Assembly (NCBI GenBank): GCA_009693115.1
Contig: SHXW01000017.1
Location: 1-56,120, forward strand
DNA from: Dehalococcoidia bacterium
Lineage (GTDB): Bacteria > Chloroflexota > Dehalococcoidia > Lucifugimonadales > Lucifugimonadaceae
DNA: 56,120 nucleotides
Direction: 5' to 3'
The notes under the pieces are model-generated. The model was not told the origin of the DNA and did no database searches. It was given only the letters and a program-made list of their open reading frames with translations. Positions 1-56,120 of the stretch are shown one piece after another. Made by a program: the position numbers and the translations under genes. The stretch's first letter is position 1. The number at the start of each line of letters is the position of its first letter.

Positions 1-118
1 CTGCATGGTGATTGACCTTTCGCTCTGACCCTGATCACAGACTCAGTTCAGGTTAATGCCCCCGCCAGCGCCCATGCCGGCTGGCAACCCTCGCCTGGCC
101 GGTGACGGGAGTGCGCCT

Positions 119-1801
119 CTACCCGTGCGTGCCGAGTTTGCGGCTGATGGCCGCTTCGGCGACGGGGCTGATGACCTTGTCGATCGTCACGTTCACGAGA
201 GCGACCCTCTTCGCATCGAACGCCCGCTTCAACGCAGGCGCAAGCTCCGACGCCTTTTCGACGTTCTCAGAATGCGCTCCCAGCCCCTTCGCCACGATGT
301 CATAACGAGTAGGAAGCAGATCTGTCCATACCGGGCGGCCATAAAGACCCTTCTGGATCTGCCAGTCAATGCCCCATATGCCGTTGTTGCCGAGCACCAT
401 GACGACAGGCAGGTTGTGGCGCACCGCCGTGTCTATCTCCATCCCGTTGAAGCCGAACGAACCGTCGCCAGTCACCAGAACGACGCGCCGCTTCGGGAAC
501 GCAGCCTGCGCGCCAAGCGCGTATGGCACGCCCACGCCGATCATGCCGAAGCTGCTGACATACAGCCACGAGTACGGCTTGTTGGCCTTGAGAGAGGCCC
601 GGAAAAAGTGGCAGTAGTCGCCGCCATCGAAAACCATCACGGTGTCGTCGTCAATGAACTTGCTCAGCGCCTGCGACACGAACATCGGGTGCATCGGGTC
701 TTTCTCGACGGCCAGCTCCGCCAGCTCCTCCTGAAAGGCGTCGCGCGTCTGCCGGAGGGACGTCACCCAGTTTGTGCGTTCAGCCCACTTCTTTTTCATC
801 GCTGCGTCCGCCAACTGCGTCACAACTGGCCCGGAGTCGCCAAGGATGCCGACCTCGACAGTGCGGGAGCGCCCAATGTCCGCCGCTGATGCACTGACCA
901 TGATGTGCTTCACACCCTTCGCAAATGGCGGTGTGCCTCCGAATCCGGCCATGTAATCCAGTCTGCGCCCTAGCAGCAGCACCACGTCTGCCTCGGCAAA
1001 GGCCTTGCGAGCCGCCTTGTTCAGCGGCAGGTAGCCGAAGCCCATGGAGTATTCGTGGTTGTCCGGCAGGAGCGACCGGGCGGAGTCCTCACTGAGGAAT
1101 GGGATGCGGGTGATTTCAATGAAGCGCTTGATTTCGGCGGGTTCACACGATGCCCCTGCGCCTGGCCCGGCTATGATCAGGGGCCGCTGCGCCCCGTTCA
1201 ACAGATCGAGGGCGTGCTCCACCTGCTTCGGGTCGCCCAGCACGGACCTCGGTTCGCTGTATTCGCGCGGGGCGAAGCGGTCGAAAGCGGACTCGTCAAC
1301 CTCTGCTGACTGCAGATCGTGCGGGATGGTCAGGTGCACCGGCCCGCGGCGGCCCGTTGTCGCTATACGGAAGGCGTGCGCGATGTATTCAGGAATGCGT
1401 TCTGCGCTCGGCACCTGCCACGCGCCCTTCGTGACGGCGGCAGCGATGCCCACCTGGTCGAACTCCTGCATGGCGCCGCGGCCGAGGTTGGGCGTCTCCG
1501 CGCTACCTGCAATGTTCACCACAGGCGCTTCAGAGTGAACGGCGTTGGCGAGGCCTGCGACGGCGTTGGCATGGCCCGGGGTGGTGGACAGGGCGACGCC
1601 CGCCTTGCGGAGGAGGCGCGAGTAGGCATCGGCCATGTGTACCGCGCCGGCCTCGTGACGCGTGTCAATCATCCGGAACGGGTGGTCCACCATGACGTTC
1701 AGGAGGTGGAGGAAGTGGTCGCCCGCGATGCCGAAGACGGTGTCGACGCCCTCAGCCTGGAGCGACTTGACGATGAGGTGGCTGCCTGTGACTTTGGCCA
1801 T
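119..1801 (-). CDS. Thiamine-diphosphate-dependent enzyme, acetolactate synthase/decarboxylase family
   Basis: A 560-residue ThDP enzyme with the three-domain plan of acetolactate synthase, oxalyl-CoA decarboxylase and benzoylformate decarboxylase. The N-terminal domain has the catalytic glutamate in TRHEAGAVHMA, and the C-terminal domain has the ThDP/metal motif, beginning VTGDGSFGF and ending LGNNGIWG. The family forms or splits C-C bonds next to a carbonyl; the substrate cannot be told from sequence. The frame stays open to 1996, but the ATG at 1801 is chosen because GGAAGG lies just upstream and homology starts there (MAKVTGSHLIVKSL). It follows a cupin gene and the prpBCD genes on the same strand, so a role in branched or short-chain acid catabolism is possible but inferred. 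Most proteins of this type are labelled acetolactate synthase in databases; no regulatory subunit gene (ilvN) is next to it, which argues against branched amino acid synthesis. Confidence 0.85.
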   Translation of the reverse strand: MAKVTGSHLIVKSLQAEGVDTVFGIAGDHFLHLLNVMVDHPFRMIDTRHEAGAVHMADAYSRLLRKAGVALSTTPGHANAVAGLANAVHSEAPVVNIAGSAETPNLGRGAMQEFDQVGIAAAVTKGAWQVPSAERIPEYIAHAFRIATTGRRGPVHLTIPHDLQSAEVDESAFDRFAPREYSEPRSVLGDPKQVEHALDLLNGAQRPLIIAGPGAGASCEPAEIKRFIEITRIPFLSEDSARSLLPDNHEYSMGFGYLPLNKAARKAFAEADVVLLLGRRLDYMAGFGGTPPFAKGVKHIMVSASAADIGRSRTVEVGILGDSGPVVTQLADAAMKKKWAERTNWVTSLRQTRDAFQEELAELAVEKDPMHPMFVSQALSKFIDDDTVMVFDGGDYCHFFRASLKANKPYSWLYVSSFGMIGVGVPYALGAQAAFPKRRVVLVTGDGSFGFNGMEIDTAVRHNLPVVMVLGNNGIWGIDWQIQKGLYGRPVWTDLLPTRYDIVAKGLGAHSENVEKASELAPALKRAFDAKRVALVNVTIDKVISPVAEAAISRKLGTHG

Positions 1802-1997
1802 GTTTCCTTCCGTATAGCCGTATTCTCCCCCTCCGGGTGCCCCCTGGGCGCGGAGGATGCCCGCAAGGGCAGGAGGAGGGTAATGGGTCAGACGACGGCG
1901 TTGCGCCGAGTTCAATCTGAGTTCAAAAACCAGCGGCCAGAATAGCACAGGGGAGGTGGGTTCCCTCAACTCCGCTCGGGTCGAGCGGCGATGCAAG

Positions 1998-2309
1998 TCA
2001 CTTCTGGCGTGAAGGCCTGCGGACAGTCGGACGCTCCGTGTCCTTCAACTCGATGATGATGTTCTTATAGCGCTTCTTGCCTATGTTCGTGACACGGTGC
2101 GTTGAAGGTGGGGTGTACACGACCTCGCCCGCGTACGAGTCGTCCTCGCGCTTCGTGCCATCGTCATACTCGGTCAGGAGCCGGGCAGGTTCGATCACCA
2201 CGAAGATGTACATGTGCTGGTGGGCGTGCCACTCGCTCGACTCGCCGGGTTCCAGAACAAGTTCCCAGATCTTGACCTTCTCGTGCTCTTCAAGCTGCTT
2301 GTTCTCTAT
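1998..2309 (-). CDS. Small cupin-domain protein with no normal start codon
   Basis: A single cupin barrel. The metal-binding core is PGESSEWHAHQH followed by YIFVV, matching the cupin motif 1 (G-x5-HxH). The only ATG (2213) falls inside this core, so it would cut off the first metal ligands. Reading upstream in the same frame gives convincing protein (IENKQLEEHEKVKIW) back to about 2309, then a repeat-derived stretch, then the TAA that ends prpD at 2331-2333. No ATG, GTG or TTG occurs in frame between 2330 and 2213. The true start may be a rare codon (ATA at 2307-2309), or the start was destroyed by the palindromic repeat at 2304-2326. It probably binds a metal and may be an accessory oxygenase or sensor; function unknown. 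The given right end is the edge of recognisable homology, not a proven start. Confidence 0.6.
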   Translation of the reverse strand: MENKQLEEHEKVKIWELVLEPGESSEWHAHQHMYIFVVIEPARLLTEYDDGTKREDDSYAGEVVYTPPSTHRVTNIGKKRYKNIIIELKDTERPTVRRPSRQK

Positions 2310-2326
2310 CCCTGCAAGGGAGAGGG
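2304..2326. repeat. Dispersed palindromic repeat copy at the 5' edge of the cupin gene
   Basis: Imperfect inverted repeat with core TCCCT-GCA-AGGGA and arms extending to CTCT/AGAG. It belongs to the repeat family seen at 3435, 28442, 28504, 31778 and elsewhere. It lies between the prpD stop and the first recognisable residues of the cupin. Confidence 0.6.
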
Positions 2327-2330
2327 GATG

Positions 2331-3842
2331 TTAATGGTGGGCGGGCGCGACGCTGCGTTGCGGCTGCGATTCAGGGAACAGGTCCACGAACTGATCGGCG
2401 GTCATGGCGTCCAGGCGGCTCGTATCCAGGCAGGTCTCTGCGATGCGGTCTGCCTGCGCCCTGGGGTAGCGGCTCTCAAGGTTCTCTTTGAACTTGGCCA
2501 GCAGGAGGGGCAGTCCCTCTTTGCGCCGTCTCCGGTGGCCGATGGGGTACTCAACGGCGAGGTTCTCCGTTGACGAACCGTCCTTGAAGTGGACCTGCAC
2601 AGCGTTGGCTATGGAGCGTTTGTCCGCCTCGTAATACTCCTTCGTGAAGCGCGGATCCTCATTCACGGTCATCGTCGCCCTTATTCCGTCGATGCGTGGG
2701 TCTGAGGCCATGCGGTCCTCGTAGTGGTCGGCGGTCAGATCGCCAAAGATCAGGCCAATGGCCGTCATGTACTGGAGGCAGTGGTCGCGGTCCGCCGGGT
2801 TGTTCAGCGGGCCGGCCTTCGAAATGATCCTGACCGCAGGCTCCTGGGTAGTGATGGTCACACGGCTTATTTGATCGATCCTGCCCTTGACCTTCGGGTG
2901 GAGGAGGATGGCGGCCTCGACCGCGGTCTGTGCGTGAAATTCTGCAGGGTACGAAATCTTGAAAAGTATGTTCTCCATGACGTACGAGCCGAAAGGCCGG
3001 GAGATCTTGACCTGCTGGCCCTTGAACCACGCGTCCTGCAGTCCCCACTTCGGCGCGGTCAGGGCTGACGGATATCCCATCTCGCCCTTCATGGTCATCA
3101 GCGCGAGGCGGACAGCGCGGGATGTGGCATCGCCCGCGGCCCATGATTTTCGGGAGCCGGTGTTGGGTGAGTGCCTGTAAGTGCGAAGGGTGGCTTCGAG
3201 CCACGCGTTCGAGACGGCGTTCGCGATGTGATCGCGTGTGCCGCCGAGCATCCGCGCCGCCACTGCAGCTGATGCCACTTTGACCAGGATGACGTGGTCT
3301 ATGCCTACCCGGTTGAAGGAGTTTTCCAGTGCAAGGATGCCCTGTATTTCATACGCCTTGATGGCGTAGGAGAGCATGTCGCGTACGGTGAAGCGGGCTG
3401 GTGATGGTGAAGCGCGGCTTCGATCCACACCATCTCCTTCTCCCTGCAATGGAGAAGGAATCCGCCCTCCTCGGGTCAGCCAGTCGGCCATGGTCAGGAT
3501 GGCGCCAAAATTGTCGGAAGGGTGGCCCCACTCGGCAGCGAGCCACGTGTCGTTGTAGTCGAGCCACCTGATCGCCGTGCCAGTGTCGAAGGCGGCCTTG
3601 ATTGGGTCAAGGACGTAGCCCGTTCCAGGGACGCGTGCGCCGCCGGGGACGATGGTGCCGTGTACCTCCGGGCCGAGCAGCCTTGTGCAGGCGGGGTAGT
3701 TCAGCGCGAGGAGCGCGCAGGCGACAGAGTCGAGCAGGCAGAGCCGGGCCGTGTCATAGGCCTCTGTGCTGCCAGCGTCCGGCCCGGCGGCGTAGTTCGC
3801 GATCTGCTGAAGGACATCGTCCGTCTGCCGGACGCCGCTCAC
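2331..3842 (-). CDS. prpD: 2-methylcitrate dehydratase (MmgE/PrpD family)
   Basis: A 503-residue MmgE/PrpD protein, close to the usual 480-500. Conserved blocks include [33 protein letters not shown] and [11 protein letters not shown]. PrpD removes water from 2-methylcitrate to give 2-methyl-cis-aconitate in the 2-methylcitrate cycle for propionyl-CoA. Its neighbours prpC and prpB make this assignment firm. The start is a GTG at 3842 that overlaps the stop of a small membrane protein gene (GTGA), implying coupled translation. Around residue 132 the protein contains [11 protein letters not shown] followed by a basic, serine-rich stretch; this is the translated form of a dispersed palindromic repeat (3435-3459) inserted in frame in a surface loop. 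The partner hydratase (aconitase-type) is not in the window. Confidence 0.9.
3435..3459. repeat. Dispersed palindromic repeat inserted in prpD
   Basis: Nine-base-pair inverted repeat (arms around CCTTCTCC and GGAGAAGG) with a 7-nt loop. Read on the minus strand it encodes IPSPLQGEG, an in-frame insertion in PrpD near residue 132. Confidence 0.75.
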
Positions 3843-3979
3843 CTCTGCTGGCCGGGTGGGTTTTTCGAACGCCGGACGAGCGCTACGAGCAGAGCGACAA
3901 TTAAAGCGACCACCGCGCCAGCCAGAAAGATCCTGATCAAGCTATTTTTCTCCTGTCCTGTCGGGTCATGCTGAGTCAT
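3839..3979 (-). CDS. 46-residue single-span membrane protein between prpC and prpD
   Basis: A small gene, too short for most callers. It starts at ATG 3979 and ends in a TGA that overlaps the GTG start of prpD (GTGA). The protein has a polar N-terminus ([13 protein letters not shown]), one strongly hydrophobic helix of about 20 residues (residues 15-35, rich in A, V, L, I), a basic RR-SK flank and a short polar tail, which suggests an N-out, C-in membrane peptide by the positive-inside rule. The four-base overlap means translation of prpD is probably coupled to it. No family is recognised. It may anchor or regulate the methylcitrate enzymes or be a small transporter partner; this is inference. 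The Shine-Dalgarno is weak (TAGG). Confidence 0.6.
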
Positions 3980-4253
3980 GCCTAAACTCTATCGCAACAT
4001 GCAGAAGGTGTGTGCCGTGGAGGGGCTGCATGGCGCTTCCTACGTCGCTCGCTTTATCGACGAGCCCCGCAGCAAAAGACCACCCGCATCACGAGCGGAG
4101 CCGAGGGATCTCAGGTTTGTTTCACAGGTTGTCAGATAGCAAACTGCCCCGGTCGATAGCGACAGGTCGGGTCCCTCCGCTGCAGCCCGGCCCAACGGGC
4201 TTGGGTATCCGGCGAATCTGGGTGACGGGATGAGGGTTGCAGCAAGGAATACT

Positions 4254-5393
4254 TCAACCCCGTTTTTCTACCGGCACATATTCTTGCACGTCATGGCCGA
4301 TATAGTCCCCGATGGGACGGATCAGACGGTTATCGGAACGCTGCTCAATGACATGCGCCGCCCACCCTGAGGTCCGGGCGATGACGAAGAGCGGCGTGAA
4401 CATTGAGGTAGGCACGTCGCACAGCTGGTATGCCGCCGCCGCGTAAAAGTCCAGGTTCGGCAGGATGTTCTTCTCGCGCTTCATCACCTGCTCGATGCGC
4501 TCCGACACATTGAACATGCTCATGTTCCCGGTTTTCTCGGACAGGTGTTTGGCAAGCCCCTTGATGATGTCCGACCGGGGGTCGCCGTTCTTATAGACCC
4601 TGTGCCCAAAACCCATGATGAGCCGTTTGGTGGCTAGCATCTGCATGAGGCCCTGCTCGGCGGCGTCCGGAGTATCAAACTGGGAGATCAGCTCCATCGC
4701 CGCCTCGTTTGCGCCGCCGTGGAGCGGACCGCGCAGCGCTCCTATCGCGCCTGTGACTGCGGAATAGACGTCAGATAGTGTGCTTGTGATCGTTCGGGCG
4801 GTGAATGTCGAGGCGTTAAACTCATGCTCGGCGTACAGGATGAGCGACGCGTCCAGAGCGCGTTGTTTGTCAAGGCTGGGCGCATTGCCCGTTAGCAGGC
4901 GCAGGAAGTGGCCGGACACAGTGTTGTCCGTGCTGGAAGTCTCGATGCGCGTCCCGCGCTGGCGGAAGTGGTACCAGTAGAGAAGCATCGGTCCGAACGA
5001 GGCGATTAGCCTGTCCGCAACGGCCTGGGCCGTACGTCCGCCCTCTCCTTCCGGCTCCAGCACGCCGAGCATCGAGCAGCCTGTGCGCATCACGTCCATC
5101 GGGTGCGCCGAGGCGGGTATCTGCTCGAGTGTGGTCTTCAGTGGCTGCGGCAGTCCGCGCAGCCCGGCCAGCTTCTTCCGGTAGGCGTCAAGCTGCGATT
5201 GCCCCGGCAGACTACCGTAGATAAGGAGGTGGGCCACCTCTTCGAATGTGGACCTCCCGGCGAGGTCGGTGATGCGGTACCCGCGGTACGTCAGGCCCAC
5301 GTTCTCCTTGCCGACGGTTGAGATGGCGGTCTTGCCCGCGATGATGCCTTCAAGGCCCGCCTTGGCCGCTGGCGTCCCCTGCCCGGTGCTCAT
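4254..5393 (-). CDS. prpC: 2-methylcitrate synthase / citrate synthase family
   Basis: A 379-residue citrate synthase-type enzyme. Family marks include STVGKENVGLTYRGY near the N-terminus, LHGGANEAAM and FGHRVYKNGDPR with the catalytic histidines, and LDFYAAAAYQL with the catalytic aspartate. PrpC condenses propionyl-CoA with oxaloacetate to 2-methylcitrate; these enzymes often keep some citrate synthase activity. The methylcitrate role is inferred from prpB and prpD beside it. An in-frame GTG at 5411 exists, but the ATG at 5393 is preferred because AAGGGG lies five bases upstream. It is 55 bases downstream of prpB on the same strand, consistent with cotranscription. Confidence 0.88.
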   Translation of the reverse strand: MSTGQGTPAAKAGLEGIIAGKTAISTVGKENVGLTYRGYRITDLAGRSTFEEVAHLLIYGSLPGQSQLDAYRKKLAGLRGLPQPLKTTLEQIPASAHPMDVMRTGCSMLGVLEPEGEGGRTAQAVADRLIASFGPMLLYWYHFRQRGTRIETSSTDNTVSGHFLRLLTGNAPSLDKQRALDASLILYAEHEFNASTFTARTITSTLSDVYSAVTGAIGALRGPLHGGANEAAMELISQFDTPDAAEQGLMQMLATKRLIMGFGHRVYKNGDPRSDIIKGLAKHLSEKTGNMSMFNVSERIEQVMKREKNILPNLDFYAAAAYQLCDVPTSMFTPLFVIARTSGWAAHVIEQRSDNRLIRPIGDYIGHDVQEYVPVEKRG

Positions 5394-5448
5394 GTCTGCC
5401 CCTTGACCCACTTCTGGTGGGTGCCTGCCCTCTCCTTGTGGAAGTGGG

Positions 5449-6333
5449 TCATTGCTGCTTGCCGAAGAGTTTGTCCAGCTTCTGTTCGTAATCGTGGTAT
5501 CTGATGAGATCGTACAACTCTTCCCGAGTTTGCATGTCCTTGATCACACTTTTTTGCGTGCCATCGGAGCGTATTGCCGAATAGGTGCGCATGGCGGCGG
5601 CGTTCATGGCCCTGAAGGCCGAAAGCGGGTACAGGATGATGTCCACACCCGCGTCACGCAGTTCGTCTTTCGTGAACATTGGCGTCTTGCCGAACTCTGT
5701 GATGTTGGCGAGTACCGGAGCGCGTGCCGCCGCCTTGAACTTTGGATAGTCATCGAGCTTCGTGACGGCTTCGGCGAAGACCATGTCCGCGCCCGCCTCC
5801 CTGTACGCCGCCACGCGGTCGAGCGCGGCCTGCAGTCCCTCTACGGCCAGCGCATCCGTGCGGGCCATGACCACGAAGTCAGGGTCGGGTTTGGCATCCA
5901 CCGCTGCCTTGATCCGGTCGGCCATCTCTTGTGAAGGGACAAGTTGCTTGCCGGGGCGGTGGCCGCAACGCTTGGCCTGCGCCTGGTCCTCAATATGGAT
6001 GCCCGCTGCTCCCGCCCTGGACATCTCGCGGACAGTGCGGGCGATGACGAAAGCCGGGCCAAATCCAGTGTCGGCGTCAACCAGCAAGGGCAGGCGGCTC
6101 ACAGATGTGATGCGGCGCACGTCAACGAGGACGTCTTCAAGCGAGGTGATTCCGAGGTCGGGCAAGCCGTATGACGCCGTCGCCACGCCGCTGCCTGACA
6201 GGTAGATCGCGTTGAACCCCGCGCGTTCTGCCATGACGGCGGCATAGGCGTTTATCACGCCGGCGAGTTGCAGCGGCTTTTCGGCTGCGACAGCATTGCG
6301 GAACAGGCGGCCGGGCGTGGCTTGAGGGTTCAA
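5449..6333 (-). CDS. prpB: Methylisocitrate lyase (PEP mutase/ICL family)
   Basis: A 294-residue TIM-barrel lyase of the PEP mutase/isocitrate lyase superfamily. It has the catalytic-loop signature KRCGHRPGK with the active-site cysteine, the metal-binding VDADTGFG segment and IHIEDQ. PrpB cleaves 2-methylisocitrate into pyruvate and succinate, the last step of the methylcitrate cycle. Homology covers the whole frame. The start codon is TTG at 6333 with only a weak purine stretch upstream; no ATG fits better. It is the first gene of a likely prpB-prpC-(small membrane gene)-prpD series. A propionyl-CoA synthetase (prpE) or the regulator prpR is not seen in the window, so propionyl-CoA probably comes from other catabolism. 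Confidence 0.9.
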
Positions 6334-6501
6334 ATGAGGGCTCAGAGGAAAGGATGGGAGTCAGTTGGCGGGATTGGCGAACCCGGCCAGAATTTTACAC
6401 ACCAACATTCTGAACTTTGTGTGCGCAAGCGTTCGATCGGCGCCATTTCGGGTCGGGGAAATGTCTCCGGCAAACACCATACGCGGGATCGATCCACCGG
6501 T

Positions 6502-7350
6502 TCATGCCATGCGCCTGATCGCGTCCCAGAGGAGCACCGGCGCGATTATCACAAGGATCACCCCTATCAGCAGGCGCAGTTTGCCCGGAGCGAGTTTGTC
6601 CGAGAGGCGCGCCCCAATGTACATCGAGATGATTGAGGCGGTGCCCGTCGAGGCCAGCAGGCGCCAGTCGTTTCTGCCTCCCAGCAAATGTCCGGAGAAC
6701 CCGGCAGCCCCAATCAGTACCGTCATCGCAAGGTTGGTGCCGGCCGCGTAAAGCGGGTCCATCTTCAGCACAGCGACGAGGGCGGGCATGCGCAACACGC
6801 CCAGCGCAAGGCCCACCGCTCCCCCGATAACGCCGACCAGGACGCCGAGGAAGCCCTCTCGGAGCATGATGCCGCGCGTCAATTTGCCATGTGCGCCTTC
6901 AGATGGCCTCTTGCCTGTCAACCTGGTCTCTTTCAGTTCTGCCACCGAGCGGAGGACGATAAGCACGCCGGACCACAACACAAGCGCGGACACAATGAAC
7001 ATCACAGCCCCGCCCGGGACGATATGGGCAAATCGTCCACCAATGAACGCGCCGATGACCGACGGTATTCCTATCAGGATGACGACCCGCCATACGATAC
7101 GGCCGCCAAAGAAGTGCGGGAACGAGCCTCCTATCGAGCCAAGGAAGCTGACAGCCAGGTTGTCCCCTGCGGCGATCAGTGGGTTGACACCCAGGAGGGT
7201 CATGACAGGCAGGCGGACTACCCCGAGGGCGATTCCGACCATCCCGCCTACGATGCCGATCGCGAACGTCGCAAGGCCAAGTTCGACAAGCTGGATGTCT
7301 GAGAGCCGGTGCGAGGCTTCAAGGAGAGGGATGGCAGGCAGGATGCTCAT
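6502..7350 (-). CDS. TauE/SafE family anion exporter
   Basis: A 282-residue integral membrane protein with about eight hydrophobic helices arranged as two similar halves. The glycine-rich repeat is visible in each half: GIVGGMVGIALGVVRLP near the N-terminus and GVIGGAVGLALGVLRMP after the middle loop, each followed by an AAG(D/T)NLA motif. TauE/SafE proteins export sulfite, sulfoacetate or related organic anions. The frame is open further upstream, but the ATG at 7350 follows AGGAG. It stands downstream of the aldolase gene and upstream of prpB with gaps on both sides, so its substrate is not given by context. Confidence 0.85.
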   Translation of the reverse strand: MSILPAIPLLEASHRLSDIQLVELGLATFAIGIVGGMVGIALGVVRLPVMTLLGVNPLIAAGDNLAVSFLGSIGGSFPHFFGGRIVWRVVILIGIPSVIGAFIGGRFAHIVPGGAVMFIVSALVLWSGVLIVLRSVAELKETRLTGKRPSEGAHGKLTRGIMLREGFLGVLVGVIGGAVGLALGVLRMPALVAVLKMDPLYAAGTNLAMTVLIGAAGFSGHLLGGRNDWRLLASTGTASIISMYIGARLSDKLAPGKLRLLIGVILVIIAPVLLWDAIRRMA

Positions 7351-7671
7351 GGCACGTGCGCTCCTGCCGGAGGATTGAGCGCCGCAGGAGGAAAACTGCG
7401 GGCTGCGGGATCGCACACAAGATGGGCCCGCCGTCAGCTGCTACGACAGCAGCAGTCGTCTTCACAGCCTCTTTCCTTGTGGGAGTGGCAACACATGGCG
7501 CGTGTTTCGCTCCAGGAATCGGAGTGTTCAGTCTCTTTCTTGCGGCGGGTACAAATGGCCTCGGAGACCGAACTGGGCAGTCTGTCTGGGTCAATGCATC
7601 GATCTTCCAGCGCCCCGGCTACTCACGCTGTATCCGGATTCGCCGGGACACATAGACTCCAGCTCGCCAAT
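7351..7671. other. Non-coding gap, nothing recognised
   Basis: Overlapping open frames exist on both strands (for example minus 7319-7594 and plus 7356-7655) but their compositions are low-complexity, they conflict with each other and none resembles a known protein. No clear hairpin or promoter was found. Confidence 0.5.
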
Positions 7672-8574
7672 TCACTTCCCCATCAGGTTCAGTTCGTCAA
7701 GAAGCTGATCAACTTCCTTGAGCGCCATCCTGTCAGGCGCGAGGGCAGGGTGGCGGGCGAAAGTTGACGTCTTCTTGAACACGCCGCGCCTCCACATGAT
7801 GTGCTTGTAGACCCAGTTGCCCAGTCCGAGCCCCTGGCCGAGCGTGCGGATGATTGCCGCGTACTTGTTGAACTCCTGTTCGGCCCCCTTCTCGTTGCCC
7901 TCCTGCCACATGTTCCATGTGCGGACGAACACGTCCGGCAGCGTCGAGCCGGGCATTGTGCCGACAGATCCGCGCCTGTACTCCTCCAGTACGAACGCGC
8001 CGCCCGCACCCCCAAATAGAATCAGGCCGGAGTCACCACGCAACTCCGCCGCCTCCGCCATGCGCGGCAAAGTCGGAGGAGTCTCGACCTTGATGTAGCA
8101 AAGGTTCGGGTGCGCCTTCGCACAACGCACCGCCAGCGCTGGCGGGACCGGCGCGGTGGACTGGTCTTGGAGGAAGATCGGTATTTTCACCGCCTTGGCG
8201 ATCCGGACGAAGTATTCGACGTTCTCTGCAGCAACACTCGGGACGTATGTTGGGGGCCGAACCATGAGCGCATCGGCTCCCAGTACCTCGGCGCGCGCAG
8301 ACCATTCGATGGCGACATCGGTGCCTTCGGCGCCGGTGTTCATAACCACCTTTGCCCGGCCGGCCGTCACGTCGACGACCGTCTTGAGGACGCCGTCCCG
8401 TTCCTTGTCCGTGAGTTTGTAGACCTCGGTTGCCATGGCGACACCCATGCCATGCACGCCGCAGTCGATGAACCACTCCACCTGCTTCGCCATGTCCTCG
8501 TGGTCTATGCGGCCCTTCGAGTTCACCGGGAGCGAGAGGATGGGGTAGACCCCCTTCATCGTGCGGTCAACCAT
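7672..8574 (-). CDS. Dihydrodipicolinate synthase/N-acetylneuraminate lyase family aldolase
   Basis: A 300-residue DapA/NAL-type (beta/alpha)8 aldolase. It has the N-terminal strand GVYPILSLPVN, and the Schiff-base lysine is probably in CYIKVETPPT. The usual tyrosine of the YNxP motif is replaced (FLQDQST), so the enzyme is unlikely to be a true DapA making lysine precursors. Family members cleave or form 2-keto acids from pyruvate and an aldehyde. The ATG at 8574 follows AAAGGAA. The gene lies 40 bases downstream of the biotin carrier gene in the pxp cluster, which suggests a shared transcript and a role in breaking down an organic acid or amino acid derivative; the substrate is unknown. Confidence 0.85.
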   Translation of the reverse strand: MVDRTMKGVYPILSLPVNSKGRIDHEDMAKQVEWFIDCGVHGMGVAMATEVYKLTDKERDGVLKTVVDVTAGRAKVVMNTGAEGTDVAIEWSARAEVLGADALMVRPPTYVPSVAAENVEYFVRIAKAVKIPIFLQDQSTAPVPPALAVRCAKAHPNLCYIKVETPPTLPRMAEAAELRGDSGLILFGGAGGAFVLEEYRRGSVGTMPGSTLPDVFVRTWNMWQEGNEKGAEQEFNKYAAIIRTLGQGLGLGNWVYKHIMWRRGVFKKTSTFARHPALAPDRMALKEVDQLLDELNLMGK

Positions 8575-8614
8575 GTGCGGTTCCTTTCAGGCAGTGTGCG
8601 GACTACGCGGCCTG

Positions 8615-9133
8615 TCACCCCAGCTCTATCAGCGTCTGTCCGCGCGTCACAGAATCGCCGGGCTGGACCTGGACGGTCTTCACCGTGCCTTCCTTCGGTG
8701 CCGAGATGGTCTGCTCCATCTTCATGGACTCCATGACAAGCAGTGGCTGGCCGCGCTGAACCTGTGCTCCGGGAGCCACGTTCACCCGCAGCACTCGTCC
8801 GGGCATTAGCGCCCGTATGGTGTCTGGGTCTGCCGCGGGTCCGGAAGAAGGGGTAGGCGTGGGCCTCCGCTGCGGAGTGGCCACGTGGGCCTGAGTCTGT
8901 GTACTGGCAGGAGGATCTGTCCGGGTTGGATGGGGGGGCGAATCCACCGCTGGAGAGGGGGGCCGCACCGCATGGGATTGAGGCGCGGGGGTCGCAACGA
9001 CCTGCACGCCGGGAGGTAGTTCCACCTGGTGCTGCACACCATCCACCGTTACCGTGACGGGCGAATGTGCCAGATCCCCCACTTCGACGTCGTAAGTGCG
9101 GCCCTTCACTGTGATGTTGTAGCGTCGTGTCAT
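8615..9133 (-). CDS. Biotin carboxyl carrier protein
   Basis: A 172-residue biotin carrier. The C-terminal 75 residues form a biotinyl domain with the signature VMESMKMEQ; the biotin-accepting lysine is about residue 138. A proline-, threonine- and alanine-rich linker (about residues 50-100) joins it to an N-terminal beta domain (RRYNITVKGRTYDVEV), as in carriers of acetyl-/propionyl-CoA carboxylases and Na+-pumping decarboxylases. The start codon ATG overlaps the stop of the preceding small gene (ATGA), which supports both calls. No biotin carboxylase gene (accC) is in the cluster, so its carboxylase partner must be encoded elsewhere or be the Pxp proteins, which are related to biotin-dependent carboxyltransferases. 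Confidence 0.88.
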   Translation of the reverse strand: MTRRYNITVKGRTYDVEVGDLAHSPVTVTVDGVQHQVELPPGVQVVATPAPQSHAVRPPSPAVDSPPHPTRTDPPASTQTQAHVATPQRRPTPTPSSGPAADPDTIRALMPGRVLRVNVAPGAQVQRGQPLLVMESMKMEQTISAPKEGTVKTVQVQPGDSVTRGQTLIELG

Positions 9134-9480
9134 CTCGAGCGGCGTCCCCGGATTAATGGCTGTAAACGTGCATCCATTTGTCTCATTCGGCCTGCATGCG
9201 CCCACGGGCTGGGCCTGGCGACGGCTTTCGTCTGCTGTGCGGGGGCCTGCCGCACCTGAGCGGTACGGGTGGCCAGAATATCATCGGCCTCGGCAAGAGC
9301 CAGAGCAGATGCGATCACGGCTACAACCTCTGCGTCAAAGTCGTACTCGTGCGCCTTCTCGGGCCTGTGCGTCGCCTCTGCTAGAGCGATCGCCACGCCA
9401 ATCGCAGCGACCGCGGCGGATGAAACGCCGTCATGGTCTGCCATGCGATGAGTGATGTTGTGTGGATGTATGCCTGTCAT
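9130..9480 (-). CDS. Small conserved protein coupled to the biotin carrier (OadG/delta-subunit-like)
   Basis: A protein of 104-116 residues whose TGA overlaps the ATG of the biotin carrier gene. It has two alanine/valine-rich helices (AAVAAIGVAIALAEA and VVAVIASALALAEA) and a C-terminal basic segment with SPWAHAGRMRQM. Small proteins with an alanine-rich helix and a W-x-x-A-G-R tail occur next to biotin carriers in sodium-pump decarboxylases and related carboxylases; the match here is by general pattern only. Start may be ATG 9480 (GGAG 11 bases upstream) or ATG 9444. It probably forms a subunit with the carrier. Confidence 0.55.
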   Translation of the reverse strand: MTGIHPHNITHRMADHDGVSSAAVAAIGVAIALAEATHRPEKAHEYDFDAEVVAVIASALALAEADDILATRTAQVRQAPAQQTKAVARPSPWAHAGRMRQMDARLQPLIRGRRSR

Positions 9481-9584
9481 ATGTTTGACGGCTCCGGTGA
9501 ACCAGAATGACCGGATGCCAACGGCGAATCATAGCATCGAGAAGCGTTGGCTCTGTAGAAGTCCACGGTATTCTGCATGTGCTT

Positions 9585-10688
9585 CTATACGCGCCGCACG
9601 CGGACAAGTGTTGCCTCGCGGCCGTCAATCCTCACAGCGACAGCGCCGCTTTCAACATCCCCGTCCCGAAGCCCGGTCCTGAGTCTGTATGTCTGCCCCT
9701 CGATCTTGAGCCGAAGCTCCCTCGCTTCTCCAGCCAGTTCAAGCGGTGTCTCGGTCAGCGCCTTGCGCCGGGTCGTCGCCGCCAGTTGCGCCTCTTTCAC
9801 CGTGGTTTGAACAAAACGCACTCTGGCTCCGGGCGCTGCCTGGGCAAGCAGCGGCCGGTCAATGCTTGCCGCGACGGCGATCTTCGCGTAGCCGCCCGTG
9901 GTCTGGCGGTCAGCCATCAGGATGATGGGCATTGCGTCGCCAGGCACCTGTATGGATCCCGCCACCACGGCGTCGGACACTATGTCGTGCCTGCCGCCGC
10001 GAGCCTCGATCAGCGGACCGTCGAGCCGCAGGCCCTGTCTATCGGACCGTTCGGTCACGGTATATGTCGAGCCGTAAAATGTCCTGACCCCGGCCTCATT
10101 GAACGAGTCTTCCTGCGGGCCGCGGACCACCCTGACAGTGAACTCATCCGCATGTACGGGTAGTAGAGAAGCCGGAACGCGCAACCCCGATGCGGCTTCC
10201 CCGTCCGGATCCGCCAGGCCCAGGGCCAGTTCGTCGCCTGCCTCCAGCGGACGGCCGCGCAGTCCGCCCAGTCTCGACCCCGCATGCGTGGAGCGTGATC
10301 CCAAAACCGGTTCTGTCGCTATTCCACCGGCCACACAGAGGTAGGCTCGGACTCCCTCAGACGCCATCCCGAACATGAGGCGCTCGCCTGGAAATGCGGT
10401 CAGAGACTGCCATGCGGGCACAGGTTTGCCGTCCAGAGTGGGGGCCAGGTCTCCCCCTGTTACAGCGAAGATTGCCTGATGGGAAAACTCGAACTCTGCA
10501 TTACCCAGCAGGACCTCGATCCCGGCCGCATCCACGTTGTTGCCGGCAAGCCTGTTACCCAGCAGCAACGCCTCGGTGTCCATTGCCCCGCTAATTGAAA
10601 CTCCAAACCTCTGGAAACCGGGCCTGCCCATATCTTGAATGAGGCTGCGAGCGCCGGGCGATAAGACCTTGAGAACAGCCTCCGTCAC
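9585..10688 (-). CDS. pxpC: 5-oxoprolinase subunit C (biotin-dependent carboxyltransferase-like)
   Basis: A 367-residue KipA/PxpC protein with the family opening VLSPGARSLIQDMGRPGFQRFGVSISGAMD and the cyclophilin-like fold region containing FAVTGGDLAPTL, GSRSTH and DRQGLRLDG. Together with PxpA and PxpB it cleaves 5-oxoproline to glutamate with ATP. The start is GTG, preceded by AAGGAAGG and overlapping the pxpB stop as GTGA, so the two are translationally coupled. About 105 bases separate it from the next gene (the coupled small protein and biotin carrier). Related domains occur in urea amidolyase, so a carboxylation-type activity with the nearby biotin carrier is an alternative. Confidence 0.9.
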   Translation of the reverse strand: MTEAVLKVLSPGARSLIQDMGRPGFQRFGVSISGAMDTEALLLGNRLAGNNVDAAGIEVLLGNAEFEFSHQAIFAVTGGDLAPTLDGKPVPAWQSLTAFPGERLMFGMASEGVRAYLCVAGGIATEPVLGSRSTHAGSRLGGLRGRPLEAGDELALGLADPDGEAASGLRVPASLLPVHADEFTVRVVRGPQEDSFNEAGVRTFYGSTYTVTERSDRQGLRLDGPLIEARGGRHDIVSDAVVAGSIQVPGDAMPIILMADRQTTGGYAKIAVAASIDRPLLAQAAPGARVRFVQTTVKEAQLAATTRRKALTETPLELAGEARELRLKIEGQTYRLRTGLRDGDVESGAVAVRIDGREATLVRVRRV

Positions 10689-11398
10689 GGCGCGCCTTCC
10701 TTGACCCGCGGCTGGTACGCGCCAGTATCCACTGCAGTGGCGATGTCCTGAAAACCAGCCTTGTCCACCGGAATGAATTGTATGAACTGCCCGGGCCGGG
10801 CCAGAGCAGGCGGCTCCGCCAGTGGGTTGAAGAGACGGACAGGCGTACGCCCGATCAACTGCCAGCCGCCAGGGCTGTCGTTGGGGTACACGCCGGTCTG
10901 CGTCTCGGCTATGCCCACCGAGCCGGCGGGTACCAGTGTGCGGGGCGTCTTCATGCGGGGGCAGGCAATGCGCGGATCCATACCGCCTAAATAAGGGAAT
11001 CCCGGCGAGAACCCGAGCATGTAGACGCGATACGGCTGGTGACTGTGGATGCGTATCACCTCGTCCATTGGCAGTTTCGCGTGCTTTGCCACAAGCTCCA
11101 AGTCGGGGCCAAACTCTCCGCCATAGAGGACCGGGATTTCCAGGATGATGCGCGACTGCGCGCCGGGCTTCCCGTAGTCGTGGTTCGATGTCGCCAGCCG
11201 CAAGAGACGATCTGCCAGATCCTCATATCCAATGGCCGAGGCGTCGTATTGGACAAGCAGTGACCGATACGAGGGGACGAACTCTGTGATGCCGGCGATG
11301 GCGGCATGCTCGACCTCATCCGTGAAGGCAAAAACTCGGCGGTTGACGGCGTCGTCAATTGAATCGCCGAACTCGACGGTGATCGCGCTGTCACCCAC
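10685..11398 (-). CDS. pxpB: 5-oxoprolinase subunit B (KipI family)
   Basis: A KipI/PxpB protein of at least 237 residues. Characteristic segments are GDSAITVEFGDSID, IHSHQPYRVYMLGFSPGFPYLGGMD and the C-terminal GSVGIAETQTGVYPNDSPGGW and FIQFIPVD. It pairs with PxpC to form the ATP-using part of 5-oxoprolinase. The first standard start in frame is GTG 11398, but typical family sequence (TYPRILP before VGDSA) continues upstream in the same frame, where only a CTG (11432-11434) could start before a stop at 11462-11464. The true start is therefore unresolved, and no ribosome binding site is visible. A 280-base gap without a credible gene separates it from pxpA. Confidence 0.88.
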   Translation of the reverse strand: MGDSAITVEFGDSIDDAVNRRVFAFTDEVEHAAIAGITEFVPSYRSLLVQYDASAIGYEDLADRLLRLATSNHDYGKPGAQSRIILEIPVLYGGEFGPDLELVAKHAKLPMDEVIRIHSHQPYRVYMLGFSPGFPYLGGMDPRIACPRMKTPRTLVPAGSVGIAETQTGVYPNDSPGGWQLIGRTPVRLFNPLAEPPALARPGQFIQFIPVDKAGFQDIATAVDTGAYQPRVKEGAP

Positions 11399-11680
11399 GG
11401 GGAGGATCCGGGGATATGTGAGGCGGGTGGTCAGGGGAGTGGGCTTGTGGTGATCAGGCGGTTACGCTGGCCGCTACGGGAATTGGAGTCACTTTTGTGT
11501 CAGTGTGGAGCGTAGCGTAACCGCGGTGAGAAATCTCGCTCGGCGAAGATGAAATCGTCAGGAGCGTCTTGTGGTCACGAGGGTGGCGAGTCCGACGGCG
11601 CATGGTTGCAACCGTCTCAACCACGCCGGACTTCATTTCGGTTTCAACAGATGCGCCTCAGAATGCCCGGCCGCAGAGTG

Positions 11681-12460
11681 TTAAACGACCTGTGATAGCG
11701 GTTTGATCTTGACGCCCGCGGACTCCAGCTCGCGGCGCACAGTCTCGGCCAGCCTCACTGCGCCCGGAGTGTCCCCGTGCAGGCAAATCGTGTCTGCGCT
11801 GAAGTCAATCTCCGAGCCGTCCGCAGCCGTCACCCGCCCCTCAGTCGCGAGTTTGAGCGAACGCCTGACTACGGACTCTTCGTCGTGGATCACCGCTCCC
11901 GGCTGCGATCGCGGAACAAGTTGTCCCTGCGGAGTGACTGCCCGGTCAGCGTAGCACTCTCGCGCCACTCGCACCCCGGCGTCCCGTGCTATCTGCTCCC
12001 AGAGCGACCCCGCAAGCACAACGTGGATCAGGTCCGGGTCATATTCGCGGACGGCCTGTACGATGGCCGTCGCCTGCTCTCTGTCTTTGACCGCCTTGTT
12101 GTACATGGCCCCGTGCGGTTTTACGTGCTGAAGCCTGTGGCCCTGTGTGAACGCTGCTAGAGCGCCGATCTGGTACTTGACCGTGCTGCGGATTTCATCT
12201 GCGGTGAGTGACATGTCACGCCTGCCGAAACCCTGTAGGTCTGGGTAGGCAGGGTGCGCGCCTATCGCGGCGCCTGCAGCCTCTGCCGTCTTCACCGTCT
12301 GAGCCATCCAGCCGGGGTCGCCGGCATGGAACCCGCAGGCGACGTTTACAGATGTGACGAAATGCACGATCTGCTCGTCGAGGCCCATCTTGTATGCCCC
12401 GAAGGACTCGCCCATGTCGCAATTGAAATCGATAACGCCTGACGGCGATCTGGATGCCAT
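11681..12460 (-). CDS. pxpA: 5-oxoprolinase subunit A (LamB/YcsF family)
   Basis: A 259-residue LamB/YcsF protein. The N-terminus IDFNCDMGESFGAYKMG, ACGFHAGDP, GAHPAYPDLQGFGRR and HVKPHGAMYNK are all family hallmarks; the conserved Asp and His residues form the (beta/alpha)7 active site. PxpA with PxpBC converts 5-oxoproline, an unavoidable by-product of glutamine and glutamyl chemistry, back to glutamate. The ATG at 12460 follows GGAG at five bases. It is the first gene of the minus-strand pxp cluster. Confidence 0.92.
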   Translation of the reverse strand: MASRSPSGVIDFNCDMGESFGAYKMGLDEQIVHFVTSVNVACGFHAGDPGWMAQTVKTAEAAGAAIGAHPAYPDLQGFGRRDMSLTADEIRSTVKYQIGALAAFTQGHRLQHVKPHGAMYNKAVKDREQATAIVQAVREYDPDLIHVVLAGSLWEQIARDAGVRVARECYADRAVTPQGQLVPRSQPGAVIHDEESVVRRSLKLATEGRVTAADGSEIDFSADTICLHGDTPGAVRLAETVRRELESAGVKIKPLSQVV

Positions 12461-12712
12461 GCCGACTCCATCTGCAACCCCAGCGAGTACCTCGGGTTCC
12501 CCTCTCCCAGCGGAATGGGTGCCCGGCGAAACTGGGTGTCAGGGTGAGAGAGAAGTTCGAAGGCGGAACTGTTGCGCGGGGTGCCACAAACCCCGCACAC
12601 ATGCCTTGGTTGCGAACCGGAGACTAGCACAGGCCGACCCCGGAGACAGTGGTTTGGGCCGCTTACCGCAACGGAGTACGTTCACAGGCACAGGTGGCGT
12701 GATGCCGAACCG

Positions 12713-13027
12713 TTACGCGCCGCACTTTACTGCAACGTCCTTTTCGGCGAGTTTCAGCAGGTTGTCGAACGGGTAGATGCCAGTCGAATGTCCGTCGCTC
12801 CACAGGAACTGCACCGCGTACCTGCCCACGATGAGGAAATCCGCTGCCACGATATCCTCTGGCACTGACGCTGCCACAAGCACCCTCCGGCCTGTCATCT
12901 CCTCCACGCACGCAGCACAACCGCACTGGAGGCGAAGGTATCGGTATGGGTAGAGGCAGATGCGTCCCTCCGGCCACAAAATGGCGACGCCTTCTGCTTC
13001 AAGCTTGAACTGAGGCATCGATGCCAT
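12713..13027 (-). CDS. DUF971 domain protein
   Basis: A 104-residue protein covering one DUF971 domain (also the N-terminal domain of gamma-butyrobetaine hydroxylase). Hallmarks are YRYLRLQCGCAACVEEMTG with a CxxC-like cysteine group and the closing WSDGHSTGIYPFDNL. Stand-alone DUF971 proteins and fusions to the Mrp/ApbC Fe-S carrier point to metal or Fe-S handling. The ATG at 13027 is used because AGGAAGG lies eight bases upstream; a TTG six bases earlier is also in frame. It is separated from pxpA by 250 bases that contain a degenerate palindromic repeat (about 12490-12555), and is transcribed away from the Gfo/Idh-like gene. Confidence 0.85.
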   Translation of the reverse strand: MASMPQFKLEAEGVAILWPEGRICLYPYRYLRLQCGCAACVEEMTGRRVLVAASVPEDIVAADFLIVGRYAVQFLWSDGHSTGIYPFDNLLKLAEKDVAVKCGA

Positions 13028-13267
13028 TCTCAACCCTTCCTGGACAACCCGCCCGGCCTTATGGCCGTACCAACGCGTGACACCCAGCAGTGGCTCGGTT
13101 AACCTTCCCGAATACGACCCCGACCACTTCGTGTTCCACTACAGAGGGCAACGCCCCGACTACCAGTGGCATTGGTTTGGGGGACCGACACGTCAATCCT
13201 GACAAGATTATCGCTGACCGCCCCGTCCAGCGGGGCCTTCAGGTTCATCAACAAGGAGGACAGCGCG

Positions 13268-14335
13268 ATGGCTGACGAAATCAGGGTAGGCCTCATTGGC
13301 GCGGGAGCCAACACCAAACAGCGGCACATCCCCGGCTTGGAAACCCAGAAGGGCGTCGAAATTGTCGCAGTCGCCAACCGCACCCGCGAGTCAGGCGAAA
13401 AGGTGGCCAAGGAGTTTGAGATCCCCAAGGTCTACGACTCTTGGTTGGAGATCATCGACGATGATGACATAGAGGCCGTGTGCATCGGCACATGGCCCTA
13501 TATGCACGCGCCCATGGCCATAGCAGCCCTCGAAGCCGGCAAGCACGTTCTCGTAGAGGCGCGCATGGCAATGAACTCTGAAGAGGCTAGAGATATGCTG
13601 GCCGTTTCAAAGGCCAACCCGGACCTCGTCGCCCAGATCGTGCCCGCGCCCCACACGCTCTCCGTTGACCGGACGGTCATGGAGATGATCACATCCGGCT
13701 ACATCGGAGATATGGTCAACATGCGCGTCTCAGTGGGGGCAACCAGTTCGTTTCCGGGGTGGGACTCCCCTCTGCACTGGCGCCACGATCGCGACATGTC
13801 AGGCAACAACATCATGCACATGGGCATCTGGTACGAGGCCCTTATGCGCTGGGTCGGTCCAGCCACCACCGTTCAGACGCTGGCACAGACTATCGTGACC
13901 CACCGCAAGGACGAATCGGGCCGCAGGCGCGCCATCACCATCCCGGACCAGGTAGACATCCTCTGCCGGATGGCCGTTGGCGGCACTATGAACATGTCCG
14001 TCACAACAGTGTCCGGCTTCGCCCCGGCCCTGGACGTTTGGATTTACGGCACCGAAGGCACTCTCAGGCTGGAGCAGATGGAAGGCGTGATAGACGGGGG
14101 CCTGCCCATCCTGCGATTGACCGCGGGCAAGCGCGGCGAAAAGGGGATGAAAGAGGTTCCCATTCCTGCCGAAAAGCGTGGCAAGTGGAGAGTGGAGGAA
14201 GAGTTCGTGGCCGCCATCAATGGTGAAGAACTGGTGACGCATACGAACTTCTTCGACGGCGTGAAGTACATGGAGTGGACTGACGCCGTGAGTGATGCCC
14301 TTCAGTCTGGCGCGACCGTGCACCTGCCACTTTAG
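13268..14335 (+). CDS. Gfo/Idh/MocA family oxidoreductase-like protein
   Basis: A 355-residue protein with an N-terminal Rossmann domain (VGLIGAGANTKQRHIPG) and the C-terminal alpha/beta domain of the Gfo/Idh/MocA family (for example the MSGNNIMHMGIWYEALM helix). Members oxidise or reduce sugars, inositols and similar polyols with NAD(P). The start ATG follows AAGGAGG at eight bases and is secure. The usual catalytic EKP motif after GKHVL is changed to EAR (residues 97-99), so the conserved active-site lysine is absent. It may have another activity or be a scaffold. It stands alone on the plus strand between minus-strand genes. Confidence 0.85.
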   Translation: MADEIRVGLIGAGANTKQRHIPGLETQKGVEIVAVANRTRESGEKVAKEFEIPKVYDSWLEIIDDDDIEAVCIGTWPYMHAPMAIAALEAGKHVLVEARMAMNSEEARDMLAVSKANPDLVAQIVPAPHTLSVDRTVMEMITSGYIGDMVNMRVSVGATSSFPGWDSPLHWRHDRDMSGNNIMHMGIWYEALMRWVGPATTVQTLAQTIVTHRKDESGRRRAITIPDQVDILCRMAVGGTMNMSVTTVSGFAPALDVWIYGTEGTLRLEQMEGVIDGGLPILRLTAGKRGEKGMKEVPIPAEKRGKWRVEEEFVAAINGEELVTHTNFFDGVKYMEWTDAVSDALQSGATVHLPL

Positions 14336-14637
14336 AGCCGTTACGAAATCTGCTGTCCCATTGGGAGCCGTGTGCACGCCAGATAGCGGGCGCAGGCAGG
14401 TTTAGGAACACGGCCTCTGACAGCACCCATTCAATCTCTCGCGTTCGCATTTCTGGAATGAAGACTGGTCAGGAGCAAAGTCTGGCCGGTCTTGTGCCTC
14501 GCCTGTGCCAACGGGCGTGCTGATGGCTCGGGCGCTTCCCGCAGGATCAGCGTGCGCGTCCCAACTGAACAGCAGGGAGATGCCGCCAGAGCCGCCAACG
14601 CTTTATGGCCGCTCGATTCTGGGGACAATAAATAATC
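14336..14637. other. Non-coding gap between convergent genes
   Basis: Holds no credible gene: a minus-strand open frame (14431-14649) begins inside the secG terminator hairpin and has no family resemblance. No tRNA cloverleaf was recognised. Confidence 0.5.
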
Positions 14638-14660
14638 AGGGGCGCACAATGTGCGCCCCT
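14638..14660 (-). terminator. Hairpin terminator downstream of secG
   Basis: Perfect 10-bp inverted repeat AGGGGCGCAC-AAT-GTGCGCCCCT, 27 bases after the secG stop. On the minus strand it is followed by GATTATTTATTG, an A/T-rich but not pure U tract. It probably ends the gatB-yvcK-secG transcript. Confidence 0.75.
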
Positions 14661-14686
14661 GTCAGTGTTGACGTTGATTCGACAGT

Positions 14687-14920
14687 TCAGCCGATCAGGC
14701 TAGATACGGAGATCGCCGCCAGCACGATGAACACCACCGTGAGCCCAATCGTTGTCCGGAACAGAAGCTTCTCTACGCCTCGGCGGGACCGGAACGTGCT
14801 TTCTGCCTGGCCAAAGAGCGTCGTGCCGGAACCGCGAGTTTGCATCAGAACCACCGTGATCAAGAGCACGGCGATCACAATCTCGGTTATTTGAATGACT
14901 GTAGGACTCATGTCTTTCAT
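14687..14920 (-). CDS. secG: Protein translocase subunit SecG
   Basis: A 77-residue membrane protein with two hydrophobic helices (about residues 9-26 and 57-75) joined by a polar loop with the SecG signature LMQTRGSGTTLFGQAESTFRSRRG. It belongs to the SecYEG channel and assists SecA-driven export; secA is also in this window. Either ATG 14920 or ATG 14911 could start it. It lies 104 bases downstream of yvcK on the same strand and ends before a strong hairpin. Confidence 0.92.
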   Translation of the reverse strand: MKDMSPTVIQITEIVIAVLLITVVLMQTRGSGTTLFGQAESTFRSRRGVEKLLFRTTIGLTVVFIVLAAISVSSLIG

Positions 14921-15024
14921 TTACCGTCTTTCAACTAGCGGCTGTTCGCGGCGTCCACGTTACAGGTGTTTCATGGCCATGTTCTTGTATGGGGGCGAGG
15001 GGGAACGTGTTCGGAGTGAGGTGG

Positions 15025-16434
15025 TCATGCCTTGATACCGTCCACGCCGCGCCTGACCTGCGCACCCTCCCCATGGTAAATGCCCAGGAGCGCAGTGGCC
15101 AGCTTGGAAGGGTCGTGGTGGCCGCGAAATTCTTCGTTCATCAGATCCATATGCACCAGTTTCACCCCCGGAAAGTCATACTCCCCGAGTGTGACCAGTA
15201 GGCTCTTCGGGAACTTTGGCCCAAGGAGGGAAGTGGTGCTGTTCGCCAGCACATAGTCGAGCTTCAGTCCGGGGCAGTGCTTGCGTATTGCCCGGACGTG
15301 GTCCGCCACCGTATAGCGGTGAGTTTCGCCGGGCTGGGTGGCGATATTACAAACGTAAACTACAGGTGCCTTTGACTGGTTGATCGCCAATGTGATGCCC
15401 GGCACGAGAAGGTTGGGCATTATGCTCGTGTACAGGCTGCCCGGCCCGATGGTGATCATCTGCGCGTCGTGGATCGCGCTCATGGCAGGCTGATACCCAT
15501 CTGGTGCGGGCGAGGACAGGCTCAGCCTCTCCACGCGGCTGTCCGAACGCGGGATGTTGGACTCCCCGCGCACCACTGTCCCGTCTTCAAGCTCCGCGAT
15601 CAACTCCATATCGGCAAGGGTTGATGGCACTATCGTCCCGGTGACCTTAAGAAGGCGGCTCATCTCGCTCACAGCCTTTTCAAAGCTGCCTGTCATGTCA
15701 GACATGGCGGCGATGAACAGGTTGCCAAAGTTGTGGCCTTTCAGGCTGCCTTGCTTGAAGCGGTACTGGAAAAGCTCCTTCATCGTTGGCTCGGCCTCTG
15801 CCAGCGCCACGATGCAGTTGCGTATGTCACCCGGCGGCAGCACGCCCATCTCTTCGCGCAACTTGCCTGAGCTGCCTCCATCGTCCGTTACGGTCACAAT
15901 GCCGGTGATGTTCGATGAGAGTTCTTTGACACCGCGGAGCATGGTCGATAGGCCCGTGCCGCCCCCTATGGCTACGATGCGCGGGCCGCGCGCTTGCCGC
16001 TGTTGCCTGAGAACCGTTTCTTTGAGCGACTCGTCCGGGCGCGCACTCGCCGCTGCGGCACCCAGCCTCTGCGCGAGTCGCGTCGATGCGACAGCGATCA
16101 CGGCCGCCCCGGCGGCAAAGAGCGGAGCGGTTTCCCACCATCCGGGCAGGGGGTCGGGAAGTCTCACGAAGTTCAGTCCCCGGACGATGTACGTGATACC
16201 CAACGCGACGAATGCTCCGCCCAATGAGGCGAAGGCGAGCCACCTTCGCAGCCCGCTCCCCGGCGGAGCAAAGAGCAGTTCCATTACGTTTAGGATGGGG
16301 CGCAGCCGGACCGGGCTGTTGAGGGAACGTAACCGCCAGGTGGTGGGCGGCCCGTTCTGCTGCTCGTCTCCCTTCGGGCCCGGAGGAGACTGGAGCGCTG
16401 AATTGTCTTGAAATTCGCCTCTCAACTGGCTCAC
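15025..16434 (-). CDS. yvcK: YvcK/gluconeogenesis factor (CofD-like) with N-terminal membrane helices
   Basis: A 469-residue protein. The C-terminal 320 residues form a YvcK/CofD domain with the glycine-rich IGGGTGLSTMLRG (residues 156-168), VTVTDDGGSSGKLREE, LPPGDIRNC and MITIGPGSLYTSI. In Firmicutes and Actinobacteria this protein binds UDP-sugars and controls carbon flow into peptidoglycan. Two hydrophobic helices (about residues 65-85 and 100-118) precede the domain, so the protein is probably membrane anchored. The GTG start overlaps the gatB stop as GTGA. The first 50 residues are low-complexity and may be repeat-derived; an internal ATG at 16284 is a possible alternative start. Confidence 0.88.
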   Translation of the reverse strand: MSQLRGEFQDNSALQSPPGPKGDEQQNGPPTTWRLRSLNSPVRLRPILNVMELLFAPPGSGLRRWLAFASLGGAFVALGITYIVRGLNFVRLPDPLPGWWETAPLFAAGAAVIAVASTRLAQRLGAAAASARPDESLKETVLRQQRQARGPRIVAIGGGTGLSTMLRGVKELSSNITGIVTVTDDGGSSGKLREEMGVLPPGDIRNCIVALAEAEPTMKELFQYRFKQGSLKGHNFGNLFIAAMSDMTGSFEKAVSEMSRLLKVTGTIVPSTLADMELIAELEDGTVVRGESNIPRSDSRVERLSLSSPAPDGYQPAMSAIHDAQMITIGPGSLYTSIMPNLLVPGITLAINQSKAPVVYVCNIATQPGETHRYTVADHVRAIRKHCPGLKLDYVLANSTTSLLGPKFPKSLLVTLGEYDFPGVKLVHMDLMNEEFRGHHDPSKLATALLGIYHGEGAQVRRGVDGIKA

Positions 16435-17921
16435 CGAGACGCTTTCAGGACTTCCAGCCGCTCACGCAAAAGCCTCATCGTGATCTCTGGATCCGCCTGC
16501 CCGCGGGAGGCCTTCATCACCTGTCCCATAAGGAATCGCAGGGCGGTCTCCTTGCCTGCCACATAGTCGGCCACCGCCACCTTATTGGCGGAGACTACCT
16601 GCTCCACGACCAGCCCGAGCGAGTTTGTATCCGCCACCTTGGTCAGGCCCTTTGCGTCAATGATCACTTCAGGATCCTGCCCGGTCCGGTACATCTCCTG
16701 AAAGACGGCCTTTGCTGTGGCGTTGTTCAGATCCCGCCTCCTGAACGTTTCAACGAGAGATGCCATCTGCGCTGGCTTAACCCTGACGGACGAAATATCT
16801 TGCTGCGCTTCATTCAGCAGCCGCGACATTTCGCCCGTGAGCCAGTTCGATGTCTCCTTGGCGAAGGCCCTGCGGTCGTCCAAAGATGTGCCTGACGCTG
16901 CCGCTCCCACGGCCTCGAAATAGTCCGACATCGCCCTTGAAGAGGTCAGGAGAGCAGAGTCGTACTCGGAAAGCCCGTACTGATACTGGAACCTGGCCTT
17001 CTTAGCCGCAGGGAGTTCTGGAAGTTTCGAGCGCACCTGCTGGACCATGTCGCTAGTGATCTTCAACGGCGGGATGTCAGGCTCGGGGAAATAGCGGTAA
17101 TCGTGCGCCTCCTCTTTTGACCTCTGGGGCACTGTCGCGCCCTGGCCGTCATCCCAACCACGCGTTTCTTGAACAATGCGCCCGCCGTCCCTGATGACCT
17201 TGATCTGGCGGGCGACCTCGTAATCGATGGCGCGTGTGACAGCCTTCACGCGATTCATGTTCTTGACTTCCACCTTTGAGCCGAGCTTGGATTCACCTCT
17301 TGGCCGCACGCTCACGTTGGCGTCACAGCGGAAGGATCCCTCCTCCATGTTCGCCGTGCCAACGCCCAGATAACGGATGATGGATTGCACGGTCTCTATG
17401 TACTGCTCCGCCTGCGCGGCAGAGCGAATGTCAGGTTCACTCACGACCTCCATGAGCGGGGTACCGGCCCGGTTCACGTCCATGAGCGTATGACCTGGGC
17501 CACCGTCAGGCCCGGCGATGTGGATGAGTCGAGCGACGTCCTCTTCCATGTGCACGCGGTTGATTCTCACGCGCACCGGCTCCCCGTTCTCATCCTGCAG
17601 GTCCAGCCAGCCCGTGATGCAGATGGGCGAGTCAAACTGCGAGATTTGATAACCCTTCATCAAATCGGGGTACGGGTAGTTTTTGCGGTCGAACTTCGTG
17701 GCGCTGGCGACCTGGCAGTTCAGCGCGAGGCCGATCATCATGGCGTCTTCGACAGCCTGTCTGTTCACGACGGGTAGTGTGCCGGGCAGTGCCATGCAGA
17801 CAGGGCAGACGTGCGTGTTCGGCTCCGCCGACTGGTAATCCGCCGCGCAACCGCAGAACATCTTGCTCTTCGTGCTCAGCTGCACGTGAATTTCCAGGCC
17901 GATGACTGGCTCGTATTCCAA
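16431..17921 (-). CDS. gatB: Aspartyl/glutamyl-tRNA amidotransferase subunit B
   Basis: A 496-residue GatB, normal length. The N-terminus YEPVIGLEIHVQLSTKSKMFCGC, the zinc-type cysteines (CGC and CPVC), KNYPYPDLMKGYQISQ, RCDANVSVRP and HDYRYFPEPDIPPL are all diagnostic. GatB activates misacylated Glu-tRNA(Gln) or Asp-tRNA(Asn) for amidation by GatA. gatA and gatC are not in the window. The start is TTG 17921 with GGAG nine bases upstream. Its stop overlaps the yvcK start. Confidence 0.95.
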   Translation of the reverse strand: MEYEPVIGLEIHVQLSTKSKMFCGCAADYQSAEPNTHVCPVCMALPGTLPVVNRQAVEDAMMIGLALNCQVASATKFDRKNYPYPDLMKGYQISQFDSPICITGWLDLQDENGEPVRVRINRVHMEEDVARLIHIAGPDGGPGHTLMDVNRAGTPLMEVVSEPDIRSAAQAEQYIETVQSIIRYLGVGTANMEEGSFRCDANVSVRPRGESKLGSKVEVKNMNRVKAVTRAIDYEVARQIKVIRDGGRIVQETRGWDDGQGATVPQRSKEEAHDYRYFPEPDIPPLKITSDMVQQVRSKLPELPAAKKARFQYQYGLSEYDSALLTSSRAMSDYFEAVGAAASGTSLDDRRAFAKETSNWLTGEMSRLLNEAQQDISSVRVKPAQMASLVETFRRRDLNNATAKAVFQEMYRTGQDPEVIIDAKGLTKVADTNSLGLVVEQVVSANKVAVADYVAGKETALRFLMGQVMKASRGQADPEITMRLLRERLEVLKASR

Positions 17922-18221
17922 CCCGTCAATCTCCGGTGTGGTGGAAGGGGTGGTGCGCCAACAGGAACCCTGTAAGGCATGGCCCCTGCTGTATTCAAAC
18001 TAGTGAGGTGCGAGTATAGCAACGGCGGTGTTCACGGCAGTCCGGACCGGCTCTTGAGGCATGTCCCGAATCTTCCTGTCATACCCGTGGCCGGATCGCC
18101 TTGTCAGGCAGTGGGTCTCTGATTCCGCTGTTCATGGGCTCCCCTGTGGGCGCGAGAGGATCAGTGTGGAGGTCGAAGCTGTGAAGCTTCGGAATGACCC
18201 ACCATACCGTGACGAAATCCG
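17922..18221. other. Divergent intergenic region upstream of suf and gatB
   Basis: No gene is seen. Around 18167-18200 there is a GAAGCT/AAGCTTC-containing inverted sequence next to GGAATGACCC, resembling the AATGAC-type dispersed repeats of other bacterial genomes. The suf promoter follows immediately. Confidence 0.45.
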
Positions 18222-18250
18222 TTGACACGCTCCCAGCTCTTGCTTAGCAT
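18222..18250 (+). promoter_or_regulatory. Sigma-70 type promoter of the suf operon
   Basis: A perfect -35 box TTGACA (18222-18227), a 17-base spacer and a -10 box TAGCAT (18245-18250). It points at sufB, leaving a leader of about 120 bases, and an inverted repeat covers the expected start of transcription. Confidence 0.75.
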
Positions 18251-18252
18251 TA

Positions 18253-18273
18253 TCCTGACCATATTAGTCAGGA
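18253..18273 (+). promoter_or_regulatory. Rrf2-type (IscR/SufR-like) operator at the suf start site
   Basis: Perfect inverted repeat TCCTGAC-N7-GTCAGGA, A/T-rich in the centre, starting three bases after the -10 box. Rrf2-family Fe-S regulators bind sites of this general form (CCTGAC...GTCAGG). Its place over the start site suggests repression. No Rrf2 gene is in the window. Confidence 0.65.
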
Positions 18274-18377
18274 ATACTCTCAGCTTGTTCTCACCGGAAA
18301 ACGCCTGTTGGTGGCAAGCTGATCAGATGAGCACAGGCAAGGTCTGGTTCTGAAAAAAGGAACGGGAGCGGCTTCGC

Positions 18378-19853
18378 ATGACCACAAAGCCTCGGGCGCT
18401 GACCATTTCTCGGGAAAAGGGTGTCGAGGACAAGTCCTACAAGTGGGGCTTCGTCACGGATGTCGATACCGACCTTGCTCCGAAGGGCCTCAACGAAGGC
18501 ACCGTCCGGCTCATCTCGCGCTTGAAAAACGAGCCGGAGTGGATGCTTGAGTGGCGTCTCAAGGCGTTTCGCCACTGGGTGAAGATGGAGAAGGAAGATG
18601 GCGAGCCAGGCTGGGCCAAGATCGAGCACCCGCCTGTTGACTTCCAGGACATCTACTACTACGCGGCCCCAAAGACCAAAGACGACCGCCCCAAGACCCT
18701 CGAAGAGGTAGACCCTGAGCTGCTGAAGACCTTTGCGAAGCTGGGCATCCCGCTCCAAGAACGGGAAAAGCTCGCCGGGGTAGCCGTTGACGCCGTATTT
18801 GACTCCGTATCGATTGCCACCAGCTACAAGAAGAAGCTGGAGGAGGTCGGCGTCATCTTCTGTTCGTTCAGCGAGGCCGTACTGAAGCACCCCGAGCTGG
18901 TCCAGAAGTACATGGGTTCCGTGGTGCCTGCCACGGACAATTTTTACGCCGCGTTGAACTCCGCGGTCTTCTCCGATGGCTCCTTCGCCTACGTCCCGCC
19001 AGGCGTGCGCTGTCCGATGGAGCTGATGACCTATTTCCGCATCAACACGGAAGGCTCCGGTCAGTTTGAACGCACGCTCATCATCGCCGACAAGGGCGCA
19101 TACGTGTCGTATCTGGAAGGGTGTACCGCGCCCAGCCGTAAGACGACTCAGCTCCACGCAGCAGTCGTAGAGCTTGTCGCATTGGACGACGCTGAGGTCA
19201 AGTATTCGACGATCCAGAACTGGTTCCCCGGTACAAAAGATGGGCAGGGCGGCGTCTATAACTTCGTTACCAAGCGGGGCAAGGCAATCGGGCGCAACTC
19301 AAAGATCTCATGGACACAGGTTGAGACCGGCTCAGCCATCACATGGAAATACCCGAGCGTGATCCTCCAGGGTGACAATTCCACCGGAGAGTTCTACTCG
19401 GTCGCGCTGACCAACAACTACCAGCAGGCTGACACCGGCACGAAGATGATCCACATCGGCAAGAACACTAAGAGCACCATCGTCGCAAAGGGCATCTCGG
19501 CGGGCCACGGACGCAACACCTATCGCGGGCAGGTCAAGATCATGCCTGGCGCTGAGAACGCCACCAATCACACGCAGTGCGATTCCCTCCTCATCGGCCC
19601 GGAGTCTGTCGCCAACACCGTCCCGTACATCGAAGTCCGCAACCCCACGGCACGTCTTGAACACGAGGCCTCGACTTCAAAGGTGAGCGATGACCAGATG
19701 TTCTATCTGCAGTCGCGCGGAATTTCCTTCGAGGACGCGCACCACATGATCATCACCGGCTGGAGCCGGGACGTCATCAAGGAACTCCCGTTCGAGTTCG
19801 CCATTGAAGCCAACCAGCTTCTTAAGGTCAGCCTTGAGGGCGCAGTCGGCTAA
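18378..19853 (+). CDS. sufB: Fe-S cluster assembly protein SufB
   Basis: A 491-residue SufB scaffold subunit. Hallmarks are [60 protein letters not shown] and the C-terminal MFYLQSRGI and [17 protein letters not shown]. SufB forms the SufBC2D complex that builds Fe-S clusters from sulfide delivered by SufS-SufU. First gene of sufBCDSU; the ATG is preceded by purine-rich GGAACGGGAGCGG. The gap to sufC is 94 bases and contains a degenerate copy of the palindromic repeat (about 19860-19905). Confidence 0.96.
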
Positions 19854-19947
19854 CTCGCCCTTCCCCCTCCCAGGGTGAGTATTGAACCCTCGCCCTCTAC
19901 GTCTCACGCCACTGCGGCAACCGCACCATAGGAGCATGTACAGACCA

Positions 19948-20715
19948 ATGCCACTGCTTGAAGTCAAGAATCTCCACGCACGCGTAACTGGAGCAGACAA
20001 GGACATTCTGCGCGGCGTTCACCTGACAGTGAACGCGGGCGAAGTGCACGCCATCATGGGCCCCAACGGCTCAGGCAAGAGCACGTTTGCCAACGTACTC
20101 GCCGGCCGGCCCGATTACGCAGTCACGGACGGCAACATCGTTTTCGACGGCAAGGAGCTTGTCGGCACGCCTCCGGAAGACCGGGCGTTGAGCGGCATGT
20201 TCCTAGCCTTCCAGTATCCGGCTGAAATCCCCGGCGTGCGCCCGTGGCAGTTCCTCAAGGCCGCTCTAGACGCCCGCGCGCAGTTTGAGGGTCGGCCCAA
20301 GTTGAGCGTCCGGGAGTTCTCGAAGCTTTATGAAGAGACGGTGAAGGACATTGGGATAAACCCCGACTTGATGCAGCGCTCGCTTAATGAGGGCTTTTCC
20401 GGCGGCGAAAAGAAACGGAACGAGGTCCTCCAATTGAAAGTGCTCAAACCGAAACTGGCCGTCATGGACGAGACCGACTCAGGACTGGACGTGGACGCAC
20501 TCAAAGCTGTCTCGGCGGGTATCAACTCCATGCGCAGCACGGACCGTTCTTTCATCATCGTCACGCATTACCAGCGCATCCTTGAGTACGTCACGCCTGA
20601 CCGCGTGCACATATTGGTGGCCGGACGGATTGTGCAGTCGGGCGGAGCAGACCTGGCCCACCAGGTTGAACGGACGGGTTACGAAAAATTCATCAAGACA
20701 GAGGCGACGGTCTGA
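19948..20715 (+). CDS. sufC: Fe-S cluster assembly ATPase SufC
   Basis: A 255-residue ABC-type ATPase. Walker A is GPNGSGKST (residues 38-46), the ABC signature is EGFSGGEKKRNE and Walker B is LAVMDETDSGLD, which is the SufC-specific form. It drives SufBD conformational change during cluster assembly. The open frame starts at 19882, but family homology starts at MPLLEVKNLHA (ATG 19948). An ATG at 19936 is too close to the AGGAG to be used efficiently. It is followed by 179 bases with another degenerate repeat before sufD. Confidence 0.95.
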   Translation: MPLLEVKNLHARVTGADKDILRGVHLTVNAGEVHAIMGPNGSGKSTFANVLAGRPDYAVTDGNIVFDGKELVGTPPEDRALSGMFLAFQYPAEIPGVRPWQFLKAALDARAQFEGRPKLSVREFSKLYEETVKDIGINPDLMQRSLNEGFSGGEKKRNEVLQLKVLKPKLAVMDETDSGLDVDALKAVSAGINSMRSTDRSFIIVTHYQRILEYVTPDRVHILVAGRIVQSGGADLAHQVERTGYEKFIKTEATV

Positions 20716-20894
20716 CCTGCAAGAGTCCTCACCAATCAGCGCAGACCCTGCTGAATGTCTGAGACCTGCGCCGGGAATGGGATCCTGAGGAGCGCAGTGA
20801 AGAAGGACCTCTACTCCCATCTCCTCTCCCTCCGGGCGCGGGCAAGGGTCAGGGGCAAAAACAATACCCGCGGATTGAAAGCTCAACGTAAACC

Positions 20895-22250
20895 ATGACA
20901 CTCGCCAACCCAAAAGGCACGCTCCCAGGCCTGGGCTACGCCGCTGACTTCAAGGATCTTCAATCCTTGTCAAACGGCGCGGATGCGTCGTGGATCGCGC
21001 AAATCAGAGAACGCGCCTGGACGAAATTCGCTGAACTTGGCTTTCCCACGGCGCGCCGCGGTAACGAACGTTGGAAGTACACCAACCTGGCCCCTCTCGC
21101 GAAGGTTGACTTCCGGCTTGCCCGGCCCGATGTCTCACATGCCCCGGATCTGCTGAAAATCAAAGCGTTGGCCCCGTGGGATGACGCGTGGACCACACTT
21201 GTCTTCCTTGATGGCCGCTTTGTCAAAAGACTGTCCCGCCCCAGCGGAGCGGACTGCGTCGCCCTGGACCTAGCGGCTGGCCTTCGCGCACGGCGCGACA
21301 TCGCTGAGCAGCACCTGACGCGGGTTCAGGCTGTGGATGAGGACCATTTCACACTCCTGAACACAGCTTTCGCCGAGGATGGTGCGCTCATACACATCCC
21401 GGACGGCGCGTCTCCTGCGCCCATCCACCTCTTGTTCCTATCGTCGGACTCGGAGACGCCTCAGACCTGCCACCCGCGCGCGCTTGTTGTGGCTGGCAAA
21501 AACTCGCATTCAAACATCATCGAATCGTTTGTCAGCCTGAGCGATCAGAGCCAGAACTTCACCAACATCGTCTCTGAGTACTACTTGGACGAGGGCGCCA
21601 AGGTTTCCCACCACAGGGTGCTCATGGAGAACGAACGCTCGTTCCACATCGGCAACACCCGCGTTTACCAACTGCGCGACAGCACCTTCGACTCGGTCGC
21701 TTTCGCCACCGGGCAGGCCATTGGCCGTAACGATGTGCACGTCAAGCTCGACGCTGAGGGAGCGGAGTGCAACCTTGCTGGCTTGTACATGACCAACAAC
21801 AAGCAGCATGCGGACAACAACATTTCTGTCACGCACGAAAAGCCACGCGGTACCAGCCACCAGTATTTCAAGGGCATTCTGGCCGGGCAGTCGCACGCCG
21901 TGTTCAGCGGAATCGTCGTCGTGAAGCCGGGCGCGGCCAAGACATACGCCGACCAGAAGGACCTGAACCTGCTGCTGTCCAGGGGCGCTGAGATAGACAC
22001 GAAACCCAGCCTTGAGATATTGGCGGACGATGTGAAATGTTTCCACGGTGCGACAGCGGGCCATGTGGATCAGGACACGATCTACTACATGCGATCACGC
22101 GGTCTGGACCTTGAGACAGCCAAGTCAATGCTCATACGAGGGTTCGCCTCGGAAGTGGCGGCGAAGGTCAAGCTTCCCGCCCTATCCCGATACATTGAAG
22201 GCGTCATAGACCAGCTGCTCCCGGAATTTGCGCTAGAGGGCAAGAAGTAA
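20895..22250 (+). CDS. sufD: Fe-S cluster assembly protein SufD
   Basis: A 451-residue SufD paralogue of SufB. N-terminal helical region with RRGNERWKYTNLAPL, then the beta-helix core and the C-terminal SHQYFKGILAGQSHAVFSG, DVKCFHGATAGHVDQDTIYYMRSRG and RGFASEV. It completes the SufBC2D complex. The ATG at 20895 matches the start of homology; no strong Shine-Dalgarno is seen (AACGTAAACC precedes). The gap to sufS holds an extended inverted repeat. Confidence 0.94.
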   Translation: MTLANPKGTLPGLGYAADFKDLQSLSNGADASWIAQIRERAWTKFAELGFPTARRGNERWKYTNLAPLAKVDFRLARPDVSHAPDLLKIKALAPWDDAWTTLVFLDGRFVKRLSRPSGADCVALDLAAGLRARRDIAEQHLTRVQAVDEDHFTLLNTAFAEDGALIHIPDGASPAPIHLLFLSSDSETPQTCHPRALVVAGKNSHSNIIESFVSLSDQSQNFTNIVSEYYLDEGAKVSHHRVLMENERSFHIGNTRVYQLRDSTFDSVAFATGQAIGRNDVHVKLDAEGAECNLAGLYMTNNKQHADNNISVTHEKPRGTSHQYFKGILAGQSHAVFSGIVVVKPGAAKTYADQKDLNLLLSRGAEIDTKPSLEILADDVKCFHGATAGHVDQDTIYYMRSRGLDLETAKSMLIRGFASEVAAKVKLPALSRYIEGVIDQLLPEFALEGKK

Positions 22251-22278
22251 GGGACTGTCTCGTTGGTGGCGGAGATTT

Positions 22279-22320
22279 CTCCCTCACCCGATCCCGGCGG
22301 GCCGGGACTGGGTAGGGAAG
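22279..22320. repeat. Dispersed palindromic repeat between sufD and sufS
   Basis: Imperfect inverted repeat: CTCCCTCACCCGATCCCGGC and the matching GCCGGGACTGGGTAGGG arm with a two-base centre. It is the longer form of the repeat family (CCTCACCC...GGGT(G/A)GGG outer arms). Confidence 0.6.
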
Positions 22321-22358
22321 TCCGAGGCAGTCACACTGAACCACGCGGAGGCGGCAAC

Positions 22359-23639
22359 ATGACTCATGCTCGCTCCAAGTACAGCCGAGGCACCCCCTCT
22401 GGTGGGACCCTGCTCGACACCGCTCGCATCCGGGCAGATTTTCCAATCCTCAACCGCCAGGTAAATGGGCGCACCCTGATCTATCTGGACAATGCCGCCA
22501 CCTCCCAGAAGCCGCGCCATGTCATCCAGTCAATCGTGGACTACTACGAGCGTTACAACGCTAACGTCCACCGCGGCGTCCACACTCTGAGCGTCGAGGC
22601 CACTGATGTCTACGAAGAGGCGCGTCGCAAAGTAGCCCGGTTCATCAACGCTCCATCGGAGAAGAGCGTTATATGGACGCGCAATACTTCCGAGGCGATC
22701 AACCTCATCGCCTACTCCTGGGGCGATGCCAATGTGGGCGAGGGTGACAACATCGTCACCACGGCGATGGAGCACCACTCGGACATCGTCCCCTGGCAGC
22801 AGCTAGCCCGGCGCAAGGGCGCGCAGGTCCGCTACATTCCAGTCGGCCGGCAGGGAGCGCTGGACATGGCGGTGGCGCGCAATCTCATAGACCGGCGGAC
22901 AAAACTCGTCGCAGCAATGCACGCATCGAACGTCCTCGGCACTATCAACCCGGTCGGGGAGCTTGCGCTAATTGCCCACGCAGTTGGCGCGCTCATGCTC
23001 GTGGACGGCGCGCAGTCCGTGCCCTCCATGCCGGTTGACGTGCAGGCTCTCGGATGCGACTTCCTGGCCTTCTCCGCGCACAAGATGTGCGGGCCCACCG
23101 GCATTGGCGTCCTCTATGGCCGCGAGGACGTCATGGAGAGGATGCAGCCGTGGATGTTCGGCGGGGACATGATCTCCGAGGTCACATATGAAGGCGCGAA
23201 GTGGAACGACCTGCCCTATAAGTTCGAAGCCGGCACGCCGAACATAGCCGACGCGATAGCCACGGGCGCCGCAGTTGACTACCTTGATGAACTTGGCATG
23301 GGGAACGTATGGGCGCACGAGCAGGCCCTCGGGGCATACGCGCTGGAACGCTTCAAGGAGCTCGAGGAGTTCCACGTCATGGGGCCCAGGGATCCCGGCC
23401 TGCGCGGGGGCCTTGTCTCCTTCTTCCACGACACGGTCCACCCGCACGACCTGGGGCAGGCGCTTGACCGCATGGGCATCGCGATACGTACGGGCCACCA
23501 CTGCGCCATGCCCCTGGTGCGCGGCCACGGCATCGCTGCGGCCGCCCGGGCGAGCTTTTACATCTACAACACAGAGGCCGAAATAGACGCGCTTATTGAC
23601 GGCCTGAAAGACGCGGCCGGATATTTCGCCAGAAAGTGA
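22359..23639 (+). CDS. sufS: Cysteine desulfurase SufS (group II)
   Basis: A 426-residue PLP enzyme. YLDNAATSQKP, HRGVHTLS, EHHSDIVPWQQLA, the PLP lysine in FLAFSAHKMCGPTG and the sulfur-carrying cysteine in RTGHHCAMP (about residue 382) are all present; the short loop around the cysteine marks group II. It takes sulfur from cysteine and passes it to SufU. The frame opens at 22263 but the ATG at 22359 follows GGAGGCGG; the upstream part reads through the repeat at 22279-22320. The pair with SufU rather than SufE is typical of Gram-positive-like and Chloroflexota lineages. Confidence 0.96.
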   Translation: MTHARSKYSRGTPSGGTLLDTARIRADFPILNRQVNGRTLIYLDNAATSQKPRHVIQSIVDYYERYNANVHRGVHTLSVEATDVYEEARRKVARFINAPSEKSVIWTRNTSEAINLIAYSWGDANVGEGDNIVTTAMEHHSDIVPWQQLARRKGAQVRYIPVGRQGALDMAVARNLIDRRTKLVAAMHASNVLGTINPVGELALIAHAVGALMLVDGAQSVPSMPVDVQALGCDFLAFSAHKMCGPTGIGVLYGREDVMERMQPWMFGGDMISEVTYEGAKWNDLPYKFEAGTPNIADAIATGAAVDYLDELGMGNVWAHEQALGAYALERFKELEEFHVMGPRDPGLRGGLVSFFHDTVHPHDLGQALDRMGIAIRTGHHCAMPLVRGHGIAAAARASFYIYNTEAEIDALIDGLKDAAGYFARK

Positions 23640-23804
23640 ACAACCCCCACCCGCCGGGAGAGGGGCATCAAGACCAACGCCCGGAAAACCACGCCACCCA
23701 AGGTTCTTCGGTCTTGTTAGGGACGAAGAGTGACAGAGGTTCTGTGCCCCGCTCAGGATGATGTGTCGGTCAAACACCAACCAATCTCACCACGGTCAAA
23801 TCCC

Positions 23805-24263
23805 ATGCAATCTCTCGAAGGCCTCGACGAACTCTACGAACAGATTGTCCTCGACCACTACCGCAACCCGCGCCACTCAGACCTCTTGACCAGCCCGGCG
23901 GTGGACATCGAGGTCAATAACCCTTTTTGCGGAGATGAGATACGCCTCCAGCTAAAGACTGGTGATGACGGCAGAGTTTCGGCAGTCAGCGTCGCAGGCC
24001 GTGGGTGCGCCATCAGCCAGTCGTCCGGTTCCCTGCTCACGGAACTCGTGCACGGTAAAGACGCGGCCGGGTTGCACGGTACGGTAACGCTGGTGCGACG
24101 TCTCATGAAGGGAGATCCGGTCTCAGAAGCCGAAATGGATGCCCTTGGTGACCTGTCCGCCTTATCTGGCGTCCGAAAATTCCCTGTGCGGATCAAGTGC
24201 GCGCTGCTGGCCTGGTCCGCGCTGGAAGAGGCGGCGGAGAAGCTGGAGCAGGGCGCCAAATAA
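23805..24263 (+). CDS. sufU: Zinc-dependent sulfurtransferase SufU
   Basis: A 152-residue IscU-like SufU. Zinc ligands and the acceptor cysteine are visible as NPFCGDEI, AGRGCAISQSSGS and RIKCALLAW; the insertion between the second and third cysteine that separates SufU from IscU is present. SufU accepts persulfide sulfur from SufS. The ATG at 23805 fits the start of homology (LDELYEQIVLDHYRNPRH); an upstream ATG at 23730 would add 25 non-homologous residues. Last gene of the suf operon; 38 bases separate it from a convergent gene, without a clear hairpin. Confidence 0.93.
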   Translation: MQSLEGLDELYEQIVLDHYRNPRHSDLLTSPAVDIEVNNPFCGDEIRLQLKTGDDGRVSAVSVAGRGCAISQSSGSLLTELVHGKDAAGLHGTVTLVRRLMKGDPVSEAEMDALGDLSALSGVRKFPVRIKCALLAWSALEEAAEKLEQGAK

Positions 24264-24301
24264 CCGCCGTCATCTTTCAGGTTGTTGCGGCACTGTCCAC
24301 C

Positions 24302-26017
24302 TTAATGCGGTGCCTTGTCCAGCCAGACGTGCGTCAGCCAACCGTTCTCGCCTCGGTACAGGTTGGGAGCAAAGCCGCGCACATAGTCCCACGATACCCA
24401 GAGCGACACGTTTGACATGGCATTGAAGCTCACCGCCGCTCCCATCACTTCCCGCTGAATCTGCAGGACGAGATCCCTGCGCGCAGCGCGGTCGAATTCA
24501 ACCGCCTGCCTTTCGATGAGCGCATCAAGAGCGGGCGATGAGGATGCGTGTGTGTTCCGTGCGCCTTGCGAATGAAGGGTCGAGTACAGGTAGGCGTTCA
24601 GGCTGGCCACAGGCGGCGGTGCGCCGACTGCGATCTGATAATCGCCCCCGAGCCACACCTTCTCCCCAAAGTCCCGCGTCGTCACCCGGACGACCTCGAT
24701 GGCGAAACCGGCGGCCGCCAGTTGCCTGGCGAACTCTTCCGCCGTTTGAATGTAGCGGGGGCTGAACTCACCCACTTTCATCTGTAACTTCAGTGCCCCT
24801 GCCTGCGTACTGCCATGCGACGGCCCCGGCCTGTCCTCCGTTACGAAATACCTCTTCATTTCAGGCTCGGGGAGCAACCAGGACGCATCCGGGACGGGCA
24901 GACCGACACTGACGATGCCTTCACCCTCCCATGCAGCAGCGATCACCGCCCATGGGTCAAGCGCCTTGAGTACAGCCTGCCTGACGCCGTCTTCACCCAG
25001 AGGCGGCCTCGACGCGTTAAACCACAATGCGGCGCCAGCGCTTGGACTGAGGACACGCGTGATCTTCAGCGCCGGGAACGCGGCGATGGCGTCCTTCGCG
25101 TCATTGACGAGTGGTTGGTCGAGATCGAGCAACCTGTTACGCACCGCTGCTATACGCGTGCCCGCGTCGGCGATCACCCGTATGTCCAGGCCGTCCAGAT
25201 AAGGCGCACCGGGCTCGTAGTAGTCGGGGTTGGCCTGGTAAACCGCGCCTTCAACATCGGTTGAATTCACCACCCACGGACCTGAGCCTCTGACCGGGCC
25301 GCGCAACAGGTCCCCGCTCTGCCTGACAGCCTCCTCTGCGACGATCACCGAATGAGGGTCAGCAAAGTTCTCCAGTGCCTCAGCGTCGGGGTATTTGAAC
25401 TTGATCTCCAGGACATTCCCGGAAACTGCTCTAACACTCGCCATGTTGAATAAGAGCGGCGCATTCGGCCAGCCAGGCGTGGCCTGGCGGCCGTAGCTGA
25501 ACACGATGTCTTGAGCCGTCACGGCCCGGCCTGAAACGGGCGTCGTATTCTGCCAGCGCGCTCCCACCCTCAGAGTCACGCGCAACGTCAGTGTGTCCGG
25601 CATCTCCCACGTCTCGCACAGGTCGCATTCGACTTCGCCGTTCCGTGACGCCGCTTGCGGGCCGGTAGCGAACCGGAAAAGCCGGCTGTATGCGATCCCT
25701 GGCCCCCATGTGACCAGCGCTGGCGAGACTGTCTGGTGTGGATCCAGGTGCGGCGGCGGCTCCTGCACGGCGAAGTGCAACACGCCCCCTCGCCTGAGTC
25801 CTTCTGGGGGTGGGCGCAGCGAGGGGCCTGACTGTGGTGTGATGTTCGGGAACGCGACAGCGGGGACGGCCGTAGCTGACGGCGAGGGTGGCGCTACAGG
25901 CGTAGGGACAATATCCCTGCCACACGCCCCGAGCAGCGACGTTGCCAGCGCGGCAAAGAGCAGCATTCTGGTAGTGGCAAGCCTGTGTTGCTTAAACACC
26001 CAACCCAAATCCGGCAC
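24302..26017 (-). CDS. Lipoprotein substrate-binding protein, ABC peptide/nickel family (SBP_bac_5)
   Basis: A 571-residue secreted lipoprotein. The N-terminus has a basic region (KQHRLATTR), a hydrophobic core and the lipobox LLGAC, with the lipidated cysteine near residue 32, followed by a Pro/Ser/Thr-rich linker. The rest resembles DppA/OppA binding proteins (GGVLHFAVQEPPPHLDP, TAQDIVFSYGR, GSGPWVVN, YQANPDYYEPGAPYLDGL). These bind peptides, nickel complexes or other small ligands for uptake. No permease or ATPase gene is adjacent, so it is an orphan. The GTG at 26017 is chosen because the later ATG (25966) would remove the positive n-region of the signal. Confidence 0.85.
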   Translation of the reverse strand: MPDLGWVFKQHRLATTRMLLFAALATSLLGACGRDIVPTPVAPPSPSATAVPAVAFPNITPQSGPSLRPPPEGLRRGGVLHFAVQEPPPHLDPHQTVSPALVTWGPGIAYSRLFRFATGPQAASRNGEVECDLCETWEMPDTLTLRVTLRVGARWQNTTPVSGRAVTAQDIVFSYGRQATPGWPNAPLLFNMASVRAVSGNVLEIKFKYPDAEALENFADPHSVIVAEEAVRQSGDLLRGPVRGSGPWVVNSTDVEGAVYQANPDYYEPGAPYLDGLDIRVIADAGTRIAAVRNRLLDLDQPLVNDAKDAIAAFPALKITRVLSPSAGAALWFNASRPPLGEDGVRQAVLKALDPWAVIAAAWEGEGIVSVGLPVPDASWLLPEPEMKRYFVTEDRPGPSHGSTQAGALKLQMKVGEFSPRYIQTAEEFARQLAAAGFAIEVVRVTTRDFGEKVWLGGDYQIAVGAPPPVASLNAYLYSTLHSQGARNTHASSSPALDALIERQAVEFDRAARRDLVLQIQREVMGAAVSFNAMSNVSLWVSWDYVRGFAPNLYRGENGWLTHVWLDKAPH

Positions 26018-26419
26018 CCAACTTTCACAACAATGTCGCGGAATTACGGGCTCATTTTCAGGTCAATGTCCTGATCATCGCCCGCGCTCAAACACGAGGG
26101 GCCTCGTCCGCGCCTGCTGGTTCCGGCGGGCTGGGAGAATCAAGATAGGGGATGTCGGGATGCTTATCGGGAGTTTCCTCAGGTCACCAGCATACGGCTG
26201 GCCCCGTATCGGAGATAACGTCCCCCGTTCAATGCGGCTTGCTGCCGCCGATATGGTTGTCCGCCCCAGCTTCTACCGCGCGGTTCCATTTGCTTGAGGT
26301 TGGCCATAGTTCATCTGGCCATGGCATTTTGAAGGTAATTTGGGGGCTCACGCTTGACCTCCAACGAGGGCAGACGAAACAGCGACGGCGGTGCAGCCGT
26401 TCGCCATGGCTCTTCCGCC
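26018..26419. other. Non-coding gap, nothing recognised
   Basis: Between the epimerase stop and the binding protein start, both on the minus strand. Short open frames exist on both strands without family resemblance. It should contain the promoter of the binding protein gene, but no convincing box pair was found. Confidence 0.5.
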
Positions 26420-27355
26420 CTACGCCGGGTTCTGCCTGAACCACTCGACGGTTCGGGCCAGCCCATCGGCAAGGTTCATTGAATGCGACCAACCCAATTC
26501 GTGCCTCGCCTTGGAGCTATCCAGGCTGATCCTGTGCAGGTCTCCAGGCCGCGGAGGCGCTTTGACTGGCGGTTGCGAGTAGCCGGTAATCCGAGCCAGT
26601 TCCGTGAACAATGTGTTCACAGACGTCCCGGCTCCTGTACCGGCGTTATACGGGCCCGTGCCTGTGCCCTCGGCCGCTCGAACGATCAGGTCAACCACGT
26701 CCCCGACGAATATGTAGTCCCGTTCGTCCTCACCTGTCCCGAATAGCTTGCACGGCTTGCCCTCAAGCATCGCCCGCGTGAAGATCGCCACTACGCCTGC
26801 TTCTCCGTGCGGGTCCTGCCGGGGCCCGTACACGTTTGCCGGCCGGACAATCGAGTAGTCGATACCGTATGAGTGCTTATAGACCGGCAGGTACTGCTCG
26901 AACGCCCTTTTCGACGCCGCATAGGGTGAAAGCGGGCGGGCTGGCAGTGACTCGTCTGCTGGGAGCCGTTCAGGGTCGCCATACATGGCTCCGCCCGTCG
27001 AGAGGAAGACGATCTTTCTGGCTCCGGCCAGCCTCGCTCCCTCCATCACGTTCAGCGCACCCATGATGTTGATGTCCGCGTCCAGCATGGGATCGCGGAC
27101 GGACGCAGACACGCTGATCTGGGCTGCCAGGTGAAAGACGATTTCCGGCCTCGCCCTGGCCATCACCTCTCGCGTCTCAGGACTGCGGATGTCCGCCTTC
27201 TCCAGCTTCGCCGCAATGTTCAGGTTCCGCTCCCTGCCACTAGACAGGATGTCGAGGACGGTCACGCTCCGCCCCCCGACGACGAGCCTGTCCACAAGGT
27301 GCGACCCTATGAAACCCGCTCCGCCGGTCACAAGTACGTTTCGAGATGAAATCAA
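26420..27355 (-). CDS. NAD-dependent epimerase/dehydratase (UDP-glucose 4-epimerase-like)
   Basis: An extended short-chain dehydrogenase of about 311 residues. It has the NAD motif VLVTGGAGFIGSHL, the active-site STGGAMYG and YAASK (Tyr-x-x-x-Lys) and VRPANVYGPRQDPHGEAGVV, typical for UDP-sugar 4-epimerases and related nucleotide-sugar enzymes. It likely supplies activated sugars for polysaccharide synthesis. The frame begins at GTG 27391, but the TTG at 27355 just before ISSRNVLVTGG has an AAGG-type site and fits the family start. Transcribed away from the THI5-like gene. The exact sugar is not determined. Confidence 0.85.
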   Translation of the reverse strand: MISSRNVLVTGGAGFIGSHLVDRLVVGGRSVTVLDILSSGRERNLNIAAKLEKADIRSPETREVMARARPEIVFHLAAQISVSASVRDPMLDADINIMGALNVMEGARLAGARKIVFLSTGGAMYGDPERLPADESLPARPLSPYAASKRAFEQYLPVYKHSYGIDYSIVRPANVYGPRQDPHGEAGVVAIFTRAMLEGKPCKLFGTGEDERDYIFVGDVVDLIVRAAEGTGTGPYNAGTGAGTSVNTLFTELARITGYSQPPVKAPPRPGDLHRISLDSSKARHELGWSHSMNLADGLARTVEWFRQNPA

Positions 27356-27538
27356 AATCCACCGCCTTGCACCATTTGAGGCTGCCCGCACCCGGCAGCG
27401 CGTCCACAGTAAGGCACATTCTCGCAGTCTGGCCTTCCCCCCGGCTCACATCCCTGACCTTTAGGTCATGGCCGCTGAAAAGCAGCCGACAGGGGCTACA
27501 ATCTCGCAAGATCACCACGGCGAGCCAAGGAAACAACC

Positions 27539-28429
27539 ATGCCAGTACTCAGACTCATGGCGTCCCGCCACTCCGCCTTCTACAGCCCGCTCCTCGGCGC
27601 GATAACGGGCGGGTTCCTCACAGAAGAGGGATTTGACCCTGTCTATTCCCCGGTCCCGCCAGGCAAGACCGTCGCGCAGCTCCTCGCGGCCGGAGAGATA
27701 GACGTGGCGCAATCCGCCGTCTCAGGCAGTTGGGGGTCGCTTGAAAGGGGAGTCGAGCCACCAACCGTCCATTTCGCCCAGATCAACGAACGCGACGGCT
27801 TCTTTATCGCAGCGCGCAGGGCTGGCCCAAAGTTCGCCTGGGCCGATCTGCTCACTGGGGGTTTCATGTATGTCCATGGCGGCCAACCCCAGGCAATGCT
27901 CGCTTACGCCATGCACAAGAAGGGTGTTGACCTGGGCAACGCTGCACAAGCCATCAACGCCGGTTCGACAGACAACATGATGGGCGAGTGGCGTGGGGGC
28001 AAGGGCGACTATTTTCACGAGCAGGGCCCATACCCGCAGCAGCTTGAATTTGAACGCGCCGGGCGTGTCGTCGCCTCTGTCGGCGAGGTTATTGGTCCGG
28101 TCGCCTTCAGCAGCCTCTCGGCGACGCGCGACTGGCTCAGGAAGCCCGATGCGAAACGGTTCATGCGCGCCTACCGCAAGACCCGAGAGTGGATCAACAA
28201 GGCGTCCGCCTCCGAAATCGCGCGTTCTGAGAAGACCTTCTTTCCGGACATAGATCTCGCCGTCCTGACGAAAACCATCGAGGCATATCAGAAACTCGGC
28301 TGCTGGCCCACGGCCGTGACCATCTCCCACGCCGCCTACGACGTTGCGCTAGACGTGTTCCTGCACTCGAAGCTCATCACGAAACGCCACCCGTACGAAC
28401 AGGTCATCGTCCCGCCGCCGGACGCGTGA
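27539..28429 (+). CDS. THI5/NMT1-like substrate-binding domain protein without signal peptide
   Basis: A 296-residue protein resembling the SsuA/THI5 class of periplasmic binding folds: an N-terminal FLTEEGFDPVYSPVPPG segment, IDVAQSAVSGSWGSLERG (the usual D-hinge strand) and a helical C-terminal half. The start is secure (AAGGAAAC six bases before the ATG) and there is no signal peptide or lipobox, so the protein should be cytoplasmic. No permease or ATPase is nearby. THI5-type proteins bind or make thiamine pyrimidine, and others bind taurine or nitrate; which applies is unknown. It is divergent from the epimerase gene. Confidence 0.7.
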   Translation: MPVLRLMASRHSAFYSPLLGAITGGFLTEEGFDPVYSPVPPGKTVAQLLAAGEIDVAQSAVSGSWGSLERGVEPPTVHFAQINERDGFFIAARRAGPKFAWADLLTGGFMYVHGGQPQAMLAYAMHKKGVDLGNAAQAINAGSTDNMMGEWRGGKGDYFHEQGPYPQQLEFERAGRVVASVGEVIGPVAFSSLSATRDWLRKPDAKRFMRAYRKTREWINKASASEIARSEKTFFPDIDLAVLTKTIEAYQKLGCWPTAVTISHAAYDVALDVFLHSKLITKRHPYEQVIVPPPDA

Positions 28430-28441
28430 CCTCCAGCCAAC

Positions 28442-28462
28442 CCTCTCCTGCCAGGGGAGAGG
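28442..28462. repeat. Dispersed palindromic repeat
   Basis: CCTCTCC-loop-GGAGAGG inverted repeat immediately after the THI5-like gene, a short copy of the family. Confidence 0.65.
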
Positions 28463-28503
28463 AGGTGGATTGCGGCGGGATCGGGAGTTGGTCTTGACGC
28501 CCT

Positions 28504-28540
28504 CACCCCAACCCTCTCCCGTCGGGAGAGGGTTGGGGTG
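28504..28540. terminator. Perfect repeat hairpin between convergent genes, probable two-way terminator
   Basis: A perfect 17-bp stem (arm CACCCCAACCCTCTCCC) with a 3-nt loop GTC. It lies 75 bases after the THI5-like stop and 5 bases after the M81 stop on the opposite strand. It is the best-preserved copy of the dispersed repeat. No U tract follows, so termination is inferred from position. Confidence 0.6.
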
Positions 28541-28544
28541 GAGG

Positions 28545-30044
28545 CTATCCCTCGTACTTCACGTCCAGGTCGAACGGATAGAGTTTGCGGCGGTGGTGGT
28601 ACTTGAACGAACCCATGTCGGCAGCCGTCACGCCGGGCGTGTTCGCCATGATGATTTCACGCGCTATGGGCTCGTACGCCGCCCGGGGTGAAACTGTGCC
28701 CTTGCAGATCACCACGTGGTACCTCTCGGGGAAAACCCCGATCGAATAGTGCTGCTGGCGGCTCATGTTCCCCACGCCCCGGTTGGTGTGCAGCACGAGC
28801 GTATGCCCGTCCGTAGTGTCAAGCGCGACAGTAGGTCCATACTCGAAAAACCGCCACCCGCCGTGGATGGGAGTCGGCTCCTCGAACTTCCCGTCCGAAA
28901 TCACTCGCACGTGCCCTGCCACCTCGATCGGCTGCCCGTGCATTGTGTCCGTCTTGCCGCCCACCTTCAGCTTTACTTCTGCCCCCACGCCAGCGCGAAT
29001 GCACGCCTGCACAGCTTCGGGGTCAAACAGGCTCATTAGCAGGCTGTGCGGGCCGGCTATCCCCTGGCGCTTCGCCTCGGCGAGGATGTGCGTCGAGTCA
29101 GCCGAACCTCCGCCGCCCACATTGTCTCCCACGTCCATGATCACCGTGGGTTGCCCGCCTGCGGGAGCGGCCTTCGCCCGTTTCAAAGCATCACCCAGCG
29201 ACGGCGAGTCGTTTTGAAGTTGCGCGCGCCGCTCCCACGCCCGGCGCGCCAACCATTTTGCGTGCTGCTCCGCCAGCTTGTGGTCATTGTTCGTGACCAC
29301 CAGAAAAGAGATGCCCATGTGCTCAACATCGGCGTACGGGAAACCCTGGCCGCACGAGGCCGAAAGCACCCCCGGCTTCTTCACCACCTCGGCAACATCG
29401 TCCATTATTTCCTTCATCGCGCCGAACGCCGTCGGCTGCTTGACGATGTTGATGATCATTGGCACCTGCTCAAGGTGCTGCACGGGCTTGATCTCGCCCC
29501 TGATCGTCCGCACAAGAAGTTCCGACGCCTCGATGGCGCGTTCGACCGGGTCAAGGTGCGGGTTCGTGCGGTAAACGACGACGGCCGTTGTGTTAGCCAG
29601 CTGCTTTTGCGTGATATTTGAGTGGAGGTCCAGCGTCATCACAACCGGGACCTTGGGGCCGACCAGGTTCTTCACCAGCCGGGCCACTTCGCCGTCCATG
29701 TCTGGGAACTCCTCGGACACCGCTGCGCCGTGCTGGGCGAGGAGCACGCCGTCCCATGGGCCTTGTTTCTTCAACATGTCCAGCATCTCGCCCGTGATCC
29801 GGTCAAAGGCGTCCTTGGTGATCGTCCCTGTCGGGCCGGTAAAGGTGAAGAGCAGGGGGCCAAGCTCGAATTCGTATTTCGCCGCGCCCTTGAAATATCC
29901 GGTGAGGGTCGAGTTGGCCGTGGCGTGCCTCTTCGCGATTTCGGCACCTCGAACGAATTCAAAATTGACGAAGTCCTGGTAGGTCGTCTTGATTGTCTGG
30001 AAAGTGTTTGTCTCGTGAAGAAAACCGAGTGCCGCAATGCGCAT
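28545..30044 (-). CDS. M81 family metallopeptidase (MlrC-like)
   Basis: A 499-residue protein of the MlrC/M81 family, named after microcystin LR degradation protein C. Metal-binding and family marks are LGFLHETNTF near the start, LLAQHGAAVSEEFPDMDGE, TLDLHSNIT, YRTNPHLDP and DVGDNVGGGGSADST. These enzymes are predicted zinc amidohydrolases acting on small linear peptides or amides; most have no known substrate. The open frame extends to 30230 but reads through repeat sequence (LTQPSPTG). The ATG at 30044 follows CGGAG at six bases. It lies just downstream of valS on the same strand. Confidence 0.88.
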   Translation of the reverse strand: MRIAALGFLHETNTFQTIKTTYQDFVNFEFVRGAEIAKRHATANSTLTGYFKGAAKYEFELGPLLFTFTGPTGTITKDAFDRITGEMLDMLKKQGPWDGVLLAQHGAAVSEEFPDMDGEVARLVKNLVGPKVPVVMTLDLHSNITQKQLANTTAVVVYRTNPHLDPVERAIEASELLVRTIRGEIKPVQHLEQVPMIINIVKQPTAFGAMKEIMDDVAEVVKKPGVLSASCGQGFPYADVEHMGISFLVVTNNDHKLAEQHAKWLARRAWERRAQLQNDSPSLGDALKRAKAAPAGGQPTVIMDVGDNVGGGGSADSTHILAEAKRQGIAGPHSLLMSLFDPEAVQACIRAGVGAEVKLKVGGKTDTMHGQPIEVAGHVRVISDGKFEEPTPIHGGWRFFEYGPTVALDTTDGHTLVLHTNRGVGNMSRQQHYSIGVFPERYHVVICKGTVSPRAAYEPIAREIIMANTPGVTAADMGSFKYHHRRKLYPFDLDVKYEG

Positions 30045-30153
30045 TGTTGTCTCCGTTGCCACCATGCCAGTGGGAGATGGTTGGGTGAGGGAGAAGTCTC
30101 CCCCACATTCGAGATTGTTACTGAAGTCCGTGGCAGCCGTTTGTAGGCTGTTG

Positions 30154-33114
30154 TTACGTCGTCGGTATTGACTGCACCGGGATGATTTGCGCGAAGTACC
30201 GTCCTTCCGGCATGGCGCCGTCGCCTGCAAGTTCGGCGGAGTTTACTCCAGACGCAGACTCCACGTCGTGGATCACGGGCCGGAGCAGGGCGACGCCGGG
30301 AGCATCCGAAACAAGCTTCAGATTCGAGAGGGGCGCTCCGATACTGATACCTGCTTCGGTCTTGGCCTTGCGGACGGCGGCAATGGCCTCGCACGCGGCC
30401 TTGAAAGACCCTGCGTTGGCAGGCGCAGTGACGGACGAGAGGGTGTGGTTGGAGGGCATGGCATCGACCCGCTCCCTCTCCGTCTCACCAATAGGGTGAG
30501 GGGAGTTGGGCCAGGGCGCGGTGTGGACAGACGGGACGCCGGTCTCAGCGGCGAATGCCCATGACCAGACCTCGTCGCAGATATTCGGCGTGAATGGGGC
30601 GAAGAGCCGCAGGAACGTGGAAAGGCTCAGGCGCAGTGTGGAGACCGCCGAAGCGCGACCCGCGGAGTCGCTCTCTGACCGAGCGCGGGCTTTTACAAGC
30701 TCGATGTAGTTGTCAGTAAACCCGCTCCAAAAGAACGACTCTGCGAATTCCAGCGCCTGCGCGAACTCGAACCGATCAAAGGCCTCGGTGGCCTTCCGGG
30801 CGACCTCCTGCAGCTCGGCGATGTAGGCGCGGTCAAGTTCGTTTGTGATGGCGGTGTGTTTTCCCGCCCCAGTTGACTGGTGTGAGGAGTGATTGCCAGG
30901 CCGTTCGGCGGCCTGAGGTTGCGGGGACTGCTGCAGCACAAACTTCCCGGCGTTGAACAACTTCGTCACGAGCCGCTTGCCGACCTTGAACACCTGCTCG
31001 TCGAAAGCTGTGTCCATCCCCAACCGGGCAGACGCCGCCCAGTAGCGCACGCCATCCGCTCCGTATTGATCAAGCAGGTGGTGCGGTGTCACGACGTTGC
31101 CCTTGGATTTGGACATCTTCTTGCGGTCCGGATCCAGGATCCAGCCCGAGATCACGACGTTCCGCCACGGCACGTCATCCTGATGCAGCATCGCTTTGGC
31201 GATAGTGTAAAAAGCCCACGTTCGGATGATCTCGTGGCTCTGCGGCCGCACGTCCATCGGAAATAGCTCGGCCATGTGATCGTCAGCCTCGCCCCAACCG
31301 CTGACGATCTGCGGCGACAGTGATGACGTGAACCATGTGTCGAAAACGTCCGGCTCGCCAGTGAACCCGCCCGGCTTGCCGCGCTGCGACTCGTCGTACC
31401 CGTGCGGCGTCTGCGTCATGGGATCAACGGGCAACTGATCGGGTCGGGCCACGATGGGCTGGCTGTAATCGGGGACGCCCTCACCGTTGAGCCGGTACCA
31501 GACCGGGATGGGCACGCCGAAATACCGTTGACGTGAGATGCACCAGTCCACGTTAAGGTTCTCGACCCAGTTCTCGTATCGCTTGCGCATGAAGTCCGGG
31601 TGCCACGCGATGCGGCGTCCCATTTCAAGCAACCTGTCCTTTTTGTCAACGAGACGCACAAACCACTGGCGAGTCGTCAGGTATTCGAGTGGCGATTCGC
31701 CTTTCTCGTAGTAGCGGACGGCGTGTGTGACGGGCTTTGGTTCGGCGATTAGCGGAGCGCGAACACTCACGCCCGGACCCTCTCCCTGCAAGGGAGATGG
31801 AATAACTGAAAGAGCGCTGTTCGAAGAGTCGCGCAGCATCTCGACAACCGCGGCCCGCGCCGAGGGAAGCCGCTTGCCGACGAGCTTCATGTAGTTCGCG
31901 TTGGCCTGCTCCGGCCTGTCGCTGTCCCACCCGGGCGAGCCGAATGTACGAGGCAGCACGCGCCCGTTCTTGCCTACCATCTGACGCAAGGCCAGTTTGT
32001 GTTCGCGCCACCAGACCACGTCCGTCTGGTCGCCGAACGTACATACCATCAGGATGCCTGTGCCTTTTTCCCTGTCCACAAGCTCGCTTGCGAATATGGG
32101 TACGCTGGCGAAGAAGACGGGCGTGATCGCGTGCCTGCCGATCAGGCCCTTGTACCGCGTGTCTTCGGGATGTACAGCCACGCCCACACATGCCGCGAGA
32201 AGTTCCGGACGCGTGGTCGAAATGATGAAGGAGTTCTGTCCCACGTCCTGGACCGCTCCCTGTGAGGGGGAAGCGAGTTTCACCACCCCGAACTCTATGT
32301 CGTGGTACGCGCCCTGTTTCTCCCTGTCCTCCACCTCCGCCTGTGCCACCGCAGTCTGGAAGTCCACGTCCCACATCGTCGGGGCCTCTACCTGATAGAC
32401 ATGGCCCTTTTGCGCGAGGTCAAGGAAACTGCGCTGCGCGATGCGGCGGCAGCGATCGTCTATCGTGGCGTACTCTTCGCGCCAGTCTATGGACAGCCCC
32501 AGTCGTTGGAAGAGGTCGCGAAATATCACCTCGTCCGCGGCTGTTACGGTGTGGCAAAGCTCGATAAAGTTTTGCCGTGAGATCACGAGAGGCGCCTCAT
32601 CCTCCGGCCTGACCTTCACCCCCTTCGGCGCGCCCAGCACCGGGATGCCTGATGCCGCCGCAGTCTGCGCCGCGCCACCCTGATCCGTCACGCTCTGGGC
32701 TTGCCGATTGGCCTCATCCTTTCGCTCATGAACCGGCGTCAGGTTCAAACCGGGGCGGTAAGGCACCCCCGGCTCCGCCCGAACGTTGAAATAGTTCTGC
32801 ACCCGCCGCTCCGTCGGCAGACCGTTGTCGTCCCAGCCCATCGGGTAGCAGATGTTCCAGCCGCGCATGCGCCGGTAGCGTACGTTTACGTCCTGGTGGG
32901 TGTAGGAGAAGACGTGGCCCATGTGTAGTGACCCCGACACCGTAGGCGGCGGAGAGTCCACGACGAAAGACCATTCCCGTGGCGCGCTCCTATCGCGTTC
33001 GAAGATGTGCAGACGCTGCCACTCTGCGCGCCAGCGCGCCTCTGTAACAGCGGCGTCATAATTCTTAGACAACGCCGAAATGTCAGGTCCCCTGTTCTCA
33101 CCGTCCTGGGCCAT
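30154..33114 (-). CDS. valS: Valyl-tRNA synthetase with repeat-derived insertions
   Basis: A 986-residue class I synthetase. HMGH (residues 64-67) after SPPPTVSGSL, the editing domain (STTRPELLAACVGVAVHPED) and KMSKSKGN (about residue 664) identify ValS. The usual C-terminal coiled-coil arm is not evident, as in the shorter bacterial type. Three segments look like translated dispersed repeats: ASPSQGA at about residue 283, [11 protein letters not shown] at about 441, and PHPIGETERERV at about 875; a further low-complexity stretch (QQSPQPQAAERPGNHSSHQ) lies near 740. These inserts fall between conserved blocks, so the enzyme is probably active. The ATG at 33114 has AGGA upstream. Located 24 bases after the DUF1801 gene. 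Confidence 0.93.
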   Translation of the reverse strand: MAQDGENRGPDISALSKNYDAAVTEARWRAEWQRLHIFERDRSAPREWSFVVDSPPPTVSGSLHMGHVFSYTHQDVNVRYRRMRGWNICYPMGWDDNGLPTERRVQNYFNVRAEPGVPYRPGLNLTPVHERKDEANRQAQSVTDQGGAAQTAAASGIPVLGAPKGVKVRPEDEAPLVISRQNFIELCHTVTAADEVIFRDLFQRLGLSIDWREEYATIDDRCRRIAQRSFLDLAQKGHVYQVEAPTMWDVDFQTAVAQAEVEDREKQGAYHDIEFGVVKLASPSQGAVQDVGQNSFIISTTRPELLAACVGVAVHPEDTRYKGLIGRHAITPVFFASVPIFASELVDREKGTGILMVCTFGDQTDVVWWREHKLALRQMVGKNGRVLPRTFGSPGWDSDRPEQANANYMKLVGKRLPSARAAVVEMLRDSSNSALSVIPSPLQGEGPGVSVRAPLIAEPKPVTHAVRYYEKGESPLEYLTTRQWFVRLVDKKDRLLEMGRRIAWHPDFMRKRYENWVENLNVDWCISRQRYFGVPIPVWYRLNGEGVPDYSQPIVARPDQLPVDPMTQTPHGYDESQRGKPGGFTGEPDVFDTWFTSSLSPQIVSGWGEADDHMAELFPMDVRPQSHEIIRTWAFYTIAKAMLHQDDVPWRNVVISGWILDPDRKKMSKSKGNVVTPHHLLDQYGADGVRYWAASARLGMDTAFDEQVFKVGKRLVTKLFNAGKFVLQQSPQPQAAERPGNHSSHQSTGAGKHTAITNELDRAYIAELQEVARKATEAFDRFEFAQALEFAESFFWSGFTDNYIELVKARARSESDSAGRASAVSTLRLSLSTFLRLFAPFTPNICDEVWSWAFAAETGVPSVHTAPWPNSPHPIGETERERVDAMPSNHTLSSVTAPANAGSFKAACEAIAAVRKAKTEAGISIGAPLSNLKLVSDAPGVALLRPVIHDVESASGVNSAELAGDGAMPEGRYFAQIIPVQSIPTT
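30472..30510. repeat. Palindromic repeat inside valS (3' part)
   Basis: CTCACC-N5-GGTGAG core (30484-30500) with flanking CTCCC and GGGAG arms. On the minus strand it encodes SPHPIGETERE, a peptide typical of this repeat in its other frame. Confidence 0.55.
31778..31800. repeat. Palindromic repeat inside valS (central copy)
   Basis: TCTCCCT-GCA-AGGGAGA inverted repeat with further pairing outside one mismatch. On the minus strand it encodes IPSPLQGEG within ValS near residue 441. Confidence 0.75.
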
Positions 33115-33138
33115 GGTTCCTTTTCCTGCTCCTGGTGT

Positions 33139-33525
33139 TCAACTCTTCAGTGATGAGTCTTGCCTGGGCGGCAGTAACCCCATTGCCTGATCTGACGCCT
33201 CTTTGATGTACGGCCTGAGCTTCACGAACAGGCCTTCGTCATATTCCCATATCTTCACGTGACGCAGGCCCTTCCCGGTCCCTTCGATTACTCCGTCCGG
33301 GTCAGGCAGCGTGGCCCCGGAGAAGAAACCGAGGTGGACATAACGTTTCTGGTCGGCGATGTAGATCGCGTCCCTGCCCTTGGAAAAGACTGGGTTGCCC
33401 CACTTGATGGCTTCCTTGAACTTGGGGTCAACATCCAGCACCAATGTGCGGAGCCGTTCGGCGATGCGCCTGTGCTCGGGAGAAACCGAAGCCATCCACT
33501 CGTCAATGCTGCTTGCCTTGGGCAC
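33139..33525 (-). CDS. DUF1801 (YdhG-like) domain protein
   Basis: A 128-residue protein matching the DUF1801/YdhG fold: SIDEWMASVSPEHRRIAERLR, KEAIKWGNPVFSKG, YIADQKRYVHLGFFSGATL and GKGLRHVKIWEYDEG. Members are related to a Bacillus iron chaperone for frataxin-type function, but most are uncharacterised. The frame is open to 33699; the GTG at 33525 is preferred because AAAGGAGGGGAG sits eight bases upstream and homology begins there. It directly precedes valS, from which it is 24 bases away, so the two are probably cotranscribed. Confidence 0.8.
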   Translation of the reverse strand: MPKASSIDEWMASVSPEHRRIAERLRTLVLDVDPKFKEAIKWGNPVFSKGRDAIYIADQKRYVHLGFFSGATLPDPDGVIEGTGKGLRHVKIWEYDEGLFVKLRPYIKEASDQAMGLLPPRQDSSLKS

Positions 33526-33702
33526 GCAGGTCTCCCCTCCTTTGGTGACTTTCTCAGAATTCCCCCTCCACGTTAAGGTTGGCCGGGATCTGGTGAGGGA
33601 GAAGCATCCGGCACCCTCGAGGAGCTCTCTCAGTCCAGTCGTTGCGCCTCGGATTATCCCGCCGCAGGGCCACATCCTGACCAAATTGTGGCCCTTCACC
33701 AG

Positions 33703-34584
33703 CTATTGAAGATGCCGGTTGCGCCGTTTGACTGGCCGCGGATTCTCGCCCGCGCCCTCTCTGGACAACGCCCCTTCGCCCGCATTCGGCACGGCCCGTT
33801 CGGTGAGGCGATCTAGCAGACGTCTCTCCTGCGCCACCCGCATCCGCTCAAATTGCGTAAGCCCTTTGCGCGTATCGCTCGCCAGACGGGCAGGGTCCAT
33901 CAGCTTCATCCTGCGCTTAAACAGCCAGTACGTGAACGCGTCAACATCAGCAAGAGACGCATGATCCCGTTTAGGTCCGCTCTCGCCGCGCTGTCGTTCT
34001 TTATCCTCGGCGCAGAATTCAGGCCAGAGGGATTCATATGGTGCCTCGTACAACCGCTCGAACGCCTCGTCGCGGGAACGCTCTGTCGCAGAGACGCCGA
34101 GGGCTACTTGCCGCTTCGTGACTTCGGCCTCGACGGACGCTAGTAGTGCCCGTTCGACCGTCACCCCGTAGAAATAGTTCAGGTGAGACCTGTACTTCTC
34201 CACGCCCAGGAGCCGTGTGAACTCTGCCTCAGCGAACCCGCCTGCCGGGTCGGGGTCATTGATCCACGAGTTGAGGGCAGCGGGTGGCAGGGCATCCCCA
34301 ACTGTCCCCGCCAGCCTTAAGGCAAGCAGCCGCCAGTCAAACGCCTCGCCTCCAATCAGGTAGTCGAGACGCTGCCCTTCTGTGTCCTCATCAGCGAGCG
34401 GCCACTGTGCCACCGCCTCTAAAAGGGCCGCTTTCCAGTCGCACTCCGGTACGCGCAGGCGCTTTTTCAGCGCAGCAATGACCTTTCCCACCTCCCGGTT
34501 CATCGCCGCGTCAGGGACGTGGACGACCTTGACGGTCGGCTCGGTAGCCTCGTGGCCGGTGTTTTTGGGGGAGAGTTCAGGCAC
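33703..34584 (-). CDS. Uncharacterised protein coupled to polX
   Basis: A protein of up to 293 residues without a recognised family. It is acidic to basic mixed, rich in Glu, Arg, Leu and Ala, mostly helical in appearance, without membrane segments or a signal. The C-terminus is strongly basic (RPVKRRNRHLQ). The GTG start at 34584 overlaps the polX stop by eight bases, suggesting coupling; an ATG at 34503 (MNREVGKVIAAL) is the alternative. Visible segments such as YLIGGEAFDWRLLALRLAG and WLFKRRMKLMDPARLASDTRKG suggest a folded enzyme or regulatory protein. Its position between polX and the DUF1801 gene hints at nucleic acid work, but that is only context. Confidence 0.6.
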   Translation of the reverse strand: MPELSPKNTGHEATEPTVKVVHVPDAAMNREVGKVIAALKKRLRVPECDWKAALLEAVAQWPLADEDTEGQRLDYLIGGEAFDWRLLALRLAGTVGDALPPAALNSWINDPDPAGGFAEAEFTRLLGVEKYRSHLNYFYGVTVERALLASVEAEVTKRQVALGVSATERSRDEAFERLYEAPYESLWPEFCAEDKERQRGESGPKRDHASLADVDAFTYWLFKRRMKLMDPARLASDTRKGLTQFERMRVAQERRLLDRLTERAVPNAGEGALSREGAGENPRPVKRRNRHLQ

Positions 34585-36352
34585 GGGGTGCGCCGGTAAT
34601 CCTGGCCAGCAGCGAATATCGTTCGCTCTTGGGCGAGGATAAGAAGGCGCGTAACTCCTCGAACGGCAGGGTGTTGACAACACGCCACCGCTCGCACCAG
34701 CCCCGCCGCGCAATTTGCACCCCGTAGCGCATATCGAGGAAGTCAGTTGCCCGGTGCGAGTCAGTGCTTATGGCGAAGGCTACACCAAGCTCCACGGCGC
34801 GCCGCACGTGCGCGTCCTTCAGATCCAGCCGTTCCGCCGATGCGTTGACCTCCAGCAGTGTGCCCGTCTCGACTGCCACCCGACAGATTGCATCGAAGTC
34901 CAGGTCAACCGGCGCTCGACGTTTCATCAGGCGCGTCGTCAGGTGGGCGACGATGTCCACATGAGGGCTGTGCATGGCCTTGATAATGCGGGCCGTCATT
35001 GTGTCCCTGCTCTGGTCCATCGCAGAGTGGATGGAACCGAGAACCACGTCCAGGTCCATTAGAGCATCGTCGGGATAATCGAGCGAGCCGTCGGGCAGGA
35101 TGTCCATCTCGGTGCCTGCGAGGAGCCGGATCCCCGGCGACTTCGCGTCCAGCCCGCGCACGGCGCGCGTGTGCTCCCGCAGTAGCTCGGCGTTTAACCC
35201 GCTGGCAACGGTCTGCGACTGCGAATGGTCCGTGACGGCCAGGTACTGCCAGCCGCGGGACTTGGCGGACGCGACCATCTCTGCGAGCGGTGCCTTGCCG
35301 TCCGTCCAGTCCGTGTGCGAATGGAGGTCGCCCCTGATGTCTTCCATCTCCACCGGGTGCGATAGCAGGTTTTGTGAGGCGGCTTCCAATTCCCCGGAGT
35401 CTTCGCGCATTTCAGGCGGGATGAAGGGCAGGCCGAGCCGACGATAGACTGCCTCCTCGGTCGCAAATGTTTCCATACGGCCCGTCGCTGCGTCGGTCAG
35501 CCCGTACTCGTTCAGCGACAGCCCCATCTGCTGCGCCCGCTCGCGCAGCCTCATCCCGTGCTGCTGCGACCCTGTGAAATAGAGCAGCAGCCCGCCGAAT
35601 GCGTCGTCGGCCGTCACGCGCAGGTCCACCTGCAACGCGCCGTCAATGACGATGCTGCCCTTCGTGTCTTCGCTCTCCATCACGTCCTTCACGAATGGCA
35701 GGGACACGAACGCTGCGATCACTGCCGCCGGGTCGTCCGCGGTGCAGAGAAGGTCGATATCGCCGACGGTCTCACACCCGCGGCGTAGGCTGCCTGCAAA
35801 CCCCAGGTTGCGCACTCCGGGGCACGCAGCCTGCAACGCAGTCATTACGCGCGCTGCCTCGGGCATGGCCTCACCGAGAGGGACGCGGTCGCCCTGAGAC
35901 ATCCGGTGTTTCAGGTGTCGGAGGATGTTCGCCGCGCTCTTTTCTCCAATGCGTGGCAATTTTGCGAAGGTCCCGCTTTCCAGCGCCATTTCAAGCTCGG
36001 ACAGGTTTTTTATGCCGAGTTCCTGCGTTGCCTTCAGGGCCGTCTTCGGCCCTATGCCAGGCACCTTCATCAGGTCCAGCACGCCTACCGGGAATTCAGC
36101 CTTCAACCTGTCGTAGTAGCTCAGGCTGCCAGTGGCGGCGATCTCTTGCACCTTGCTGGTGATGGCCTCGCCGAAGCCGGGTATCGCCCGGAGCTTTTCT
36201 GCGTCCGCGGCTACGTCCGTAAGCTGGAACGACAGGTTTCCTATCGTCTCTGCCGCCCGCTCATATGCGCGGATCTTGAACACAGACTCGCCATTGAGTT
36301 GCAATAGCGCGGCGATATCCGCAAACATCCGGGCGATCTGCGTGTTGTTCAT
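34577..36352 (-). CDS. polX: DNA polymerase X with PHP domain
   Basis: A 591-residue bacterial PolX. Order: helix-hairpin-helix regions (IPGFGEAITSKVQEIAATG, VPGIGPKTALKATQELG), the nucleotidyltransferase palm with GSLRRG (187-192) and GDID (197-200) and a third aspartate in VDLRV, then a C-terminal PHP domain starting DLHSHTDWTDG (about 340) and ending FAISTDSHRATDF. It fills gaps and trims 3' ends in base excision repair. One PHP motif reads AHLTTR where most family members have AHPTGR, which may weaken nuclease activity. The ATG at 36352 has a weak ribosome site. Confidence 0.93.
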   Translation of the reverse strand: MNNTQIARMFADIAALLQLNGESVFKIRAYERAAETIGNLSFQLTDVAADAEKLRAIPGFGEAITSKVQEIAATGSLSYYDRLKAEFPVGVLDLMKVPGIGPKTALKATQELGIKNLSELEMALESGTFAKLPRIGEKSAANILRHLKHRMSQGDRVPLGEAMPEAARVMTALQAACPGVRNLGFAGSLRRGCETVGDIDLLCTADDPAAVIAAFVSLPFVKDVMESEDTKGSIVIDGALQVDLRVTADDAFGGLLLYFTGSQQHGMRLRERAQQMGLSLNEYGLTDAATGRMETFATEEAVYRRLGLPFIPPEMREDSGELEAASQNLLSHPVEMEDIRGDLHSHTDWTDGKAPLAEMVASAKSRGWQYLAVTDHSQSQTVASGLNAELLREHTRAVRGLDAKSPGIRLLAGTEMDILPDGSLDYPDDALMDLDVVLGSIHSAMDQSRDTMTARIIKAMHSPHVDIVAHLTTRLMKRRAPVDLDFDAICRVAVETGTLLEVNASAERLDLKDAHVRRAVELGVAFAISTDSHRATDFLDMRYGVQIARRGWCERWRVVNTLPFEELRAFLSSPKSERYSLLARITGAPRA

Positions 36353-36418
36353 GGCAGGGAATTATGCGCCAATGGTGACACCTCCCATGAACGGGGGAGT
36401 GTGTGGATCAGCCATCCT

Positions 36419-39214
36419 CTAGGCCGTCCCGTGGCACTTCTTGTATTTCTTGCCGGAGCCGCATGTACAGGGGTCGTTGCGGCCTACCTTGCCCTTCGCC
36501 CCCGTATCCATGCCGTGCCCGCGGGCCACCGATGCCATCACGCTTGGCCTGCCGGAGATCACCTGCGCCGCCTTCGCGGACGATGCCGCGGGAGCTGGGC
36601 CGGTGGCTGGGACGGCCTGGCCTCTGGAAATAGCAGCAGGGGCCTGACCGGGCACAGCGCGCGCCTGAGCCTGTGCGACTGTAGCCCTTGTCGCCTGCTG
36701 GCCCTGCCCCTGCGCGGCTGGCTGCGACAGTGCGACGCGGAATATCGTCCGCGCCACGTTCGACTGCACGCGGGTCACAAGTGCCTGGAACATGTCGTAG
36801 GCCGCTCGCTTGTACTGGACAAGTGGATCCCGTTGACCGACAGCCTCGAGGCCGATGCCCTGACGGAAGTTCTCCATTGCGGTCAGGTGTTCGACCCATT
36901 CCTGGTCGATCGTCCGGAGCATTATGGCCCGCTCCAGCTGGCGCATCGTCTCAGGCCCGAATTCCAACTCCCGCTGGTCGTACGTTTTCTCGGCGTATTC
37001 AAGTACCTGCGATTCGACCTCATTCGTCTGGAGGCCGAGGATGTCATCCTCCGTCTTCAAAACATCTTGCACGGGGAAGACGGTCCCAAGCTCTTTCTGG
37101 AACCCGGGTACGTCCCACGACGAAGAGTCGCCCTTGAGCCGCGCTGCGACTATATCGGCGAGTTCCTTGTTCACATACTCCGTGACAGTGGGACGAAGGT
37201 TTTCTCCGTGAAGCACGCGGCGGCGGAGCTTGTAAATCACGTCCCTGTGCGTGTTCACGACGTCGTCATAGTCAACGAGGTGCTTCCGCATCTCGAAGTG
37301 GTGGCCCTCGACACGTGTCTGCGCCGCCTCAACGGACTTCGAGACCATTCGGTTCTCTATCGGGACGTCATCCTCCCAGCCCAGGAGATTCATGGCGCCC
37401 TTGATGCGGTCGCCCCCGAAGCGGCGGATCAGGTCGTCCTCTGTGGAGACATAGAACTGCGTCTCTCCAGGGTCACCCTGTCGGCCTGTGCGCCCACGGA
37501 GTTGATTGTCTATGCGCCGGGCCTCGTGGCGTTCAGTACCGAGCACGAACAATCCGCCCAGCGATACGACCCTGTCGTGCTCCGTCTGCCACTCTTCGCG
37601 CGGGATGCCGAGGGCATCTGGGTTTCCGCCCAGAATGATGTCCGTGCCGCGGCCCGCCATGTTCGTGGCTACTGTGACGGAACCGGCCCGGCCCGCCTGC
37701 GCCACCACGTGCGCTTCGCGCTCGTGCTGCTTGGCGTTCAAGACCTCGTGCGGCACGCCCTTGCGTTTCAGCAGTGCGGCGAGCATCTCGGACTTCTCGA
37801 TGCTCGTCGTACCCACCAGCGTGGGCCGGCCAACCTGGTGCAACTCTTTGATCTTATTCGCCGCTGAGTCCCACTTGGCCTGTTCCGTCTTGAAAATCAG
37901 GTCTGCCCCGTCTACTCGGACCATGGGCTTGTTGGTCGGCACAAGCACTACTTCAAGCTTGTAGATCTTGAAGAACTCCTCCGCTTCAGTGTTCGCCGTG
38001 CCAGTCATGCCTGCGAGTTTCCGGTACATGCGGAAGTAGTTCTGGAGGGTGATCGTGGCGTAGGTGATCGTCTCCCGCCTGACCTCCACGCCTTCCTTGG
38101 CCTCGACAGCCTGGTGCAGTCCGTCGGACCACCTGCGCCCGGTCATCAGGCGTCCGGTGAACTCATCCACTATGAGGATCTCGCCGTCCTGGACGACGTA
38201 GTCCCGGTCTTTCTGGTAGAGAGCCTCGGCGCGCACTGCGTTTTCGACAAAATGCGTCAGCGCATCGTGCTGCGGGTCGTAAAGGTTCTCGACGTTCAGC
38301 AGCTTTTCAACCATTGCGATGCCGTCGGAAGTCAGGGATATCTGGCGCTGCTTTTCATCGATTGTGTAGTGCGATTGCTTCTCCAGGCGTTTGGCAAGGG
38401 CGGAAAAACGGCGGTACTCGGACCCGGACTCGCGCGCCGGACCGGAAATAATGAGCGGCGTGCGCGCTTCGTCAATCAGGATGTTGTCGACCTCGTCCAC
38501 TATGGCGAAGGCGAGCCCCCGCTGGACCATTCTGGGCGTGTCTTCCACCATGTTGTCCCGCAGGTAGTCGAAGCCGAACTCATGGTTCGTGCCGTAGGTG
38601 ATGTCCGCGGCGTACGCTTCCCGCCGTGAGCAGGGCCGCATACTCTCGCCTGCAACCGCGGCAAAGATGGCCGCTCCGTCCTTGTCTTTCTTGGATGTCG
38701 CCTCGACTTTCGCAGAGGGGTCGTAGATCAGAGACGACTCGTTCTGGAGGCACCCGACGGTGAGTCCAAGGGCAGAGTAAATTACAGCCATCCACGACGC
38801 GTCGCGCTTCGCCAGATAGTCGTTGACCGTGATGACGTGGACTCCCTCACCGGTCAATGCGTTCAGGTAGGCAGGGAGGGTTGCAACGAGAGTCTTACCT
38901 TCACCCGTGCGCATTTCTGCGATCTTCCCGGAGTGAAGTACTGCGCCGCCAATCATCTGGACGTCGAAATGGCGCATTTTCAGCGTGCGCCGGGACGCCT
39001 CACGCGTCGCTGCAAACGCATCGGCCATGATGTCATCGAGCGTCCGCCCCTCGGCCAGTCTCGCTTTCAGTTTCTGAGTGGTCGCCCTGAGCTCTTCGTC
39101 TGAGAGTTGTTCGAACTCCGGTTCACGGGCCTTGATCTCAGCCACGAGCGGCCGCAGCTTGCTAATGGCCTTCTCGTTGGAATCGCCAATAAATTTCGTC
39201 AGAAACCCAACCAT
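36419..39214 (-). CDS. secA: Protein translocase ATPase SecA
   Basis: A 931-residue SecA motor. Walker A MRTGEGKTL (101-109), YGTNHEFGFDYLRDNM, the DEAD-type VDEVDNILIDEARTPLI, TNMAGRGTDI and GTERHEARRIDNQLRGRTGRQGDPG are in place. The C-terminus has an Ala/Gln-rich linker and the zinc-binding SEC-C motif NDPCTCGSGKKYKKCHG that binds SecB or ribosomes. It drives protein export through SecYEG. The start ATG at 39214 gives MVGFLTKFIGDSNEK as usual. It is upstream of polX by 66 bases. Confidence 0.96.
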   Translation of the reverse strand: MVGFLTKFIGDSNEKAISKLRPLVAEIKAREPEFEQLSDEELRATTQKLKARLAEGRTLDDIMADAFAATREASRRTLKMRHFDVQMIGGAVLHSGKIAEMRTGEGKTLVATLPAYLNALTGEGVHVITVNDYLAKRDASWMAVIYSALGLTVGCLQNESSLIYDPSAKVEATSKKDKDGAAIFAAVAGESMRPCSRREAYAADITYGTNHEFGFDYLRDNMVEDTPRMVQRGLAFAIVDEVDNILIDEARTPLIISGPARESGSEYRRFSALAKRLEKQSHYTIDEKQRQISLTSDGIAMVEKLLNVENLYDPQHDALTHFVENAVRAEALYQKDRDYVVQDGEILIVDEFTGRLMTGRRWSDGLHQAVEAKEGVEVRRETITYATITLQNYFRMYRKLAGMTGTANTEAEEFFKIYKLEVVLVPTNKPMVRVDGADLIFKTEQAKWDSAANKIKELHQVGRPTLVGTTSIEKSEMLAALLKRKGVPHEVLNAKQHEREAHVVAQAGRAGSVTVATNMAGRGTDIILGGNPDALGIPREEWQTEHDRVVSLGGLFVLGTERHEARRIDNQLRGRTGRQGDPGETQFYVSTEDDLIRRFGGDRIKGAMNLLGWEDDVPIENRMVSKSVEAAQTRVEGHHFEMRKHLVDYDDVVNTHRDVIYKLRRRVLHGENLRPTVTEYVNKELADIVAARLKGDSSSWDVPGFQKELGTVFPVQDVLKTEDDILGLQTNEVESQVLEYAEKTYDQRELEFGPETMRQLERAIMLRTIDQEWVEHLTAMENFRQGIGLEAVGQRDPLVQYKRAAYDMFQALVTRVQSNVARTIFRVALSQPAAQGQGQQATRATVAQAQARAVPGQAPAAISRGQAVPATGPAPAASSAKAAQVISGRPSVMASVARGHGMDTGAKGKVGRNDPCTCGSGKKYKKCHGTA

Positions 39215-39459
39215 GAGTCAGTCCTGCCTGTCTACTAGCGCGTGGCCAGACTCGCATGAATGCGGGCGCGCCACGCACCATTCTCACCCTTCGCGGGCAT
39301 AAGTGGAAGCAGAGAGCCTGAAAGGCAGGCGGAAAGCGTCAAGCTGGAAATGTGCCCCGCGAGATCGAGTTACCTTCTGCCTTTGCGTCACGGCCCAAAC
39401 TGGCGGTTGATGCAGGCCGGGGCGGAACGACCCCCTGAACTTAATTGAGCGTCTCTACA

Positions 39460-40422
39460 TCAGGGCTGCTGGCTGAAGAGAGCGCCCACGGACAACCCGT
39501 TGTGTATGCGGTAGATCGCCTCACCAAGCATGTCCGCCACTGTCAGCACCTTGATCTTGGGAGTGATTTTTGACTGTGGGACCGGGATCGTATCTGTGAC
39601 GACGATCTCCTTGATTTCCGGTACCGCGCTTAACTTGTGCGATGCCTCGCCGGGCAGGATGGCGTGCGTGGCGCAGGCGTAAATGTCCGTCGCGCCCTCT
39701 TTCTTGAGGATGGAGGCCGCCGCGATCATGGAGCCGCCGGTATTGATTTCATCATCGAACAGAATGGCTGGCATCCCAGCCACATCACCGATGATGTTCA
39801 GGCTCTCTGCCATCTCTCTGTTGCCCACCCGGCGTTTTTCTATGATCGCCAGCGGGGCGTCTATACGCGCCGCGAAGTCGCGCGCCCTCTTGCTGATGCC
39901 TATGTCCGTCGCCACGACCACTGGCTCTTTCAACTTCTTATCCTGAAAATACTTCACGAGCTTCGGCAGAGATGTCAGTTCGTCCACTGGCACGGAAAAG
40001 AAGCCCTGCACCTGTCCGGCGTGCAGGTCCACCGTGAGCACGCGGTTGGCCCCTGCGGTCTCGATCAGGTCCGCCACGAGACGCCCGGTGATCGGCACGC
40101 GAGGCTGGTCTTTCTTGTCTGTACGCGCGTATGAGTAGTAGGGCAGGACCGCTGTGATGCGCCCCGCCGATGCGCGCTTGGCTGCATCGATGAAGATCAG
40201 CATCTCCATGATGTTGTCGTTTACCGGCGTCACGGTCGGCTGGATGATGAACACGTCCCGCTGCCGGACGTTGTCCATGATTCGGACGAATGTGTTGTCG
40301 TTGCTGAACTTAAACACATCGGACTTGCCGAGCGGGACCTTCAAGTATTCGCAGATGTGTTTCGCCAGCTCGGGGTGAGCATTGCCCGTGAAGATCGCGA
40401 GTTCGCCGAATGCGGTGAGCAT
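39460..40422 (-). CDS. prs: Ribose-phosphate pyrophosphokinase
   Basis: A 320-residue PRPP synthetase. Family blocks: FTGNAHPELAKHICEYL, SNDNTFVRI, IIQPTVTPVNDNIMEML, YYSYARTDKKDQPRVPIT, the divalent metal and ribose-5-phosphate site VDLHAGQVQGFF, and the PRPP loop DDEINTGGS. It makes PRPP from ribose 5-phosphate and ATP for nucleotide, His and Trp synthesis. The frame extends to 40488, but the ATG at 40422 is preceded by AGGAA at five to six bases. Downstream, 245 bases before secA hold no gene. Confidence 0.95.
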   Translation of the reverse strand: MLTAFGELAIFTGNAHPELAKHICEYLKVPLGKSDVFKFSNDNTFVRIMDNVRQRDVFIIQPTVTPVNDNIMEMLIFIDAAKRASAGRITAVLPYYSYARTDKKDQPRVPITGRLVADLIETAGANRVLTVDLHAGQVQGFFSVPVDELTSLPKLVKYFQDKKLKEPVVVATDIGISKRARDFAARIDAPLAIIEKRRVGNREMAESLNIIGDVAGMPAILFDDEINTGGSMIAAASILKKEGATDIYACATHAILPGEASHKLSAVPEIKEIVVTDTIPVPQSKITPKIKVLTVADMLGEAIYRIHNGLSVGALFSQQP

Positions 40423-40881
40423 GTGGTTCCTCATGGAGCGGTGCAGGCTACCGCCCGCGAGCAGCGGTGCAGCGAGATGGTGGGACAAGTATGGTACGGG
40501 AAGCTCTACACCCGCGGTACTGCACGTCGGCAGGCCCCAATTGGCCTTCTGTTGGATATCCGGCTGAACGGCCGGCGTCTGATCGGAGATACGCGCATGT
40601 GCAATTGTCGAGGGCTTCTACCGAAAGGCAAGTCGCGGGAGGTCCTGCGCTGAAACCACCGGGCACACGCCCCGCACGGGTCGTCGTCCATATGCGCGTC
40701 GCCACTGCATCTTGGGCAACCCATGAAGTGAAGCTACGGTCACCTTGTCCCGGCGTTTGGAGATCCTGCACCGAAAGGTGCGCCGGGGCCATCACCGCCA
40801 GTCCGAAGTTCCACCGTTTACAGCCTTCCAAAGTCTTGCGCCCATGCACGTGATTCAGGCCGGACTGTGCTGGTGCCGGTA
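40423..40881. other. Long gap between prs and the ArsC-like gene
   Basis: No credible coding frame on either strand; the long frames at 40448-40849 (minus) and 40467-40853 (plus) are Arg/Pro/Cys-rich and unlike any family. It contains the hairpin at 40749-40787. It may be a prs leader or hold a small RNA. Confidence 0.5.
40749..40787. other. Strong hairpin with GAAA tetraloop
   Basis: Outer stem CCCGGC/GCCGGG, one-sided 13-base bulge, inner stem GCACC-GAAA-GGTGC. On the plus strand the loop is the GNRA tetraloop GAAA. No U tract. Could be a processed RNA or leader element; function unknown. Confidence 0.4.
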
Positions 40882-41223
40882 CTACGGGCAGTACTGCCCA
40901 TCCTTGTACCCGAAGATGAGTGTGCCGTCCCTGACAAGGATTGGCCGGCGGATCAGACGCGGCTGCTCCGCCATCAGCTGGATCAACTCCTCATCAGAAA
41001 TCTCGCCCCGCCGGTCTCTGAGTCCCCCGGCGCTGGGGCTGTTCCATGAAAACATCTCATCCGGCGAACTCAAACCCGCCAGCGTGCGAATCTCTTCTAC
41101 AGAGAGCCTGTCCTTGAAAAAGTCCCGCTCTTCGTATGGAGAACCTGCTTGCGAGAGAGCCTCCCTCGCTTTTCTGCAGGTGCTTCACTTCGCCCAGTGA
41201 TAAAAAGTCATCGTTGCTGTCAT
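40882..41223 (-). CDS. Candidate selenoprotein, ArsC/Spx-like thioredoxin-fold protein (in-frame TGA)
   Basis: Read through one TGA (41185-41187) this frame gives a complete 113-residue ArsC/Spx/YffB-type protein: YHWAK-U-STCRKAREALS, then YEERDFFKDRLSVEEIRTLAGL, and a C-terminal EISDEELIQLMAEQPRLIRRPILV with the conserved arginines, ending at TAG. In the family the first residue of CxxC is the catalytic cysteine; here it is TGA, so the motif becomes UxxC (U13, C16). A stable stem-loop sits directly downstream as expected of a bacterial SECIS element. Start ATG 41223 has AGGGGTG seven bases upstream; ATG 41211 is an alternative. Related proteins reduce arsenate or control transcription by thiol switches. 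Divergent from an MFS transporter. The alternative explanation is a pseudogene with a point mutation. Confidence 0.75.
41143..41181 (-). promoter_or_regulatory. Candidate bacterial SECIS element
   Basis: Minus-strand hairpin starting four bases after the TGA: lower stem ACCTGC/GCAGGT (6 bp), a 6x2 internal loop, upper stem GCGAGGGA/TCTCTCGC (8 bp with one G-U) and apical loop GGC. The first loop G is 24 bases after the TGA. Bacterial SECIS elements have a small G-starting apical loop about 16-37 bases after the UGA, so the geometry fits. Confidence 0.65.
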
Positions 41224-41309
41224 GCGATCACCCCTGAACCCCCGTGTCTGGCGGGTACCCTCCTTCCCTGCGCGGGCGAGGGGTTGAAATATATCCTGAC
41301 GGCTTTTCC

Positions 41310-42824
41310 ATGCGCCTTTCATTTGCCGCACAACCGTTCTTGCGCGAGCATCGCGTAGTGAATTCTTCCAAGACTCTCGCTGATAGTGTCCCTGTTGCGG
41401 CGCAGCGCGGCAACATCCTCCTCCGCAAGGTGCCTGCGGTACTTGCCCCATGGCGGCGGGGTCCATCAAGCCTCACGAACCTAAACGCGTACGCATTCGG
41501 CCTGTCAGCCGTTTTTACAGGCGTCGGTTCGGGCGTGATGCCGTTGATGATCACCGGGCTTACTGACAGGGGCCGCATCCATTTCCTATGGATGGACATG
41601 GACAAAAACGGTGGCATCGCCATCGTGTCCCTCGCAGGCCTGATCATCGCCGCCCTCATACAACCGGTCGCTGGATATTTGAGCGACCGCTCGAACACCA
41701 CGCCTGGCCAGCGAACCCAGTTCCTGGCCGTGGGTGCTGTCGGACTCGGCCTGGCGGTATTGAGTCTGGGTTTTGCAGATGTTTTCCTGGCGATGCTGGC
41801 TGCCACCATAGCGATCCAGGTCTTTGGCAATATCATCCAGGGCCCGGCGCAAGCGCTCCTCATAGACCACGTTCCTCCTTCCCGGATGGGCTCTGCCGCT
41901 GGCCTGCTAAACGTCTTCAAGGTGGCCGGAGCTGGAATCGCCGTAGTTGCCGTTCTCCTGCTGATGAACAACTACCAGATCCGATTGAGGAACGGTGATG
42001 TCGAGGCGGCCCGGGTATGGCTATGGATTTCGCTTGTTCTGGTATTGATCGTCATGCTGATTAGCGTGGGGTGGACCAGCCTGTCCCTGCGGCACCGCAG
42101 GGCTGGAGGGGCCTTGCCCGCGTTTGCGCAAGACGAGCGGGACCTGCCATCTCGCACCGTCTCAGATGCCGCGGCGCCATCTGGCCCGAAGCCGACAACC
42201 CTGCGTGGTGAGTATCTGTGGTTCTTGGTGTCGCTGGTCTTCGTGGTAGGGGCAATGTCTGCCATGCAGGTTTATTCGATCCCTTTCCTTGAAGACGCTG
42301 TAGGCCTTGAGAACCCTGCTTTAGATGCGGCACTCCTTGCAATCGTTTTGACTGTCACAGCGGGCGCCGTTGCTGTCCCTGCGGGCAGGTTGCAGGACCG
42401 CTTCGGCCACCGGGTATTGCTGTTAGTTGCGGCCGGTTTCGGTGCGGCTGGAGCGCTCCTTCTACTCAGTGCGAGCGCCTTGGCCCACGTGTTATTGATA
42501 GGTGTGCCTCTGGGCATTGCCATCGGCATCTTCCTCAGCGTCACATGGGCGATGGCCAACGGTCTGGTGCCCAGGACTAAGGCGGCGCAGAACCTGGGCT
42601 ACACGAGCCTCGCCACCTTGTTGGGCGCTGTGTTGGGGAGGCTCGGCGGGCCAGGCATAGACGCGCTGAACGCCAATACGCCCAAGCTCGGGTACGACGT
42701 CATGCTTGGCATCGTAGCCCTGGCATTCATCATCTCGCCGTTGCTCCTCACGCGCGTCGGCGACGGGCCGGGAGGCCGGAAAGGCGCTCGGCAGGGGCGG
42801 GCGATACCAGAAGGGGACAGTTGA
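41310..42824 (+). CDS. MFS transporter
   Basis: A protein of about 504 residues with 12 predicted membrane helices in two halves and a long polar central loop (about residues 265-310). The MFS loop 2-3 type signature appears as YLSDRSNTTPGQRT and again as RLQDRFGHRV in the second half. The overall look, with a membrane start at NLNAYAFGLSAVFTG, recalls GPH-type sugar/cation or melibiose-like carriers. The start is uncertain: the ATG at 41310 has no clear ribosome site, and the sequence before it contains a palindromic repeat (about 41257-41284). Its TGA overlaps the ispH ATG, so the two are probably cotranscribed. Substrate unknown. Confidence 0.82.
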   Translation: MRLSFAAQPFLREHRVVNSSKTLADSVPVAAQRGNILLRKVPAVLAPWRRGPSSLTNLNAYAFGLSAVFTGVGSGVMPLMITGLTDRGRIHFLWMDMDKNGGIAIVSLAGLIIAALIQPVAGYLSDRSNTTPGQRTQFLAVGAVGLGLAVLSLGFADVFLAMLAATIAIQVFGNIIQGPAQALLIDHVPPSRMGSAAGLLNVFKVAGAGIAVVAVLLLMNNYQIRLRNGDVEAARVWLWISLVLVLIVMLISVGWTSLSLRHRRAGGALPAFAQDERDLPSRTVSDAAAPSGPKPTTLRGEYLWFLVSLVFVVGAMSAMQVYSIPFLEDAVGLENPALDAALLAIVLTVTAGAVAVPAGRLQDRFGHRVLLLVAAGFGAAGALLLLSASALAHVLLIGVPLGIAIGIFLSVTWAMANGLVPRTKAAQNLGYTSLATLLGAVLGRLGGPGIDALNANTPKLGYDVMLGIVALAFIISPLLLTRVGDGPGGRKGARQGRAIPEGDS

Positions 42825-43759
42825 TGGACGTTTACCTGGCGAGCCCAAGAGGGTTTTGCGCCGGCGTCGTGCGCGCCGTTGACATAGTCGAGCTTGCGTT
42901 GGCGAAGTTCGGCCCGCCCGTCTATGTGAAACACCAGATCGTTCACAACCCGCATGTTGTCGCCGACCTCGAAGCGAAGGGCGCGCGCACCATCGAGCAC
43001 GTTGAAGATATCCCTCATGGCGCGGTCGTTGTCTTCTCCGCCCATGGCTCGCCGCCTTCAGACTATGACGCGGCCCGCAAGCAGAACCTGCACGTCATAG
43101 ACGCCACGTGCCCGCTTGTTACCCGCGTCCATAACGAGGCCAAGAAGTACGCCAGGGAAGGAAAGCAGGTCATCCTCGTGGGCCACCGTGGCCATCAGGA
43201 GGTGATAGGCACGACCGGCCAGGCCCCAATGACCCTCTTCGACGAGCGCGAGGAGTTTCCCTCCGACGGCTGGAAGCAGGGTGTGGAGGTGGCCGTCCTA
43301 ACTCAAACCACGCTCTCCGTCAGGGATACGGCAAAGGCGGTGTCAGAAATCCAGAAGCGCTATCCTGCGGCAATCGTTCGCAACGATATCTGCTACGCAA
43401 CGACGAACCGACAGGAGGCTGCGCAGGAACTGGCAAAGCTGACGCAGATCGTCCTTGTCATCGGTGCGCAAAACAGCTCCAACTGCAATCGCCTTAGAGA
43501 GGTAGCGATTGCCGAGGGAGTCCCCGCTTATCTAATAAATGGGCCGGACGAGATGAACATGGAGTGGTTCAAGGGTGTCAAGCGTGTCGGTATCACTTCC
43601 GGCGCATCGACGCCCGAAAAACTTGTCCAGGCGGTCGTCAAGGCGCTTGGCCCTGCCAGTGTGATCCACATCGGTGGAGGCGAAGAGAACATTACATTCA
43701 CTTTGCCAAGGGAACTCCGGGACAGCCAGAAGCCAGCAAATACCGTCTCTGGAGATTGA
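42824..43759 (+). CDS. ispH: 4-hydroxy-3-methylbut-2-enyl diphosphate reductase
   Basis: A 311-residue IspH (LytB). The three cluster cysteines are in SPRGFCAGV (C12), DATCPLVT (C96) and NDICYATTNRQ; SAHG and VGHRGHQEV are also typical. It holds a [4Fe-4S] cluster and makes IPP and DMAPP, the last step of the MEP isoprenoid pathway; cluster supply links it to the suf genes in this window. The ATG overlaps the preceding MFS stop (TGATG) and has AGGGGA seven bases upstream. Confidence 0.96.
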   Translation: MDVYLASPRGFCAGVVRAVDIVELALAKFGPPVYVKHQIVHNPHVVADLEAKGARTIEHVEDIPHGAVVVFSAHGSPPSDYDAARKQNLHVIDATCPLVTRVHNEAKKYAREGKQVILVGHRGHQEVIGTTGQAPMTLFDEREEFPSDGWKQGVEVAVLTQTTLSVRDTAKAVSEIQKRYPAAIVRNDICYATTNRQEAAQELAKLTQIVLVIGAQNSSNCNRLREVAIAEGVPAYLINGPDEMNMEWFKGVKRVGITSGASTPEKLVQAVVKALGPASVIHIGGGEENITFTLPRELRDSQKPANTVSGD

Positions 43760-43955
43760 CCAGCGGACATGAGTCCCATACATCTCTGCTGGTCTTTCGC
43801 ATTGCTCTGGCTCCATACACCCCTTCCCTCCGGATACATCTCTGGCCGAGGGTTGTGACAGGGTGGAGGGTATGGCAGGCGGGCCGGACCATGCCATGCG
43901 TCCAGGGCGGGGGCGCATGAAGGCATCCGAGACGGTGCAACCGTATACTGCGAGC

Positions 43956-44615
43956 ATGAGTGGTGCGCACGAAAAAGAGACTCTACGAGTTGAAGCAGTA
44001 GCTCTTCAGGAGGCTCAGGGATTACCGCATCCGGCACCCGCTGAAGCGCAGGAAGCCGCGCTGGGCCCTGCCGGGAAGACAGGGCGTAGTTGGCGGCTCT
44101 CGCTTCTTGTGGATCCGCTCCCATGGCTGGCTCTGGTGACTGTCTTCACCGCTGACCAGGTCAGCAAGACGCTGGTCATCCGCTCGCTGACCCGGTTCGA
44201 ATCGTGGCCGACAGACGGTTTTTTCCGGATCACGCATGCATGGAATACGGGTACCGCCTTCGGCCTCTTCCCGCAGTATGGCGGGCTGTTGACGATAGTC
44301 TCGCTGGTGGCGGTGGTGATCCTGGTTCTCTTTTACAGGATGGCCAAGAACCCTTCGGCGGTGGTGAGAGTTGCCTTCGGAATGCAGATTGGCGGCGCGT
44401 TTGGGAACCTGTTCGATCGCTTGCGGATCGGACACGTCACTGACTTCCTGGATGTTGGACCGTGGCCTGTGTTCAACCTTGCTGACTCATCGATCGTCGT
44501 AGGCATCGCGCTGATGGCGTGGCACTTCTGGAACGCATCGAGAGTGGAGCAGACAGCGCGGTCCGGGGCAAGCCCACAGGACGCACTTGGTGCCACCGCT
44601 GAAGGCCGCCAGTAA
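43956..44615 (+). CDS. lspA: Lipoprotein signal peptidase
   Basis: Signal peptidase II, about 219 residues, with four membrane helices. The catalytic aspartates are in GHVTDFLDVG and FNLADSSIVVG; AWNTGTAFGLF and GGAFGNLFDRLR are family motifs. It cleaves prolipoproteins such as the binding protein at 24302-26017. About 50 polar residues precede the first helix, longer than usual. In-frame ATGs at 43956, 43917 (behind GGGGGCGC) and further upstream make the start uncertain. It follows ispH by roughly 200 bases without another gene. Confidence 0.92.
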   Translation: MSGAHEKETLRVEAVALQEAQGLPHPAPAEAQEAALGPAGKTGRSWRLSLLVDPLPWLALVTVFTADQVSKTLVIRSLTRFESWPTDGFFRITHAWNTGTAFGLFPQYGGLLTIVSLVAVVILVLFYRMAKNPSAVVRVAFGMQIGGAFGNLFDRLRIGHVTDFLDVGPWPVFNLADSSIVVGIALMAWHFWNASRVEQTARSGASPQDALGATAEGRQ

Positions 44616-44726
44616 GTCGTAACCTACAACTCCATGCCGCCCGCATCCCCTGCCCCGGCGGTGCCGCGCTCTTCCCAGAACGGGCACGTAGTAGACGGTT
44701 AGAGGGCATCCAGAAGTTCCTACGCA

Positions 44727-45821
44727 ATGAATGAGATCGGTCCGAGACTCCTCCCTCACCCGGGTCCTTTCCCGTCGGAAGGGGCATCTACTGGGCGGCC
44801 AGAGCCTGTGCCAGAAGCCATTGAATGGACGGTGGTCCCCGATGTCCCGCGGACCAGACTTGATGTCGCCCTTTCATCCCATTTGCCCCGCCTGAGCAGG
44901 TCGGCGGCGCAGCGGCTCGTTCGTGAGGGGATGACGCGCGTAAATGGCAGGGTCGTGATGAAGCCGTCGTTGGAGGTCGGTCCAGGCGACAATTTGACTG
45001 TGGAGTTGTCGGGTGCGGGGCAGGGTTCGGTGCTGATCGGCGAGGGGTCAGGAGGCAGCGGCGGATCTGTCCCGGACTTGAAGGTCGTCTACGAAGACGA
45101 GCACATCCTGGTGGTGGATAAAGCGGCGGGCGTGTCCGTGCATCCGGGGCCTGGTCATCATGGCGATACGCTCGTGGATGGGCTGCTGGCGGTACGGCCT
45201 GAAGTTGCCGGGGTGGGTCAGCCGGATAGGCCGGGCGTTGTGCACAGGCTGGACCTCGACACGTCAGGGTTGTTGATCTTTGCAAAGACTCAAGTCGCCT
45301 ACGAAACGCTCGTGCGGATGATCAAGGCGCGGGACGTTAAACGGACCTACATTGCCCTCGTGTCCGGGCACGTCGAGCCGCCGGAAGGGGTTATCGATGC
45401 ACCGGTCGGCAGGGACCCGTCTCGGCGGACAAGGCAGGCGATCGTGGAGGGAGGGAAAGCGGCTAGGACGCGTTACAGGGTGGTCAGGCATGTCGTCCTG
45501 GCGGAATTTGGGCGCCGGGGCCCATCGACAACCCCGGAGCGAGCGGACAGTGGGCTAGGGGCAGGCCGGGCTTCGTTGCTCGTGGTGACACTCGAGACCG
45601 GGCGGATGCACCAGATAAGGGTCCATATGGCGGCCATCGGTCATCCAGTGGTAGGTGATCAGGTGTACGGCGATAAAACGGTGACGCTACCGGGCCTAAC
45701 GAGACAGTTCCTGCATGCGGCGGCGCTTGTCTTCAAACATCCGGTTACAGGTGCTCAGGTAGAGGTGACATCATCCTTGCCCGATGATCTGGCCGCGGCT
45801 GCCCCGGGGCTGGTGGTGTGA
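44727..45821 (+). CDS. rluD: RluA/RluD-family pseudouridine synthase
   Basis: A 364-residue pseudouridine synthase with an S4 RNA-binding domain (TRLDVALSSHLPRLSRSAAQRLVREG, near residues 43-68) and a catalytic domain with the catalytic aspartate in GVVHRLDLDTSGLL; GRMHQIRVHMAAIGHPVVGDQVYG is also diagnostic. It modifies uridines of 23S rRNA; the exact site is inferred from family. The N-terminal LLPHPGPFPSEGAS is translated palindromic repeat (44766-44782), so the native start may have been extended by the repeat or lie further in. lspA lies upstream. Confidence 0.9.
   Translation: MNEIGPRLLPHPGPFPSEGASTGRPEPVPEAIEWTVVPDVPRTRLDVALSSHLPRLSRSAAQRLVREGMTRVNGRVVMKPSLEVGPGDNLTVELSGAGQGSVLIGEGSGGSGGSVPDLKVVYEDEHILVVDKAAGVSVHPGPGHHGDTLVDGLLAVRPEVAGVGQPDRPGVVHRLDLDTSGLLIFAKTQVAYETLVRMIKARDVKRTYIALVSGHVEPPEGVIDAPVGRDPSRRTRQAIVEGGKAARTRYRVVRHVVLAEFGRRGPSTTPERADSGLGAGRASLLVVTLETGRMHQIRVHMAAIGHPVVGDQVYGDKTVTLPGLTRQFLHAAALVFKHPVTGAQVEVTSSLPDDLAAAAPGLVV
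44766..44782. repeat. Palindromic repeat at the rluD 5' end
   Basis: CCTTTCC-CGT-CGGAAGG type inverted repeat with one mismatch, preceded by CTCCCTCACCCGGGT, the outer arm of the repeat family. Translated as PGPFPSEGA. Confidence 0.6.
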
Positions 45822-45940
45822 TGGCGGAGTACACAGGTCAGTGTTCAGAGTGCGAATGCTGAATATCTGTGGGCTGGCCAGCAGGCGCGCCAGCGGCATG
45901 TAAGATTTACCGGCTCTATTCATGCTGGCGACGGAATCAA

Positions 45941-45958
45941 TGTGCCAATTTCGGCACA
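45941..45958 (+). promoter_or_regulatory. Inverted repeat upstream of the SDR gene
   Basis: TGTGCC-N6-GGCACA, perfect 6-bp arms, directly before the Shine-Dalgarno (AAAGGA) of the SDR gene. Either an operator for a dimeric repressor or a hairpin that could mask translation. Confidence 0.45.
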
Positions 45959-45970
45959 AAGGACTGACAC

Positions 45971-46756
45971 ATGGCGTCAAACACAGGTGACAACAAGAGG
46001 CTCTCAGGCAAGGTTGCGATCGTGACAGGAGGGGCGTCAGGCATAGGCGAGGCCACCTCCCGGATCTTCGCGCAGCAAGGGGCGAAGGTGGTGGTCGCGG
46101 ACATCCAGGATGAGCGGGGAAATCTGGTCGCGGGCGAGGTTGTCAAGGCAGGTGGCGAGGCCACTTTCATGCATCTTAATGTGGCGAACGAGGCTGAGTG
46201 GGAGCGCGTCATCGCAGACACCGTCAAGCGTTACGGCAGGCTGGACATCCTGGTGAACAACGCAGGAATGTCAGGGCCGAAAGGCCGGGAGCATGTCGAG
46301 CAGGTGCAGCGCGAGAACTGGGACGCAGTGATGGCGGTGAACGCGACGAGCGTTGTGCTTGCCATGAAGCACGCCATCCCACACATGCGGCGCGCAGGCG
46401 GCGGGTCGGTCATCAACATCTCCTCGATTTACGGGATCGTGGGCAGCAAGGGTGGCGGCGCGGCTTACCACGCGTCCAAGGGCGCGGTGCGGATCCTCTC
46501 CAAAATGGCGGCGGTGCAGTACGCCGTGGACAAGATCCGTGTGAACTCGGTACACCCGGGGTTCGTGGAGTCGCCCATGACAGCCGAGTTGCACGGACGG
46601 CCGGGGGTGCGGGAGGAGCGGGAATCGCTTACGCCCATCGGACGCATTGGCACTCCGGAAGACATTGCCATGGGCAACCTTTACCTGGCTTCAGACGAAT
46701 CTTCTTTCGTCACCGGTACCGAGCTTGTCATTGATGGCGGGATGACGGCCCAATAA
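45971..46756 (+). CDS. Short-chain dehydrogenase/reductase
   Basis: A 261-residue classical SDR: TGGASGIGEA (cofactor), DI after the second strand (NAD preference), NNAGMSG, the catalytic Ser in INISSIYG and YHASK (Tyr-x-x-x-Lys), and a C-terminal VTGTELVIDGGMTAQ. These oxidise alcohols or reduce ketones of many small molecules; the glucose 1-dehydrogenase/cyclohexanol-type subgroup is closest in look. The ATG has AAAGGA seven bases upstream. Single-gene transcript: an inverted repeat precedes it and a long hairpin follows. Confidence 0.9.
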   Translation: MASNTGDNKRLSGKVAIVTGGASGIGEATSRIFAQQGAKVVVADIQDERGNLVAGEVVKAGGEATFMHLNVANEAEWERVIADTVKRYGRLDILVNNAGMSGPKGREHVEQVQRENWDAVMAVNATSVVLAMKHAIPHMRRAGGGSVINISSIYGIVGSKGGGAAYHASKGAVRILSKMAAVQYAVDKIRVNSVHPGFVESPMTAELHGRPGVREERESLTPIGRIGTPEDIAMGNLYLASDESSFVTGTELVIDGGMTAQ

Positions 46757-46774
46757 ACCGGCGGGATGGCAAGG

Positions 46775-46814
46775 GACAGGTAGTGCCCCGGTCATGACAG
46801 GGGCACTACCTGTC
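46775..46814. terminator. Long hairpin after the SDR gene
   Basis: Perfect 15-bp stem (arms include ACAGGTAGTGCCCC and GGGGCACTACCTGT) with a 10-base loop, 18 bases after the SDR stop. There is no U tract on either strand. It may also stop transcription from the convergent alcohol dehydrogenase gene, which ends 210 bases further. Confidence 0.65.
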
Positions 46815-47024
46815 GCTCTGGAGATTGTGTTGGTGCAGGGCCTACGTTCGGCCTGCGTACTGTATCGAAGGTGTTTTGGAAGACAGGGGCTTGTGGGCGA
46901 CCGCGGTCACCAGCGCCGGGGCCGCAATGAAGTGTGATGGCGTGAAGGCAGCGCGATCAGCGCGTCGGAGGCGAGACTGAGCCGTTGATCCAGGGAACTC
47001 TCCGTGTCCGCTCCCAGGTTCCAC

Positions 47025-48023
47025 TCACCCGTTAGGGGCGATCGCCGTGCGAATGCCGGCGCCAGAGGCCGCGTGTTTGAACGCCTCGGCCATCTTGTGC
47101 AACGGGTACCTGCTCGTCACTGCACCCTCGAATGACAGGTGGGGCAGTTCGGCCAACGCTGCCTTGAACGATAGGCCGCGGCCCATCGTAGTACCGAGCG
47201 TTATCGCCTTCCCCTGCCAGGCGTGGACGGGCATGGGCAACTGGCCCTTTGTTGGGTGCAATCCCACCGCCTGGACGTGGCCGCGGGTTCTCGTCAGCCT
47301 GATCGTGTCAGCCAGAAGCTGTGGGGTGCCGACAGCTTCAATACCCACGTCCACTCCTCTGCCTTTTGTAAGGTCCTTCACCAGCGTGGCCAGATCAGTC
47401 TTCTGGGGGTCGACGAGTACGGTCGCCCCTACCTTGCGGGCGAACTCGCGCCTGTGTTCTGAAAGATCGGACACAATCACGTCCCGGGCTCCGCGCCGCG
47501 CCGCGAGGGCGACCGCAGCGAGCCCCAGTACTCCTGCGCCGATGACGAGGACCGTCCCTCCCTCCGGCACCTTGAACTGGTCGAAGTTAGAGGCGACGCA
47601 CGCCACGGGTTCGGTCAGCGCCGCTGTCTCTGGATCCAGTCCCATGGGCAGCAGGTGAGCGTTGCGCACGGGCAAGAGTGCGTACTGGGCATATCCGGGA
47701 GCGCGCGTCATCTGGCCGCACTCCGCTTCGTAACCCTGCTTGCACACATCGCAAAGACCGCACCCGTAGGTCGGTTCGCAGGTGACCATTTTGTTCAGAA
47801 GCTCCCGGCCCGTGCCTGCCCCTGCCTCTACCACCTCGCCCGAAAACTCGTGGCCCATGAGCAGGGGCGGAGTTCGCTCCAACAGTCCCTGAGCGGTGTG
47901 AAAATCGGTCGCGCAGATGCTAGCCGTATGGATCTTGACTACCACCATCCCCTGCCCAGGTTTCGGGTCCGGTGCGTCATCCAACGTGAAGTCCATTTGA
48001 CCGCGCCACGTAGCGACCTTCAT
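47025..48023 (-). CDS. Zinc-dependent alcohol dehydrogenase (MDR family)
   Basis: A 332-residue medium-chain dehydrogenase. The catalytic zinc ligands are in SICATDFH (Cys) and GHEFSGEVVEAG (His/Glu); the structural zinc cysteines appear as YGCGLCDVCKQGYEAEC; the Rossmann motif is VIGAGVLGLAAV. It oxidises secondary alcohols or polyols such as sorbitol or threonine. The ATG at 48023 overlaps the stop of the iPGM-like gene (ATGA) and is preceded by AGGGAGG, so both genes are translated together, a pairing that is unusual and unexplained. Confidence 0.9.
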   Translation of the reverse strand: MKVATWRGQMDFTLDDAPDPKPGQGMVVVKIHTASICATDFHTAQGLLERTPPLLMGHEFSGEVVEAGAGTGRELLNKMVTCEPTYGCGLCDVCKQGYEAECGQMTRAPGYAQYALLPVRNAHLLPMGLDPETAALTEPVACVASNFDQFKVPEGGTVLVIGAGVLGLAAVALAARRGARDVIVSDLSEHRREFARKVGATVLVDPQKTDLATLVKDLTKGRGVDVGIEAVGTPQLLADTIRLTRTRGHVQAVGLHPTKGQLPMPVHAWQGKAITLGTTMGRGLSFKAALAELPHLSFEGAVTSRYPLHKMAEAFKHAASGAGIRTAIAPNG

Positions 48024-50104
48024 GTCCCACCTCCCTTCGGGTGTTTTTTCGGCAGCGCAGCAGAAATCACAGGGGCGCCTGTGAACGGGCCGGCGGGAGC
48101 GGTGCCCGTCCGGAGGGCCAACCGGCCACGCACGGCGTCTTCCGCGCCGATGATGCGTGCCACCGTCCAGCTGATATCGAACAGGCGCGCCTGAAAACTC
48201 TCGCGTGGGTAGGGAGCGTATACACCGGCTGGCGCGATGACGGTGGTCAGCACATCGTTGCCTGAATGGGCCGGGCCGGGGTCTTCTATGTTCCCGTGGT
48301 CGGACGTAATGATGACCGAATAGCCGTTGGCGAGCGCGGCGCGCACCATCGTGCCGGCTGCCGCGTCGGCGGCTTCGTATGCCTTGACTGCGGCGGTGAC
48401 CTTTGCCTTTGCCTCGACCGAACGGTCGGACTCCATTGGCAGCAGGTGTCCGATCATGTCCGGGGCGGCGAGGTTGCAGCAGACCAGTCGTTTTTCCTTC
48501 AGGGCAAGTTGTTTCGAGACGAAGTCAGCGATCTCAGGGCTGCGCATATGTGGGTGGAGAATGAAATCCGAGTCACTCATGACTCCGTCCTTTTCCGCGT
48601 AGGAGGGGACGATCTCCCGGGTCTCCACCCCATCTGCTACCGGGCTTGCCCGGCGGCCGCGGAAGAAATAGCCCATGTGCAGTGACTTGACGCTTTCGGC
48701 GACGAGCAGGTACTTCGCGCCAGGGACGATATCCGGCCACATGGCAAGTATGTTGTCCCCGTGCGGGCGGACGGGGTAAACCACAGAGACCCCATGTTTA
48801 TGTTCGAAGTCAGGGTGGTACTCCGAGAAGGTGCTGATCTTGAGGTTCAGATCTGGCTTCAGCCAGTCGAAAGAATAGGACCGGCCCCGCAGCCCGGCTT
48901 CCCGCGAGAGGAAACCACGTGCGCCCAAGAGGGCTGCAGTGGCCGCTCTCTGACGGTCTGGCCTGAAGTTCAGGTTTACGAAAACCTCCCCTGAGCCGAT
49001 CGTCCGTGGCTTGCCAGCGCGGTCTGTCACGGTGATGGGGGGCACATCTGTATCACCGGCGCCTGACTTGTGGGCAGCGGCCACGGCTCGCTGGACGCCT
49101 TCGAAGCCGAAAACATGGACGCCTTCGCCTCGGGTGAGCAGCAAGTGGTTGGAGCGGGTGTTGTGCTCCTGATAATCGCGGTCCATCGCGATCGAGCGGC
49201 CCACCACCCAGCAAAGGCTTTCCTGCGCGTTGTATTTGCTGAGAAGGGCTTCGAGTTGCTGAAGATAACGACCCGTGCCGCCGGAACTCTGGGTGGACGA
49301 ATGTGGCGCACTGTCCCGGCCGTCTAGGATGGCCTGCATGCGGACTCGCACCGGGTCTGCCTTGAGGCGGGAAAATACGAGGTCAAGGAAGGCTTCGAGG
49401 TGGTTCCATGCACTGTGGACGCGGCCATCGTTACCCTGCGTGCCGGACAGGAGAAAGCAAAAGTTCAGAGTGCTGCCGGGGGCAACGCCGGAACGGACGG
49501 CGTCCAGCAGCGCGGCGTTCTGGAAGAACCGGCCATTTTCGATGGACTCTGTGATTTCGCGCGAGGTCTGGGGAGCGAGAGTGAAGTTGGCGATCTGCTG
49601 GTGGCCCGTCTCCGAATTACCGCTGACGGCAGGGATGGTTTCCTCGTAACCGGCCCAGATCCCGCTCGCACTGGTGGGCATGGAGAGATGGGAATTGCGG
49701 TACAACTTGAAGTTGGGGGCTTTAGCCATCCACGGGACGTAGCGGGCCTCAGCAGCGGCCCGGCGCACGAGAGGGGAAGCTGAATCTAGTGCCTTCCTGC
49801 CCACGTGTGACGATGCGACTGCCCTGAGGGCCGCGATCTGATCGACGGCGGCGCCGAAGGGTGTTTCGGGCTCAAGGGTTTCAGCGTGGACCGGAAAAAG
49901 CGAGAGCCGCGCCAATGTGTCTGGGTCTAGACGCGCAGACGGGTGCGCTTTCAGAGCCGCGCCAGCCTGCATGACAAGGACGGCTCTCGTCGAGTCGCTG
50001 AGTGTTTCCCATGCGGCCATGGCGACAGCCATGCCACTGTGACGGTTGTGACCGAGTCCATCGAGCACGATCAGCAGCGCTCTGCCCGATCCTTTGGAAA
50101 TCAT
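48020..50104 (-). CDS. Unusual alkaline-phosphatase-fold protein, iPGM-like with large insertion
   Basis: A 694-residue protein with the metal-site motifs of cofactor-independent phosphoglycerate mutase: LLIVLDGLGHN near the start, a nucleophile serine in SGNSETGHQQI (S164), ILDGRDSAPHS, NFRPDRQR, APDMIGHLLP and TSDHGNIED. Normal iPGM is about 510 residues and has its serine near residue 62; here about 100 residues are inserted between the first metal aspartate and the serine, and the usual SEVGH reads SETGH. It could be a true mutase, but its pairing with an alcohol dehydrogenase and a riboswitch-like leader suggest another phosphoryl-transfer role. The ATG at 50104 has no clear ribosome site. 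Confidence 0.8.
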   Translation of the reverse strand: MISKGSGRALLIVLDGLGHNRHSGMAVAMAAWETLSDSTRAVLVMQAGAALKAHPSARLDPDTLARLSLFPVHAETLEPETPFGAAVDQIAALRAVASSHVGRKALDSASPLVRRAAAEARYVPWMAKAPNFKLYRNSHLSMPTSASGIWAGYEETIPAVSGNSETGHQQIANFTLAPQTSREITESIENGRFFQNAALLDAVRSGVAPGSTLNFCFLLSGTQGNDGRVHSAWNHLEAFLDLVFSRLKADPVRVRMQAILDGRDSAPHSSTQSSGGTGRYLQQLEALLSKYNAQESLCWVVGRSIAMDRDYQEHNTRSNHLLLTRGEGVHVFGFEGVQRAVAAAHKSGAGDTDVPPITVTDRAGKPRTIGSGEVFVNLNFRPDRQRAATAALLGARGFLSREAGLRGRSYSFDWLKPDLNLKISTFSEYHPDFEHKHGVSVVYPVRPHGDNILAMWPDIVPGAKYLLVAESVKSLHMGYFFRGRRASPVADGVETREIVPSYAEKDGVMSDSDFILHPHMRSPEIADFVSKQLALKEKRLVCCNLAAPDMIGHLLPMESDRSVEAKAKVTAAVKAYEAADAAAGTMVRAALANGYSVIITSDHGNIEDPGPAHSGNDVLTTVIAPAGVYAPYPRESFQARLFDISWTVARIIGAEDAVRGRLALRTGTAPAGPFTGAPVISAALPKKHPKGGGT

Positions 50105-50118
50105 CTCAGTAATGGCGG

Positions 50119-50189
50119 AGGCTTCCCCTTCATCCCTGGATCAAGTTCAGTGCCTGATGATTCCCCTCGGGCTGGCCGCTACCCCAGGG
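50119..50189 (-). ncRNA. Structured leader resembling a degenerate TPP (THI) riboswitch
   Basis: Minus-strand leader just before the iPGM-like gene. It contains GGGGTAG near the 5' end, CCGAGG where the TPP aptamer has CTGAGA, then TGAACTTGATCC and GAAGGGGAAGCC, matching the order and spacing of the THI-box (GGGGTGC, CTGAGA, TGAACCTGATCC, CGAAGGGAAG) but with a shortened P4/P5 arm. CCCTGG at its start can pair with CCAGGG inside. The identity is tentative. Confidence 0.35.
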
Positions 50190-50190
50190 T

Positions 50191-50931
50191 CTATTGCCAT
50201 GTGATTGTCAGAGTTTCCATATTGAACGGAGTGGGGATGCCATTGCTTGCCAACCATCCCGCGGGTAGCTCGATGGCGGCAGAATAGACGCTCGAGGGCC
50301 TGTACTCAAGCGCGGTTGCCCTGCACCTGGTCGGCCATGGTTCACTGTCTTCGCCACGGTTTCTCGGGCACGGCTTCATTGTTAGAGCGCTTACGACCCT
50401 CCCCGTCCCATCAATGTAGAGCAGGTCTATGGGCGCGTAGGTGTTGAACATCCAGAATCCGCCCGCCGTCGGCTGGTCGAAGACAAAGAGCATCCCTGTG
50501 CCGGGCGGGACCGTCAGGCGGCACATGAGGCCCTGGCTGCGCTCGCTTTCAGTAGAGGCAACCTCGGCCTGAACGAATAGCTCCAAGTCCCCGCTCTTGA
50601 TGGTGACCAGTTTCATGGGCCGCGGCGAACGAGACACGAGCGAGCAGTCCGAATTGTCTGCAAAAACTGGGGCGGGATGCGGGGAGGAAAGTGGCACATG
50701 AACCGTCGCCGCTGGAAGGGGAGTGGTTGCTGGTGCAGTGATGACATTCTGTGCAAACGTGGGTATCGGCAGCTTCGGCGTATCAGTGGTGAGAGTAACG
50801 GTTGCAGTAGGAGTAACGTTGACGGGCTGTGGCGGAGTAGCCGGAGGGGCGACGCTCCGGGAGCAGACGCCCGCGATCGTGACAACAATGGCGGCGAGGG
50901 CCGGGACAATGACTCTTTTGCTTAGGTTCAC
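50191..50931 (-). CDS. Secreted DUF192 protein
   Basis: A 246-residue protein with an N-terminal signal or anchor (VIVPALAAIVVTIAGVC), a Pro/Thr/Ala-rich linker of about 60 residues and a C-terminal DUF192 domain: VEVASTESERSQGLMCR-type start (here AEVASTESERSQGLMCR), MLFVFDQPTAGGFWMFNTYAPIDLLYID and the closing ALEYRPSSVYSAAIELPAGWLASNGI. The lipobox-like AGVC is imperfect because valine stands at -1, so lipidation is uncertain. DUF192 proteins are small secreted beta proteins of unknown role. The GTG start lacks a visible ribosome site. It is upstream of the riboswitch-like leader. Confidence 0.82.
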   Translation of the reverse strand: MNLSKRVIVPALAAIVVTIAGVCSRSVAPPATPPQPVNVTPTATVTLTTDTPKLPIPTFAQNVITAPATTPLPAATVHVPLSSPHPAPVFADNSDCSLVSRSPRPMKLVTIKSGDLELFVQAEVASTESERSQGLMCRLTVPPGTGMLFVFDQPTAGGFWMFNTYAPIDLLYIDGTGRVVSALTMKPCPRNRGEDSEPWPTRCRATALEYRPSSVYSAAIELPAGWLASNGIPTPFNMETLTITWQ

Positions 50932-51082
50932 CGTTAGATGTTAGTGCAAAGTCTGGCAACGGACAGCCTGGGAATTCACATTGGCTGAGCGTGCTGAAGG
51001 AGCGGCGGCGCAAGGGCATACAGCGCTCCGACCGCATGTTGCTCCTGCGGCCTCGCACAGCCAGCGGGTCTCTCTGGCGACA

Positions 51083-52291
51083 ATGTTCGATTCGTTTCGA
51101 ATCCGCAGTTTCCGCTATCAGTGGTCTGCAGATGCTGTCTCCGTCTGGGCGAGCGAGATGGAGAACCTGGTGCTCGGCTGGTACATCATCGCCGAGACGG
51201 GTTCTGCGTTCCAGACAGGGCTGCTGGCCGCGCTGAGGTTTGGGGGGACACTGATCGCGCCCCTCTATGGTGTCATGGCGGATCGGATGAACCGCAGGAA
51301 GATGCTGGTGGGGATGCGGCTGATCTTCGCCGGGCAGGCGGCGGTCATGATGGCTCTCGCGCTGACTGGGGCGCTCCACCCGTGGCACGCCTTCGTCCTA
51401 TCGTTCCTGATCGGTCTGGTGCGTCAGGGCGAACAAGTGGTGCGTCAATCGCTCATCGCGGACACTGTGCCTCGCGACAGGCTGATGAATGCGACTGGTC
51501 TGGCAAGAACTACTCAGGACCTCTCTCGCATGGCCGGGTCTTTCCTTGGCGCGGGGCTGCTGTCGCAACTGGGCCTCGGTCAAGCGTACATAGGTGTGAC
51601 GTGCTTCTTCTTTGTGAGCGCGCTCCTTGCTCTGGGAATTACACTGAAGCAGGGCGTCAGGGTCAGGCCGTTGACATCTCCCATGGAGAACCTGCGGACG
51701 GGCGCAAGTTACATGCGGCGCGACCGGACGATCGTTGCGGTCATGTTTCTGGCGTTCCTTGTGAACTTCACGACGTTCCCGCTCACGAACGGCCTCCTGC
51801 CTGTCGTGGCGAAGCAGGTGTTTGACATGGGGCCGACGGGGTTGGCGACGCTGACCGCGGTGACGGCCGTAGGTGCGCTGGTCGGTTCGCTTGCCATGGC
51901 GGCGGTATCGTCGCGTGCGGCCAGGCCCGACCGGCTGATGATTGTGGGGATCATCGCCTGGCACGTGACTGTGCTCGCGTTCAGCCAAGTGCACGGGCTG
52001 GGCCTCGCGCTCCTTGTGCTGTCTCTTTACGGTGCAGCCATGAGTTTTTCGATGGTCACGATGTCAACGCTGCTGCTTGAGACGACCGAGGCCGAATTCC
52101 GAGGGCGCGTGATGGGAGTGCGCATGCTTGCCGTGTACGGGTTGCCCATGGGTCTTCTGCTCGGAGGTGTGCTTAGCGACAGGTACAACGTGCAGACGGC
52201 GACACTGATACTCGGCCTGATTGGGATAGGGATGCTGGTAGCGGCGCTTGTGGCCTGGCCGGAGTTATGGAGGAAGCGGCCTGCTCGATGA
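51083..52291 (+). CDS. MFS transporter, EntS/DHA3-like
   Basis: About 402 residues with 12 membrane helices. Opens with SFRIRSFRYQWSADAVSVWASEMENLVLGW and contains YGVMADRMNRRKML (loop 2-3) and LGGVLSDRYNVQTAT, as in the MFS_3 group that includes the enterobactin exporter EntS and macrolide pumps. Predicted role: efflux of a drug or siderophore-like compound. The frame extends upstream to a TTG at 50981 that adds 34 low-complexity residues; the ATG at 51083 fits homology but has no clear Shine-Dalgarno. Divergent from the DUF192 gene. Confidence 0.85.
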   Translation: MFDSFRIRSFRYQWSADAVSVWASEMENLVLGWYIIAETGSAFQTGLLAALRFGGTLIAPLYGVMADRMNRRKMLVGMRLIFAGQAAVMMALALTGALHPWHAFVLSFLIGLVRQGEQVVRQSLIADTVPRDRLMNATGLARTTQDLSRMAGSFLGAGLLSQLGLGQAYIGVTCFFFVSALLALGITLKQGVRVRPLTSPMENLRTGASYMRRDRTIVAVMFLAFLVNFTTFPLTNGLLPVVAKQVFDMGPTGLATLTAVTAVGALVGSLAMAAVSSRAARPDRLMIVGIIAWHVTVLAFSQVHGLGLALLVLSLYGAAMSFSMVTMSTLLLETTEAEFRGRVMGVRMLAVYGLPMGLLLGGVLSDRYNVQTATLILGLIGIGMLVAALVAWPELWRKRPAR

Positions 52292-52495
52292 GGACGGGGA
52301 ACTTGCAGAAACGGGGGTCCGGGGGACAGGGCTCGCACGCGTCAAACGATCAGGCCGCAGTTCGCCTTGAACTCTTGCCTGCCTTAGCACTTTGCCTCAG
52401 GAGTCCAATTGAAATGGCCGATCCGGCCGATAACCTGAGAACCTGCGATTCCGGGAGAGCCCTGATCCGAAGCCGTGGCGCAGTGGCAGACGCTG

Positions 52496-53146
52496 TCAGT
52501 TCCTCAGAATCTGGCCGAAGAACATAGCCACCCTCGCTGCCACCTCCTGTTCGGCCCCTCTCATGTCGTGTCCCGGCCCCTCTATTTGGGCGATTTCCAC
52601 CGGAGGGCGCATCTCCTCAACCAGGGCCGCAAGCTCTGCCGGGGCGACGATCTTGTCCCTTGACCCGACAATGAACAGCCGGGGCCTTTTGTCGTGGGAC
52701 AGCGGTGATCCTTTGATAGAAGAAAGGGGAGGGGAGATCAGGGCGAACGCCTTCGCGTCCTTCAGGCCGTTCATCCCGCGGGCCATCGCTGCCGCTCCAG
52801 CCGAATACCCCACTACGCCGCACTGCCTAGGCTTCACCTCACGCCACGCCCGCAGCGTGTCCAGCGCGCCGGCAACGTCCCTGGCTGCCGACCCGCCGGC
52901 TTCAGTCGCTCCCTCGCGAAATGGGCGGAAGTTGAACCGGAGTGTCGCGACGTTGTGCTCCGCCAGCGCCTTGCAGATGGCAAAGGTCACCGGAGAGTCC
53001 ATGTTCCCGCCAAACAGCGGGTGGGCATGGCAGATGAGTACGCCGGGGTAAGGCGGCGCGCCATCAACGGGAGTCGCCAGCACGCCCTGCACCGGCTCGC
53101 CGTCAACCTCGAACTCGATTGCAGACTGTCTCAGTGGGTAGAGCAT
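52496..53146 (-). CDS. Alpha/beta hydrolase (dienelactone hydrolase-like)
   Basis: A 216-residue small alpha/beta hydrolase. GVLICHAHPLFGGNMDSPV gives the oxyanion region, VGYSAGAAAM the nucleophile elbow, FIVGSRDKIVAPAEL the acid and EGPGHDM the catalytic histidine. The HPLFGG form is typical of a conserved group of small hydrolases of unknown substrate. Start ATG 53146 with weak ribosome site. It is convergent with the MFS gene (200 bases apart, no clear hairpin) and divergent from threonine aldolase. Confidence 0.88.
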   Translation of the reverse strand: MLYPLRQSAIEFEVDGEPVQGVLATPVDGAPPYPGVLICHAHPLFGGNMDSPVTFAICKALAEHNVATLRFNFRPFREGATEAGGSAARDVAGALDTLRAWREVKPRQCGVVGYSAGAAAMARGMNGLKDAKAFALISPPLSSIKGSPLSHDKRPRLFIVGSRDKIVAPAELAALVEEMRPPVEIAQIEGPGHDMRGAEQEVAARVAMFFGQILRN

Positions 53147-53551
53147 TTCATTCAGAACCTAAATCCCTCTCCACGGGTGTTCATTGAGTGCGAGGGGCGG
53201 GGTATCTGCCGGGGCGGGCATCAGGGTTGAAGCCGCAGGAAGGGTTCTTCTCCACGGCCCGCCGGGACTCAGGGCGGCGACGGAGCGACCAGCCGTCTCT
53301 CCCTGGAGTGTCCTCGCTCACGACTGGCCCTGCCGTTGCTAGAATCGCACGGTTGCCGGGAATATGCGACTTGTGTCGCCGCCCGGGACACCGGTTCCAT
53401 ATCGCACCATGTAGCTATCTCAACAACGGCGGAAATGACTTCCACGCCCCGGCACCCTGCCTTGTTCGGACCCACCTCGCCGGGACAGGGAAATTCAAGC
53501 CCGCCCAGCCCTCTTCGCAATAGCAACAGAGGGAATGACAGGGGACACACC
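53147..53551. other. Divergent intergenic region
   Basis: Promoter region of the hydrolase and threonine aldolase genes. It contains a degenerate palindromic repeat (about 53164-53200). The threonine aldolase frame stays open leftward to 53336 but without homology. No clear promoter boxes were found. Confidence 0.45.
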
Positions 53552-54607
53552 TTGCCAGCAAAGATCCGGGTAGACCTCCGCTCAGACACGGTCTCCAAGC
53601 CCACGCCCGAAATGCGCAAGGCCATGTACGACGCTGAAGTGGGTGATGACGTTTACGGTGACGACCCCACCACCAACAGGCTCCAGGAAAAGGCTGCAGA
53701 GATGCTCGGCAAAGAAGCCGGCCTCTTTGTCACTTCTGGAACACAGAGCAACCTCGTCGCAGTCCTGGCTCAGGCCACGCGCGGCGACGAGATCATCGTC
53801 GGTGACAAGTGCCACATCTTCAACAGCGAGGCTGGTGGTACCTCCGTCCTCGGCAGCATCGTCATGTATCCCATCAAGACCCAGCCGGACGGCACGTTCG
53901 ACACCGAGGACATTAACGGAGCGATCAAGCCGCGCGACTACCACAAGCCCACGACAGTTCTCCTCTGTCTCGAAAACACTCACAACCTTACGGGCGGCCG
54001 CGCCGTCACGCCCTCCGCCACCAAAAAGATGGCCGACGCCGGGCGAAAGAAGGGCCTGCGCGTCCACCTGGATGGAGCACGCCTGTTCAATGCATCCGCC
54101 GCGCTGGAATGTCCCGTGACGGAACTAACGAAGAGTGTGGACACGGTCGGGTTCTGCTTGTCGAAGAGCCTGTGCTGCCCAATAGGCAGCGTATTGTGCG
54201 GCGATAAAGACTTCATCGGCGAGGCTAAACGCTGGCGCAAGATGCTCGGTGGCGGGATGCGCCAGGTCGGCATCGTCGCAGCGGCGGGAATCGTCGCGCT
54301 CGACACAATGGTTGACCGGTTGGCCGACGATCACGCGAACGCCAAGAAACTCGCAGGCGGGCTAGTCGAAATCAAGGGCATAAAACTCGATGCCTCTATT
54401 GTGCAGACGAACATTGTCCGCTTCGGCGTCCCGAAGGGCTCGGGCGGTAAGATCGCCGCGCTGCTCAAGGAGGAGGGCGTCCAGATCAACGGTGGTGATT
54501 CCGACCTCCGCATGGTCACTTACCACGGTGTCTCCAGCGCGGACATAGAGTTCACGCTGCGATCCATGCGCAAGGTCATGTCAATAGTCAATAAGTCCGC
54601 TGCGTAA
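53552..54607 (+). CDS. ltaE: Low-specificity L-threonine aldolase
   Basis: A 351-residue PLP enzyme of the threonine aldolase/tyrosine-phenol-lyase fold: VDLRSDTVSKPTPEMRKAM, GDDVYGDDPTTNRLQE, FVTSGTQSNLVA, CLENTHNLTGGR, VHLDGARLFNA and the PLP lysine in CLSKSLCCPIGS. It splits L-threonine or allo-threonine into glycine and acetaldehyde. The open frame starts at 53336, but the TTG at 53552 has AGGGG seven bases upstream and matches the family's start. Between it and rarA (convergent) are two degenerate palindromic repeats (about 54606-54652 and 54698-54740). Confidence 0.92.
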   Translation: MPAKIRVDLRSDTVSKPTPEMRKAMYDAEVGDDVYGDDPTTNRLQEKAAEMLGKEAGLFVTSGTQSNLVAVLAQATRGDEIIVGDKCHIFNSEAGGTSVLGSIVMYPIKTQPDGTFDTEDINGAIKPRDYHKPTTVLLCLENTHNLTGGRAVTPSATKKMADAGRKKGLRVHLDGARLFNASAALECPVTELTKSVDTVGFCLSKSLCCPIGSVLCGDKDFIGEAKRWRKMLGGGMRQVGIVAAAGIVALDTMVDRLADDHANAKKLAGGLVEIKGIKLDASIVQTNIVRFGVPKGSGGKIAALLKEEGVQINGGDSDLRMVTYHGVSSADIEFTLRSMRKVMSIVNKSAA

Positions 54608-54782
54608 TCCTCTCCATCGGGTGCTCTTTGGGAGCGAGAGGGCTTGGGTGTGAGGTGACCAACTATGCAAACACTACTAAGAACTGTTCACTGACTCTGA
54701 CCCTCTCCCAGTTGGAGGCGGGTCAGGGTTCAGGGCATCTTGGCCAAGTTTCGCTTGTGGCAGCCCCGCTCGGCAGGTACCC

Positions 54783-56120
54783 CTAACTCCGCTCCCGCTG
54801 CTCTTCTGACTCGGGCTGGCGCTGCGATTTCGGCGCGTACTTTGGGCCCCACCAGCGGCGCAGGCGTTCGGCCGCCTCCCGTTCTGCTCCGAGCGCGCCC
54901 GGGAAGTAGTACCTGTGCCCGCGGAGGTTGTCCGGCAGGTTCTCCATCGCCGTGAAGTGCTCCTCGTAATCGTGCGCGTACTTGTAGCCCTCGCCGTAGC
55001 CCAAGCGCTTCATCAAGCCAGTTGGCGCGTTGCGGAGGTGCATCGGTACAGGCTCGTTGCGGCTGTTTTGAACGTCAAGCAGGGCGCGGCCTATCGCCGC
55101 ATACGCCGAGTTGCTTTTAGGGGCCGAGGCCAGGTACACGACCGCCTCTGCCAGCGGGATGCGACCCTCAGGCATCCCGACGAAGTGGACAGCCTGCTGC
55201 GCGGCCATCGCCACTACCAACGCCATGGGGTCGGCAAGCCCAACGTCTTCTGCGGCCGAGACCACGAGCCGCCGGGCTATGAACATCGGGTCTTCGCCAG
55301 CATCGATCATCCTCGCCATGTAATAGAGCGATGCGTCCGGGTCCGACGACCTTATGCACTTGATGAACGCCGAAATCGTGTCGTAGTGCAGGTCTCCTTG
55401 GCGGTCATAGCGGGCCTGACGCTGTAACGCAGCGCCCATGGTCTTGGCAGTCACGACTCGGCCACCCGGGCCGTCAGGCTGCGTGGACTGCGCGGCAAGC
55501 TCCAGCGAGTCCAGCGCTGTGCGGGCGTCCCCGTTTGCCACGCGTATTAAGAGCGCACGCGCATCAACCTCGAGTTTCGCCTTCAGGATGCCCAGCCCAT
55601 GGTTTTCATCCGTCAGGGCACGATCAATCAGCCTGCCCAGGTCGTCGTCCGAAAGCGCGTTCAGCGTGTACACGCGCGCCCGGCTGAGGAGCGGCGCAAT
55701 CACCTCGAACGACGGGTTCTCCGTTGTCGCGCCGATGAGGACGATGGTCCCATCCTCGACGTGGGGCAGGAGCGCATCCTGCTGTGACTTTGAGAAGCGG
55801 TGTAGTTCATCCACGAACAGGATCGTGCGCTGGCCCTGCTCACCCAAGCGCCTTCGTGCTGCCTCCACCGCTGTCCGCAGGTCGGCGACTCCCGATGACA
55901 CAGCAGAGAGTTGCTCGAAGTGCGACCTGGTCATGCGGGCAATGATGCGAGCGAGCGTAGTCTTGCCGGAGCCGGGCGGCCCCCAGAGCACCATCGAAGG
56001 CACGCGGTCCTCTTCGATCGCGTGCCGCAAGAGCGCCCCGTCACCAAGCAGGTGCTCCTGCCCTACAAAGTCGTCCAGACTCTCGGGGCGCATACGTGCC
56101 GCGAGAGGCGCCACCTTGCG
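54783..56120 (-). CDS. rarA: Replication-associated recombination ATPase RarA/MgsA (5' end outside the window)
   Basis: An AAA+ ATPase related to clamp loaders. Walker A GPPGSGKTT, Walker B ILFVDELHRFSKSQQD, sensor 1 IGATTENPSFEV and the C-terminal MgsA domain (AYAAIGRALLDVQNSRNEPVP, YGEGYKYAHDYEEHF) are present. It acts at stalled forks. A GTG at 56114 opens the frame in the window, but sequence before it continues in frame to the edge (K, R) and typical RarA starts a few residues earlier, so the gene very probably begins just outside. The C-terminus is low-complexity (QRQPESEEQRERS). Confidence 0.92.
   Translation of the reverse strand, partial: RKVAPLAARMRPESLDDFVGQEHLLGDGALLRHAIEEDRVPSMVLWGPPGSGKTTLARIIARMTRSHFEQLSAVSSGVADLRTAVEAARRRLGEQGQRTILFVDELHRFSKSQQDALLPHVEDGTIVLIGATTENPSFEVIAPLLSRARVYTLNALSDDDLGRLIDRALTDENHGLGILKAKLEVDARALLIRVANGDARTALDSLELAAQSTQPDGPGGRVVTAKTMGAALQRQARYDRQGDLHYDTISAFIKCIRSSDPDASLYYMARMIDAGEDPMFIARRLVVSAAEDVGLADPMALVVAMAAQQAVHFVGMPEGRIPLAEAVVYLASAPKSNSAYAAIGRALLDVQNSRNEPVPMHLRNAPTGLMKRLGYGEGYKYAHDYEEHFTAMENLPDNLRGHRYYFPGALGAEREAAERLRRWWGPKYAPKSQRQPESEEQRERS

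Follow-up and report, generated by a model that had tools for sequence, protein, structure and literature searches.

The window, by which we mean the whole stretch of 56,120 nucleotides analysed here (contig SHXW01000017.1 of a Dehalococcoidia bacterium), carries on its minus strand a gene for a small redox protein whose internal TGA is almost certainly decoded as selenocysteine (Sec) at the active site. We propose that this gene codes for a UxxC thioredoxin-fold oxidoreductase of the ArsC/Spx superfamily, that its UGA is decoded via SelB and a hairpin, and that by analogy with its family it would reduce a substrate. We give this reading a probability of about 0.97.

Read from 41223 to 40882 on the minus strand, the frame is MTATMTFYHWAK-TGA-STCRKA...GQYCP-stop; it has a single TGA, at 41187-41185, and its terminator is an ordinary TAG. 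Residue 13, which falls on the TGA, is the first member of the CxxC pair, and when the TGA is read as Cys the Pfam ArsC family (PF03960) matches residues 8-111 with an E-value of 5.9e-17. The earlier note on this DNA had placed a TGA at the catalytic cysteine of an ArsC/Spx-type frame, and this was borne out with the coordinates correct, the codon being the first residue of UxxC. It had also claimed that homology continues unbroken on either side of the TGA, which the Pfam match across the TGA and the conservation of the flanking frames among homologues confirm, and that a good ribosome site lies upstream, which is indeed seen as AGGGGTGA a few bases before the ATG. It was likewise right that gene callers would split the gene because table 11 gives a 94-aa ORF up to the TGA and a 63-aa ORF from the TTG at 41073. 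The features of the locus are collected in Table 1.

Table 1. Positions in the window of the predicted selenoprotein gene, its signals and its neighbours
Feature	Coordinates	Strand	Remarks
Predicted ArsC/Spx-like selenoprotein coding frame	40882..41223	-	113 residues, Sec at residue 13, stop 40882-40884
Proposed Sec codon TGA, first UxxC active-site position	41185..41187	-	
Plausible ribosome-binding site AGGGGTGA	41228..41235	-	read from sequence; few bases 5' of ATG at 41223
SECIS-like hairpin, 8-bp stem GCGAGGGA/TCTCTCGC, 3-nt GGC loop	41151..41169	-	loop 23 nt past TGA
Ribose-phosphate pyrophosphokinase-like gene, downstream	39460..40488	-	named by eye from sequence; syntenic marker common to relatives including Cys forms
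Divergent MFS transporter, upstream	41244..42824	+	syntenic marker common to relatives including Cys forms

The host genome (2.0 Mb in 40 contigs, rated 95.6% complete) was searched for selA, selB, selC, and selD, as the earlier note had advised, and all four are present. The scores are 554 bits for selA, 350 bits for selB, and 357 bits for selD, while tRNA-Sec with the anticodon TCA was detected by both the covariance model and ARAGORN; a second tRNA-Sec match above the cut-off was rejected as tRNA-Ser. The host selD (L052, contig C4) has an in-frame TGA of its own, in GLAACAGUAGK, at the known Sec site of SelD, and hence SelD is a predicted selenoprotein too. Within the window ARAGORN found no tRNA, and a codon-usage scan for further read-through TGAs gave no convincing second selenoprotein, although the scan is a weak test because it left the known case unranked as well. 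A long minus-strand frame with one TGA at 30154-33699 was discarded as a candidate selenoprotein because it consists of two ordinary neighbours, a DUF1801 gene ending in TGA followed in the same frame by a leucyl-tRNA synthetase-like gene.

Homologues were found in 33 of 60 related genomes, and they are 40-60% identical to the window protein on both sides of the TGA. When 30 homologous loci were read base by base, as the alignment proposed in the earlier note demanded, the codon was TGA in 27, whose genomes represent one family and many families across the order. The other three loci (L032, L034, and L035), with TGT or TGC, all belong to genus g10. Close pairs of homologues differ 3' of the TGA mostly by synonymous changes. 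One locus, L033, is UxxS, the TGA being kept and the resolving Cys replaced by Ser. All 33 genomes with a homologue have a SelB over the cut-off, so that a homologue is present in 33 of 48 relatives with such a SelB and in none of the 12 whose best SelB-like match falls short of it (Fisher p 1.2e-5, a value that ignores kinship and overstates independence since the 12 genomes come from few clades). A phylum-wide draw yielded a member in 35 of 301 genomes, and at 29 loci from it, which leave out the window's own and of which L068 sits in a genome shared with the first search, TGA stands at the codon in 27 and a Cys codon in two (L073 and L085). Most of the genomes compared are in many contigs and are probably metagenome-assembled. 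A scan of genome contigs for named relatives gave a single weak locus only, in Ulvibacter antarcticus. Single-contig genomes of 1.5-1.7 Mb from the same class as the host have 24-27 reductive dehalogenase matches, as is typical of Dehalococcoides and Dehalogenimonas; that the order is SAR202-like is no more than conceivable. The conservation of the in-frame TGA is far beyond chance, and the Sec form is the rule across the phylum with Cys groups nested inside it.

A conserved stem-loop 3' of the TGA, another check named in the earlier note, was also found. In the window the hairpin starts 15 nt past the TGA codon. The 27 TGA sequences align gap-free over the first 60 nt from the TGA, and in this alignment columns 19-26 pair with columns 30-37 around a 3-nt loop, with seven or eight of the eight pairs kept in 22 of the 27 sequences. 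The fraction of paired cells is 85.6% as against 74.4% in shuffles, and five of the eight pairs show changes on both sides, for example, from GCGAG/CTCGC to GTGAG/CTCAC to GTAAG/CTTAC. The covariation of 0.335 compares with 0.167, was reached by none of 500 shuffles, and is above that of all slid versions too. Since the stem lies within coding sequence, synonymous-codon recoding was used as a control: 1000 recodings of each sequence gave 106 pairs on average and never more than 125, whereas 185 of 216 are observed. Compensatory changes preserve the hairpin to a far greater degree than the encoded amino acids require. Its folding energy in the window is unremarkable (z of -0.93, and -0.67 relative to synonymous recoding). 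The bacterial SECIS model has a stem of 4-16 bp, a loop of 3-9 nt with a G in the first two loop positions, and a distance of 16-37 nt from the UGA (PMC13188914); the window hairpin, with 8 bp, a 3-nt GGC loop, and 23 nt, lies inside all these bounds. Rfam at gathering scores had no match within the window, which is no surprise given how short and variable such SECIS hairpins are.

In the three Cys versions of g10 the hairpin is degraded, just 1, 4, and 5 of the eight pairs being left. About half of the phylum-wide loci outside the set that defined the stem have the same stem. In genera g12 and g8 there are five exceptions (L024-L026, L038, and L045) whose hairpin is shifted by about 4 nt towards the TGA, and some members of family f50 (L069-L084) have one in a similar place, likewise about 4 nt closer. 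A single structure, therefore, does not fit all members, and this suggests that the SECIS element moved within the coding sequence. Taken as a whole, the comparative pattern supports decoding of the UGA as Sec and selection on the hairpin.

Could the TGA have arisen by simple nonsense mutation, or be a base-calling error for TGC or TGT? The Cys versions do carry TGT or TGC, one base off, but the gene is most improbably a pseudogene or an error because dozens of independent genomes have TGA at exactly this codon and conserve the rest of the frame. The earlier note had allowed that resequencing might reveal TGC or TGT at this codon; the independent genomes that carry the TGA exclude a sequencing error. 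It is just as hard to believe that the true product begins 3' of the TGA, with the TGA closing an unrelated frame on its 5' side. The TTG at 41073 could open the 63-aa ORF, but the 12 residues ahead of the TGA are conserved in frame (FYxWxR), the Pfam ArsC match runs across the TGA, and the active site would be lost from such a product. Lastly, a near-cognate or suppressor tRNA might insert a different amino acid, such as Trp or Cys, at the UGA. Our analysis found no evidence in support of such a tRNA reading the UGA, and we consider it highly unlikely because the genome has a complete Sec system, the codon stands in for the active-site Cys, a SECIS-like hairpin follows the codon, and no homologue occurs in the relatives with a SelB match under the cut-off.

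With the UGA read as Sec, we propose that SelA and SelD would make Sec-tRNA and that SelB, guided by the hairpin 15 nt past the codon, would bring tRNA-Sec to the ribosome so that the UGA is decoded. The attacking residue of the small thioredoxin-fold oxidoreductase would then be selenocysteine in a UxxC site, and, judging from its family, the selenolate together with the resolving Cys16 would reduce an oxidised substrate such as a disulfide.

The predicted ArsC/Spx fold is clear. Solved Spx and ArsC-like structures match the Cys-read protein at about 1e-12, and the PF03960 score is 62.2 bits against a gathering cut-off of 24 bits. The best named family is TIGR01617, the Spx/MgsR RNA polymerase-binding regulators, which covers nearly the whole protein and has a CxxC-type active site; the window protein scores 73.7 bits (1.4e-20), just under the curated cut-off of 75.05 bits, and has Sec for Cys. 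A regulatory role like that of Spx is conceivable. With the glutaredoxin-dependent arsenate reductases (TIGR00014; E. coli ArsC) it shares the superfamily, the position of the active-site Cys, and the RP motif, but it scores 33.6 bits where the cut-off is 106 bits, and the active site is UxxC and not CGTS. The arsenate-binding arginines of E. coli ArsC are Arg60, Arg94, and Arg107, and among these only the equivalent of Arg94 is present in the window protein. Because of these family scores and the absent arginines, arsenate reduction by the window protein is unlikely, and it is most likely an ArsC/Spx-fold thiol/selenol oxidoreductase. The genes next to it offered no hint of what it acts on.

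The earlier note had suspected that the family is not wholly new, and rightly so. A 2006 paper already lists ArsC-like selenoproteins (PMC1794560), and a 2008 paper lists 'Arsenate reductase 2' (cd03032, UxxC) with 42 Sec sequences from the marine metagenomes of the Global Ocean Sampling (PMC2398784). The window protein resembles the latter in motif and superfamily, being ArsC/Spx-like with Sec first in UxxC. More UxxC ArsC entries are given in reviews of 2022 (PMC9312934) and 2026 (PMC13188914). The 'Arsenate reductase-like protein' with UxxC (PMC13188914), like NF041106, the ArsC family (seleno)protein, is of the ArsC superfamily too, but the window protein belongs to another subfamily, scoring 27.1 bits against the NF041106 cut-off of 85 bits. 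Thus, the UxxC ArsC-like selenoprotein family is already known and the window gene is a well-supported further member. Among the papers of the library searched, none was found that joins SAR202 with selenoproteins.

Genus g10, which has the Cys form, retains selA and selB and shares both neighbours of the window gene, namely, the downstream ribose-phosphate pyrophosphokinase-like gene and the upstream divergent MFS transporter. Given these shared neighbours, the g10 Cys gene is very likely a true orthologue. In a maximum-likelihood tree of 49 proteins, built with the Sec/Cys column masked, both Cys groups fall inside the Sec sequences, and two Sec/Cys changes are needed, also when well-supported branches only are counted; the direction of change is inferred since the tree is midpoint-rooted. 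The most natural reading of this nesting is that Cys replaced Sec twice. We consider it probable, though with clearly less assurance than the decoding itself, that Sec is ancestral here in the phylum and that at least two replacements by Cys took place with decay of the SECIS, in g10 despite the presence of SelA and SelB, while elsewhere the hairpin moved by about 4 nt.

Wherever the gene has the Sec form, standard gene calling shortens it, which makes it easy to overlook a redox protein that is common in this mostly uncultured lineage. The occurrence of syntenic Sec and Cys versions in one family, all with SelA and SelB, offers a natural test of why selenium is retained or lost at a single active site, and the shifted hairpins hint at how a SECIS element can move inside a coding sequence.
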